Origin: Planctomycetota bacterium
GTDB taxonomy: Bacteria > Planctomycetota > Phycisphaerae > Sedimentisphaerales > Anaerohalosphaeraceae
Direction: 5' to 3'
Length of the DNA stretch: 42,719 nt
NCBI GenBank assembly: GCA_023143375.1
Contig: JAGLHQ010000011.1
Location: 1 to 42,719, forward strand
In this document: piece by piece, positions 1-42,719 of the stretch
Numbering within the stretch: position 1 is the first letter of the stretch
How the letters are laid out: each line of letters starts with the position of its first letter
Notes under the pieces: generated by a model
Told to the model about the DNA's origin: nothing
Databases searched by the model: none
What the model saw: only the letters and a program-made list of their open reading frames with translations
Made by a program: the position numbers and the translations under genes

Positions 1-92
1 GGTACGATAAGGTTTTGACGATAACAGAAATGACTGGCTACGGCTATCTCAATGTCAACAGTTTTTATCGGGCACGACTTTAGCTTATTCAT
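1..92 (-). CDS. N-terminal part of MmcB-like protein; continues in frame at window end (42719)
   Basis: Minus strand reads MNKLKSCPIKTVDIEIAVASHFCYRQNLIVP then joins NVSWGLNIHECD.. across the end/start junction; RBS-like AAAGGAC upstream of ATG (90-92). Confidence 0.8.
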   Translation of the reverse strand, partial: MNKLKSCPIKTVDIEIAVASHFCYRQNLIV

Positions 93-102
93 TGGGAGTC
101 CT

Positions 103-372
103 TTAAAATAAATTACCTTGACTATCTATTTGGCCTTTATAGCCACACCATTTACATTGGGCGAAAACCAAGAAAGATAATGGGTCTTTAGGTGATTTAT
201 GAACATGATTATAGCCATGACTATGCCAAGCAAAAACCCCACAGCAAAGTTTGATAAAAATATTGGGTTGCCAAAATCTCATAATGCCTTCCCAAATCAA
301 AAAGAAACATACCACCATCGTTCCAAGGGGAATACCAAGAAAAATTAAAATTAGTATATCTGTTGTTTTCAT
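103..372 (-). CDS. small membrane protein with C-terminal CxxC motif
   Basis: ORF track; N-terminal hydrophobic segment ILILIFLGIPLGTMVVCFFLIW, then CKWCG; ATG overlaps the stop of the upstream gene. Confidence 0.6.
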   Translation of the reverse strand: MKTTDILILIFLGIPLGTMVVCFFLIWEGIMRFWQPNIFIKLCCGVFAWHSHGYNHVHKSPKDPLSFLVFAQCKWCGYKGQIDSQGNLF

Positions 373-767
373 TCTTCTTTTCCTTTCTCCAATACCTTCT
401 CAACCCTTCCAATATCGTCTTGGTAGAGCCATTTAAGGACAGAGAGTTGGAAGTGGGGTGAAGCGATTTCTTTCTTATGTATAAGACCATCCATCCTAAT
501 AGGTGTATTTGCTTTTAACCAATCCTCCCTATCCTTAACCGCCCTCCAGACTTTAAAGAAGCCTATGCCCTCGGAGTCGAAAAGGTTTGGGTTCTCACAG
601 TCTATCTTATAATAATCTTGTGAACGTTGACCACATTTTTGACAGACAAAAGCATTTTCAAGTCTACAACGATGCCAACACTCGACCACTTTTATTTTCT
701 CATTAAGCAGTTCTGAGAGTTCCTTCCGTATCTCTACAGAAGATTCTATTTTTTCTATGTCGGTCAT
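369..767 (-). CDS. hypothetical protein, zinc-ribbon + phage ABA-sandwich-like (paralogue of 40929-41333)
   Basis: ORF; CWHRC..CQKCG followed by NPNLFDSEGIGFFKVWRAVKDREDW. Confidence 0.6.
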   Translation of the reverse strand: MTDIEKIESSVEIRKELSELLNEKIKVVECWHRCRLENAFVCQKCGQRSQDYYKIDCENPNLFDSEGIGFFKVWRAVKDREDWLKANTPIRMDGLIHKKEIASPHFQLSVLKWLYQDDIGRVEKVLEKGKEE

Positions 768-778
768 TTTTCCCTCCC

Positions 779-3505
779 TTACAAAAACAACTCCACCGGT
801 ATCTTAGTCGCCCTCGACTTAATACCAGGGCTAAAGTGAATAGTATCTGTGGCCTCAGCGCCTTTGAGGTCGCGCAGGGGCCTGCCCCATTCGCCAACCC
901 AAGGCGTGTTGGCCAAGAGCCCCTTTATGGGGTCGCTTACATTCGATATAAGAACGTAACACTCACGGTTGATCTCGGAGCCGACGTTCTCGACCTTGAT
1001 GCCATACAGCTTTAATTCTCTTTGAGCGTCCACGACGGTTATGCCCTCGCCTTCGACGGCGCCATACGCGGCGATTGTTATGAGATGCCCTACGCTCGTA
1101 TTCTTTGGCCCCGCCGAAGAGTCAAACCTTACTCTACTGGTTGCGAGGCGGTCCAGTAGACGTTCTTCGTCCGTCTTGGATTCAATCGTTGTGTGCTCGG
1201 TCCAGTCCTGCTTTTCTATCCATGTAACGGCTTCGTCGAGCCCGATCTCTTTGAGGCTAAAGCAAAGGTGAGAGCCGGCGAGCAAGCTCCCAATCTGGTC
1301 CGCAATGCGTCTGGACTTCAAGACGCGCGCGGCGGCCTCAATGAACATATTGCAGTTGGCCTGAAGTATTTTAAGGTTTGCCAGGGAACGCGCGAGCATT
1401 TTATTCGCGTACTCTGCCGTGAACGTCCTAACGATGTCGCCGTGCAAGACCTGCCATTCTTCGTCTGCGTTCGGGGCCCTGTTCTGCTGAAGTATTAATT
1501 TGGAGATACGATTCTCGTCTGCGGCCTGATAGATAGACGTATTGATCGAGCCGAAAAGAAAGCAGGACCGCATACTGAAGCCCTGACCGGAACCATCTGC
1601 CGTGCCTTTGAAGATATACCCGCCGGAGCTTGCCACGCGCGCGAGACCCAAGATACCCTGCACCCTCGCTATGGCCTTCTTGTCCTCGGCCTCAAACTCG
1701 TCTATGACTATGGGTAGGGCGTCTTGCCCGAGGTGTTGTCGGATTGCGGCCTCGGTTGTATCCTTGGAGAATACCTGGCCGGTTGCTCCGATAGTTTTTT
1801 TAACGATAGTGTCTATTATGGTAGACTTGCCAAGACCAGAAGCACCGGTTACCCAAAGATGGGGCCGCCACTTGAGCATGCCACAGACCGGAGCGATAAC
1901 AAGCCAGCCGGCAAGCAGGTGTCCGCTCAGGGGATGCTTCCAGGAGAGCCGGCGGCATATACTCACGAGTAGTTGGGCCTCTTTAGTCGAGGCAATTTTA
2001 GAAGTATCTATATCAAGGTCTATGTCACGCGGATAGGTGTGCTTGCTGTCGACGTCTTGAGGCTCAAAGGGCGCCCCATCGACATAGACCTTCGTGCCGA
2101 GGTGTAGGACGGTTCTACCGGCGTCTATCCATGCCCCGCGCCCTCGTATCTGCTTGTGAGCATCGAAGATCCCCACCTTAGCCTGGAGCTTCAATAAGGA
2201 CTCGTACGCGGCGTCCCAATTTATCCCGTCCTTACTCTTAGCGGGAAAACCCCCCTCCCAAAAGCTCAAGGGAGCCAAAAGCAAAAAATTATTCTTAGCA
2301 TGTTGTTGTGGTGTGAGCGCTACGATTTGCTGTGTAGCCTTCGGCATATAGAAAAAGACATTATTTCTATGCCCGAGCGCCCTGAAAGGACGCGCGTATT
2401 CATCCTCCAAAGGCGCCATATCGGGGATTTCTTCCGTGTTGTAGGTATCAATAGGGGGCGAACCGTCCTCAGACGGGGCTCCTGCGGCCTCTACGGGGGG
2501 ATATGGGGCTACTAGGCCCTTGGCCCACGCGATAACCTTCTCCTTGGTCCATTTATCGGCCTCGGCATCGGCAACGTCCCATCCTTTGGGCTTATCCTTG
2601 TCCCAACCTATGAGCTTGACGCTCGCGGCGCTCACATCGAGCATCTTGGAAGCGACCAGGGCCATAGTATCGACTCCAGGCTCGTCTGCATCCGGCCATA
2701 TAAGCACTTTCTTGTCCCTGAGAGGCCCCCAGTCGGCCTTGGAGAAGGCTTTTGTGCCTCCAGGCCAAGAGAGGACGTTATATGTCGGTAAGAGTCTATG
2801 GGCGGCATCCACGCACTTTTCACCCTCTACTATGAGGACCGGCGCATCGGGGTTCTGGTCGAGCCTCTCGAGCCCATAGAGCGGCCTTGGCTCAGGGAAC
2901 GGGAAATGACACCATCCCTCTATTTCTTCGCCGGCCTTGTTCTTGCGCTTACACCACATGATCGACGGCGTGAGCTTCTTACCGGCGATAACCACGCGCA
3001 GGACATAGCCGTATAGCTGGCCTTCTTTTGTGAGATAGCCAAATACCATTTCCGGCGTATAAGTGGACTCGCGCCACTTGCCGGCCTCGTCTCTTTTGGG
3101 ATTCCAGATAGGGGGGGTGCTCTTGCCTTTAGTAAATAGAGGCGCATTGCTTGGTACGGGCGCTACGGGCTCTATGCCATCATAGCAGGACTTGATGATC
3201 TTCTTGACGGCCTTCTTACCGGCTATCTTCTTACCGGCCTTGCGCTTGCCTCCGAGTATTTCACACGCGCCTTTGAAGTCCACGGCATCGGCTTCCATGA
3301 TGAAGTCCAAAACATCACCGTTGGCGCCGCACCCGAAGCAATGGAAAAATTCTTTCTCGGGTATGACGGTAAAGGACGGTGTTTTCTCGCTATGGAAAGG
3401 ACAGAGACCGCGATACTCTTTGCCGTCTTTTTTTAATTGTACGCGCTCGCTTATCACATCAACAAGCGGACGCAGGGCTTTTATCTCGTCACTATCAAAT
3501 GCCAT
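779..3505 (-). CDS. DNA primase/helicase-type replication protein (CHC2 zinc finger, Toprim, P-loop ATPase)
   Basis: 908 aa; CPFHSEKTPSFTV..FHCFGCGANGDVLDF (CHC2), VLIVEGEKCVDAA (Toprim), WVTGASGLGKSTIIDTI (Walker A). Confidence 0.9.
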   Translation of the reverse strand: MAFDSDEIKALRPLVDVISERVQLKKDGKEYRGLCPFHSEKTPSFTVIPEKEFFHCFGCGANGDVLDFIMEADAVDFKGACEILGGKRKAGKKIAGKKAVKKIIKSCYDGIEPVAPVPSNAPLFTKGKSTPPIWNPKRDEAGKWRESTYTPEMVFGYLTKEGQLYGYVLRVVIAGKKLTPSIMWCKRKNKAGEEIEGWCHFPFPEPRPLYGLERLDQNPDAPVLIVEGEKCVDAAHRLLPTYNVLSWPGGTKAFSKADWGPLRDKKVLIWPDADEPGVDTMALVASKMLDVSAASVKLIGWDKDKPKGWDVADAEADKWTKEKVIAWAKGLVAPYPPVEAAGAPSEDGSPPIDTYNTEEIPDMAPLEDEYARPFRALGHRNNVFFYMPKATQQIVALTPQQHAKNNFLLLAPLSFWEGGFPAKSKDGINWDAAYESLLKLQAKVGIFDAHKQIRGRGAWIDAGRTVLHLGTKVYVDGAPFEPQDVDSKHTYPRDIDLDIDTSKIASTKEAQLLVSICRRLSWKHPLSGHLLAGWLVIAPVCGMLKWRPHLWVTGASGLGKSTIIDTIVKKTIGATGQVFSKDTTEAAIRQHLGQDALPIVIDEFEAEDKKAIARVQGILGLARVASSGGYIFKGTADGSGQGFSMRSCFLFGSINTSIYQAADENRISKLILQQNRAPNADEEWQVLHGDIVRTFTAEYANKMLARSLANLKILQANCNMFIEAAARVLKSRRIADQIGSLLAGSHLCFSLKEIGLDEAVTWIEKQDWTEHTTIESKTDEERLLDRLATSRVRFDSSAGPKNTSVGHLITIAAYGAVEGEGITVVDAQRELKLYGIKVENVGSEINRECYVLISNVSDPIKGLLANTPWVGEWGRPLRDLKGAEATDTIHFSPGIKSRATKIPVELFL

Positions 3506-3508
3506 ATA

Positions 3509-4090
3509 TCAGCCCCATTGAGTCGCCATAGCATCGGCGATCCCTTTATAGGTTAAACTTCTTATCTTCCCCCTGTCCGGCGAAGGACCCAGTTTATTTT
3601 GACCGCTTGATGTTTGATTCGCATAACGATCTTTAATAATAGTTTCTGTTGGTTTTAATAACGGTAAATTTTTAAGCCAAAGGCAAGTTTTTTTACTTGC
3701 GTCATGCCCAAATTGCCAAGGTTGTATGATCTGATCGGGCTTTCTGATTCGCGTGCTGATACAACTAACAGGGGCTTCGAGCGCTATCTTGCCAATAGAA
3801 GCATCGAAAAGTTTTTTAACAAACCTTAGAGCTTCTTCGGTTTTTTCTGCGCGACCCTCTATGCGTTTATTCCAATGCAGACCGGATACAGCAGTATAAG
3901 TACATGGAGGATGGAAAATGCCTAAATCCCAATAACCCATAGTCGCCTTGAGAAAAGTAATTAAATCGCCTTGATAATGAGGGCCGGAAGCCTCGGTAGG
4001 CAATAAATCACAACTCCAAGCATTATGCCCGTGTCGGAGAAAAGCATCACGGACAACGCCACTATATTCACAGCCCACCAGAACATTCAC
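3509..4090 (-). CDS. DNA cytosine methyltransferase-like protein
   Basis: MNVLVGCEYSGVVRDAFLRHGHNAWSCDLLP (SAM-like site) and HPPCTYTAVSG (PC motif), EAPVS. Confidence 0.55.
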   Translation of the reverse strand: MNVLVGCEYSGVVRDAFLRHGHNAWSCDLLPTEASGPHYQGDLITFLKATMGYWDLGIFHPPCTYTAVSGLHWNKRIEGRAEKTEEALRFVKKLFDASIGKIALEAPVSCISTRIRKPDQIIQPWQFGHDASKKTCLWLKNLPLLKPTETIIKDRYANQTSSGQNKLGPSPDRGKIRSLTYKGIADAMATQWG

Positions 4091-4102
4091 TGTTAGGCTC
4101 CT

Positions 4103-4300
4103 TTATTTGTCGAGCTTGTCTAAAGCGCGCAGGATAATGGGGCCGGACACTCTAATTCCTCTAACCAAATGCGACACCTGCCAGGGGTAACAGTCAAGGA
4201 TAAGGGCTATGTCCGCTAATGAGGCCTTGTTTTTATCTCTGTAGTCACTGGCCAGCTTTGCCGCTCTTTTTCGTTTCTCTAAAGTAATTTTATTGCTCAT
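4103..4300 (-). CDS. small HTH-like DNA-binding protein
   Basis: 65 aa; KASLADIALILDCYPWQVSHLVRGIRV. Confidence 0.5.
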   Translation of the reverse strand: MSNKITLEKRKRAAKLASDYRDKNKASLADIALILDCYPWQVSHLVRGIRVSGPIILRALDKLDK

Positions 4301-4351
4301 GCGGTCTCCTTAGTGGCTGGCAATTCACGCCCTATAATTGATTTAATATCT

Positions 4352-4729
4352 TTAAAGAGTAGCGGCTATATGGCCTATGATTTCTCCACATTTAGCCATT
4401 CTTTCCTTAAAAAATCCCCACCCCCCTTTTTTACTGTCGGGATGGGTAGCCATAAACCACTGCGCATTAAGAGTGTTCCATTCAATGACCCACTCCCTCT
4501 TGTTCCATCTTATTTTATGCCCCTCGTAAATCTCTTTACCGTCCTTGTCGAGTAGACCGGTGAATTGGTAGAGGTCAATATTGTCATCGCCCTCTCTCCC
4601 CCCACCATCTTCTAAGAGGAAAGTTAAATATTCACCATGTTCTTCTTCGTTGTGCCAAGATATTTCCTCGACTTTTAAAAGTCTCTTTTCGTCTTTAACC
4701 CACGCCATAAACTTTATCGGTCTATTCAT
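4352..4729 (-). CDS. YopX family protein
   Basis: MNRPIKFMAW...LYQFTGLLDKDGKEIYEGHKIRW, typical YopX signature; start moved from 4786 to the in-frame ATG that overlaps the upstream stop. Confidence 0.8.
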   Translation of the reverse strand: MNRPIKFMAWVKDEKRLLKVEEISWHNEEEHGEYLTFLLEDGGGREGDDNIDLYQFTGLLDKDGKEIYEGHKIRWNKREWVIEWNTLNAQWFMATHPDSKKGGWGFFKERMAKCGEIIGHIAATL

Positions 4730-4938
4730 TCTATCCCCTCCCACACGGCTCCATACAGCTCTTGCTCGTACTGATAGCTCGACCATTCGGCGGCCTCTGC
4801 ACGGCCCTTGTAGCGTTCGGTCTCCTGCGCTTGCTCGGCCACGGTATAGGCTGTGTACTTAATAAGCCCTGCGGACAGGCCGGCGAAGGCAAGCGCGAAG
4901 ATGGTGATTATGACTATGAGGGCTTTACGGTTTGTCAT
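4726..4938 (-). CDS. small membrane protein
   Basis: 70 aa, N-terminal TM segment IVIITIFALAFAGLSAGLI; overlapping stop/start junctions. Confidence 0.55.
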   Translation of the reverse strand: MTNRKALIVIITIFALAFAGLSAGLIKYTAYTVAEQAQETERYKGRAEAAEWSSYQYEQELYGAVWEGIE

Positions 4939-5294
4939 CGTAGCTCGGGCCCCAAGTATTCTCTGCCGGCGGCCTTCAGCTTTCTTATGGTTTCTCTTGT
5001 TTCGGCCAACTCAACATAGAGCTTTGAAATCGTCTTGTCTTGTAAAATCTTTGCGCAGTCACTACTGGCCAGCTTCAACCTCGCCTCGTCCAGTTCGGCC
5101 TTGAGGTTCTCGATTGTCTCCAGATAGCTTTTGCAGTCGAAGCACCCCTTTACGAGCACGGCCTTGCTTGACTTTAAAAGCTCTCTAAGTTCGTTCTGAC
5201 TCGGCTCCTCGACTTTCTTTAAGAGGGGTATGTTGAACACTCTTTTAACCTCTTCCCGCACCTCGCTCTTTATCATCTCCGCTATGGATTCCAT
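4935..5294 (-). CDS. coiled-coil hypothetical protein
   Basis: 119 aa, Lys/Glu-rich; RBS TTAAAGGAGG upstream of ATG. Confidence 0.6.
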   Translation of the reverse strand: MESIAEMIKSEVREEVKRVFNIPLLKKVEEPSQNELRELLKSSKAVLVKGCFDCKSYLETIENLKAELDEARLKLASSDCAKILQDKTISKLYVELAETRETIRKLKAAGREYLGPELR

Positions 5295-5310
5295 GTGGCC
5301 TCCTTTAAGT

Positions 5311-5371
5311 TGGCGGGTTCAGGAGTCAAACCTGATTATAAGGCAAAGCGGCGTTCATACCATTACCCGCC
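5311..5371 (-). ncRNA. short tRNA-like leader element (acceptor + T-arm minihelix)
   Basis: Minus strand GGCGGGT-29nt-TCAGG-TTTGACT-CCTGA-ACCCGCC-A: perfect 7-bp acceptor-like and 5-bp T-stem-like pairing, then CTTAAAGGAGG RBS. Confidence 0.5.
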
Positions 5372-5390
5372 AAAATTGTTGTTGTTTACG

Positions 5391-5419
5391 AGTATACTCT
5401 CGCCCCCCACGCTTGTCAA
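5391..5419 (-). promoter_or_regulatory. sigma70-type promoter
   Basis: Minus strand TTGACA-17 nt-TATACT in an intergenic gap. Confidence 0.7.
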
Positions 5420-5467
5420 GGAAAAACTTTACTTTTTCTCAAGCGTGTCTCAAGGGGGCGCAGGCCC

Positions 5468-5941
5468 CTATATCACCTCTTTCGGCAACCTATAGGTAGC
5501 GCCGCCTGCCTGCTCGACTAGCCCTTGACTCTTAAGCCGTGAGAGATAGACCAGAGCCGAGGTGAGTGTGACCTGCCGGTCCGCATTGCGGTTCAAGCGA
5601 TCCATGATCTGGATAGCCGTCGCGCGGCCCCCGAGCTCTCTAAGGGCTATGACATACTTGCTTTCCTTGGTCCGCGTTTTGCCCTTTAGAGAGAAAAAAG
5701 CCTTCCCTGTGGCCCTGTAGTGACCTTCTGTGGGGCGTTCAACACACCCTTTGGCGATTAAGCGTGTCAAGTAAACCAGACAGGAACCGAGCTTCATGGC
5801 CGGCTCGTTCTCCTCCTGGTATTTCTTGTAGACCTGCTTGAGCGTCCGGCCCTCTTTATGTTTTGTCACCGCCGCGAGCACGGCGGGCATGCCTCCGTAT
5901 TTCATTCGGGCCTCCCCGCTAGGCCGCAGTAGCCCTTCCAT
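5468..5941 (-). CDS. tandem winged-helix protein
   Basis: 157 aa with an internal duplication LGSCLVYLTRLIAKGCVERPTEGHYRAT / LTSALVYLSRLKSQGLVEQAGGATYRLP. Confidence 0.6.
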   Translation of the reverse strand: MEGLLRPSGEARMKYGGMPAVLAAVTKHKEGRTLKQVYKKYQEENEPAMKLGSCLVYLTRLIAKGCVERPTEGHYRATGKAFFSLKGKTRTKESKYVIALRELGGRATAIQIMDRLNRNADRQVTLTSALVYLSRLKSQGLVEQAGGATYRLPKEVI

Positions 5942-6159
5942 TCGGATTGGGGATAATCTACAGTTACCATATCATCGGGGTCTTTTTTGTCGGGTACTAC
6001 TTCCAAATGGCTTTTACTTTCTATATCCCACCGCCAAGCCATACAGACAGAAGCTGAACAAAAACCAGCAACATTTGTAACTCCTTTATTGCATTCCTCT
6101 AGCTCTAACGCTTGACAACACCATTTCTTTTTCGCTTCTTCTTCCGTGAATAGACTCAT
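5902..6159 (-). CDS. hypothetical protein (Cys-containing)
   Basis: 85 aa, CCQALELEECNKGVTNVAGFCSASVCMAW; overlaps neighbours in operon. Confidence 0.5.
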   Translation of the reverse strand: MSLFTEEEAKKKWCCQALELEECNKGVTNVAGFCSASVCMAWRWDIESKSHLEVVPDKKDPDDMVTVDYPQSEWKGYCGLAGRPE

Positions 6160-6521
6160 GCCTCTCCCTCCTTATAGCGTCTTGCCTGAGCAAGCGCGTT
6201 TTCTAAGTTCTCGGCGGTATCCGGCAGTTGCCCTGTATCCTTCAAGCCGGACACCGTACCGCTTATAGCCCCCTCAAGCACCGCCAAGGCCCTGCCAAGG
6301 CGGTTAATATTCCTCTGTCCATAAATGCCCATATCGGCCCATTTAGGATAACACTCCTTACAGACCAGTATGTCCGGCGGCTCGTCCTCGTTCTCATAAA
6401 AGAGCACGTCGTCACAGTCTAGCCTTATCGAGCCCTCCAGAACGGCATAGCACCGGTCTTTTTCGTCAAACTCTCGCTTGCAAAACAAGCAAGTTTTTTC
6501 TGTCATTGCCGCGCTTCCCAT
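6156..6521 (-). CDS. zinc-ribbon hypothetical protein
   Basis: CLFCKREF..CKECYPKW; start assigned to ATG after AGGAGG RBS. Confidence 0.55.
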   Translation of the reverse strand: MGSAAMTEKTCLFCKREFDEKDRCYAVLEGSIRLDCDDVLFYENEDEPPDILVCKECYPKWADMGIYGQRNINRLGRALAVLEGAISGTVSGLKDTGQLPDTAENLENALAQARRYKEGEA

Positions 6522-6532
6522 AGTTAAGCCTC

Positions 6533-6907
6533 CTAGTTTCGTGTTGGATTTAAAACTTTTAAAACTTTTTCGCATACCTTGGGGTGCAAGCGTTGCGTAT
6601 AGTTCTCGCTTACCCTGAGCCTCTCCTTTTTGAGCATGTCCGTAATTGTTGCAACTGCCTTGTAAGGATTGCTCTTTATAGCCTTTTTGATAAAATCACA
6701 AACAAGTCCATACTGGTGCTTATGGTCGTGATATATTGGGCACAAGATGCTCTCTGGCCCCAAATCCTTTGATGAAATTACAAAGCACCTATCGTTAATG
6801 CGGTTAATCTTCGGGTTATCGGGTAGTTGCGCCACTCTTGCCCGAAGAGCCAACGAGACTAGCGCAAGCTCACCAACAACCTCTTCTATGGTTTCTAGCT
6901 CGCCCAT
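6533..6907 (-). CDS. hypothetical protein
   Basis: MGELETIEEVVGEL...; ORF with RBS AAAGAGAGG. Confidence 0.5.
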   Translation of the reverse strand: MGELETIEEVVGELALVSLALRARVAQLPDNPKINRINDRCFVISSKDLGPESILCPIYHDHKHQYGLVCDFIKKAIKSNPYKAVATITDMLKKERLRVSENYTQRLHPKVCEKVLKVLNPTRN

Positions 6908-7170
6908 AACGGCCTCTCTTTCTTTGCCCCTGCTATTTCCATCGGAACCCCACAACAATCAACCGGAGTTTCCCCGCTCCCACACTCGCATAAATCCACG
7001 CCCCAATGGTTGACGCAATGGTTGCAGTGAAAATCTGTATTATCCTCGGTTACCTTAAGGCCAGGAAAAAACTCGTCAAGGCGACCCTCCATAACGCACT
7101 GGTTTAAATTGTCGCTCTTAACCGTAACCGCGCCACACTCGCACCGCGTTACCATAATATCTGCGTCCAT
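6895..7170 (-). CDS. zinc-binding hypothetical protein
   Basis: 91 aa; CECGAV, CNHC, CECGSGETPVDCCG. Confidence 0.5.
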   Translation of the reverse strand: MDADIMVTRCECGAVTVKSDNLNQCVMEGRLDEFFPGLKVTEDNTDFHCNHCVNHWGVDLCECGSGETPVDCCGVPMEIAGAKKERPLWAS

Positions 7171-7433
7171 TATCTGCCCCCTTTCCCGTCCTGCGCCGCC
7201 GGATTCATATACACCACAAGGATATTATCAAAAAACTCCTGCGGGCGCTCCTCGCACAACTCTGGCACCCACTTATTGATATGCTTTGAAGTGGTCATAC
7301 TCCACTTGCGCGACGTTTTGAAATATTCGCCGTTGACCTGCGCCGCAACTGGCGTCTTGTAGCTGAATAAAACCGCGTTTAGATTGTCAAGTCTTATTTC
7401 TGTCGTATTCGCTCCTATGCTTTTCAGTTCCAT
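7170..7433 (-). CDS. small hypothetical protein (KTSC-like)
   Basis: MELKSIGANTTEIRLDNLNAVLFSYKTPVAAQVNGEYFKTSRKWS; 87 aa from internal ATG. Confidence 0.5.
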   Translation of the reverse strand: MELKSIGANTTEIRLDNLNAVLFSYKTPVAAQVNGEYFKTSRKWSMTTSKHINKWVPELCEERPQEFFDNILVVYMNPAAQDGKGGR

Positions 7434-7462
7434 AATGCTTCCTTTCTGGCCTGTTGGCCTCT

Positions 7463-7792
7463 CTATTGATGGTATTTTGGGTGTTGATATATAGTGCCCC
7501 CGTCCTTTTTGTTTGCGTAAGTTATCTTGACTATACAATGGTCTAACATCCCGCCGCCGCCAAGAGAGCGGCTATTGTGGATAAGTAAGGGGATTTTAAT
7601 ACGCCCCGTGCTACGTCCGATAGTGCCGCGCACGCCCCAAACGTCGCCCCAGTCTTTGCCCGTCTTTGTGTCGCCCCAATGGAACCGCGCGCGCGTTTGA
7701 TTAGCCTTTAAGCGCTCTAAAATTGCTATCATTTCTTTGCTTGTATCTTGGCAATACGCCGTCCCGTTGACTATCTGGTATTTATGGCTCAT
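7463..7792 (-). CDS. hypothetical protein
   Basis: 109 aa; GAGGAGG RBS upstream. Confidence 0.55.
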   Translation of the reverse strand: MSHKYQIVNGTAYCQDTSKEMIAILERLKANQTRARFHWGDTKTGKDWGDVWGVRGTIGRSTGRIKIPLLIHNSRSLGGGGMLDHCIVKITYANKKDGGTIYQHPKYHQ

Positions 7793-7869
7793 TTTGTCAC
7801 CTCCTCACTGTGGGCTTAATTACCCATCAACACGCCCCAGGACTCGCCCAGGGCGCGCAGGATGGAGAA

Positions 7870-8034
7870 TTAAGCGTTAAGAGCGTCTACGATCTTGCTT
7901 GCGTCCTCTTCGCTAAAAACTACGGCGAAAGGATTTTCAGAATTATCGCGCCCTGCGTTGTCGTAGATATGAATATAATCTAGCCCTACATGATACTCGT
8001 ACCTAGCCACATCCTTGTTTGTCCACTCTGCCAT
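7870..8034 (-). CDS. small hypothetical protein (54 aa, not in ORF track)
   Basis: Minus reading: MAEWTNKDVARYEYHVGLDYIHIYDNAGRDNSENPFAVVFSEEDASKIVDALNA*. Confidence 0.5.
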   Translation of the reverse strand: MAEWTNKDVARYEYHVGLDYIHIYDNAGRDNSENPFAVVFSEEDASKIVDALNA

Positions 8035-8064
8035 TCTTTTACCGCCTTTCTGCGCTTGTGCGCG

Positions 8065-8250
8065 TTAATCTCTAAGACTCGTTACTATCTCCCGATCTTC
8101 AATAACAATAGGAAGATAATCAATCCCTCGCGTACCTTCATCTCCTAAAAGTTTTTTAATCTGCTTTTCTGCTTCGTCCAGATCAGACGCTTCAATCTCT
8201 ACCGTGCCAACTTCTGTATAACTGTATGCGATTGTGTACCCTTTGCCCAT
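8065..8250 (-). CDS. small hypothetical protein
   Basis: 61 aa; first gene after the leftward promoter. Confidence 0.5.
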   Translation of the reverse strand: MGKGYTIAYSYTEVGTVEIEASDLDEAEKQIKKLLGDEGTRGIDYLPIVIEDREIVTSLRD

Positions 8251-8329
8251 CTGCCCTGCTCCCTTCTCTCTGTGTGTGCGCTACTTGCGCTTGCGTGTTT
8301 AATACTTCTATCTGTAACCCTCTAACCCT

Positions 8330-8358
8330 AATATACTCTCAAACGTAATAGTTGTCAA
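8330..8358 (-). promoter_or_regulatory. sigma70-type early leftward promoter
   Basis: Minus strand TTGACA-17 nt-TATATT. Confidence 0.7.
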
Positions 8359-8474
8359 GTCTTTTTTATCTTTTATATAACTTTTTTATTTTCAGCTCGA
8401 ATACCTCCATCTTATCCATGACTTACACTAAATCGCTGTTTTCCGTTTACGTACAAGTGGTTGATCTCGCTCAG

Positions 8475-8739
8475 GTTACCGCTTACGTTTACCTTTTTTT
8501 AGGCCCTTTTAGCCCTTTTCTCCTTTTAGTTCCGTGGTTTCCTGGCGAAACCTAATGTTACCATCATCGCAACCCGAACAACCTTCCAATAACGCACAGC
8601 AATTCGGCCCTAAAAACCAAAAGGTAACAAAGTTGCGCGGAAATATACACCTATAGAGAATAGACACTCTATCTCAAACCACTCATATCGACCCCGATAG
8701 GGTCTCGCATATGTATATACTTACCCTAATTGCGTTACC
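8475..8739. promoter_or_regulatory. cluster of GGTAAC/GTTACC motifs in the divergent control region
   Basis: GTTACC at 8475-8480, 8557-8562, 8734-8739; GGTAAC at 8623-8628; related GTTTACC near 8487. Confidence 0.4.
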
Positions 8740-8800
8740 TTTCTCTATATATATATCTATCTTATTAATAAATATATATAAATAGGGGTTTCTAAATAAG

Positions 8801-8840
8801 TTGCATGGGGTTGCATAGGGTTTCATGGGGTTTCAGGCTC
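8801..8840 (+). repeat. four 10-bp-phased direct repeats
   Basis: ttgcatgggg / ttgcataggg / tttcatgggg / tttcaggctc. Confidence 0.6.
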
Positions 8841-8858
8841 AAAAACACTCTTTTGCTC

Positions 8859-8887
8859 TTGACTTCGACCACTTTAGCCCTTAATAT
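8859..8887 (+). promoter_or_regulatory. sigma70-type late promoter, TSS predicted at or next to the terS ATG
   Basis: TTGACT-17 nt-TAATAT; ATG at 8894. Confidence 0.6.
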
Positions 8888-8893
8888 TTAGGC

Positions 8894-9499
8894 ATGGATA
8901 ACACAGTTCTTAAAGAGGCTACAGACTTATCCAAAATCCCCCCACAAAACACTCCGCTATCTAATTTAAGGCATGAAGCCTTTTGCAACGAATATCTTAA
9001 GAGTTTTAACATCACACAATCATATATCGACGCGGGTTACTCAGAAGGCGGCGCAAGGCAAGCAGGATCGCTCCTATTGTCACATATTGACATACAGGCG
9101 CGACTCGCGGAACTAACAAGGGAGAGGTTTAGCCGGATGAGGCTTGACGCCGATTATGTGCTTAAGAAAGCACACCATATCGTTGAGCGTTGTCTTCAAG
9201 AGGTTGAGCCTGTTGTAGCTCATGGTTTGCACGTTAAAGACAAGAAGACGGGTCGGCCTCTCTATACGTTCCAGGCTCAGACCGCAGTCAAGGCGCTTGA
9301 GATCATGGGCAAGCATGTGGCTGTCGGTGCGTTCACACCTGATATTAATATTGAACACGGCCAGATCAATGTGCTGGTCGGTGGCAAACGGTGCACTTGT
9401 GGGGGTTGTACGTGTCAAGGCAGGGGGGTGGCAGTTAAGGCAGGTGAGTCTGCACCTCAGCAGGCTATCACCGCCCAGGGAGGCTCTCAGGAGAGTTGA
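8894..9499 (+). CDS. terminase small subunit
   Basis: LRHEAFCNEYLKSFNITQSYIDAGYSEGGARQAGSLLLSHIDIQARLAELT, Terminase_2-like; Cys-rich C-terminus. Confidence 0.85.
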   Translation: MDNTVLKEATDLSKIPPQNTPLSNLRHEAFCNEYLKSFNITQSYIDAGYSEGGARQAGSLLLSHIDIQARLAELTRERFSRMRLDADYVLKKAHHIVERCLQEVEPVVAHGLHVKDKKTGRPLYTFQAQTAVKALEIMGKHVAVGAFTPDINIEHGQINVLVGGKRCTCGGCTCQGRGVAVKAGESAPQQAITAQGGSQES

Positions 9500-9620
9500 G
9501 GGGGTGTATGTGCCTTTTTACTTGGCCCCCCGCCGTATATGTATATACCGACCTACGAGTGTAGAATTTTTTTCTATAAGAGCGGGATAGAGTGTTATAG
9601 CAAAGGAGGGGAGTAGCAGA

Positions 9621-9761
9621 ATGGCTTGGGAAGATAGTCTAGAAGACGTTGGAGTGGTTAAATTTGGTTATGATATTGAAGAAGCTATCAGGAAAGACCC
9701 AAAGAAATGGGAAATTGTTAAAGAAATGATAGAAAACAATGAAGACGATTTAAGGATGTAG
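9621..9761 (+). CDS. small acidic hypothetical protein (46 aa)
   Basis: MAWEDSLEDVGVVKFGYDIEEAIRKDPKKWEIVKEMIENNEDDLRM*; RBS AAAGGAGGGG. Confidence 0.5.
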   Translation: MAWEDSLEDVGVVKFGYDIEEAIRKDPKKWEIVKEMIENNEDDLRM

Positions 9762-9870
9762 CGGTCTCCCTCCACATATATTTTCCAGAAATAATATAGC
9801 GTTAAGCGGATGATATAGCAGGGGATAGACTAAAAGAACGGCCCATAACACTAAATGGAGGGGTGAGGAG

Positions 9871-10296
9871 ATGGGACAGATGACGGATCAGCAAAGAGAG
9901 AGAACGATGGACAAGTCGGCAAAAGTGGTAGAGATAGCCAAAGTGTGCCATGAGGCGAATAGAGCTCTGTGTGAGACGCAGGGAGATCATAGCCAACAGG
10001 ACTGGAAGGATGCGCCGGACTGGCAAATAGAGAGCGCCGTCGACGGGGTTAAGTTTCATCGGCATAATCCCGACGCGCCGGCAAGTGCGAGTCATGAGAA
10101 CTGGCTTAAGTTGAAGGAGGCTGAGGGTTGGGTCTTCGGACCGGTCAAGGACCCCGAGAAGAAGGAGCACCCGTGCTGTGTGCCGTTCGATGAGTTGCCG
10201 CCGGAGCAACAGGCGAAGGACCATCTGTTCAAGGCTATCGTAGGGGCTCTGGAGCCGTATATTGAGCGCAGAGAGGATGACGCCAAGGCGGGATGA
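9871..10296 (+). CDS. RyR-domain-containing protein
   Basis: IAKVCHEANRALCETQGDHSQQDWKDAPDWQ...GWVFGPVKDPEKKEHPCCVPFDELPPEQQAKDHLFKAIV, typical phage RyR domain. Confidence 0.85.
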   Translation: MGQMTDQQRERTMDKSAKVVEIAKVCHEANRALCETQGDHSQQDWKDAPDWQIESAVDGVKFHRHNPDAPASASHENWLKLKEAEGWVFGPVKDPEKKEHPCCVPFDELPPEQQAKDHLFKAIVGALEPYIERREDDAKAG

Positions 10297-10343
10297 GTCG
10301 AGGGAGTGGCTCAGCGAGCAAGAGGGTATTTAAGGAGGGTAAG

Positions 10344-10571
10344 ATGTGTGATCCAACCGACAGGATCGGGGTATGCGAGGAGGCAGGGGATGGCGAGCAT
10401 ATGTGTCTCTGTGACGACTACAAGGGTAGCCTGCCATGCCCGTACTGCACCGAGCGTTGCGCCGCGTCGATAAAGATATGCGACGGCATATTGCTTGGGA
10501 CAAAGCCAAATTACCGCAAGGTCCAGTACATCGCCCCTGGCCGTCGCGGGAGTTACGGGGCGGAGGCGTGA
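10344..10571 (+). CDS. Cys-rich hypothetical protein
   Basis: CLCDDYKGSLPCPYCTERC; start at ATG after AAGGAGGG (ORF track starts at 10293). Confidence 0.45.
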   Translation: MCDPTDRIGVCEEAGDGEHMCLCDDYKGSLPCPYCTERCAASIKICDGILLGTKPNYRKVQYIAPGRRGSYGAEA

Positions 10572-10695
10572 GGCGTGGGGCGCGGCGTTGCGCGGCATGC
10601 CTGTGTGGGTTGATCTGGTCTTGCGCAGAGGATGAAGAGTGAGTCAGTGCGGAGTCTAAATTTAGCCGAGGAGCTAAGTGGGTGTAATTCTTGAT

Positions 10696-10836
10696 ATGCC
10701 CGAGCGCTTGACGCCGGAGGACATTATTTGGGAGTGCAAGTGTGGGTATGAGCGCTTCTGGATAACAAAAGCTGGGTTTCAGTGTTGCGGATGCGGGAAG
10801 TATGTTGATTTTAAAGAGGTGAGTTTCGATATATAG
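10696..10836 (+). CDS. small zinc-ribbon protein (46 aa)
   Basis: MPERLTPEDIIWECKCGYERFWITKAGFQCCGCGKYVDFKEVSFDI*. Confidence 0.5.
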   Translation: MPERLTPEDIIWECKCGYERFWITKAGFQCCGCGKYVDFKEVSFDI

Positions 10837-10860
10837 GCCCTTAACAAGCGGAGGTGAGAG

Positions 10861-11223
10861 ATGGACTTGAATAACGTAAGCACCAGAACCAGAGAGATTC
10901 TAGCCCGAAGGACGAAGTGGGACAAGGTGAAGGTAGAACTCATAGAGCCCTTGACGCCGCATGAGATCGGCTTGGGGCGTGTATTCTCCGCCGAGAGCCA
11001 AGACGAGCAGGAAGCCGCGTATCAGGCCCTTAGAGACCGGATAAAGGCTGATGGCGGCTGGCACGGAGGCCGCAGGCTGGCCGAGGATGCCACGCGGAGG
11101 CTGGAGGTCGGGAATATATTCACGATGGACTGCGGCAGGTGCGGAAAGACCCACAGGGGTATAATCGAGGAGGGACCCGTGATCGCCAGGGTGCGTTGCG
11201 ACAGGCCGGCGCTAGATGTGTGA
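10861..11223 (+). CDS. hypothetical protein
   Basis: 120 aa; GGAGGTGAG RBS; CGRCGKTH. Confidence 0.55.
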   Translation: MDLNNVSTRTREILARRTKWDKVKVELIEPLTPHEIGLGRVFSAESQDEQEAAYQALRDRIKADGGWHGGRRLAEDATRRLEVGNIFTMDCGRCGKTHRGIIEEGPVIARVRCDRPALDV

Positions 11224-11398
11224 ACGCGCGGATGATAAGTGCTACGAGTGCAACAAGCCGCTCGTCGAGTTTGATTATGACGAGATTAAAGACTTTGAGA
11301 ATAAACTCGTTTGTGATTCCTGTTATGACAAGCCAAGCAATATCGTAGATTTCCCTTGGCACTTCTTTTCGTATGAGAGGCCAATATGTGCGAAATAG
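11216..11398 (+). CDS. small zinc-finger protein
   Basis: 60 aa; CYECNKPL..CDSCYDKP. Confidence 0.5.
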   Translation: MCERADDKCYECNKPLVEFDYDEIKDFENKLVCDSCYDKPSNIVDFPWHFFSYERPICAK

Positions 11399-11622
11399 GT
11401 TGTGTGGCAGACACAGAAGAAGCGGCGGCACAAGAAAGGGCTCTTGAAGAACGTCATCCCGTAGCCAAGCGCGAGATCGAGGTTTGCGCGTCGTGTTTAC
11501 CGGCTAAGGGAACACTACGAAGTCATTTGATAGGACTGGCTTACGCTGGCAATAAGGTCACGGTTATAGTCTGCTTGTCGTGTCGCGGGGTCGACCCTGA
11601 AGGCGGAGGAGAACCAGAATGA
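11386..11622 (+). CDS. hypothetical protein
   Basis: 78 aa; CASCLP..CLSCRG; overlapping start/stop with neighbours. Confidence 0.5.
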   Translation: MCEIGCVADTEEAAAQERALEERHPVAKREIEVCASCLPAKGTLRSHLIGLAYAGNKVTVIVCLSCRGVDPEGGGEPE

Positions 11623-11924
11623 GCGATAAGAGTCACTTAATCGGCTTGCCAAATAATGAAAAGATAGCGCCGAACCACGCTCAGCGCCGTGCTCAAAGAC
11701 TCTTTCAAAAGCGCCATGCTAGAAAGCAGTTAAAGCAGGCCTTCCGTAATATCGACATACAAGTGTCTCGGTTGCCCGAGGAGGAACTTGATAAGCATTT
11801 GGGTTGGATGGCGCAGTGGCTAGATACCGACCAGAAGCGAGAGGTGGTGCGGTTCAGCATCAAGATGCGCGTTCGGGCCGAAGCGAAGATGGTCGCTAAG
11901 GGACGCGAGGAGCTCATGGCATGA
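11619..11924 (+). CDS. hypothetical protein
   Basis: 101 aa basic helical protein; ATGA overlaps. Confidence 0.55.
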   Translation: MSDKSHLIGLPNNEKIAPNHAQRRAQRLFQKRHARKQLKQAFRNIDIQVSRLPEEELDKHLGWMAQWLDTDQKREVVRFSIKMRVRAEAKMVAKGREELMA

Positions 11925-13138
11925 ATGGTATAAGTATTGCGAGGGGTCCTGTAGTCGAGGCAATGCCAAAGACATCTTTTGGGGAATTGTTGTCCGCAGA
12001 GCTTCATCCTCAAATTCAACAGAGCTTTGAGTATACCGTAGACAATACTGATCTGACCGAGAATGAAACTGCCAACGGTGGGACTATAACGCAAGCTAGT
12101 GGCATGGCAGTGCTCGGTACATCAACTACGACGGCAAGTACCGCGCTATTGGAATCTACTCATCATGTGAGATACCGAGGCGGTCTTGGTGGACTCGGCA
12201 GAATAACAGCCCTTTTTACTGCCGGTGTTGCAGATACAGAACAATATGTCGGCTTGATGGATGAAGAAGGCAGTAGCGCCGCATTTGAGAATGGATTTGG
12301 TGTAGGTTTTGACGGTATTAATTTTGGTGTTCATAGATGGAGAAACGACACAAAATTCTCGGTAAATCTTGCTGATTGCGACGACCCATTGGACGGCACC
12401 GGTCCTAGCGGGATGACAGTAGACCTTACCATGCTCAATGTGTTCCAAATTAAATATCAATATCTAGGCGCAGGGCCTATACGTTATTTTATAGAAGACG
12501 AAAGAACTGGAGAATTTATATGTTTTCATACGATTTTACTTGTTAATACAGAAACCGAGCCTACTATTCATAATCCAAACTTCCATTTTATAATGTGGGT
12601 AAATAACGGTGGGACTACTAGCGACATAGTTTTAAAATCAGCTTCTTATGGATATTTTACAGAAGGCAAAACTAGTTTTATCGAGATACACCAACCGCAA
12701 AATTCTTCCGACTTAAAATCAAAAGCCACTGTAACCACAGAGATAGCAATTTTTTCAATTAGGGTAAAAACAACTTATGCCTCTAAAGCAAATTATATAG
12801 ATATTGTTCTTGAAAGTATTATGGCTCAGATAGAAGCCAGCTCCCCCAATAATCTTGGAAGCGTTCGTCTGATAAAAAATACTACTTTAGGCGGTACGCC
12901 AGTTTGGAACGATATAAATACTAATAATAGTATCGTGGAAATAGATGTAGCGGGAACAACTGTCACTGGTGGGAAAACATTAGAGGTTGTTCCTCTTGCC
13001 GGCAAGAACGACAAAGATATTATAAGTTTGACTGAATTTAAAAATATACTCAAACATGGCGACATGGCGACTGTGGCCGGATTAAGCGTTGCAAGCGCTA
13101 CTATACAAAGTTTTTTACTTTGGCGAGAACTTTTTTAA
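11921..13138 (+). CDS. structural/adhesin-like protein with lectin-like beta-sandwich appearance
   Basis: 405 aa, beta-rich; ALFTAGVADTEQYVGLMDEEGSSAAFENGFGVGFDGINFGVHRW; lies upstream of terL. Confidence 0.5.
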   Translation: MNGISIARGPVVEAMPKTSFGELLSAELHPQIQQSFEYTVDNTDLTENETANGGTITQASGMAVLGTSTTTASTALLESTHHVRYRGGLGGLGRITALFTAGVADTEQYVGLMDEEGSSAAFENGFGVGFDGINFGVHRWRNDTKFSVNLADCDDPLDGTGPSGMTVDLTMLNVFQIKYQYLGAGPIRYFIEDERTGEFICFHTILLVNTETEPTIHNPNFHFIMWVNNGGTTSDIVLKSASYGYFTEGKTSFIEIHQPQNSSDLKSKATVTTEIAIFSIRVKTTYASKANYIDIVLESIMAQIEASSPNNLGSVRLIKNTTLGGTPVWNDINTNNSIVEIDVAGTTVTGGKTLEVVPLAGKNDKDIISLTEFKNILKHGDMATVAGLSVASATIQSFLLWRELF

Positions 13139-13160
13139 ATTAATTTAAACGGAGGATAGT

Positions 13161-13466
13161 ATGGAAGATGTACTTGAAGGTTATGCCCATGAAAGTATCA
13201 CAGTCTCGAGTTCGGCTATTGGTTTCACGGCGGCGACTATGAAGCCGGAAGGAGGCGCTAAGAACAGACCAGACGAAACGATCTTTGTCGTAGAAACGCA
13301 GGCCATCAGATATACGACAGACGGTACCGACCCTACCTCTGCGCTAGGCCTACTCGGTAGTGTAGGCGATGTGATTACTATTAAGGGCGAGGCCAACGCA
13401 AACGCGTTCAGGGCTATACGTGTCACTACGGATGCTACAATACAGCCGCATTATTTCTCGCGCTGA
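13161..13466 (+). CDS. small virion-like beta protein
   Basis: 101 aa; VETQAIRYTTDGTDPTSALGLLGSVGDVITIKGEANANAFRAIRVT; RBS GGAGG. Confidence 0.5.
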   Translation: MEDVLEGYAHESITVSSSAIGFTAATMKPEGGAKNRPDETIFVVETQAIRYTTDGTDPTSALGLLGSVGDVITIKGEANANAFRAIRVTTDATIQPHYFSR

Positions 13467-13492
13467 TAATTTAACCTTAACCGGAGGAAAAA

Positions 13493-13609
13493 ATGTCTGA
13501 CGCAACCTTGACGATTGTTTCTATGATTTTCGGAGGATCGCTGACGCTTATCGGCTTTCATGGCTATGCGGTTATAACCAAGAAACGCTGGAGGCTTTTG
13601 GTTAAGTAA
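13493..13609 (+). CDS. very small membrane protein (38 aa)
   Basis: MSDATLTIVSMIFGGSLTLIGFHGYAVITKKRWRLLVK*; RBS CCGGAGG; TAATG overlap with terL start. Confidence 0.5.
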   Translation: MSDATLTIVSMIFGGSLTLIGFHGYAVITKKRWRLLVK

Positions 13610-15003
13610 TGGAAGTGCAAGCCACAGAGCCGATTGACGAGACTGTCAACGAAGGGCCGATAGCACCAGGCACGGACATCGTGATGCCGTTTAATTATGT
13701 GCCTCGCGGATACCAAGAGCCTGCCAGGTGGTTTTTATATGAAGGGATAAAGCGCGGGGTGGCTGTCTGGCATCGCAGGGCCGGCAAAGAGAAGACCTTT
13801 CTCAATGTAATGGCCGAGCAGATGTGTCTGCGTGTCGGGCTCTATTATTATCTCTTTCCTGAAAAGGCTCAGGGCAAAAAAATTCTTTGGGAAGGTCGTG
13901 ACCGCGAAGGTTTTGCGTTCATGGATCACTTCCCTGAGGCGCTTGTAAAAAGAAGAAATAATACTGATCTGCTTGTTGAGCTTAAGGCGCCTTTAAAATC
14001 TACGTTCCAGATAGCCGGTACGGACGATTGGGATAGCCTCATGGGTACAAACCCTGTGGGTATGATCTTTTCAGAGTATGCGCTCCAAGACCCTGCCGTA
14101 TGGGATTATTTCAGGCCGATCCTTGCCGAGAATGGTGGATGGGCGATTTTCGATTATACACCGCGCGGGAAGAATCACGGTTACAAGCTGGCGGAAATGG
14201 CCAAGAAGAACCCGAAGTGGTTTTTCTCACTCTTAACTGTAAACGACACCAAGAGGCCGGACGGAACTCCCGTTATTACGCCTGAAGCGATACAGGAAGA
14301 CCGCGACTCGGGCATGAGCCAGGAGATGATCCAACAGGAGTATTACTGCTCCTTTGAGGGTTCAATAGAGGGCTCGTATTATGCTCGGGAAATGGCACAG
14401 GCAGAAAGAGATGGTCGCATCGGCAGGGTTCCGCATGACTCAGCAGTTTGCGTAGATACATATTGGGACCTTGGCATTGATGATAGTATGTCAATTTGGT
14501 TTATTCAGCGAGTTGGCCGAGCCTGTCAAGCCATAGACTACTACGAAAATAGCGGGGAGGGCTTTACGTTCTATAAGAATATCCTTGATGATCGCCGGAG
14601 AGACTGTGGGTATTCTTATGGAGAGCATGTTATGCCTCACGATATTATGGCAAGAGACCTTTCTGGAGAAGGAAAAACTCGTAAAGCTATTGCGGAAAGT
14701 CTCGGAATTTCTCCAATAGTGGCTGTTCCTAAGCTTGGATTATTGGATGGGATAGCTTCTACAAGGGCGGTTATTTCTAGTTGCTGGTTTGATGCTGTCA
14801 AATGCGAACCAGGGATAGACGCTCTTAAGTCTTACTGTAAGGAATGGGACAACAAACTTAAAGTTTTTAAAAAGAAGCCTCTTCATAACTGGGCCTCTCA
14901 TGGAGCAGATTCCTTTAGAACTTTTGCCGTTGGGCGCAAGGGCATCAGTCCAAAGGTGATAACGCATAGAGATGTATTGTCGGTAGCGCCGGCTATGGGG
15001 TAA
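13609..15003 (+). CDS. terminase large subunit
   Basis: WHRRAGKEKTFLN (Walker-A-like), GMIFSEYALQDPAVWDYFRPIL, DYTPRGKNHGY. Confidence 0.9.
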   Translation: MEVQATEPIDETVNEGPIAPGTDIVMPFNYVPRGYQEPARWFLYEGIKRGVAVWHRRAGKEKTFLNVMAEQMCLRVGLYYYLFPEKAQGKKILWEGRDREGFAFMDHFPEALVKRRNNTDLLVELKAPLKSTFQIAGTDDWDSLMGTNPVGMIFSEYALQDPAVWDYFRPILAENGGWAIFDYTPRGKNHGYKLAEMAKKNPKWFFSLLTVNDTKRPDGTPVITPEAIQEDRDSGMSQEMIQQEYYCSFEGSIEGSYYAREMAQAERDGRIGRVPHDSAVCVDTYWDLGIDDSMSIWFIQRVGRACQAIDYYENSGEGFTFYKNILDDRRRDCGYSYGEHVMPHDIMARDLSGEGKTRKAIAESLGISPIVAVPKLGLLDGIASTRAVISSCWFDAVKCEPGIDALKSYCKEWDNKLKVFKKKPLHNWASHGADSFRTFAVGRKGISPKVITHRDVLSVAPAMG

Positions 15004-15004
15004 T

Positions 15005-17029
15005 ATGAGCTCAGAGAACGCAGAAGAAATAGAAGAGTTGAAATTTGACGACCTCGAAGGCATCCATAAGGCGGCCTTGAAAGAGCACAAGGTCGGGTCT
15101 CTCGCGGTCCATAGAAACCATCGGCTCGCCTACGAGGACGTGCGCTTTCTTGATGGCGCTGACAGCCAATGGACGGAAGAAGAATTGGCGAGTCGGAAGT
15201 CTCGCGGGGCTCCGGTTCTGACAGTTAACGCTTTGCCGACATTTGTAAACCAGGTTGTCGGAGATATTATGCTCAATACTCCTATGCTGAAGGCGATACC
15301 TGTTGATGAATTTGCCGACAAGGAGACGGCGCGAGTTATCGACGGTTTGTTTCGCAATATCGGTCGTCGCTCGAAAGGGGACCGCGTTTTCAAGCACGGA
15401 GGCAAGCAGTCTGTCGGGCATGGATTCGGGTACATGGAAGTCTTTACTGAATATACGGGCAAAGACTCCTTCGAGCAGGATATAAAGTTTAGGTCAATTA
15501 AAAATTCCTTCTCTGTAATACCTGACGAAGAGGCCGAAGACATAACTCTTTCGGATCAAAATAAGTGTTTTGTGGAAAAACGTATGACGCGTGATGCCTT
15601 CAAAAGAAGGTGGCCAGGAGAAGAAATAACTGATTTTACGCAAGCGAGAAGTAAATTTAACGGCGCCGAATACGCGCGATGGTTCATGCAGAACGAAGTC
15701 TTGATAGCGAAATATTATAAACGCTTCAAAAGAACCGTTGAGATTTTACAATTAGAAGATGGCCGAGTTATTAAGGCCGATGATTTGCTTGACGATAAAG
15801 CCCTTGCCAAAGAAGTCAAGGGCATAAAGATCAAACAAAAGAGAGAGGCGATCTATTACGAGGTCTACAGCTACATCATGTCGGGAGATAAGATATTAGA
15901 GGGCCCCGACAAAATTATGTCGCAGTCGATACCAGTTATAAGGATTGCCGGTCAAACTCAGGAGATAGGCGACTATACTGTCTTGAGAGGGCTTATACGC
16001 CATTCCAAGGACGCTATGCGCATGAAAAACTACTGGCTTTCAACAATAGCCGAGTCGCTTACTACCGCGCCAAAGACGCCTTATCTAGCCACAAAGAAGC
16101 ATGTCGAGGGCTATGAGAATATATGGAGAAATGCAAACCGATATAATTACGCTTATCTACCCTACAATATCGATCCGCAGGCTCCTGGCACCGTGCCGCA
16201 AAGAACGCCGCCAGCCTTTTTGCCTGAAGGCGCCTTTGTTCAATACCAGAAAATGGGCGAGGAGCTAAAGAATACTACCGGCTTGTTTGAGGCTTCTATA
16301 GGAGCAAGAAGCAATGAAAGAACCGGCGCCGCAATAGAAGCGCGAGAACGCTCGGGCGACATAGGGACATTCGAGTATATTGATAACCTGAATGATGCGA
16401 TTGTTCAGCTAGGCGAAGTTATTATGGAGATGATCCCAAATGTTTATGATACACAGAGGGTTATACGACTCCTCAATCCTGACAATAAAACTATTGAGAC
16501 TATAACGATAAATAATCGCGTCTTTGATCCAAACGACTCTCGACTTGTATTGACTGAAAACGATCTCTCTGTCGGGAAATACGATGTGGCGATAGAAATT
16601 GGTCCGAACTTCACTACGCAACGTCAAGAGACCGCAAGAAAAATGACAGAGTTCTTGCAAGTTCTAAACGATCAGCAAAAGGCTCTGGTTGTAGATATGA
16701 TTCCTAGCGCTCTTGACTTCAAGGGTGCTGACGAAATGCAAAGGCGCTTACAGGTTATATTACCTAAAGGCATCTTGCCGGAAGAAGCTGGACAGCCACA
16801 GCAACCACAACCGCCGACGCCAGCAGAGGAATTAGAGGCTCAGAAGTTGCAGGTTGAATCCGAAAAGAATCAGGTCGCGGCAGGTAAGAACGATGTTGAG
16901 ATGGCAAAGGTTCAACTTGAAGCCGCGAAGGTCGCGCAGGAAGCCGAAGACGCTGACGCGAGGACGCGAGAGATTGTATTGGATACGATAGAGGAAATCA
17001 ATGCTCCTGACGAGGCCGCGAATCTCTAG
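15005..17029 (+). CDS. portal protein (P22-like)
   Basis: 674 aa; GHGFGYMEVFTEY, RGLIRHSKDAMRMKNYWLSTIAESL, GARSNERTGAAIEARERSGD. Confidence 0.9.
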   Translation: MSSENAEEIEELKFDDLEGIHKAALKEHKVGSLAVHRNHRLAYEDVRFLDGADSQWTEEELASRKSRGAPVLTVNALPTFVNQVVGDIMLNTPMLKAIPVDEFADKETARVIDGLFRNIGRRSKGDRVFKHGGKQSVGHGFGYMEVFTEYTGKDSFEQDIKFRSIKNSFSVIPDEEAEDITLSDQNKCFVEKRMTRDAFKRRWPGEEITDFTQARSKFNGAEYARWFMQNEVLIAKYYKRFKRTVEILQLEDGRVIKADDLLDDKALAKEVKGIKIKQKREAIYYEVYSYIMSGDKILEGPDKIMSQSIPVIRIAGQTQEIGDYTVLRGLIRHSKDAMRMKNYWLSTIAESLTTAPKTPYLATKKHVEGYENIWRNANRYNYAYLPYNIDPQAPGTVPQRTPPAFLPEGAFVQYQKMGEELKNTTGLFEASIGARSNERTGAAIEARERSGDIGTFEYIDNLNDAIVQLGEVIMEMIPNVYDTQRVIRLLNPDNKTIETITINNRVFDPNDSRLVLTENDLSVGKYDVAIEIGPNFTTQRQETARKMTEFLQVLNDQQKALVVDMIPSALDFKGADEMQRRLQVILPKGILPEEAGQPQQPQPPTPAEELEAQKLQVESEKNQVAAGKNDVEMAKVQLEAAKVAQEAEDADARTREIVLDTIEEINAPDEAANL

Positions 17030-17050
17030 GGAGAGTAAAGGAGGGATAAA

Positions 17051-17257
17051 ATGCACGGAGGACGAGTAATAGGAATACCTGTTAGTATGGCGGCAGAAAG
17101 TAATTGTCCCTTGCCGACACAGTATGTTGCTATCCCTGCCGACCCAACGTCTCTGGCTGTGGAAATATTGGTGCAGGAGTTTACGGCATTTGTGGAGATA
17201 TTCAATAGTATGCTTGCGAAGTTACGCAAGGCGAAATATCTCGAATTAGAAGTTTAA
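17051..17257 (+). CDS. small hypothetical protein in head module
   Basis: 68 aa; AAGGAGGG RBS. Confidence 0.5.
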   Translation: MHGGRVIGIPVSMAAESNCPLPTQYVAIPADPTSLAVEILVQEFTAFVEIFNSMLAKLRKAKYLELEV

Positions 17258-17297
17258 CCTTAAGCGTACCGGCCAGAAGTCGGGGTAGGAGGCGAAG

Positions 17298-18215
17298 ATG
17301 GAAGATCCAAACGCACCTGACGAATCAGGGGTAACACCGGATACACCCGAGGACCAATCCACCTCAACAGACGCACCAGTCGAGACTGGGGTAACACCAT
17401 CGGAAGAAGCGCCGGCTGGAGGAGAAGAAAAAGGCGGAGACCTTACTGATCCTGCGGCAAAGCTAGAGATGAAGAAGTTGAGAGACGGGCAAAGACTGGC
17501 TGAGGAAGAAGCTATCGCCCTCAGAGAGCGGAATAGGAAACTTGAGGAGGAAGCCGCCGCCAGAACCAACGCTCCGACAGAGGAGTCTGCCACCAAGACT
17601 GGACCGCCGGAGTTTGACGATTACGACGATCCGGCGGAATACCACAAAGTAGCGGCTGACTATTCACTCAACGAGGCAATCGCCAAAAGGGACGAAAAGG
17701 ATAACCTCAAGAAACAGGCCGACGCGGTAGAGAACGCAACGGTCAAGTTCAACGAGGGCATCCCTGAGGCCAAAGTAAAGAACAAAGATTACGTCGAAGT
17801 CGCCAGAACCGCACAGGTCTATTGCTCTGATGAAATGGTATTGGAGATTGTGCAATGCGATGGCGCTCACGATATAGTCTACCATCTTGGCCAGAATCCT
17901 TCAGAAGCGAGGCGCATCGCCGGACTCTCTCAACTTCAACGGGCAAGAGAGTTGGGAAAACTGGAGGCAAGATTCGGAGGAAATCCTGACGAGCCGACAG
18001 GGGAACCAACACAAAAAACGATAACGCAGGCTGACGCGCCTGCCGCCGAACTACCTAGCGGTGGTACTGACGTAGATGACACCGCTATGACTACGGATGA
18101 GTTCGCCGAGAAACGCAAGGCAGAAAGGGCCGCGAAACGTGGAGCGGCGCCTAAAGCGGCAACTCAGGTCAATAGTAGGGAGGCAAGGAGAGCGACAGCC
18201 GTAAAGACAGGATAG
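17298..18215 (+). CDS. scaffolding-like protein
   Basis: 305 aa, acidic/charged, between portal and coat genes. Confidence 0.7.
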   Translation: MEDPNAPDESGVTPDTPEDQSTSTDAPVETGVTPSEEAPAGGEEKGGDLTDPAAKLEMKKLRDGQRLAEEEAIALRERNRKLEEEAAARTNAPTEESATKTGPPEFDDYDDPAEYHKVAADYSLNEAIAKRDEKDNLKKQADAVENATVKFNEGIPEAKVKNKDYVEVARTAQVYCSDEMVLEIVQCDGAHDIVYHLGQNPSEARRIAGLSQLQRARELGKLEARFGGNPDEPTGEPTQKTITQADAPAAELPSGGTDVDDTAMTTDEFAEKRKAERAAKRGAAPKAATQVNSREARRATAVKTG

Positions 18216-18224
18216 AGGTTTATT

Positions 18225-19424
18225 ATGACGTTACCAACCAATACCCTATTGACAATTGACATGATTACAACCGAGGCACTGGTTGTTCTCCATGAGCAGT
18301 TGAATCTCATAGGGAATATCAACAGGCAGTACGACGATCAATTCGCCAAAAGCGGCGGTAAAATCGGTTCGACGCTCCGCATCAGGGAGCCGAACCAGTT
18401 TACCGTCAGGACTGGCCGAGTTGCTTCGCCGCAGGACGTAACCAATACGCAGGTTACTCTGACGTTGGCTACTCAGAAGGGCGTCGATATGGAGTTTTCA
18501 TCCGCAGAGATGGCGCTCGATATTGACCTATTCTCTGAGAATTACATCACGCCGGCCATGCAGAGACTTGCCTCAGAGATCGAGGCGGACGTTTTCACAG
18601 TCACACAGGACGTCTACAATCTCGTTGGTACGCCTGGAACGACACCGGCTACACTCAAGGTCTTCTTGGATGCTAAGGCGAAACTCCAACAGTTCCTTAC
18701 TCCAAGGGGCAACCGGAATATGACGATCAATTCCGATACAGAGGCGTCGATAGTCGATGCCCTCAAGGGACTCTTTCAGGATTCTAGCGCTATCTCAAGG
18801 CAGTATCTTGAAGGACTCATGGGCAGAACTGCCGGCATGGACTGGTGGCAGAATGAGTTGATCCATGTCCACACGAACGGATCAATGGGCGGCACGCCGC
18901 TTGTCGATGGTGCTTCACAGACTGGTTCGTCACTTGTAACCGATGGATGGGGAACTTCAAATACTATCACCAAGGGTACAGTAATCACCCTTGCCGGCGT
19001 ATTTGCGGTTCATCCCGAGACCAAGACAGCATATCCGTTCCTACAGCAGTTCGTCGTAACCGCGTTAGCCACGGCTAGTTCCGGCGCCGCTACGCTTGCC
19101 ATAAGCCCGTCTATTACCACTTCGGGCGCGAGACAGACCGTAAGTGGCAGTCCGGCTGATAATGCTGTTATAACGCCTGTAGGGGCCGCCTCAACTGCCT
19201 ATGCTCAAAACTTAGCGTTCCACAAGGATGCCTTCACGTTTGTAACGGCAGACCTTGAGCTCTACGCGGACGCAAAGCAGATTTCAAGGCAGGTGATGGA
19301 CGGCATATCCATGAGGATATGGCAGGCATCAGACATCAGAGAGGATAGCAATATAACGCGAATCGATGTCCTGTACGGCTTTTTAGCAACAAGGCCGCAA
19401 TTAGCGTGCAGGGTTACTTCTTAA
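18225..19424 (+). CDS. major capsid protein (P22 coat-like)
   Basis: 399 aa; LNLIGNINRQYDDQFAKSGGKIGSTLRIREPNQFTVRTGR...TQKGVDMEFSSAEMALDIDLFSENYITPAMQRLASEIEADVF. Confidence 0.9.
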   Translation: MTLPTNTLLTIDMITTEALVVLHEQLNLIGNINRQYDDQFAKSGGKIGSTLRIREPNQFTVRTGRVASPQDVTNTQVTLTLATQKGVDMEFSSAEMALDIDLFSENYITPAMQRLASEIEADVFTVTQDVYNLVGTPGTTPATLKVFLDAKAKLQQFLTPRGNRNMTINSDTEASIVDALKGLFQDSSAISRQYLEGLMGRTAGMDWWQNELIHVHTNGSMGGTPLVDGASQTGSSLVTDGWGTSNTITKGTVITLAGVFAVHPETKTAYPFLQQFVVTALATASSGAATLAISPSITTSGARQTVSGSPADNAVITPVGAASTAYAQNLAFHKDAFTFVTADLELYADAKQISRQVMDGISMRIWQASDIREDSNITRIDVLYGFLATRPQLACRVTS

Positions 19425-19437
19425 CCTAAACCTGGGA

Positions 19438-19917
19438 GTGGCGGCGGACAGGCCAACCGCCGCCACTTACCACAAAGAGGATGATATGAGTGCAGAGAGA
19501 GAGTTTGTAGCGGGAGACGGGGAGGCATTTGGTTCAGAAAAAGACCTCAAAGAGTATGAGGCAATGCGAGAGCGAGACAGCAATACCAGGACGTATGTTT
19601 ACGACAAAGAGACCGGCCAAGCATTGCTATGCGACAATGCAGAGGCCTCGAAAAAGCTCATCAAGACCGGCAAATATGTCGATACGCCTGCCAAGTGCAA
19701 AGGCAAGGTTGAGCAGGTGGCCGAGAACACGGGGGACGGCAAGGAACTGGATTGGCTCAAACTCAAAGCCAAAGACGTCAAGAAGATGGAGCGAACCGTG
19801 CTTGAGGAGAAGATGTACTACCTCAAACTCATGCCCGAAGAGAGTATGACAAACGCCGATATGCTAAAGGTTATTCAGGTCAAACTGGAGGCCGACGCTG
19901 AGACCGGCGAGGAGTAA
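19438..19917 (+). CDS. hypothetical protein in head module
   Basis: 159 aa charged; probable functional start at an internal ATG after AAAGAGGATG. Confidence 0.55.
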   Translation: MAADRPTAATYHKEDDMSAEREFVAGDGEAFGSEKDLKEYEAMRERDSNTRTYVYDKETGQALLCDNAEASKKLIKTGKYVDTPAKCKGKVEQVAENTGDGKELDWLKLKAKDVKKMERTVLEEKMYYLKLMPEESMTNADMLKVIQVKLEADAETGEE

Positions 19918-19963
19918 CTATTAGGGACGACGGGTAGCGCCGTCGTCCCGTTCAGGAGTTATT

Positions 19964-20683
19964 ATGGCAACGGCAAGAGATTTAATAAAATTAGCATTTG
20001 GCGCTCTTACATTGCAGGCCGCAGGCGACGATGTAGACCCGAACGACGAGGCTGACGCCCTTACGATTCTCAATATGATGCTGGGAACATGGGGCAATAA
20101 ACGTACTCGTATCCTCTCGTCGGTTAAGGAGGGTTTTACGCTCACCATAGGGCAGACGACCTATACAATCGGAACGGGTGGAGATTTCAGCACCGAGAGG
20201 CCGGTTAAGATCGAAAAGGCTTTTGTCCGTGATAGTAACAACCAGGATCATCCTGTGAAGATTATCGTAGACAGGGCGGAGTACGAAGGAATAATAGATA
20301 AGAATATTTCTGCTCGTCCCTATAAACTTTATTTTGAGCGCGTATTTGATTCTTCGCGCGGCAACATTCTTCTGAACCGAGCGCCGGACACAGCCGAGAC
20401 TCTTTTTCTTATCATGTGGAAGCCGTTTACTACTTTCTCTTTGGCAACTGATGTCGTCGTGCTACCGAACGGGTACGAGGAGGCGATCTATACTCAACTC
20501 GCTATAAGGTTGGCCCCGCATTTCGGCAAGACAGTATCACAGGAATTGGCAACTATTGCCGGTGATGCCGTCGGCGCGATAGACAAGGTGAACTTGGAAG
20601 TGCCGATTGTTCGGCCAGACGCTCCGAGAGGAACCGGAGATGGTAATTATTACGACAGGGTAGATGTGAGGTCCGATACTTGA
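19964..20683 (+). CDS. P22 gp4-like tail accessory / packaged DNA stabilisation protein
   Basis: 239 aa; DEADALTILNMMLGTW...TIGQTTYTIGTGGDFSTERPVKIEKAFVRD..DHPVKII. Confidence 0.8.
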   Translation: MATARDLIKLAFGALTLQAAGDDVDPNDEADALTILNMMLGTWGNKRTRILSSVKEGFTLTIGQTTYTIGTGGDFSTERPVKIEKAFVRDSNNQDHPVKIIVDRAEYEGIIDKNISARPYKLYFERVFDSSRGNILLNRAPDTAETLFLIMWKPFTTFSLATDVVVLPNGYEEAIYTQLAIRLAPHFGKTVSQELATIAGDAVGAIDKVNLEVPIVRPDAPRGTGDGNYYDRVDVRSDT

Positions 20684-22194
20684 CGCAAAGGATCAAGATA
20701 CCGTTTGTGGGCCCTGCCTACGAGTCTAAGAGCAAGAATGTCAACGCTCAGAGGAGCGTAAATCTCTATCTTGAGACCGGCGGTTTCGAGGGCAAGAGCA
20801 GTATAGCGCTCTACGGTACTCCAGGTCTTGAATTATTCGCAACGCTTGGAGGTGATGGGGTTCGAGGTGAGTATCATCCTCCGTCGAAAAACCTATTTGC
20901 AGTCTCAGGAAATACCTTCTACGAGGTGAACCGTGCCGGTGTGGTCACTGAAAGAGGTACGCTCAACTCGTCCTCTGGTCGCGTATCTATGGTCGATAAC
21001 GGTACGCAAATTATGATTGTCGATGGCGTAGACGGCTACATATATAATCTTGACACAACAGCTTTTGTTCAAATTACTGATTCCGATTTTCCTGGCGCCG
21101 ACACCGTAACTTTTGTAGACGGTTATTTTGCAGTTAATAAACCAGATACCGGCAGGTGGCATGTATCGGCTTTGTTAGACGGTCTTTCGTGGGATGCTAC
21201 TGATTTCACCACGGCAGAAAGCAGTCCTGATGAACTTGTGGCCGTTCTCAATATCCAGGGCACAGTGCATGCGTTCGGCAGATACACAACAGAGATTTAT
21301 TATAATTCGGCGGCTGTTTTCCCATTCGACAGAATAAGCGGCGGCATAATGAAGTGGGGGATAGAGGCTAGATTCTCTTTGTCCGAGGCAGATAATACCG
21401 CTTTTTGGCTTGGTCGGAATCTATCGGGCGGCCATGTTGTTTTACGCAAGCAGGGATATGATGCCATAAGAGTTTCTGACCATGCCGTAGAGGAAGCAAT
21501 GGATAAGATGTCTACAGTTTCAGACGCTTTTTCTTATTCCTATACTTCTCGGGGACACACTTTTTATGTCTTGACTTTTCCAACAGGAAATCAGACGTGG
21601 GTTCTTGATATTACGACAGGGCTCTGGCATGAAAGGCAAAGCTATAAAGAAGGCGGTTCCATAAGGCATAGGGCAAACGCTCATTTTTATTTCATAGACG
21701 AACATATTGTGGGCGACTTCGAGAGCGGAAAACTTTATAAAATGCGCGACGATGTTTTGACGGATGATGGAGATCCGATTGAACGTATACGCAGAACACA
21801 ACGAGTAACGGATCGAGAAAAAAATATCGTATATTCTCGTCTTGAGGTTGATATGGAAACAGGTGTCGGGCTCTCGACAAGTTCAACGGACGAGACTGAA
21901 GCGTTTTTTGCAGACGGCAGTATTTTGGCCGACGGTTCAAAACTTGCCGGTGATGATTCGGTTGTAGGTGGCGAGATAAATCCTGCGGCCATGCTCAGGT
22001 GGAGCGACGATGGTGGACACACTTGGTCTAACGAGAAGTGGCGCTCGATGGGTAAAAAAGGTGAATACGGAAAGAGAGTGGTGTGGAATAGATTAGGCTT
22101 TGGCAGGGACAGGATTTGGGAATTGAAAATAACTGACCCCGTAAAGGTTGTAATTATAGGCGCCGTCGCAGATATTGAAGTAATGGCCGCATAA
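20680..22194 (+). CDS. P22 gp10-like packaged DNA stabilisation protein
   Basis: 504 aa; PFVGPAYESKSKNVNAQRSVNLYLE...LYGTPGLELFATLG. Confidence 0.8.
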   Translation: MTQRIKIPFVGPAYESKSKNVNAQRSVNLYLETGGFEGKSSIALYGTPGLELFATLGGDGVRGEYHPPSKNLFAVSGNTFYEVNRAGVVTERGTLNSSSGRVSMVDNGTQIMIVDGVDGYIYNLDTTAFVQITDSDFPGADTVTFVDGYFAVNKPDTGRWHVSALLDGLSWDATDFTTAESSPDELVAVLNIQGTVHAFGRYTTEIYYNSAAVFPFDRISGGIMKWGIEARFSLSEADNTAFWLGRNLSGGHVVLRKQGYDAIRVSDHAVEEAMDKMSTVSDAFSYSYTSRGHTFYVLTFPTGNQTWVLDITTGLWHERQSYKEGGSIRHRANAHFYFIDEHIVGDFESGKLYKMRDDVLTDDGDPIERIRRTQRVTDREKNIVYSRLEVDMETGVGLSTSSTDETEAFFADGSILADGSKLAGDDSVVGGEINPAAMLRWSDDGGHTWSNEKWRSMGKKGEYGKRVVWNRLGFGRDRIWELKITDPVKVVIIGAVADIEVMAA

Positions 22195-22203
22195 GGAGGA
22201 TTT

Positions 22204-22422
22204 ATGAGTATGTTAAGCGATCCAAACGATCCAAAAGGACAGACTTCATCCATGAGGGTTATGTGTTTTTGCTCTCTTGTTGTATCGGTAGTTTTCGGCT
22301 TTATAACGCTTACAAGGCCAATGGCAGACCCAAACGTGGGTATATATATAACCACCATCTTTGTTGTAGGGGCTTTCGCTCCAAAAGCCGTACAAAAATT
22401 CGCGGAGGAAAAAGTAAAATGA
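22204..22422 (+). CDS. small membrane protein
   Basis: 72 aa with two hydrophobic segments; ATGA coupling to next gene. Confidence 0.6.
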   Translation: MSMLSDPNDPKGQTSSMRVMCFCSLVVSVVFGFITLTRPMADPNVGIYITTIFVVGAFAPKAVQKFAEEKVK

Positions 22423-24098
22423 AAAAGATATTCAACGGTGTACTTGCGGTAATCCTGGCTACTTGTTTATTGGGCGGCATCGGCAACGCGGCAGACGAAC
22501 GCATACAGTCCTCCGAGCGTATGGTGGGGGCCGGCCATTCCACTCTCTCGGACACTCTCAATCGCCTTTCTCTTATCGAACACAATAACGATGGCACGCA
22601 TGATCTGCTTACACAGGTTACAGACCCGTGGATAGATGTTAGGGCATATGGAGCAATAGCCAATGATGGGCTAGACGATTCCACGGCAGTGCAGGCGGCC
22701 ATTGATGCGGCCAAGGGGACATCTGAAACCGACCCTTCCCTTACAGTATTTTTCCCGTCTGGAACATATAATCTGGCTACAGCTATCACTTGGCACGATT
22801 CCAATATAATAGGACAACAGGCTAATAGTGGTGTAAGGATATATTGGGATGGCGCGGCGGGGGCAACTGTATTTACTAAGCCAGTCGCAACTTGGGGCGG
22901 CAGTTCACATGGCATAATGGAGGGGATTAACTTTAGAGGCGGCACTAATGAGCCAGCCACCTGGATTGACCTAACAGCTAATATAATAGATAAAAATTTC
23001 AAGTTAAGCAGGGTTCACTTTGGTGATAGTGGAGCAGTCGGTTTAGGTTGCACGGGCGATGCTATAAAAATTGGCAGATGGGTGAACGTACATTGGGAAG
23101 ACTTGAGATTTGATTCAGTTGGTGGGTATGCGATAAGAGCTACCCCTACTAGCATACAACATCTTAGTTCGTTTATACTGGATAAGTTTACTTACGACCA
23201 AAATAGGTCTAGTGGCCCTGCCTCTGGTATGATTATGGTTGATAATTCTGATGATGCTACAAATTTAGGAACCTTTGAAATTTCTAATGGAAGAATCGAA
23301 ATAAATACAGCATGGACAGGGAATCAGGCCATTGTCACCCTCAAAATTTTAAATGTTCCAACAGCTACAAATTCGTTAGGACTTGTTTTAAGAAATGTTA
23401 CTTATCAAGATTCCGCAAGCATGGCGAATGATAATATTTTATATAGGGAGACTACAAATACTACTGGCAGAGAATCTTTAATACTAGACAATTTTAGAGG
23501 TTCAGGTATATCAACAATGCTTGGGGGTACTTGGCCTTCTAATCAATACTTACCATCCGTTGGTAATGTGGCCTATGTTGCGATGAACACATTATTAGAT
23601 GGAGTCTTGGAAATTGGAGCACAAGGAAGAGACGCGTTTATATTCCATAGGAGCACCCTTTCTACAGATAATTCACTTGCTGTAGGCGTTTCTACAGATG
23701 CAGACAATCGACTTGAGATTTTATCTACAGGACAAATATCTTGGGGTAATGGAACCGACGCAGTAGATACGAACCTATATCGAAATGGCGTGGGTCAACT
23801 TAAAACAGATGGGTCTATCGTTAAAGCGATAGGCACTCTAGCGGACAGTGCGACACCGTCAATATCTGCTGGCGGCGACCTTTGGTTGACAGGGGGAACG
23901 ACTACGGTTACTGACATTTCTGGTGGCGCCGAGGGGCAAACAATAACCATTCTTTCAGAGCACGCTATAACTATTACGGACGGCACTAATTTCTTTTTAA
24001 GTGGTTCGGCAAATTTCGTTATGGCATCAACGGATAGCCTTGTCATTGTTCAAAAAGCGGATGGTAATTGGTATGAAGTATCTAGAAGTGTGAATTAA
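22419..24098 (+). CDS. tailspike-like pectate-lyase-fold protein with N-terminal signal-peptide-like segment
   Basis: WIDVRAYGAIANDGLDDSTAVQAAIDAAKG; N-terminus MKKIFNGVLAVILATCLLGGIGNAADE; start at ATG 22419 (RBS GCGGAGGAA), not 22263. Confidence 0.75.
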   Translation: MKKIFNGVLAVILATCLLGGIGNAADERIQSSERMVGAGHSTLSDTLNRLSLIEHNNDGTHDLLTQVTDPWIDVRAYGAIANDGLDDSTAVQAAIDAAKGTSETDPSLTVFFPSGTYNLATAITWHDSNIIGQQANSGVRIYWDGAAGATVFTKPVATWGGSSHGIMEGINFRGGTNEPATWIDLTANIIDKNFKLSRVHFGDSGAVGLGCTGDAIKIGRWVNVHWEDLRFDSVGGYAIRATPTSIQHLSSFILDKFTYDQNRSSGPASGMIMVDNSDDATNLGTFEISNGRIEINTAWTGNQAIVTLKILNVPTATNSLGLVLRNVTYQDSASMANDNILYRETTNTTGRESLILDNFRGSGISTMLGGTWPSNQYLPSVGNVAYVAMNTLLDGVLEIGAQGRDAFIFHRSTLSTDNSLAVGVSTDADNRLEILSTGQISWGNGTDAVDTNLYRNGVGQLKTDGSIVKAIGTLADSATPSISAGGDLWLTGGTTTVTDISGGAEGQTITILSEHAITITDGTNFFLSGSANFVMASTDSLVIVQKADGNWYEVSRSVN

Positions 24099-24111
24099 GG
24101 AGGTGGAGTAG

Positions 24112-24927
24112 ATGGTAGAGCCGATAACATTAGCGCTGGGTTTAAGCGCCGGCGCAAGCATACTGTCGAGTATCTTTGGCGGTAAAGCACAGGAGCGCGG
24201 CGCAAGGGCGGCGGCAGAAGCAACAACAACCGCCGCAAGAGAATCGACTGCTTTATTGCGCGAACAATTTGAGACTACGCGCGAGGACTTAGAGCCTTTC
24301 CGCGAGTTCGGCACTGCGGCGCTTCAAAGTCTTGGCGATTTGCTTGGCCTCACTACTCCAGGGCGAGAACCCTCTGCGCAATTCGGCTCCTTAACAGAGC
24401 CCTTTACAGGCGAAGGACTTGCCGAAGACCCAGGATTTCAATTCCGACTCAAAACCGGAACAGAAGCGATAGAAAAAAGCGCGGCGGCCAGAGGTAAATT
24501 GCTTTCTGGTGAGACTGGCAAGGCGCTTACAGCATTTGGCCAAGAGTTCGCTTCGACGGAATTTGAGAGAGCATTTAACCGTCGTCGTACTGAACAACAG
24601 GACGTGTTCTCTAGGCTCTTTGGTATATCAGAGGCAGGCAGAGGCGCTACGGTAACTGGAGCGCAGGCCGGCCTAGGAACGGCACAGGCACAAGCAGGCA
24701 ATATCAATCTTGCCGGACAAGCGCGCGCTCAAGCCGAAATAAACGCGGCCAATGCAAGGGCAAGCACTTTTTCCGGTATAAATCAGGCGATACAGGGCAC
24801 GACAGGGAATATATTATTTAGCAATTTCTTGGGTAATCGGCCAGTCGCACCGACTACTACTACGGCGCCAGTCGCATTACCTGGTGGAGCCGCAGGAGCA
24901 ATAAGGCCTAGACCGATCTTTACATAA
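24112..24927 (+). CDS. ejection/internal virion protein (P22 gp7-like)
   Basis: 271 aa; ALGLSAGASILSSIFGGKAQERGARAAAEATTTAARESTALLREQFETTREDLEPFREFG. Confidence 0.65.
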   Translation: MVEPITLALGLSAGASILSSIFGGKAQERGARAAAEATTTAARESTALLREQFETTREDLEPFREFGTAALQSLGDLLGLTTPGREPSAQFGSLTEPFTGEGLAEDPGFQFRLKTGTEAIEKSAAARGKLLSGETGKALTAFGQEFASTEFERAFNRRRTEQQDVFSRLFGISEAGRGATVTGAQAGLGTAQAQAGNINLAGQARAQAEINAANARASTFSGINQAIQGTTGNILFSNFLGNRPVAPTTTTAPVALPGGAAGAIRPRPIFT

Positions 24928-24940
24928 AGGGAGAAATGCA

Positions 24941-25798
24941 ATGCCAGACGGACAGGTTTTTAATTTACCAGAGATATTCCAAAGGGCCGAGACTGTAAAA
25001 GCCAATCGCCTTTCGAGTCGGATAAATGAGTTGAGGTTGGCAGGCGCAGAAACAGCCTCCAGGCGAGCGACACAGAGACAAGATATTCTCGCTGGTGGTG
25101 GGGGCCCTCAAGAACTAGCCGGCGCAGGTCTAGTAGATGAGGCTTTTGATCTAAAAAAGATTCAGGATGAATCTACTGCCAATAGCCTCGCTATACGGCA
25201 GGGCGTAGCGAACCTGAAGGGTACAAAATTGACGAACGCCAAGAAGAAGTTTAACGTATTGGGTCTTGCTAACCTGGCGTTGACAGATGCGTATACTGAG
25301 CTTATCCAAAAAGGGACTTCTCGGCCAGAGGCCATTATCAAACTGCAACCACTTCTCAACAAGACAAACGAAGCGCTCAGAAATGCCGACTTCAGCGAGC
25401 AAGACCTTATGGTCTCGTTCGACCCTGAAAGGTCTGCGTCATTTGTCAATATGTCGAAAGAGGCTCTCGGGGAGATAGGAACGCGAGAGACAAGGGAGGG
25501 TACAGAAGCGACAAGAAAGGCAACCGAGAAAGAAAGAGTTACCAAGAGAGCAGAGGCAAAAGTGAAAACCAAACGTGGCGCTCGCAAGCGTCTTTCGGAT
25601 ATAGGCGTGGCGAAGGCTCGACTGCTCTCAAGGACTCCGGTAGATGAGAGTTTTGCAAAGCTCATGGGCATAGAGGGCGTCAATGTGCAGAATGTCGAAG
25701 AAGTCAAGGCCGCACTCGCAACCCTTGAGTCGGAGGCCGTGGCTCTCAGGAATGAGTTTAATCTCGGCGGCCTAGAGGAAATATTTGGAGGTAAGTAA
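24941..25798 (+). CDS. internal virion/ejection-like protein
   Basis: 285 aa helical, between ejection genes. Confidence 0.55.
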   Translation: MPDGQVFNLPEIFQRAETVKANRLSSRINELRLAGAETASRRATQRQDILAGGGGPQELAGAGLVDEAFDLKKIQDESTANSLAIRQGVANLKGTKLTNAKKKFNVLGLANLALTDAYTELIQKGTSRPEAIIKLQPLLNKTNEALRNADFSEQDLMVSFDPERSASFVNMSKEALGEIGTRETREGTEATRKATEKERVTKRAEAKVKTKRGARKRLSDIGVAKARLLSRTPVDESFAKLMGIEGVNVQNVEEVKAALATLESEAVALRNEFNLGGLEEIFGGK

Positions 25799-28700
25799 TT
25801 GGCCCTACAAGAAACATACCCAGGTCTTACAGGTAAGATCAATACGGCTCTTGACGCCGGATTCGACGAGAAGGCTATACAGGCCAAAATCCTTGAGCGC
25901 ATCGAGGCGGCCCGTGGGCGCGGTTTTTCTCAGATAGAGATAGAGGAACACCTTGGAGTAGTGCCCTTGGAGGCCACCACAGCGCCGCAAGCGGTCACTC
26001 CACCCATTGATACCAATATCCCTAAAACGCCTCAAATAGCCCCTGTAGTGCCTCAAGCGGCCCCTATTCCGAGCGACTTCGAGGCTATAAGCGCAGGTTC
26101 GCCTCTTGGGGCCGGCCTAGAAGCTGTGCCTGAAGTACCGACACCTGAGCCCATAAAGCAGTTTGGCCGTGAAGCGATAGGGTTGGGCGAGGCGGCTGTG
26201 GAGCAGTTCGGCGCCCTGGGCGCGTTCTTCCCCGAGTCGGCCATTGCCGGAGCCCCAGGACTTAAGAAGTTGATAGAGACCGGAGACGTCAATCAGGCTA
26301 CCAAGGCTATCGAGGAAACCCGAGAGATCGTGCGTCCCGCGCTTGTGAGGACTCCAAGGACCAAAGAAGGCAAGATTGCTAGTGAGCGCGTAGGACGGTT
26401 CTTAGACTGGCTTATCGCTACGCCGGCAGAAACCATAGGCGATATGGTCCAGAAAGGCGCTCTGGCCCGAGGAACCTTCCTTTCGACCTTGCCCTTGCCG
26501 GCAGACGTAAAGGAGTCAGGCGCCGCGCTACTCGCCGCAGGAGCGAATATTATAGCCGAGTTCGCCGGCTTTGCGGCGTTACTAGGGGGTCCGAAGAAGT
26601 TGAAGGGCAAACCACCGACCAAGCCAGTCTTGACCGAAAAGGCACTCATTGAGCTTGAGAAGCATATACCCGAGGGTTTTGACGCTATTTCTGAGACGAT
26701 AAGGCCAATACCTGAGACGAAAGCGCTTAAGCCTGAGACGGCAATAAAGCCGAAGGTAAAACCAGTGGAAGCAAAGCCTGTGGTTAAGCCATCCCTCGAA
26801 CTAACAGAACAACCACGATCTTTCGGGGGCGAAATTCTTAAGCCAAAAGAGGCCAAGGAAATCAAAGAAGGCAAGCGCTTTGACTTTATGAACCCACTCA
26901 AGAGCGAGAAGGGCGCTGTTGATGTAAGCGGACTCAAGGAAGCTACTAAGTCCATTAGGAAGAAATTTGGCCTGTCTGATCCGACTTCTACAATAGGAAA
27001 AGGTGGAGTCAATGCTGTTGAAAAATGGCGTACACATAAAAATACGGGTATGCTTAAAGCTCAGCGCGTCCATAAAGCTATAACCGATATAATACCAGAT
27101 ACCAAAAAACGTGCAGAGATCACCCATGCTCTTGATTCGCCTGAGAAGGTAAAAAATCTCGATCCGGCACAGAAGAAAATGCACAATGAGATACAAAAAA
27201 TGTATGCCAATTTTGCTAAAAGACTTAAGGAAGAAGGAATATTGGAGGCGCAAAGAGAGGCTTACGTTAATCATATTATTCTTAAAAAACCAACTACAGG
27301 AAAAGCCATTAAACCAGGAATAGGCGCTCTAAGCACTCGTCCAGGTTTTACGCGTCCAAGAAAGGTAACGCCTGATGGTAGAGACGTTACGCTTCAAGAA
27401 TGGAAGGATTTAGGCTATACAGTAGTAGAAGATATAGCCGATCTTGCCGCCGTTTATCAAAATACAGCAGAACAGGCGATTGCAAACAAGCAACTTGTCG
27501 ATTGGCTTAAGACCGCCAAAACCGAATCAGGACAACCTGCCTTGCAAGTGCTTAGGAAAATACCTTTAGAAGAAAAAGACAATTATATCCTTGTAGATGA
27601 AATTCAATTACAAAAACATGCCGGCAGAGTTATTGAGAAAGCCGGAAAGAAAGAGACCTTGCTTTTCAAAGAAGCAACTGGCCTACATAAAGACCTTTGG
27701 CCGACGATAGATAATATACTCCGTGATCGTCGGCCTCCTGGTCCAATTTATTCTGGATTTGCTAAAACTCGCGGTGTTGTTAAGCGTGTTATTATGTTCA
27801 ATCCATTGATTCACGGATTTAATACTGAAAGCAATGTCATGATGGCGCTCGGCACAGAATACCCAATTAAACGACTCCAAAAAATGACACCAGAAAAGAT
27901 AGCTAGACTTGAAATGGAGATGGTTGAGAGCGGAGTCGAGTTAATAGGTTTGTTTGATGTGGGCAAGCGATTAGAATTAGATGCTTACGAACTCAAGATA
28001 CCAAGCACAAAGTCTCTTAGAGAGCACGTTACGAATCCATTAAAAGCTATCAGAGATACCGGTGATAGAATATTATGGGATAAGTTTGTAAAATCTGGAC
28101 AGATGCTTGTTTTTGAGACTTTGCGTGAACGGTTTGAGAGAGGTTCGATAACGCTATCCTTTAAGCGAGGGTCAGATGGAGTATTTAAAATGATACCCTC
28201 AATAGGACGCAAAAAGGAAATGACCAAAGGCGAGGCGGGTAGAGCGGCGGCCATGATGACAAACGATCTACTCGGTACTCTGCCTACAACTTGGTTCACA
28301 AAGAATCAACGCAAATTGCTTTTTAACCTCATGTTTGCTCGCAACTGGACGGTCTCGAACTTGAGAACAATCACGGGCGCTACCGGTGGCTTTGCGAGGT
28401 CTCCATTGTTGCCAAAATTTCTACGCTTCGAGGACGTTACTGACGCGCAACTGAAGGCTATGAGTAGCCAATACAGGCGCGTTGTTATTAAAGGCGTAAT
28501 AGGAGCAGTAGTGTCGGCTGATGCAGTACAACTCATGCTTCTTAAAATCAATTCACCGGACGACATTCATCATATATGGGAAAACGAGGAAGGGCACAAA
28601 CTCGACATTGACACTGGTCAGATAGATAAGAAGGGTCGTAAAATTTATGCTAAAAACTGGTTCTTCAGGCAGATAGACGACTACGCCAAACTTCTTGAAG

Positions 28701-29332
28701 GGCATACAATAGAATTTGCGAAAGCAAAGGCCGAGCCGATAATGAGGACGATTGCAGAGATTATTTTGAATGTTGACTTCCGAGGCGAGAAGATAAGAAA
28801 AAAAGGTGCCACAAGACTTGAGGCCGCCAAAGCAGTTGCCGAGCATATGTTCACAGGTATAACCCCCGTCGATACTTTTGCAGGCAGGGAGGGCGACGTA
28901 AGGACACTCACAGAGAAATTGTTGCCATTCACAGGAACATGGGTGAGGCGTGGCTTGCCAACAGGCTCAAAAGACCCCGCGCTTGGAGATACGCTGAGAG
29001 GCTACTATACATACAGAGACAAGAAGAAGCTCTTAAGTGCAGACATAAAGAACCGAGCGTCCGAGTTAGCGCAAGAAGGAGAATTTAAAGAACTTGGCAA
29101 ACTAATAGACGGTGAAAATTTTACTAAAAAGCAGGCCGTAAACGTGTTAAAGAGGATAGGGGACCCGTTCGCATTTCGTGTCGGTTTTAAACTCGACAAA
29201 ACTGGGGTCCCGAAGTTCAGTTCTGATTTTATGGAATACCTGAGTACGCTCGACGAAGGCGAGCAGAAAAAACAAACAGATGCGGTTAAGCGCTTTCTTA
29301 AACAGCGCTTCAAGCCGAAGGAGGAAGAATAA
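25799..29332 (+). CDS. large internal virion/ejection protein
   Basis: 1177 aa, TTG start after GGAGGTAAGTAA; position and size match the ejection module. Confidence 0.65.
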   Translation: MALQETYPGLTGKINTALDAGFDEKAIQAKILERIEAARGRGFSQIEIEEHLGVVPLEATTAPQAVTPPIDTNIPKTPQIAPVVPQAAPIPSDFEAISAGSPLGAGLEAVPEVPTPEPIKQFGREAIGLGEAAVEQFGALGAFFPESAIAGAPGLKKLIETGDVNQATKAIEETREIVRPALVRTPRTKEGKIASERVGRFLDWLIATPAETIGDMVQKGALARGTFLSTLPLPADVKESGAALLAAGANIIAEFAGFAALLGGPKKLKGKPPTKPVLTEKALIELEKHIPEGFDAISETIRPIPETKALKPETAIKPKVKPVEAKPVVKPSLELTEQPRSFGGEILKPKEAKEIKEGKRFDFMNPLKSEKGAVDVSGLKEATKSIRKKFGLSDPTSTIGKGGVNAVEKWRTHKNTGMLKAQRVHKAITDIIPDTKKRAEITHALDSPEKVKNLDPAQKKMHNEIQKMYANFAKRLKEEGILEAQREAYVNHIILKKPTTGKAIKPGIGALSTRPGFTRPRKVTPDGRDVTLQEWKDLGYTVVEDIADLAAVYQNTAEQAIANKQLVDWLKTAKTESGQPALQVLRKIPLEEKDNYILVDEIQLQKHAGRVIEKAGKKETLLFKEATGLHKDLWPTIDNILRDRRPPGPIYSGFAKTRGVVKRVIMFNPLIHGFNTESNVMMALGTEYPIKRLQKMTPEKIARLEMEMVESGVELIGLFDVGKRLELDAYELKIPSTKSLREHVTNPLKAIRDTGDRILWDKFVKSGQMLVFETLRERFERGSITLSFKRGSDGVFKMIPSIGRKKEMTKGEAGRAAAMMTNDLLGTLPTTWFTKNQRKLLFNLMFARNWTVSNLRTITGATGGFARSPLLPKFLRFEDVTDAQLKAMSSQYRRVVIKGVIGAVVSADAVQLMLLKINSPDDIHHIWENEEGHKLDIDTGQIDKKGRKIYAKNWFFRQIDDYAKLLEGHTIEFAKAKAEPIMRTIAEIILNVDFRGEKIRKKGATRLEAAKAVAEHMFTGITPVDTFAGREGDVRTLTEKLLPFTGTWVRRGLPTGSKDPALGDTLRGYYTYRDKKKLLSADIKNRASELAQEGEFKELGKLIDGENFTKKQAVNVLKRIGDPFAFRVGFKLDKTGVPKFSSDFMEYLSTLDEGEQKKQTDAVKRFLKQRFKPKEEE

Positions 29333-30960
29333 TGGCAGACGGAGCGCTTTTCAAACCGCCTCTCGCGCAATTCATGGATTCAAATGGCAACCCTATCTCT
29401 AACGGTAAGGTTTATTTCTATGAGCCTGGAACATCAACACTAAAAGACACCTACCAGGAGGAGGCACTTGTTACACCACACGCAAATCCTGTAAGGCTGG
29501 ATGGTAATGGCGCGGCAGAGATATGGCTTGACGGCTTATATAAAGTCAACGTAACCACTTCACTCGACACACAGGTTACAGGCTATCCGGTAGATAACGT
29601 ATCTTCTTCGGCGGCCATTACTGCGGCAGTCATTTCAGAGTGGTCGAGCCCTGCCGATGTTCCGACATTTATTTCTTCGACTCAGTTTACCGTTCCGGAC
29701 GATAAGAGGACTACATACCAAATCGGCAGGCGCCTTAAGTCTACGGCAACGGCTGGGACGTTGTATAACCTTGTAACGGCAGTTTCCTTTGCGTCAGGCA
29801 CTACTACGGTCACGGTATCGGGTGATAACCTTGATAGCGGACTCAGCGTAGTTGATGTCGGTATTCTTACTGCCACTAATCCTAGTATTCCGAAAATTGC
29901 CCTTGAACTCGAAGATGCAACTTCTCTTATCCACGCAGTTACCGCACAACAGATCAATAGCGGGGAACTTATTTACGGCGCGGACACAGGAGCCGCAGAC
30001 GTCTATGTGGTAGCTCTTGCTCCAGCCCCTACGGTGCACACAACGGGGATGAAGGTTGGAACAAAAATCGTCAACGCAAACTTAACCACCACGCCAACGC
30101 TTAATGTGAGTGGGCTAGGGGCGGGCACTATCAAACTACCAGGTGGTGCGGCGTTAAGAGTAGGGGACCTACCAGTAGGCCACTTGGCCTGGTTTGAGCG
30201 TGATGGTACGGACTGGATACTGCTAAACCCTGCGCTTGGAATTATTATTGGTATTGTCGGGGAACACAAGAATCTGGTAATCCTAAACAATACAGGAACC
30301 CCAAATTCTCAACTTGATATAGACGCCGACGCGATCATATTGGAAGACTCAAGTGGTGCGAACCTAAAAGTAACGGGCGTTAATTTGACCGCCGACATAA
30401 CCGCTTCTGGCGTAAATGGGCTTGATACGGGCTCAGAAGCGAATAGCACTTGGTATCACGCGTGGGTAATTTATAATCCCACTACCGATACTACGGCGGC
30501 TCTCCTTTCCATTTCTTCTACGGCTCCCACGTTGCCGAGCGGGTATACCTTTAAGGCTCTGATGGGCGCGATTTTCAATGACAGTGGTGGCAACTTTATA
30601 GGCTACGAGCAAAGAGACAAAAGTTTTATATTGACTTCGGTAATCAATCTTGCCGATGGAAGCCTTACGATAAATGCGTGGACGCTCTTAAGCGCCATTA
30701 CCGCATTTCCTCCTACAGCCAAGAAAGTGCTTGTGGTATGGGGGGGCTCTACAGGGGATAGCGGATTCAGCCATAGATCGGACGGAGAAGGAGGACACTA
30801 CCATAGGGCCGCCGATGCAGGCGGCACGGAAGATTACGGTGTTTTGACTACAGCCAGAGGCAACAACAATACTCAAGAGATTTGGTTCGACGGAACCAAT
30901 ATATATTATTGGGTCGCAAACGCCGCAGGAACCATTGACGCCATAGGTGGTAGTTATTAA
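29332..30960 (+). CDS. tail fibre/spike with P22-like head-binding N-terminal domain
   Basis: GALFKPPLAQFMDSNGNPISNGKVYFYEPGTSTLKDTYQEEALVTPHANPVRLDGNGAAEIWLDGLYKV. Confidence 0.75.
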   Translation: MADGALFKPPLAQFMDSNGNPISNGKVYFYEPGTSTLKDTYQEEALVTPHANPVRLDGNGAAEIWLDGLYKVNVTTSLDTQVTGYPVDNVSSSAAITAAVISEWSSPADVPTFISSTQFTVPDDKRTTYQIGRRLKSTATAGTLYNLVTAVSFASGTTTVTVSGDNLDSGLSVVDVGILTATNPSIPKIALELEDATSLIHAVTAQQINSGELIYGADTGAADVYVVALAPAPTVHTTGMKVGTKIVNANLTTTPTLNVSGLGAGTIKLPGGAALRVGDLPVGHLAWFERDGTDWILLNPALGIIIGIVGEHKNLVILNNTGTPNSQLDIDADAIILEDSSGANLKVTGVNLTADITASGVNGLDTGSEANSTWYHAWVIYNPTTDTTAALLSISSTAPTLPSGYTFKALMGAIFNDSGGNFIGYEQRDKSFILTSVINLADGSLTINAWTLLSAITAFPPTAKKVLVVWGGSTGDSGFSHRSDGEGGHYHRAADAGGTEDYGVLTTARGNNNTQEIWFDGTNIYYWVANAAGTIDAIGGSY

Positions 30961-31201
30961 AAGCATAAGCCAAGATCAAATGAATATCGCGTTTTGCGTA
31001 TTTTTGACAATCATCGTTGTTTTGCTTCTTTACAGTTTGAGCAGACAACCTATATATACATACATAACCTGTGGAGAAATAATAAAGGAGCTAGACGATG
31101 GCGCCACACTTCAAGGAAGAATTAAAGAAACGCAACAAGAGACGAGAAGTAAAGGTAAAAGTAAAAGCGAGGCGGGTAAAGAAAAAGCCGGCGAACACTA
31201 A
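30947..31201 (+). CDS. small single-TM protein
   Basis: GTG-start ORF; MNIAFCVFLTIIVVLLLYSLSRQPIYTYI; possibly starts at the internal ATG near 30980. Confidence 0.4.
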   Translation: MVVIKSISQDQMNIAFCVFLTIIVVLLLYSLSRQPIYTYITCGEIIKELDDGATLQGRIKETQQETRSKGKSKSEAGKEKAGEH

Positions 31202-31247
31202 GGCCACCATCAGAAAAAAGAGGGGCAAACATGGAAAGGGCTCATGA
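31098..31247 (+). CDS. very basic 49-aa protein overlapping in another frame
   Basis: AAAGGAGCTAGACG ATG; MAPHFKEELKKRNKRREVKVKVKARRVKKKPANTKATIRKKRGKHGKGS*. Confidence 0.45.
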   Translation: MAPHFKEELKKRNKRREVKVKVKARRVKKKPANTKATIRKKRGKHGKGS

Positions 31248-31527
31248 GATGCCGGAGAAGGTTGTTTCAAATTTCGGGATACTTGTTACTGCTTGGGGCG
31301 GCTTTATGACATTGCTGGCCGCTATAGGTTTTTTTTACGCGCGGGGAGTCAGGCAGGACATCACTGTTTTGCATGGGCGAGTTGACGGTTGTGAAGAAGA
31401 TCACTTGACAGTAAAGGAATCCGAACTCAAAGATAAACTCGCGGCTGAAAAAGAAGATAGAATGATAGCGGCGGTTGTAAAATTAGAAGATATCACAGAG
31501 GACTTAAGGAAGGGAATGGGAAAATGA
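31231..31527 (+). CDS. TM + coiled-coil protein (lysis-associated/holin-like)
   Basis: 98 aa; LVTAWGGFMTLLAAIGFFYA then charged helix; directly upstream of endolysin. Confidence 0.5.
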   Translation: MERAHEMPEKVVSNFGILVTAWGGFMTLLAAIGFFYARGVRQDITVLHGRVDGCEEDHLTVKESELKDKLAAEKEDRMIAAVVKLEDITEDLRKGMGK

Positions 31528-31886
31528 GTCTATCAGAGCGACAACAGACATTTTCAATCATGGTGGCGAAGCTCATCTTTTTTGCTCTACAGGAAGGTAT
31601 GGCTCTTACTTTCGGCGAGGCTTTCCGTACTAAGGAGCAACAGACACTTCACCTCAAGAGTGGCAAGAGCAGGGTTAGACGCTCAAAACACCAAGCTCGC
31701 CTTGCCGTTGACTTTAATCTATTTATAGACGGCAAGTATGTAAGGGGCAAGGAAAAGTACCGTGCTATTGGCGAAAAGTGGGAAGAGCTAGGCGGACGCT
31801 GGGGAGGGCGCTTTGGCGTTGCCCAGGATGAATATAAAACGAAGGTAGGCTGGGACGCGGGGCACTTCGAGTATATAGGAACATGA
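31524..31886 (+). CDS. M15-family peptidase endolysin
   Basis: FGEAFRTKEQQ, SKHQARLAVDFNLF, GWDAGHFEYIG (VanY/L-Ala-D-Glu peptidase motifs). Confidence 0.85.
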   Translation: MSLSERQQTFSIMVAKLIFFALQEGMALTFGEAFRTKEQQTLHLKSGKSRVRRSKHQARLAVDFNLFIDGKYVRGKEKYRAIGEKWEELGGRWGGRFGVAQDEYKTKVGWDAGHFEYIGT

Positions 31887-32131
31887 TGGCTAAAAAGACC
31901 ATAATGGGCCGTATAAACGACGCCAAGGCGGTTCTAGGGCTTCTTTTCGCTATAGGGGCTGTAGTTATGTGGTTCGAGTCCAGAATAGTCAAGGCAGAAA
32001 CCGAGGCATTAGAAAACAATATAACTCTTATGCTCTTGCCCCATGGCGGGAGTCTTGAGGGCGCACCTCCAGGAATAGTAGCGACATACAATATCTGGAT
32101 AAAAGAACTCGCAAGAAAAAGGGAGGGGTGA
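31883..32131 (+). CDS. small single-TM protein
   Basis: 82 aa; VLGLLFAIGAVVMWF; between endolysin and holin. Confidence 0.5.
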   Translation: MMAKKTIMGRINDAKAVLGLLFAIGAVVMWFESRIVKAETEALENNITLMLLPHGGSLEGAPPGIVATYNIWIKELARKREG

Positions 32132-32132
32132 T

Positions 32133-32537
32133 ATGTTGACAGGGTTGCTAGGGCTCGGCGCGAGCATACTCGGCCTTGCCAAAAAAGCCGACGATTCAGA
32201 GACAGTCCAAAAGTTGCTAGAGGGCGTAGATCACCTGAACTTTACCAACGAAGAAAAGATAGAGTATATTATCGAGCAGAAGAAGTTGGCTGAGGCTGGC
32301 GAGAACTCTATCAGGAGCGTTACCCGCCGGATTCTTGCTGTAATTATTATCGGAACGGCCTTTGCCTTTCTCTGGCTAGCGGTTATCTTTTGGAAGTTTA
32401 ATAAACCATTTTCAGATTTTCTCTTGGAAGTGCTTAAACTCGATATAGTGCATCGGTCCGTTGTCGCAGTTGTAGCGTTCTACTTTATCTACTATGGAGT
32501 TGGTACGGCTATAGATAAGTGGAAGGGTAAAAAATGA
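32133..32537 (+). CDS. holin of 3-TM type
   Basis: 134 aa; SVTRRILAVIIIGTAFAFLWLAVIFWKF..VVAVVAFYFIYYGVGTAIDKWKG. Confidence 0.65.
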   Translation: MLTGLLGLGASILGLAKKADDSETVQKLLEGVDHLNFTNEEKIEYIIEQKKLAEAGENSIRSVTRRILAVIIIGTAFAFLWLAVIFWKFNKPFSDFLLEVLKLDIVHRSVVAVVAFYFIYYGVGTAIDKWKGKK

Positions 32538-34711
32538 CAATCGAGCCCTATCCTCAGCACCCCATAGTTGATAACGACGCTGGTGAGGTTAGCGTTCCCT
32601 GGCAACGATACTTTCAGCAAGTTTCAAACAATGTCGTCACCGGTGCGGTAGGTTCTGTTTTCGGGCGCACCGGTTCGGTTGTGGCGGTAACAGGCGACTA
32701 TACTTGGGCCCAGATCAACAAATCAACGTCGAGCATAGCTGACATAACAACAAGAAGCCATGCACTTCTCACAGACGTAGGCTCTAATACTCACGCACAA
32801 ATAGATTCACATATTAGCGATGCGACCTTACATTTTGCGGTAGGGAGTATAGATCATGGAAGTATCGCCGGATTAGGCGACGACGATCACCCACATTATT
32901 TTCTAGCAGATGGCACAAGAGCTTTAAGCGGGGCCCTTCAGTTAAGTGGGGATATATCACCTTCGCAAATAACAGCCAACCAAGACGACTATAATCCAAC
33001 GGGACTCTCCACTTCTTCAACGCTTAGGCTATCCACGGATGCCTCAAGAGACATCACTGGTCTGGCCGGTGGTGCTGATGGCAGAATACTTTTGATTCAT
33101 AACATAGGTTCTAACGATATTGTTTTAAAAGATGAAGACGCGAGCTCAACAGCAGGGAACCGATTTGCCTTAAATGCTGACGTCACCGTTCTTGCCGATA
33201 ATCTTGTTATCTTGCAATACGATTCAACCTCTGCGCGTTGGCGGGTAGTGGCGGGCGGGGGTGGCGCTGGTGGTGGTGGCGCAGTTGAAATCGTCACGCC
33301 TACTCTTACAAATAAGTCGGGAGCAAGCACAGTCGTAGGCTATGTCTATCGCCTTGACCCCGACAACGATGATAGCTTTGATTACGGCTCTGAGGATGAA
33401 GACGCGCCAGTTATCGTCGCAAATTCTGTAATTACTAATAACTCGTCTGGTGAAGTCGTTATCTCTGGCTATGAAGATGTCTATGTCACGGGAGATACCA
33501 ACAGGGGCGACTATCTTTATTTTTCAGCTACGAACGGACAGGCCAAGCCGTCAACAATAAGAAAAGATGGGGCGTTTGCGATTGCGACGGCATCCAGATC
33601 GGGGGCGGGTGTTGTTAAGGCGTTCATTTTTGAACAGGATAGCATAAGAAAATGGTCTTGGACGGACGAGCCCACATGGAGAGGAAGTGTGCCACTACCG
33701 ATTTTAGGTGGCGAGAACATTCCTAAAATCTCTGCTCTAAATCCAATCATTGAAAGAGGAGTAAGCGGGAATTGGGATGATACTATAATACAAGTAAGCA
33801 CCGTTGTAATTTCTGATAATGAGGTTAAGGTTTATTATCTTGGGTATGACGGCACTAACTTTGCAATTGGTTTGGCACAATGCCCTTTAAAAGATATTGT
33901 AACAGGGCCGTATGTAAAGAATACAGATATTGGAACGGGCGTAAACGCTGGTCGCATAATGACCTCTGGCATAGCTTGGGAGGGTGGGCGAGTCGCTCTC
34001 CCTGTTGTCATTTATGACCCCGAAGCACCTGACAATGATACGCTACATACTGGTGACTATAAATATAAAATGTTTTATGTCGGCAGTCTCGCCTTGAGTG
34101 GCGTAGGGATAGGCTACGCCTATTCAACAGACGGTATTACCTTTACAAAGTACGCAAGCAACCCAATCATCACCGAAACCTTATGGACTCCCAACCTCGC
34201 AGGCAGTACGGCTATGACTGTTATTAAATTAGGTAGAACTTATTATCTAGCTTATGCTGATACAGCAAGAACTATAAGCGTATCTGCTTCGGAAGACCCC
34301 ACGAGTTGGGTGGTGGGCGATTTACTTGGAACGATAGTTTCAAAAGGGGGCGGTGGGTCTTGGGATGCGTTTGATGTGGCGAGTCCAGCTTTTTATCATA
34401 ATTCTGGAATTATATATCTCTCTTATAGAGGAGTAAATACAGGCGACACCACAAGAAAGATAGGGTTGGCTGTTATAACGCTAAAAGATTTAGTTACCGG
34501 AAGTGTATCGGCCAGTAAGTTTTCATTTAATCCGATTCTTAGCTTATCAAATCCTGGGAGCGAGTCGTGGGATGCGGGGAGAAATTGGTCTAATATTATT
34601 GTGCAGGTTGACAATATTTTTTATTTTTTCTTTACTGCATCCGATGGCGTAAGTACCGCAAATAGAAGTATTGGTATCGCCTATATAGCGAATGACGGGA
34701 GAACGATATAA
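32534..34711 (+). CDS. tail fibre with C-terminal glycosidase-like beta-propeller
   Basis: 725 aa; Gly-rich linker GGGGAGGGG; repeated NPII..SWD/NWD...YYLGYDG.., GIGYAYSTDGITFTKY, GLAVITLKDLVTG. Confidence 0.65.
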   Translation: MTIEPYPQHPIVDNDAGEVSVPWQRYFQQVSNNVVTGAVGSVFGRTGSVVAVTGDYTWAQINKSTSSIADITTRSHALLTDVGSNTHAQIDSHISDATLHFAVGSIDHGSIAGLGDDDHPHYFLADGTRALSGALQLSGDISPSQITANQDDYNPTGLSTSSTLRLSTDASRDITGLAGGADGRILLIHNIGSNDIVLKDEDASSTAGNRFALNADVTVLADNLVILQYDSTSARWRVVAGGGGAGGGGAVEIVTPTLTNKSGASTVVGYVYRLDPDNDDSFDYGSEDEDAPVIVANSVITNNSSGEVVISGYEDVYVTGDTNRGDYLYFSATNGQAKPSTIRKDGAFAIATASRSGAGVVKAFIFEQDSIRKWSWTDEPTWRGSVPLPILGGENIPKISALNPIIERGVSGNWDDTIIQVSTVVISDNEVKVYYLGYDGTNFAIGLAQCPLKDIVTGPYVKNTDIGTGVNAGRIMTSGIAWEGGRVALPVVIYDPEAPDNDTLHTGDYKYKMFYVGSLALSGVGIGYAYSTDGITFTKYASNPIITETLWTPNLAGSTAMTVIKLGRTYYLAYADTARTISVSASEDPTSWVVGDLLGTIVSKGGGGSWDAFDVASPAFYHNSGIIYLSYRGVNTGDTTRKIGLAVITLKDLVTGSVSASKFSFNPILSLSNPGSESWDAGRNWSNIIVQVDNIFYFFFTASDGVSTANRSIGIAYIANDGRTI

Positions 34712-35093
34712 AATGATAGTTATAATTTCTCGCCAAATCATTACTGATTTTGTAGATGAATGGAATGTGGAATTTACCATTGATGGCCTCGTAGGTTCAA
34801 GGGTAATCCCCTATAGCGAAGGACAGACAGATCAAGATGCCCTCACCTATTTAAATGCACGTTACGTTGATAGCTTAAAGGGCGCAAGAGATACGCATGA
34901 GCGCGATCTATTAAATTCTCTTAAGGAAATAGACCATTCGGGGATAAATATTTCAGCAATTACGGTTCAGGATATTTTCAGCAAGATAGATACTTGGTTC
35001 CCTGATGGACAAGTTATAAGTCCTTTAAGAATCCGACAGGCTTTGAAGTTTATTATAAAGCTCTTAATTCAAGTAGCGAAAGGAAAAAAATAG
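34692..35093 (+). CDS. hypothetical protein
   Basis: 133 aa; starts inside the 3' end of the fibre gene. Confidence 0.55.
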   Translation: MTGERYKMIVIISRQIITDFVDEWNVEFTIDGLVGSRVIPYSEGQTDQDALTYLNARYVDSLKGARDTHERDLLNSLKEIDHSGINISAITVQDIFSKIDTWFPDGQVISPLRIRQALKFIIKLLIQVAKGKK

Positions 35094-35113
35094 CAGAATT
35101 AAACTCACCCCCT

Positions 35114-35150
35114 GGGGCGGGATACCGGTTTGGGCTACCGGCCCCGCCCC
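35114..35150. terminator. bidirectional hairpin between convergent genes
   Basis: GGGGCGGG-ata-CCGG-loop-CCGG-c-CCCGCCCC. Confidence 0.7.
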
Positions 35151-35160
35151 TTCCGCCTTA

Positions 35161-35907
35161 CTAGATCAATTCTCCGTCTATAGGCTCTTTAGCAGGCTCC
35201 TCGGACTCCTGAGCACCCTTTACGATATTGCCGGCGTGTGTGCCGTCTTCGGGCGCAACCTCTATGAACACGTCGGCCTTATCGGTAATGTCCTTGGCTT
35301 CTTCCTGGGAGAACATGCCCATAAGAATCTCTGGAGCATAGAGCCGGCCAAAGAACGCCGCCGCTCGATACCGTAGCATGAGGGCCGGCATGGTCTTCCA
35401 TTTACTGCCGTCCTTGCCGTACCAACCTTCGGCCTTAGCCATTGTGATTGTTACCGGTGGGCCTTCGAGAACGTCTCCGCTTTCAAGCTCGGTGGCGACG
35501 GCGAAGCAAGACCAGGTATCTGTGCCTTCTTTACCGCCGATTACAAACCGCAGGTCTGAAAACTTGCGTGTGCCGTCTGCTTTCTTGACGCTATTTATGA
35601 CGCCGATAATAAAAGCTGATCCCCATGAGGGCTTACCCTTTATGATGTGAAGATTTTGCATTACGGCCAAGGGACTCGCGCCGGTTCTGCTTGCCATTTC
35701 GAGGGCCACTACGCAGTTGGCCGGTTTCTGCCTGTAAGCCATCGGAACCATATCAGAGCTTGCCAGCATTTGAGCCTGCTTCTTCAAGAACTCATAACCG
35801 GCCTCGTCCTGAAAGCCGGCTATCGCACTGTCGGGCCCTCCGGTGGTCGCTAGGGCTTTTTCTTCGTCAGTCTTGCCTGTCGGTTCCGTTGTCGGTTCCT
35901 TCGTCAA
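35161..35907 (-). CDS. recT: RecT-family single-strand annealing recombinase
   Basis: FLKKQAQMLASSDMVPMAYRQKPANCVVALEMASRTGASPLAVMQNLHIIKGKPSWGSAFIIGVINS; TTG start at 35907 after AAAGGAGGCCAAAG (ORF track start 35952). Confidence 0.85.
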   Translation of the reverse strand: MTKEPTTEPTGKTDEEKALATTGGPDSAIAGFQDEAGYEFLKKQAQMLASSDMVPMAYRQKPANCVVALEMASRTGASPLAVMQNLHIIKGKPSWGSAFIIGVINSVKKADGTRKFSDLRFVIGGKEGTDTWSCFAVATELESGDVLEGPPVTITMAKAEGWYGKDGSKWKTMPALMLRYRAAAFFGRLYAPEILMGMFSQEEAKDITDKADVFIEVAPEDGTHAGNIVKGAQESEEPAKEPIDGELI

Positions 35908-36112
35908 CTTTGGCCTCCTTTCTGGCGTCCTCGATGGGGTTCTCTGTCTCACAGGCTATTATGATGTCGTCTTGGCTGGCTACGCAGGACTCAAGATAAT
36001 CTTGCATAACGTGGCGCTCGGCCTGAGCCCTTGAACTTGCACGGACGTAATGCACTGAATTAGGAGTGTCGCCCTTCTTTACCGTTACCTTATAAATCCT
36101 TGAAGCTGTCAT
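35867..36112 (-). CDS. hypothetical protein
   Basis: 81 aa in recombination operon; GGAGAGCAACA upstream. Confidence 0.55.
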   Translation of the reverse strand: MTASRIYKVTVKKGDTPNSVHYVRASSRAQAERHVMQDYLESCVASQDDIIIACETENPIEDARKEAKVDEGTDNGTDRQD

Positions 36113-36140
36113 TGTTGCTCTCCTTTCGGCGGGCTAGAGG

Positions 36141-36413
36141 TTAAAGTTCGATGCGCTCTGTAATCTTGTCAATATCTTTACTGATGCGACGCGCTAAATC
36201 TACAGACTGGTGAATCTTGCCGGCAAGTTCAGACGACACTTCTGTTTCAGGCTTTAAATCGCTTTCTGGAACATGAGTAATCCCTCGCATCGCCGGTTCA
36301 ATTCTATTTTCAAGACGTCCTACAGATCCAGCAATATCACTTAAAGCGTCCTCCAAGAGCTTTAATTCTCTCGGCACTTCTGCCTCTCTTGATGCTGTTG
36401 GCTCTCCACTCAT
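36141..36413 (-). CDS. hypothetical protein
   Basis: 90 aa helical, co-directional with recT/exo. Confidence 0.55.
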   Translation of the reverse strand: MSGEPTASREAEVPRELKLLEDALSDIAGSVGRLENRIEPAMRGITHVPESDLKPETEVSSELAGKIHQSVDLARRISKDIDKITERIEL

Positions 36414-36415
36414 TG

Positions 36416-37372
36416 CTATTCTCCTTCCTTCTCATAAACCTTGAAGCTCCTATAGCCCTTCCGTCCTCCGTAGCTGTCGCCAACCATATCCTCGGTGATA
36501 ACCGTTGCCGGAGCGCCCTTCACCATGCCACAATGAAGCGTGTAGGGGCCTGCAAGTATCTTATTGTAGTCGTCGCCGATCAACTCCAGAATTCTCGCTT
36601 TGGTAGCCTTCTTCTCATCTTCATCTTTCTTGAGGATTTTGCTTATATTGGTGTAATCTGCGAGGGCTTCCGCTAGGCCCTCATCTTCGCTCTCCAAGAC
36701 CTTCGCCCCCGCGCTCTGGTGCAGACTCACGATAAACTCGGCATCCCTCAAGTAGTTCGGCTCGGGAGGCGTGCCGGCGTCGATCTTCTTCCAGAACTCC
36801 CGTACGGCCTTGCGGAGCCCTGCGCCTACCTCACGGTCCCTGTCGCGGTAGATGAACTTCGGCTCGTTACCACCGACAAGGGCACATATCAGGGTCCACT
36901 CGACGTCGGCCACTTCCATTTGATGCTGGACTTGTAGCTCGATGTGGTCCGGAGCCTCAAAGTCGCCCCACTTATTGCGCCAGATCAGACCGTCCACGTT
37001 CTTGATCTCAAGATTGCCAGGGCCCTTCGGATGGTTGACGATACGAAAGTCAAAGCTGGAGCCCATGCGTGGCTCCTCGCTGTGCCGTAGATATTGATTG
37101 ACGGCCCTGATCTGGACGTCGAGGTCTTCGGCTATACCCTTGGCGATTGCGTGCTCAAGGCGCTTGCCCCATACAACGCGCTCGTTCTCCTCGAAGGTGT
37201 CGGGTGCGAGGCCAACCTTGATATAATAGAGCTCGTACTCGGTCATGTACGGGCTTAAGCTCGCCTGAGTGACAGGGTTGGTAAATAGCGACGACACCTC
37301 CGTACTGGTCACGTCCTCTTTGCGGAGCTTAAGCCACTCGGCCTTCGTGTCTGGTGAGAATGGTATGGGCAT
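36416..37372 (-). CDS. YqaJ-like exonuclease
   Basis: DVTSTEVSSLF, RLEHAIAKGIAEDL, GSSFDFRIV..NLEIKNV, ELQVQHQMEVADVEWTLICALVGG. Confidence 0.8.
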   Translation of the reverse strand: MPIPFSPDTKAEWLKLRKEDVTSTEVSSLFTNPVTQASLSPYMTEYELYYIKVGLAPDTFEENERVVWGKRLEHAIAKGIAEDLDVQIRAVNQYLRHSEEPRMGSSFDFRIVNHPKGPGNLEIKNVDGLIWRNKWGDFEAPDHIELQVQHQMEVADVEWTLICALVGGNEPKFIYRDRDREVGAGLRKAVREFWKKIDAGTPPEPNYLRDAEFIVSLHQSAGAKVLESEDEGLAEALADYTNISKILKKDEDEKKATKARILELIGDDYNKILAGPYTLHCGMVKGAPATVITEDMVGDSYGGRKGYRSFKVYEKEGE

Positions 37373-37384
37373 TATTTGGCCTCC

Positions 37385-37723
37385 TTAACATTTTTTGCCG
37401 TGTTTATGTGGACGGGTTTTATTGTATGCCATTTTCACTTTAATAGCTTCTTCAAGGTCAAGCCCTAAATCGTCGGCAAGATGACATATTCGGATAAGGG
37501 CATCAGCAAGTTCAACGGTAAAGCCTGCTGGTTTTTGCTTAGTAAGACCCTCTGTATAGGTAGTCGTTATTGGCATCTCTGGGTTGCGATATTCTTCTAA
37601 GGCTTCGCTGATTTCACTATGAATAAGACATAAAGCCTTCGGTATATCGGCCTCTGTTCTAATCCCAAAGCCCTTGCTCTTTGCTGTCTTTGTTGCTTCA
37701 TTCATTATCTCTTTTATGTCCAT
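37385..37723 (-). CDS. MazG-like nucleotide pyrophosphohydrolase
   Basis: CLIHSEISEALEEYR, ELADALIRICHLADDLGLDLEEAIKVKMAYNKTRPHKHGKK. Confidence 0.8.
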   Translation of the reverse strand: MDIKEIMNEATKTAKSKGFGIRTEADIPKALCLIHSEISEALEEYRNPEMPITTTYTEGLTKQKPAGFTVELADALIRICHLADDLGLDLEEAIKVKMAYNKTRPHKHGKKC

Positions 37724-37947
37724 TATTCCTCCCCCCTTAAAGACCTCTTGTTACTATCAACTTGTCTCTGGCGCTCTTTCACAATATCCCATAATTTCTC
37801 GGCGACATAATCAAGAGTATACGCGCCAAGATGAAGGTGAACCTTGTGTTTCGGGCCTTCAAAGGTAAGCGTGCTTTTACCACTGCTGGGCGTGAAACTA
37901 CTGACATCCCAAATTTCATCGACATTGATTGTCCGTTTCTTTGTCAT
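37723..37947 (-). CDS. hypothetical protein
   Basis: 74 aa; AAAGGAGGCAGT RBS. Confidence 0.55.
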   Translation of the reverse strand: MTKKRTINVDEIWDVSSFTPSSGKSTLTFEGPKHKVHLHLGAYTLDYVAEKLWDIVKERQRQVDSNKRSLRGEE

Positions 37948-37969
37948 ACTGCCTCCTTTCTTATTTTAC

Positions 37970-37998
37970 AATTTATCAAAGAACCTGCCCCTTGTCAA
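37970..37998 (-). promoter_or_regulatory. sigma70-type promoter of recombination operon
   Basis: Minus strand TTGACA-17 nt-TAAATT. Confidence 0.6.
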
Positions 37999-38038
37999 GT
38001 TTTTTCTTTACATATTATCAAAGATGTGCCAATATTAA

Positions 38039-38230
38039 TGTGGGGTGGCGGAATAGGTAGACGCTAGACGCTGATAACGTCGAGAAGTAAAGGACGGAGA
38101 TGAACCCTTCGAGGGCTAAATAATTCTCCAAATCGTCCGCTTCAAGAAAAACATGGGCTGTTCCTAGGTGGCTAAAGCCGGTGTTGATTAAGGAAGACTA
38201 TGTAGGGTGCAAATCCCTACCCCTTACACT
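38039..38230 (+). ncRNA. large tRNA-like structured RNA / leader with Leu-type D-arm, GAT anticodon loop, long structured variable region and T-arm
   Basis: TGTGGGG TGGCGGAATAGGTAGACGC T AGACG-CTGATAA-CGTCG ... GAAG/CTTC, GGACG/CGTCC, GAGA/TCTC, CCCT/AGGG helices ... TAGGG-TGCAAAT-CCCTA CCCC TTACA. Confidence 0.6.
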
Positions 38231-38245
38231 TAAAAAGGAGGACAC

Positions 38246-38467
38246 ATGGCAACGCCCATAGCAAAGATACTCAAGAAGCTCGACATGACGGCTTTGGCTC
38301 TCAGTGACGCGCTCGATCTCAGCGATACGACGGTCTACAAATGGACGTACTCGAAGGCTAGGCAGGGCACGGGCGGAAACATACCGCCGAAATATCACAG
38401 GCCGATCATGAGGCTCGCCAAGAAGAAGAAGGTCGAGCTAACGCCGTCAGACTTCGTGGCGCTGTAG
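38246..38467 (+). CDS. small HTH (Cro/YdaS-like) protein
   Basis: ALALSDALDLSDTTVYKWTYSKARQGTGGNIPPKYHRPIMRLAKKK; RBS AAAAAGGAGG. Confidence 0.65.
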   Translation: MATPIAKILKKLDMTALALSDALDLSDTTVYKWTYSKARQGTGGNIPPKYHRPIMRLAKKKKVELTPSDFVAL

Positions 38468-38494
38468 GCCCAAAAAGAGCGAAAGGAGAATAAA

Positions 38495-38914
38495 ATGGAA
38501 CCAGACCCATCGTTAATTTTAACTGTAGGCTTGCCACGCTCAGGCAAAAGCACATGGGCGAAAAAGCAAGGGCATCCAATAGTCAATCCTGATTCAATCC
38601 GCCTAGCACTACATGGTGAGCGTTTTCTGCCTGAAGCAGAGCCAATGATATGGATGATTGTTCGTTATATGATACGGGCGTTATTTCTTGCCGGTCATAA
38701 AACGGTTATTCTTGACGCCTGCAATACAAAAGCAAAACGGCGAGACCCATGGATGGAGTTTTGCGGTCAATATGGATATATATACAAAATAGAGCTATTC
38801 AAAGCAACACCTCAAGTATGTATCCAGAGAGCGCTAGAGATGAAAGACAAAGAGATCATACCCGTCATTAATAGAATGGCGAAATCATCCGACGTGCCTT
38901 TTGGCTCTTTTTAA
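38495..38914 (+). CDS. P-loop kinase, polynucleotide-kinase-like
   Basis: LILTVGLPRSGKSTWAKKQGHPIVNPDSIRLALHG...VILDACNT. Confidence 0.75.
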   Translation: MEPDPSLILTVGLPRSGKSTWAKKQGHPIVNPDSIRLALHGERFLPEAEPMIWMIVRYMIRALFLAGHKTVILDACNTKAKRRDPWMEFCGQYGYIYKIELFKATPQVCIQRALEMKDKEIIPVINRMAKSSDVPFGSF

Positions 38915-40314
38915 TGTTCACCCTCCATCCTTACCAAGAGGATATGATCCAGGGCGCACGACAAGCCCTCCGCACAGAAAACTCCATACTCTTGCAAGCT
39001 CCTACGGGGGCAGGCAAGACCGTTCTCGCTTCAACCATGCTCGGCAGAGCCAGCAAAAAGGGCCTCCGAGCGTTCTTTATCTGCCACCGAGCAGAGCTTA
39101 TCGACCAGACCGCACGAACCTTTGACGAGGTTGGTATACCTTATGGCTTTATCGCCTCGGGTATGCGACCCGATCCCTTCCAGCCAGTACAGATATGCTC
39201 CATACAGACCCTTGTAAAGCGATACCAGCGCGTGCAACGGCCAGACCTTTGCGTATGGGACGAGTGCCATCATCTCGGCGCCCGTAGCTGGGCGAGGGCC
39301 CACGACTATTACAGCGACGCAAAGCATGTCGGTTTGACCGCAACTCCCGAGAGGCTGGACGGCAAAGGGCTCAAGGCGCAGTTCTCCGAGATGGTCAAGG
39401 GCCCCTCAGTGGCATGGCTCATCGAGCACGGGTATCTCGCGGACTATAAGGTCTACGCTCCATCAAGGCCGGACCTGTCCGGCGTACATACCAAAATGGG
39501 GGACTACGCGCGGAACGAGCTTGCGACGACAATGGACGACAAGACTATTACCGGTGACGCCATGGCTCACTATCAGCGCCTTACTCCTGGTAAGCGAGCT
39601 ATCGTCTTCTGTGTCTCCATCAAACACTCTCAGCATGTCGCAGAGCAGTTCAAGGCCGCCGGCATAGAGGCCACGCACATCGATGGCAAGATGGGCAAGG
39701 TGGAGCGTAAAGCGGCTATCAGCGACTTCCGCTCGGGACGGACCAAGGTGCTATGCAACGTCGAGATTGTCGGAGAGGGCTTTGACCTGCCGGCTATTGA
39801 GGCCGCGATACTCCTACGGCCCACGCAGTCAACGGCCCTTTACCTCCAGCAAGTAGGCAGGACCCTAAGAGTTAAGCCTGACGGCGCGAAGGCTGTCATC
39901 CTGGATCATGCTGGCAACGTCATGCGCCACGGCCTACCCGACGAGGAGCGCGATTGGACGCTTGAGGGGCATAAGCGTAAGGGACGGCGGAAAGAGCAGG
40001 AGCAGAGCGTGTTCATCACGCAATGCCCTAAATGCTACTTCGTCTTTAAGCCAGCGCCAGTATGCCCTGAGTGTGGACACCGCCATATACCCGTGGGGCG
40101 CATGCCGGACACTAAGGACGGCGAGCTTGTCGAGGTGGATAAGGACGCGCTCAAGAGGCGTCGCAGGCGCGAGCGAAGCAACGCAACGACATATGAGGAC
40201 TTGGTTGCGCTCGGGCAGGAAAGAGACTACAAAGCGCCTCACACTTGGGCTCGGTATATCATAGCGGCGAGAGAGAAGAAGTTAAAAAGGATAATGTCAA
40301 GGAGGTTCGCATGA
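38914..40314 (+). CDS. SF2 DEAD/DEAH-box helicase with C-terminal zinc ribbon
   Basis: LHPYQEDMI, APTGAGKTVLAS, VWDECHHLGA, GLTATPERLDGKGL, QQVGRTLRVKP; CPKCYFVFKPAPVCPECGH. Confidence 0.9.
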   Translation: MFTLHPYQEDMIQGARQALRTENSILLQAPTGAGKTVLASTMLGRASKKGLRAFFICHRAELIDQTARTFDEVGIPYGFIASGMRPDPFQPVQICSIQTLVKRYQRVQRPDLCVWDECHHLGARSWARAHDYYSDAKHVGLTATPERLDGKGLKAQFSEMVKGPSVAWLIEHGYLADYKVYAPSRPDLSGVHTKMGDYARNELATTMDDKTITGDAMAHYQRLTPGKRAIVFCVSIKHSQHVAEQFKAAGIEATHIDGKMGKVERKAAISDFRSGRTKVLCNVEIVGEGFDLPAIEAAILLRPTQSTALYLQQVGRTLRVKPDGAKAVILDHAGNVMRHGLPDEERDWTLEGHKRKGRRKEQEQSVFITQCPKCYFVFKPAPVCPECGHRHIPVGRMPDTKDGELVEVDKDALKRRRRRERSNATTYEDLVALGQERDYKAPHTWARYIIAAREKKLKRIMSRRFA

Positions 40315-40664
40315 GCAAGCCTGAGATAGACATACAAAACGAAATAAGGATAGCTTTGGCCGACGCCGGCACGATGAACTGGCGGAACAATACGGGAGCC
40401 CTCAAAGACCGTGATGGACGTTTGGTGCGCTATGGCCTCTGTCCAGGTTCTTCAGATATTATCGGCATCAAGAAAATTAAGATCACGGAAGATATGGTTG
40501 GGCAAGAAATTGGCAGGTTCGTAGCAATAGAGGTTAAGACCCTGAAGGGCAAGGCAAGCGAGGACCAAGAGAAGTTCTTACACCTTGTCCGCAAGCACGG
40601 CGGCCTCGCGGGGGTGGCTAGGAGTGAGGAGGAGGCTCTTGCTGTGATCGCCTCCCGTTCGTAA
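40311..40664 (+). CDS. VRR-NUC domain nuclease
   Basis: MSKPEIDIQNEIRIAL..WRNNTGALKDRDGRLVRYGLCPGSSDIIG..GRFVAIEVKTLKGKASEDQEKFL; start at 40311 after AAGGAGG. Confidence 0.85.
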   Translation: MSKPEIDIQNEIRIALADAGTMNWRNNTGALKDRDGRLVRYGLCPGSSDIIGIKKIKITEDMVGQEIGRFVAIEVKTLKGKASEDQEKFLHLVRKHGGLAGVARSEEEALAVIASRS

Positions 40665-40755
40665 ACTCGCCGTCGATGCAGTCGCACTCAAGGACGCCGT
40701 GGGGTTCGTTGTCGGTCTGCTTACTAACATCTTCACCACAAGAGGTACAGGTCAT
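40618..40755 (-). CDS. small zinc-ribbon protein (45 aa), convergent overlap with VRR-NUC gene
   Basis: MTCTSCGEDVSKQTDNEPHGVLECDCIDGEFTNGRRSQQEPPPHS*. Confidence 0.4.
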   Translation of the reverse strand: MTCTSCGEDVSKQTDNEPHGVLECDCIDGEFTNGRRSQQEPPPHS

Positions 40756-40756
40756 T

Positions 40757-40936
40757 TTAGTCTCCGAGTTCGTCTATACAGGTTTGAGGTCTAATATAAA
40801 CAACGCCCCGATTATCCGGTAATCTAATTAATATATGTTCTTCTACCACATCACACCAACCCTCACTTCTTTTCTGTAAGCAAGGACATCCGTTACATTC
40901 TTTAGAACTTTTAAGCTTCCACTCTAACTTAGGCAT
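40757..40936 (-). CDS. Cys-rich hypothetical protein
   Basis: MPKLEWKLKSSKECNGCPCLQKRSEGWCDVV...; start at 40936 overlapping the upstream gene. Confidence 0.5.
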   Translation of the reverse strand: MPKLEWKLKSSKECNGCPCLQKRSEGWCDVVEEHILIRLPDNRGVVYIRPQTCIDELGD

Positions 40937-41333
40937 TTTCCTTATCCCTTTCACGGAAGAATTCAAGTAAACTAAGGGCGAGGTCAGGGGCAGAGGTGAG
41001 AATCTCTGATGATAATTTAAATGTGTAGATAGACCTCTCTGCAACACCCAAAAGTACATTAAGACTATCAATTCTCCTAGCTATCCTCCCTGACATACGC
41101 CCCATAAATTTAGTATAGCTTTCATTCTTTTCAAACGCAGGCCATATCTTCCCGTATAAATCCGAAGGGGAGTCGGGGTCGAGTTGATATTTATTATGTG
41201 TCTTCTCGTCACATTTTCTGCAAATACGATAAGGACTAAATACACAAGATTCTGGAGTACCTGCAATACCCCACCATTCATGAAAACACAACCCAACTTT
41301 TCCTATGAGATACTTCTGATCTTCTTCTTTCAT
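40929..41333 (-). CDS. phage ABA-sandwich-like protein with zinc ribbon
   Basis: CFHEWWGIAGTPESCVFSPYRICRKCDEKTHNKYQLDPDSPSDLYGKIWPAFEKNESYTKFM. Confidence 0.6.
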   Translation of the reverse strand: MKEEDQKYLIGKVGLCFHEWWGIAGTPESCVFSPYRICRKCDEKTHNKYQLDPDSPSDLYGKIWPAFEKNESYTKFMGRMSGRIARRIDSLNVLLGVAERSIYTFKLSSEILTSAPDLALSLLEFFRERDKENA

Positions 41334-41476
41334 GGTTGCTCCTTGTCGGCTTTAACGCAAGTTTCTTTTGTTATAATTACGCGACCCGGGTCATAACAAT
41401 TTTCTAGAGCCTCTTCTCTTGTATCACCCTCAGATTCATATTCTTCTCGAACCCATCTTATAATTTTCCAAATCAT
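41330..41476 (-). CDS. small hypothetical protein (48 aa)
   Basis: MIWKIIRWVREEYESEGDTREEALENCYDPGRVIITKETCVKADKEQP*; overlaps both neighbours by 4 nt. Confidence 0.5.
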   Translation of the reverse strand: MIWKIIRWVREEYESEGDTREEALENCYDPGRVIITKETCVKADKEQP

Positions 41477-41895
41477 ACCCTTATCCACCCTTTCTCTGAG
41501 TCCCATGTCTTTGAATAAAGATCGTGCATTATGAAGGCTAGGACTATGATGTGGAGAGGCCAGTCTTTTTGAAGCGTGGGAAATTTAGATAATCTACAAA
41601 TAAAATATTTGCCCCATGAAATCGGCGTATCGCTTGCTCTCCCTTTTAACCACATCTCCGCTAATTGCTCGATTGAGGGCTCATAAGTTAATTGAGATGT
41701 GTGAAATTCGGCCATAGCTAATCCGGCACGGCCTATAATCCAATAGTTGCCTGATGAATGAGCGCCTTTTCGAACAATAAATTGTGCATCGTGGGGGAAA
41801 TCACCGCAACGCACCCTATCCCCCACCTTCGGCTCCCACCCCTCTTGTATCTCCGGCGTGTCGAACATTCTGATATACTTCGGGCCAAGTGTCAT
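41473..41895 (-). CDS. hypothetical protein
   Basis: 140 aa; EGWEPKVGDRVRCGDFPHDAQFIVRKG. Confidence 0.6.
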   Translation of the reverse strand: MTLGPKYIRMFDTPEIQEGWEPKVGDRVRCGDFPHDAQFIVRKGAHSSGNYWIIGRAGLAMAEFHTSQLTYEPSIEQLAEMWLKGRASDTPISWGKYFICRLSKFPTLQKDWPLHIIVLAFIMHDLYSKTWDSEKGWIRV

Positions 41896-42050
41896 TGGTT
41901 GCCTCTCTGATAAAGCTCCTTGGCTTGTTTATGTATGCGGCAAACATGAGAATGTCCTGTGTCCGGCTCTGGTTCCCAAGTGTCAAGGTCACAATTACAA
42001 CCAAGCTCTTTAGATAATTCCTCGACTATTTCTTTTAGCTCCTTCTTCAT
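41892..42050 (-). CDS. small hypothetical protein (52 aa)
   Basis: MKKELKEIVEELSKELGCNCDLDTWEPEPDTGHSHVCRIHKQAKELYQRGNQ*. Confidence 0.5.
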   Translation of the reverse strand: MKKELKEIVEELSKELGCNCDLDTWEPEPDTGHSHVCRIHKQAKELYQRGNQ

Positions 42051-42088
42051 CCTCTCCCCTCCCTTGCTTTCTCGTTAAGAGTTGTTGG

Positions 42089-42295
42089 TTACTGCCAGTC
42101 CTCTATGATAAGCCCCACATATTTTTCTTCAATCTCTATATTATTTAAGGCACGGATTAATTCTGGATATTGTTTTTCAAAAAGGGGTTTTTTCTTTTCC
42201 CAATCACACCATCGAGTAATGTCGCCTTTATCTACATAGAAATACCAAAACATACCTAAATCATCTTCTGTTAGCTTCTCTTCATCCCTCGTCAT
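42089..42295 (-). CDS. hypothetical protein
   Basis: 68 aa acidic. Confidence 0.5.
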   Translation of the reverse strand: MTRDEEKLTEDDLGMFWYFYVDKGDITRWCDWEKKKPLFEKQYPELIRALNNIEIEEKYVGLIIEDWQ

Positions 42296-42310
42296 CTTCT
42301 GGCCTCTCTT

Positions 42311-42719
42311 TTATGGGAATACTCCTGTTTCCAGATGTGTCTGAATTTTACATTTCAATCCCCAAATTCTCAAAGCTCCGAGCCTCGCCACTTTGTAGCG
42401 TTCTTCATCTGTGAGTTTGCGTGCGTGCTTATTCGGTTTGGGCTTCCGTAGAATTTGGCATATCAAACTATTGTAATGTTTTTCTCGCTTGAGTACAATT
42501 ACCCCCGCCCTCTCTGGTATGTACTCAATACAGCCCTCTAGCTTTTCAGGTATGGCAAAGTAAAGATTTTTTATCAAGTCGCTCTCGTGATTGTGTGGCT
42601 TGTCCGCATCTTTTTTTAAATCGGCCTTGCTTATTTTTATCTCTACCTCGGTGGCATAACCCGCTTGGCTTACAATAAATAGGTCACACTCGTGTATGTT
42701 CAAGCCCCAACTGACATTT
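42311..42719 (-). CDS. MmcB-like protein, body; N-terminus at window positions 92-1
   Basis: NVSWGLNIHECDLFIVSQAGYATEVEIKISKADLKKDADKPHNHESDLIKNLYFAIPEKLEGCIEYIPERAGVIVL; in frame with 1-92 across the junction (501 nt, 167 codons). Confidence 0.8.
   Translation of the reverse strand, partial: NVSWGLNIHECDLFIVSQAGYATEVEIKISKADLKKDADKPHNHESDLIKNLYFAIPEKLEGCIEYIPERAGVIVLKREKHYNSLICQILRKPKPNKHARKLTDEERYKVARLGALRIWGLKCKIQTHLETGVFP

Follow-up and report, generated by a model that had tools for sequence, protein, structure and literature searches.

Among the closest described counterparts of the phage element considered here is canonical bacterial tRNA-Leu, a class II tRNA. Common to both are the D-arm sequence, T8, A14, A15, G18, G19, T54, C56 and A58, a 7-bp acceptor stem and a long region between the D-arm and the T-arm. 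The family to which the element belongs differs in having a T-stem of 6 bp and not 5, G55 and not U55, and an insert of 8–192 nt; it is without a conserved anticodon arm, CCA is not encoded and the nucleotide at position 73 is not fixed. Neither the Rfam tRNA model (RF00005) nor ARAGORN gives the element a score as a canonical tRNA, and the 5-bp T-stem with U55 and the conserved anticodon arm with a 5-bp stem are both missing.

tmRNA (ssrA) is, as is generally known, another RNA in which a tRNA-like chassis has its anticodon arm replaced by a large inserted domain. However, members of the family keep the D-stem and have no shared tag frame or pseudoknots, and their inserts, which go down to 8 nt, are mutually non-homologous; there was no tmRNA call in the window (the whole stretch of DNA analysed, 42,719 nt) either from the tmRNA mode of ARAGORN or from Rfam, and tmRNA was rejected. 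The stack of acceptor and T-stem, 13 bp in all, is shared with tRNA-Sec (selC), but the split is 7 + 6 and not 8 + 5, the D-stem is short and of Leu type, and the UCA anticodon of tRNA-Sec is absent. Bacterial Y RNAs (YrlA) are well known as noncoding RNAs that mimic the tRNA elbow. On inspection they are set apart by layout, since their tRNA-like module is permuted, on a Ro-binding stem, with the chain ends elsewhere, whereas the ends of the present element form an acceptor stem.

Recruitment of tRNA-processing enzymes would be shared with tRNA-like structures of viruses and other noncoding RNAs that mimic tRNA (PMC4810234), though these are eukaryotic or plant-viral, lack a hypervariable insert and are of unrelated origin. 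ROOL and GOLLD are RNAs of unknown function often found near tRNA islands (PMC12286853). They and drum are, like the family, structured phage RNAs, but they are unrelated to it in sequence and structure and do not overlap the element.

The element at the head of a phage operon

The contig is that of a phage, with genes for a P22-type portal, terminase subunits, a major head protein, RecE/RecT-like proteins and a primase; neither circularity nor terminal repeats were found in it. On the + strand at 38039–38229, at the head of an operon that follows a divergent intergenic region and lies between early genes, a complete tRNA-like chassis can be read directly: acceptor stem, tRNA-Leu-type D-arm and T-arm, with a small hairpin plus a 118-nt structured insert standing in for the anticodon and variable arms. 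The initial annotation had placed a large tRNA-like RNA with a D-arm of tRNA-Leu type at 38039–38230, limits that prove nearly exact, and had remarked on an oversized region between D-arm and T-arm; both points are supported. The features are as follows.

38007..38036, + strand: promoter-like site directly upstream (TTTACA, 18 nt, AATATT), a weak consensus match at 9 of 12 positions
38039..38045, + strand: 5′ strand of the acceptor stem (TGTGGGG); the acceptor pairs are 89–99% paired, by many pair types, in 251 non-redundant relatives
38046..38047, + strand: T8 (38046) and G9 (38047), the invariant tRNA-core linker (T8 in 347/347, G9 in 316/316)
38048..38064, + strand: tRNA-Leu-type D-arm, GCG-GAATAGGTAGA-CGC, with a D-stem that covaries in relatives
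38067..38081, + strand: small hairpin with a 4-bp stem and a 7-nt loop (GACG-CTGATAA-CGTC) where a tRNA has its anticodon arm; relatives do not conserve it
38082..38199, + strand: hypervariable insert, the putative payload, with a predicted fold of two hairpin domains; no relative sharing it was found among the family inserts
38201, + strand: T48, invariant (100% of 251 non-redundant relatives), which would make a Levitt pair with A15
38202..38220, + strand: T-arm, with a 6-bp stem GTAGGG/CCCTAC (38202–38207/38215–38220) and a loop TGCAAAT (38208–38214) that contains G55
38221..38228, + strand: 3′ strand of the acceptor stem, CCCTTACA, with one bulged U (38224 or 38225), from sequence and fold
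38229, + strand: discriminator position 73, a C; CCA is not encoded
38246..38467, + strand: small downstream ORF of 73 aa, with its RBS, AGGAGG, about 8 nt after the element

The junction between insert and T-stem is AT, and the 6-bp T-stem stacks directly on the acceptor stem. A T-arm had been correctly recognised in the initial annotation, but with a stem of 5 bp; the sixth pair is a family trait. What had been taken for a TT irregularity of the acceptor is a one-base bulge in this copy and no trait of the family. The helices drawn earlier within the insert are plausible folds of this single copy, with which the minimum free energy prediction agrees in part. The folding energy of the element is unremarkable (z = −1.05, with 30 of 200 shuffles equally good) and does not set it apart from shuffles. 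Thermodynamic stability was accordingly rejected as evidence, and the case for the element rests on sequence comparison.

ARAGORN called neither a tRNA nor a tmRNA at the element. Rfam had no match at the element at gathering scores and, at E ≤ 10, neither a tRNA-type match nor a convincing match to any other RNA. Two promoter-like sites were found in the region as against 0.7 expected. The 73-aa ORF has no match in Pfam or PHROG. The second gene downstream (window 38495–38911) encodes a polynucleotide-kinase-like AAA_33 protein. In T4 such a kinase is used in tRNA repair; a link to the RNA here would be conjecture.

A family on a common chassis

In a first distant search, of phage records, matches were confined to the D-arm and T-arm and came from Lactiplantibacillus plantarum, L. 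curvatus and Bacillus phages, in one case with both arms inside a single 94-nt stretch. At the matched places the chassis was the same, the middles were unrelated and nothing was annotated. Each pattern scan of viral contigs gave at least 120 matches. In bacterial and archaeal genomes 97 stretches matched, most of them in Bacillota (Levilactobacillus, Listeria, Paenibacillus, Bacillus, Weissella, Leuconostoc and clostridial MAGs); the few matches in MAGs of other phyla are possibly phage contigs or contamination. In all, at least 372 elements with different inserts, 316 of them non-redundant, were recovered from phage, prophage and bacterial contigs, which is a lower bound on prevalence, as the scans used exact loops and variants were missed. 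No second copy was found in the host assembly, by search or by a pattern search with a narrower gap range, and the pattern is absent from 100 related genomes. Named phages in which the D-arm occurs include EFDG1 (Enterococcus), LP-101 and LP-037 (Listeria), LN34 (Leuconostoc), phiJL-1 and LP65 (L. plantarum) and phi3T (Bacillus); the element itself was read in six, LN34, EFDG1, LP-101, phiJL-1, LP-037 and phi3T, where it lies near 50.3 kb of KY030782.

T8, G9, A14, A15, G18, G19 and T48 are invariant in the family, the T-loop is TGCAAAT and a 6-bp T-stem lies under a 7-bp acceptor; CCA is encoded in only 1 of 251 elements, and the anticodon is not conserved. The residues of a tRNA core and elbow are present (T8-A14, A15-T48, G19-C56 and T54-A58), those in the loops being fixed by the search pattern. 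Because that pattern fixed the D-arm and the T-loop, it was on features left free by it that the tests were made; T8 and T48 lie outside it. Of 308 elements, 290 have a T-stem of exactly 6 bp, on which the acceptor stacks without a gap, and acceptor pairing in the 251 non-redundant elements drops after 7 bp. Within the D-stem, pair 11-24 is C-G in 259, T-A in 53 and A-T in 1, and pair 10-25 is G-C in 283, A-T in 10 and T-A in 2.

Covariation among homologues, on which the earlier proposal had been made to depend, is overwhelming for the chassis. An alignment of 60 chassis sequences has 96.7% of its pair cells paired, as against 71.6% when shuffled, with double-sided changes at 13 of the 16 pairs; its covariation score is 0.707 compared with 0.197 for shuffled sequences and 0.08–0.15 when the register is slid. 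An 8 + 5 register, with a 5-bp T-stem, fails, being 65% paired rather than 96.7%; this and the lack of a UCA anticodon led to the rejection of tRNA-Sec. At the level of sequence, these comparisons show the acceptor stem, D-arm and T-arm folding as a tRNA elbow.

Freedom from T-arm bias was provided by a scan for the D-arm alone. It gave 49 loci with a 6-bp stem and a TGC loop, 8–192 nt separating the arms, and 24 with a 5-bp stem and a TTC loop, 19 of which had a gap of 31–34 nt as in normal tRNA-Leu; three loci belonged to neither group, and for 18 D-arms no T-arm could be scored. A sixth T-stem pair and G55 thus occur together, and set the family apart from tRNA-Leu.

The chimeric Leu/Ile identity suggested by the initial annotation did not survive. 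The anticodon-like hairpin varies in length, sequence and presence across relatives (at locus L031 there are only 8 nt in its place), so the GAT loop is most likely incidental, and Ile identity was rejected.

The definition proposed for the family, a Leu-type D-arm, a 6-bp T-stem, a TGCRAAT loop, a stacked acceptor and an insert replacing the anticodon and variable arms, describes the present element. No Rfam 15 match at gathering score overlaps an element in the window or in the 20 + 18 loci compared, and ARAGORN in intron mode called 2 of 249 elements. No description of the family was found in the open-access literature searched (subscription journals and most preprints lie outside it), which makes novelty provisional. 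All of this points to a phage RNA family that is unrecognised and unannotated in databases. As tRNA annotation tools expect an anticodon, it has been missed in hundreds of genomes, including those of the known phages phi3T, EFDG1, LP-101, LN34, phiJL-1 and Sha1.

Inserts, and a chromosomal copy in Listeria

The 372 inserts are hypervariable; no relative could be detected for 215, and no class has more than 12 members. Insert helices show clear compensatory changes in two classes, so inserts are structured and selected. In L. plantarum prophages the acceptor, GTGCTTG, is identical and the flanks are similar while the inserts differ, which indicates modular exchange. Some inserts (L144, L178, L198, L161, L189, L134, L067, L240 and L166) contain a second, T-arm-like hairpin (GGTTCNANNCC), followed in some of these by a stem and GTGACGG. 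A payload class of Listeria phages has the hairpin CTAAGA...TCTTAG in both orientations, L197 and L227 in the one and L165 and L245 in the other; the elements are otherwise near-identical, as though the loop had flipped between the two arms of the hairpin.

The insert was also considered as an antisense guide. A blastn comparison of 251 inserts with the loci fetched gave no convincing complementarity, and as far as those loci go the idea was rejected; the best hits outside elements were of 16–22 nt (E ~0.001–0.05), apart from one of 104 nt in an element-like variant. Within the window there is no run of 11 nt or more complementary to the insert.

An element is found downstream of azlCD in six Listeria species (L300, L264, L286, L291, L305 and L324) and probably in a seventh (L317), where azlD is matched in part at the edge of the locus. 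By ORF inspection, azlCD is a branched-chain amino-acid exporter, and proBA-type genes are nearby in the one Listeria locus that was read further. This copy has a −10 box and a nearly constant insert sequence, and the stems of its terminators differ in sequence with pairing kept. The Listeria RNA is, to judge from these promoter-like and terminator-like sequences of its own, a chromosomal gene. Its locus is core chromosome, far from phage genes, so the RNA would be useful outside the phage particle, and this speaks against a role in structure or packaging only.

Proposed role and its alternatives

The structure and the family are well supported; for function we infer, with somewhat better than even confidence, a stable, non-decoding RNA that acts in trans, with ends matured by host tRNA enzymes and the insert as its working part. 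The element belongs to a family of noncoding RNAs carried by phages that is widespread, unannotated and built on a chassis derived from tRNA-Leu. Host RNase P at the 5′ end and RNase Z at the 3′ end, with which the anatomy is compatible, may cut it from the primary transcript. Both enzymes recognise or clamp the tRNA elbow (PMC4810234), and by their grip a discrete, stable RNA could be released. This RNA would be barred from translation, and probably from leucylation, by its T-loop with G55, its sixth T-stem pair and its lack of an anticodon; with no conserved anticodon, decoding is impossible. The insert is presumed to be an effector that binds a target in trans. Phages do exchange inserts on a fixed chassis, and in doing so would be exchanging effectors. 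A natural tRNA scaffold with variable RNA effectors is the most economical reading, and of the roles earlier suggested (riboregulator, decoy, processed RNA) it is processed RNA that fits the anatomy best.

The weakness of the promoter-like site in the window (9/12) and the position directly before an RBS, as of a possible cis-acting leader, count against this reading, and two further points go against a payload carrier. The D-loop and T-loop are strictly conserved, so that the elbow could itself be the active part, and the payload model alone leaves the 8-nt insert of L031 unexplained. The main rival, unlikely but serious, takes up both: the elbow would titrate or inhibit either a host enzyme that binds tRNA or a defence nuclease directed at tRNA, with the insert adding specificity or bulk. 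That conservation is far stronger in the chassis than in the insert, that one member is almost insert-free, that real phage tRNAs lie within 1.5 kb of 94 of 372 elements and that degenerate tRNA-like elements are enriched about 30-fold nearby would all be in keeping with such a decoy. However, many tRNA-directed effectors are generally known to target the anticodon loop, which is absent here, insert helices covary, as expected of inserts under selection, and the Listeria chromosomal copy persists with a conserved insert.

The genetic setting brings up another rival, which we rate lower again, in which the element acts in cis inside the late transcript, for example by antitermination or as a packaging RNA near cos or pac. 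Many loci have a late activator (RinA/ArpU-like, ~100 loci), then the element, then an HNH nuclease (81) or terminase (54) gene, mostly on the same strand, and in Leuconostoc phage LN34 and L. plantarum phage phiJL-1 the element is within a few hundred bases of the genome end. In the window it stands directly before an RBS, which is compatible with a leader. Elsewhere, however, elements are in tRNA clusters, beside yonN-like genes in SPbeta-type phages, among early genes as in the window, or in the Listeria core chromosome. Moreover, 55 of 266 elements have an intrinsic terminator in the 200 nt downstream, compared with 2 of 266 control stretches, and in many loci it comes directly after the element, in favour of an independent RNA. 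The idea of a conserved protein partner was rejected, since no neighbour, be it late activator, HNH nuclease or terminase, is universal.

Charging by LeuRS, to give an aminoacyl-RNA for non-ribosomal use or a sensor, is improbable. The D-arm is of Leu type, the Listeria copy adjoins a branched-chain amino-acid exporter, and E. coli LeuRS charges tRNA-Leu without its anticodon and variable arms (PMC9976931). Position 73 is A in 53% of the 251 non-redundant elements (A 132, T 70, G 26, C 23), but it is not fixed, and background A is 35%. Leucylation in E. coli requires A73 and G18:U55, and C73, as here, abolishes it in minimal tRNA-Leu (PMC9976931). U55, a part of leucine identity, is G in nearly all members and CCA is not encoded; with position 73 free, G55 makes leucine charging unlikely as a general function. 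The earlier doubt that this could be an ordinary charged tRNA is upheld by G55, C73, the lack of an encoded CCA and the unconserved anticodon arm.

An ordinary or decaying tRNA, be it an intron-bearing tRNA-Leu or tRNA-Ile, a pseudogene or an attachment-site remnant, would account for the tRNA-Leu sequence features and the cloverleaf-like 5′ half but is scarcely credible in the face of compensatory changes across hundreds of members, the fixing together of the derived traits G55 and 6-bp T-stem, a T-stem and T-loop unlike those of real tRNA-Leu, the rarity of ARAGORN calls, and the lack of any match to group I or other Rfam intron families in the window and 38 loci, by which the intron explanation raised at the outset was rejected.

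If the chassis-plus-payload reading is true, nature has its own version of the tRNA scaffold used as a laboratory trick, and phages have in it a new means of deploying RNA effectors. More broadly, and tentatively, a modular RNA platform may be common to phages of mainly Gram-positive hosts: host tRNA enzymes would mature a fixed tRNA-like chassis, and this would carry swappable structured effectors that undergo arms-race-like diversification. On this view chassis of other kinds exist (mini-tRNAs without an anticodon, and tRNA-like elements that differ in D-arm and insert), and bacteria such as Listeria have domesticated a copy. On the chassis-plus-payload reading, the old puzzle of why phages hold so many odd or degenerate tRNAs becomes testable; for laboratory work on the family, Bacillus phage phi3T and the L. 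plantarum phages are tractable.

Other RNAs are found in the neighbourhood of family members. A ROOL RNA (L142:667–1248) and a drum RNA (L166:2574–2692) are close to members. Just upstream of the family element in L044, L016, L003, L014, L039, L139 and L470 is a mini tRNA-like element with the layout ATCGCTG-TG-GGCTAATTGGTAAGCC-...-GTAGGTTCGARTCCTRC-...GCGAT, which has an acceptor, a D-arm and a canonical T-arm with the anticodon arm absent; the Rfam tRNA model matches its phiJL-1 copy with 42 bits. Further tRNA-like elements that ARAGORN does not call (L061, L093, L200, L087 and L267) have canonical T-loops, other D-arms and inserts, and such elements occur at 0.020 per kb near the family as against 0.0006. 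A Bacteroidota phage, Flavobacterium phage FL-1 (L472:2001–2200), has a tRNA-Leu-like D-arm and a canonical T-arm ~110 nt apart; this is possibly a parallel chassis, and with the other atypical tRNA-like elements it suggests a wider set.
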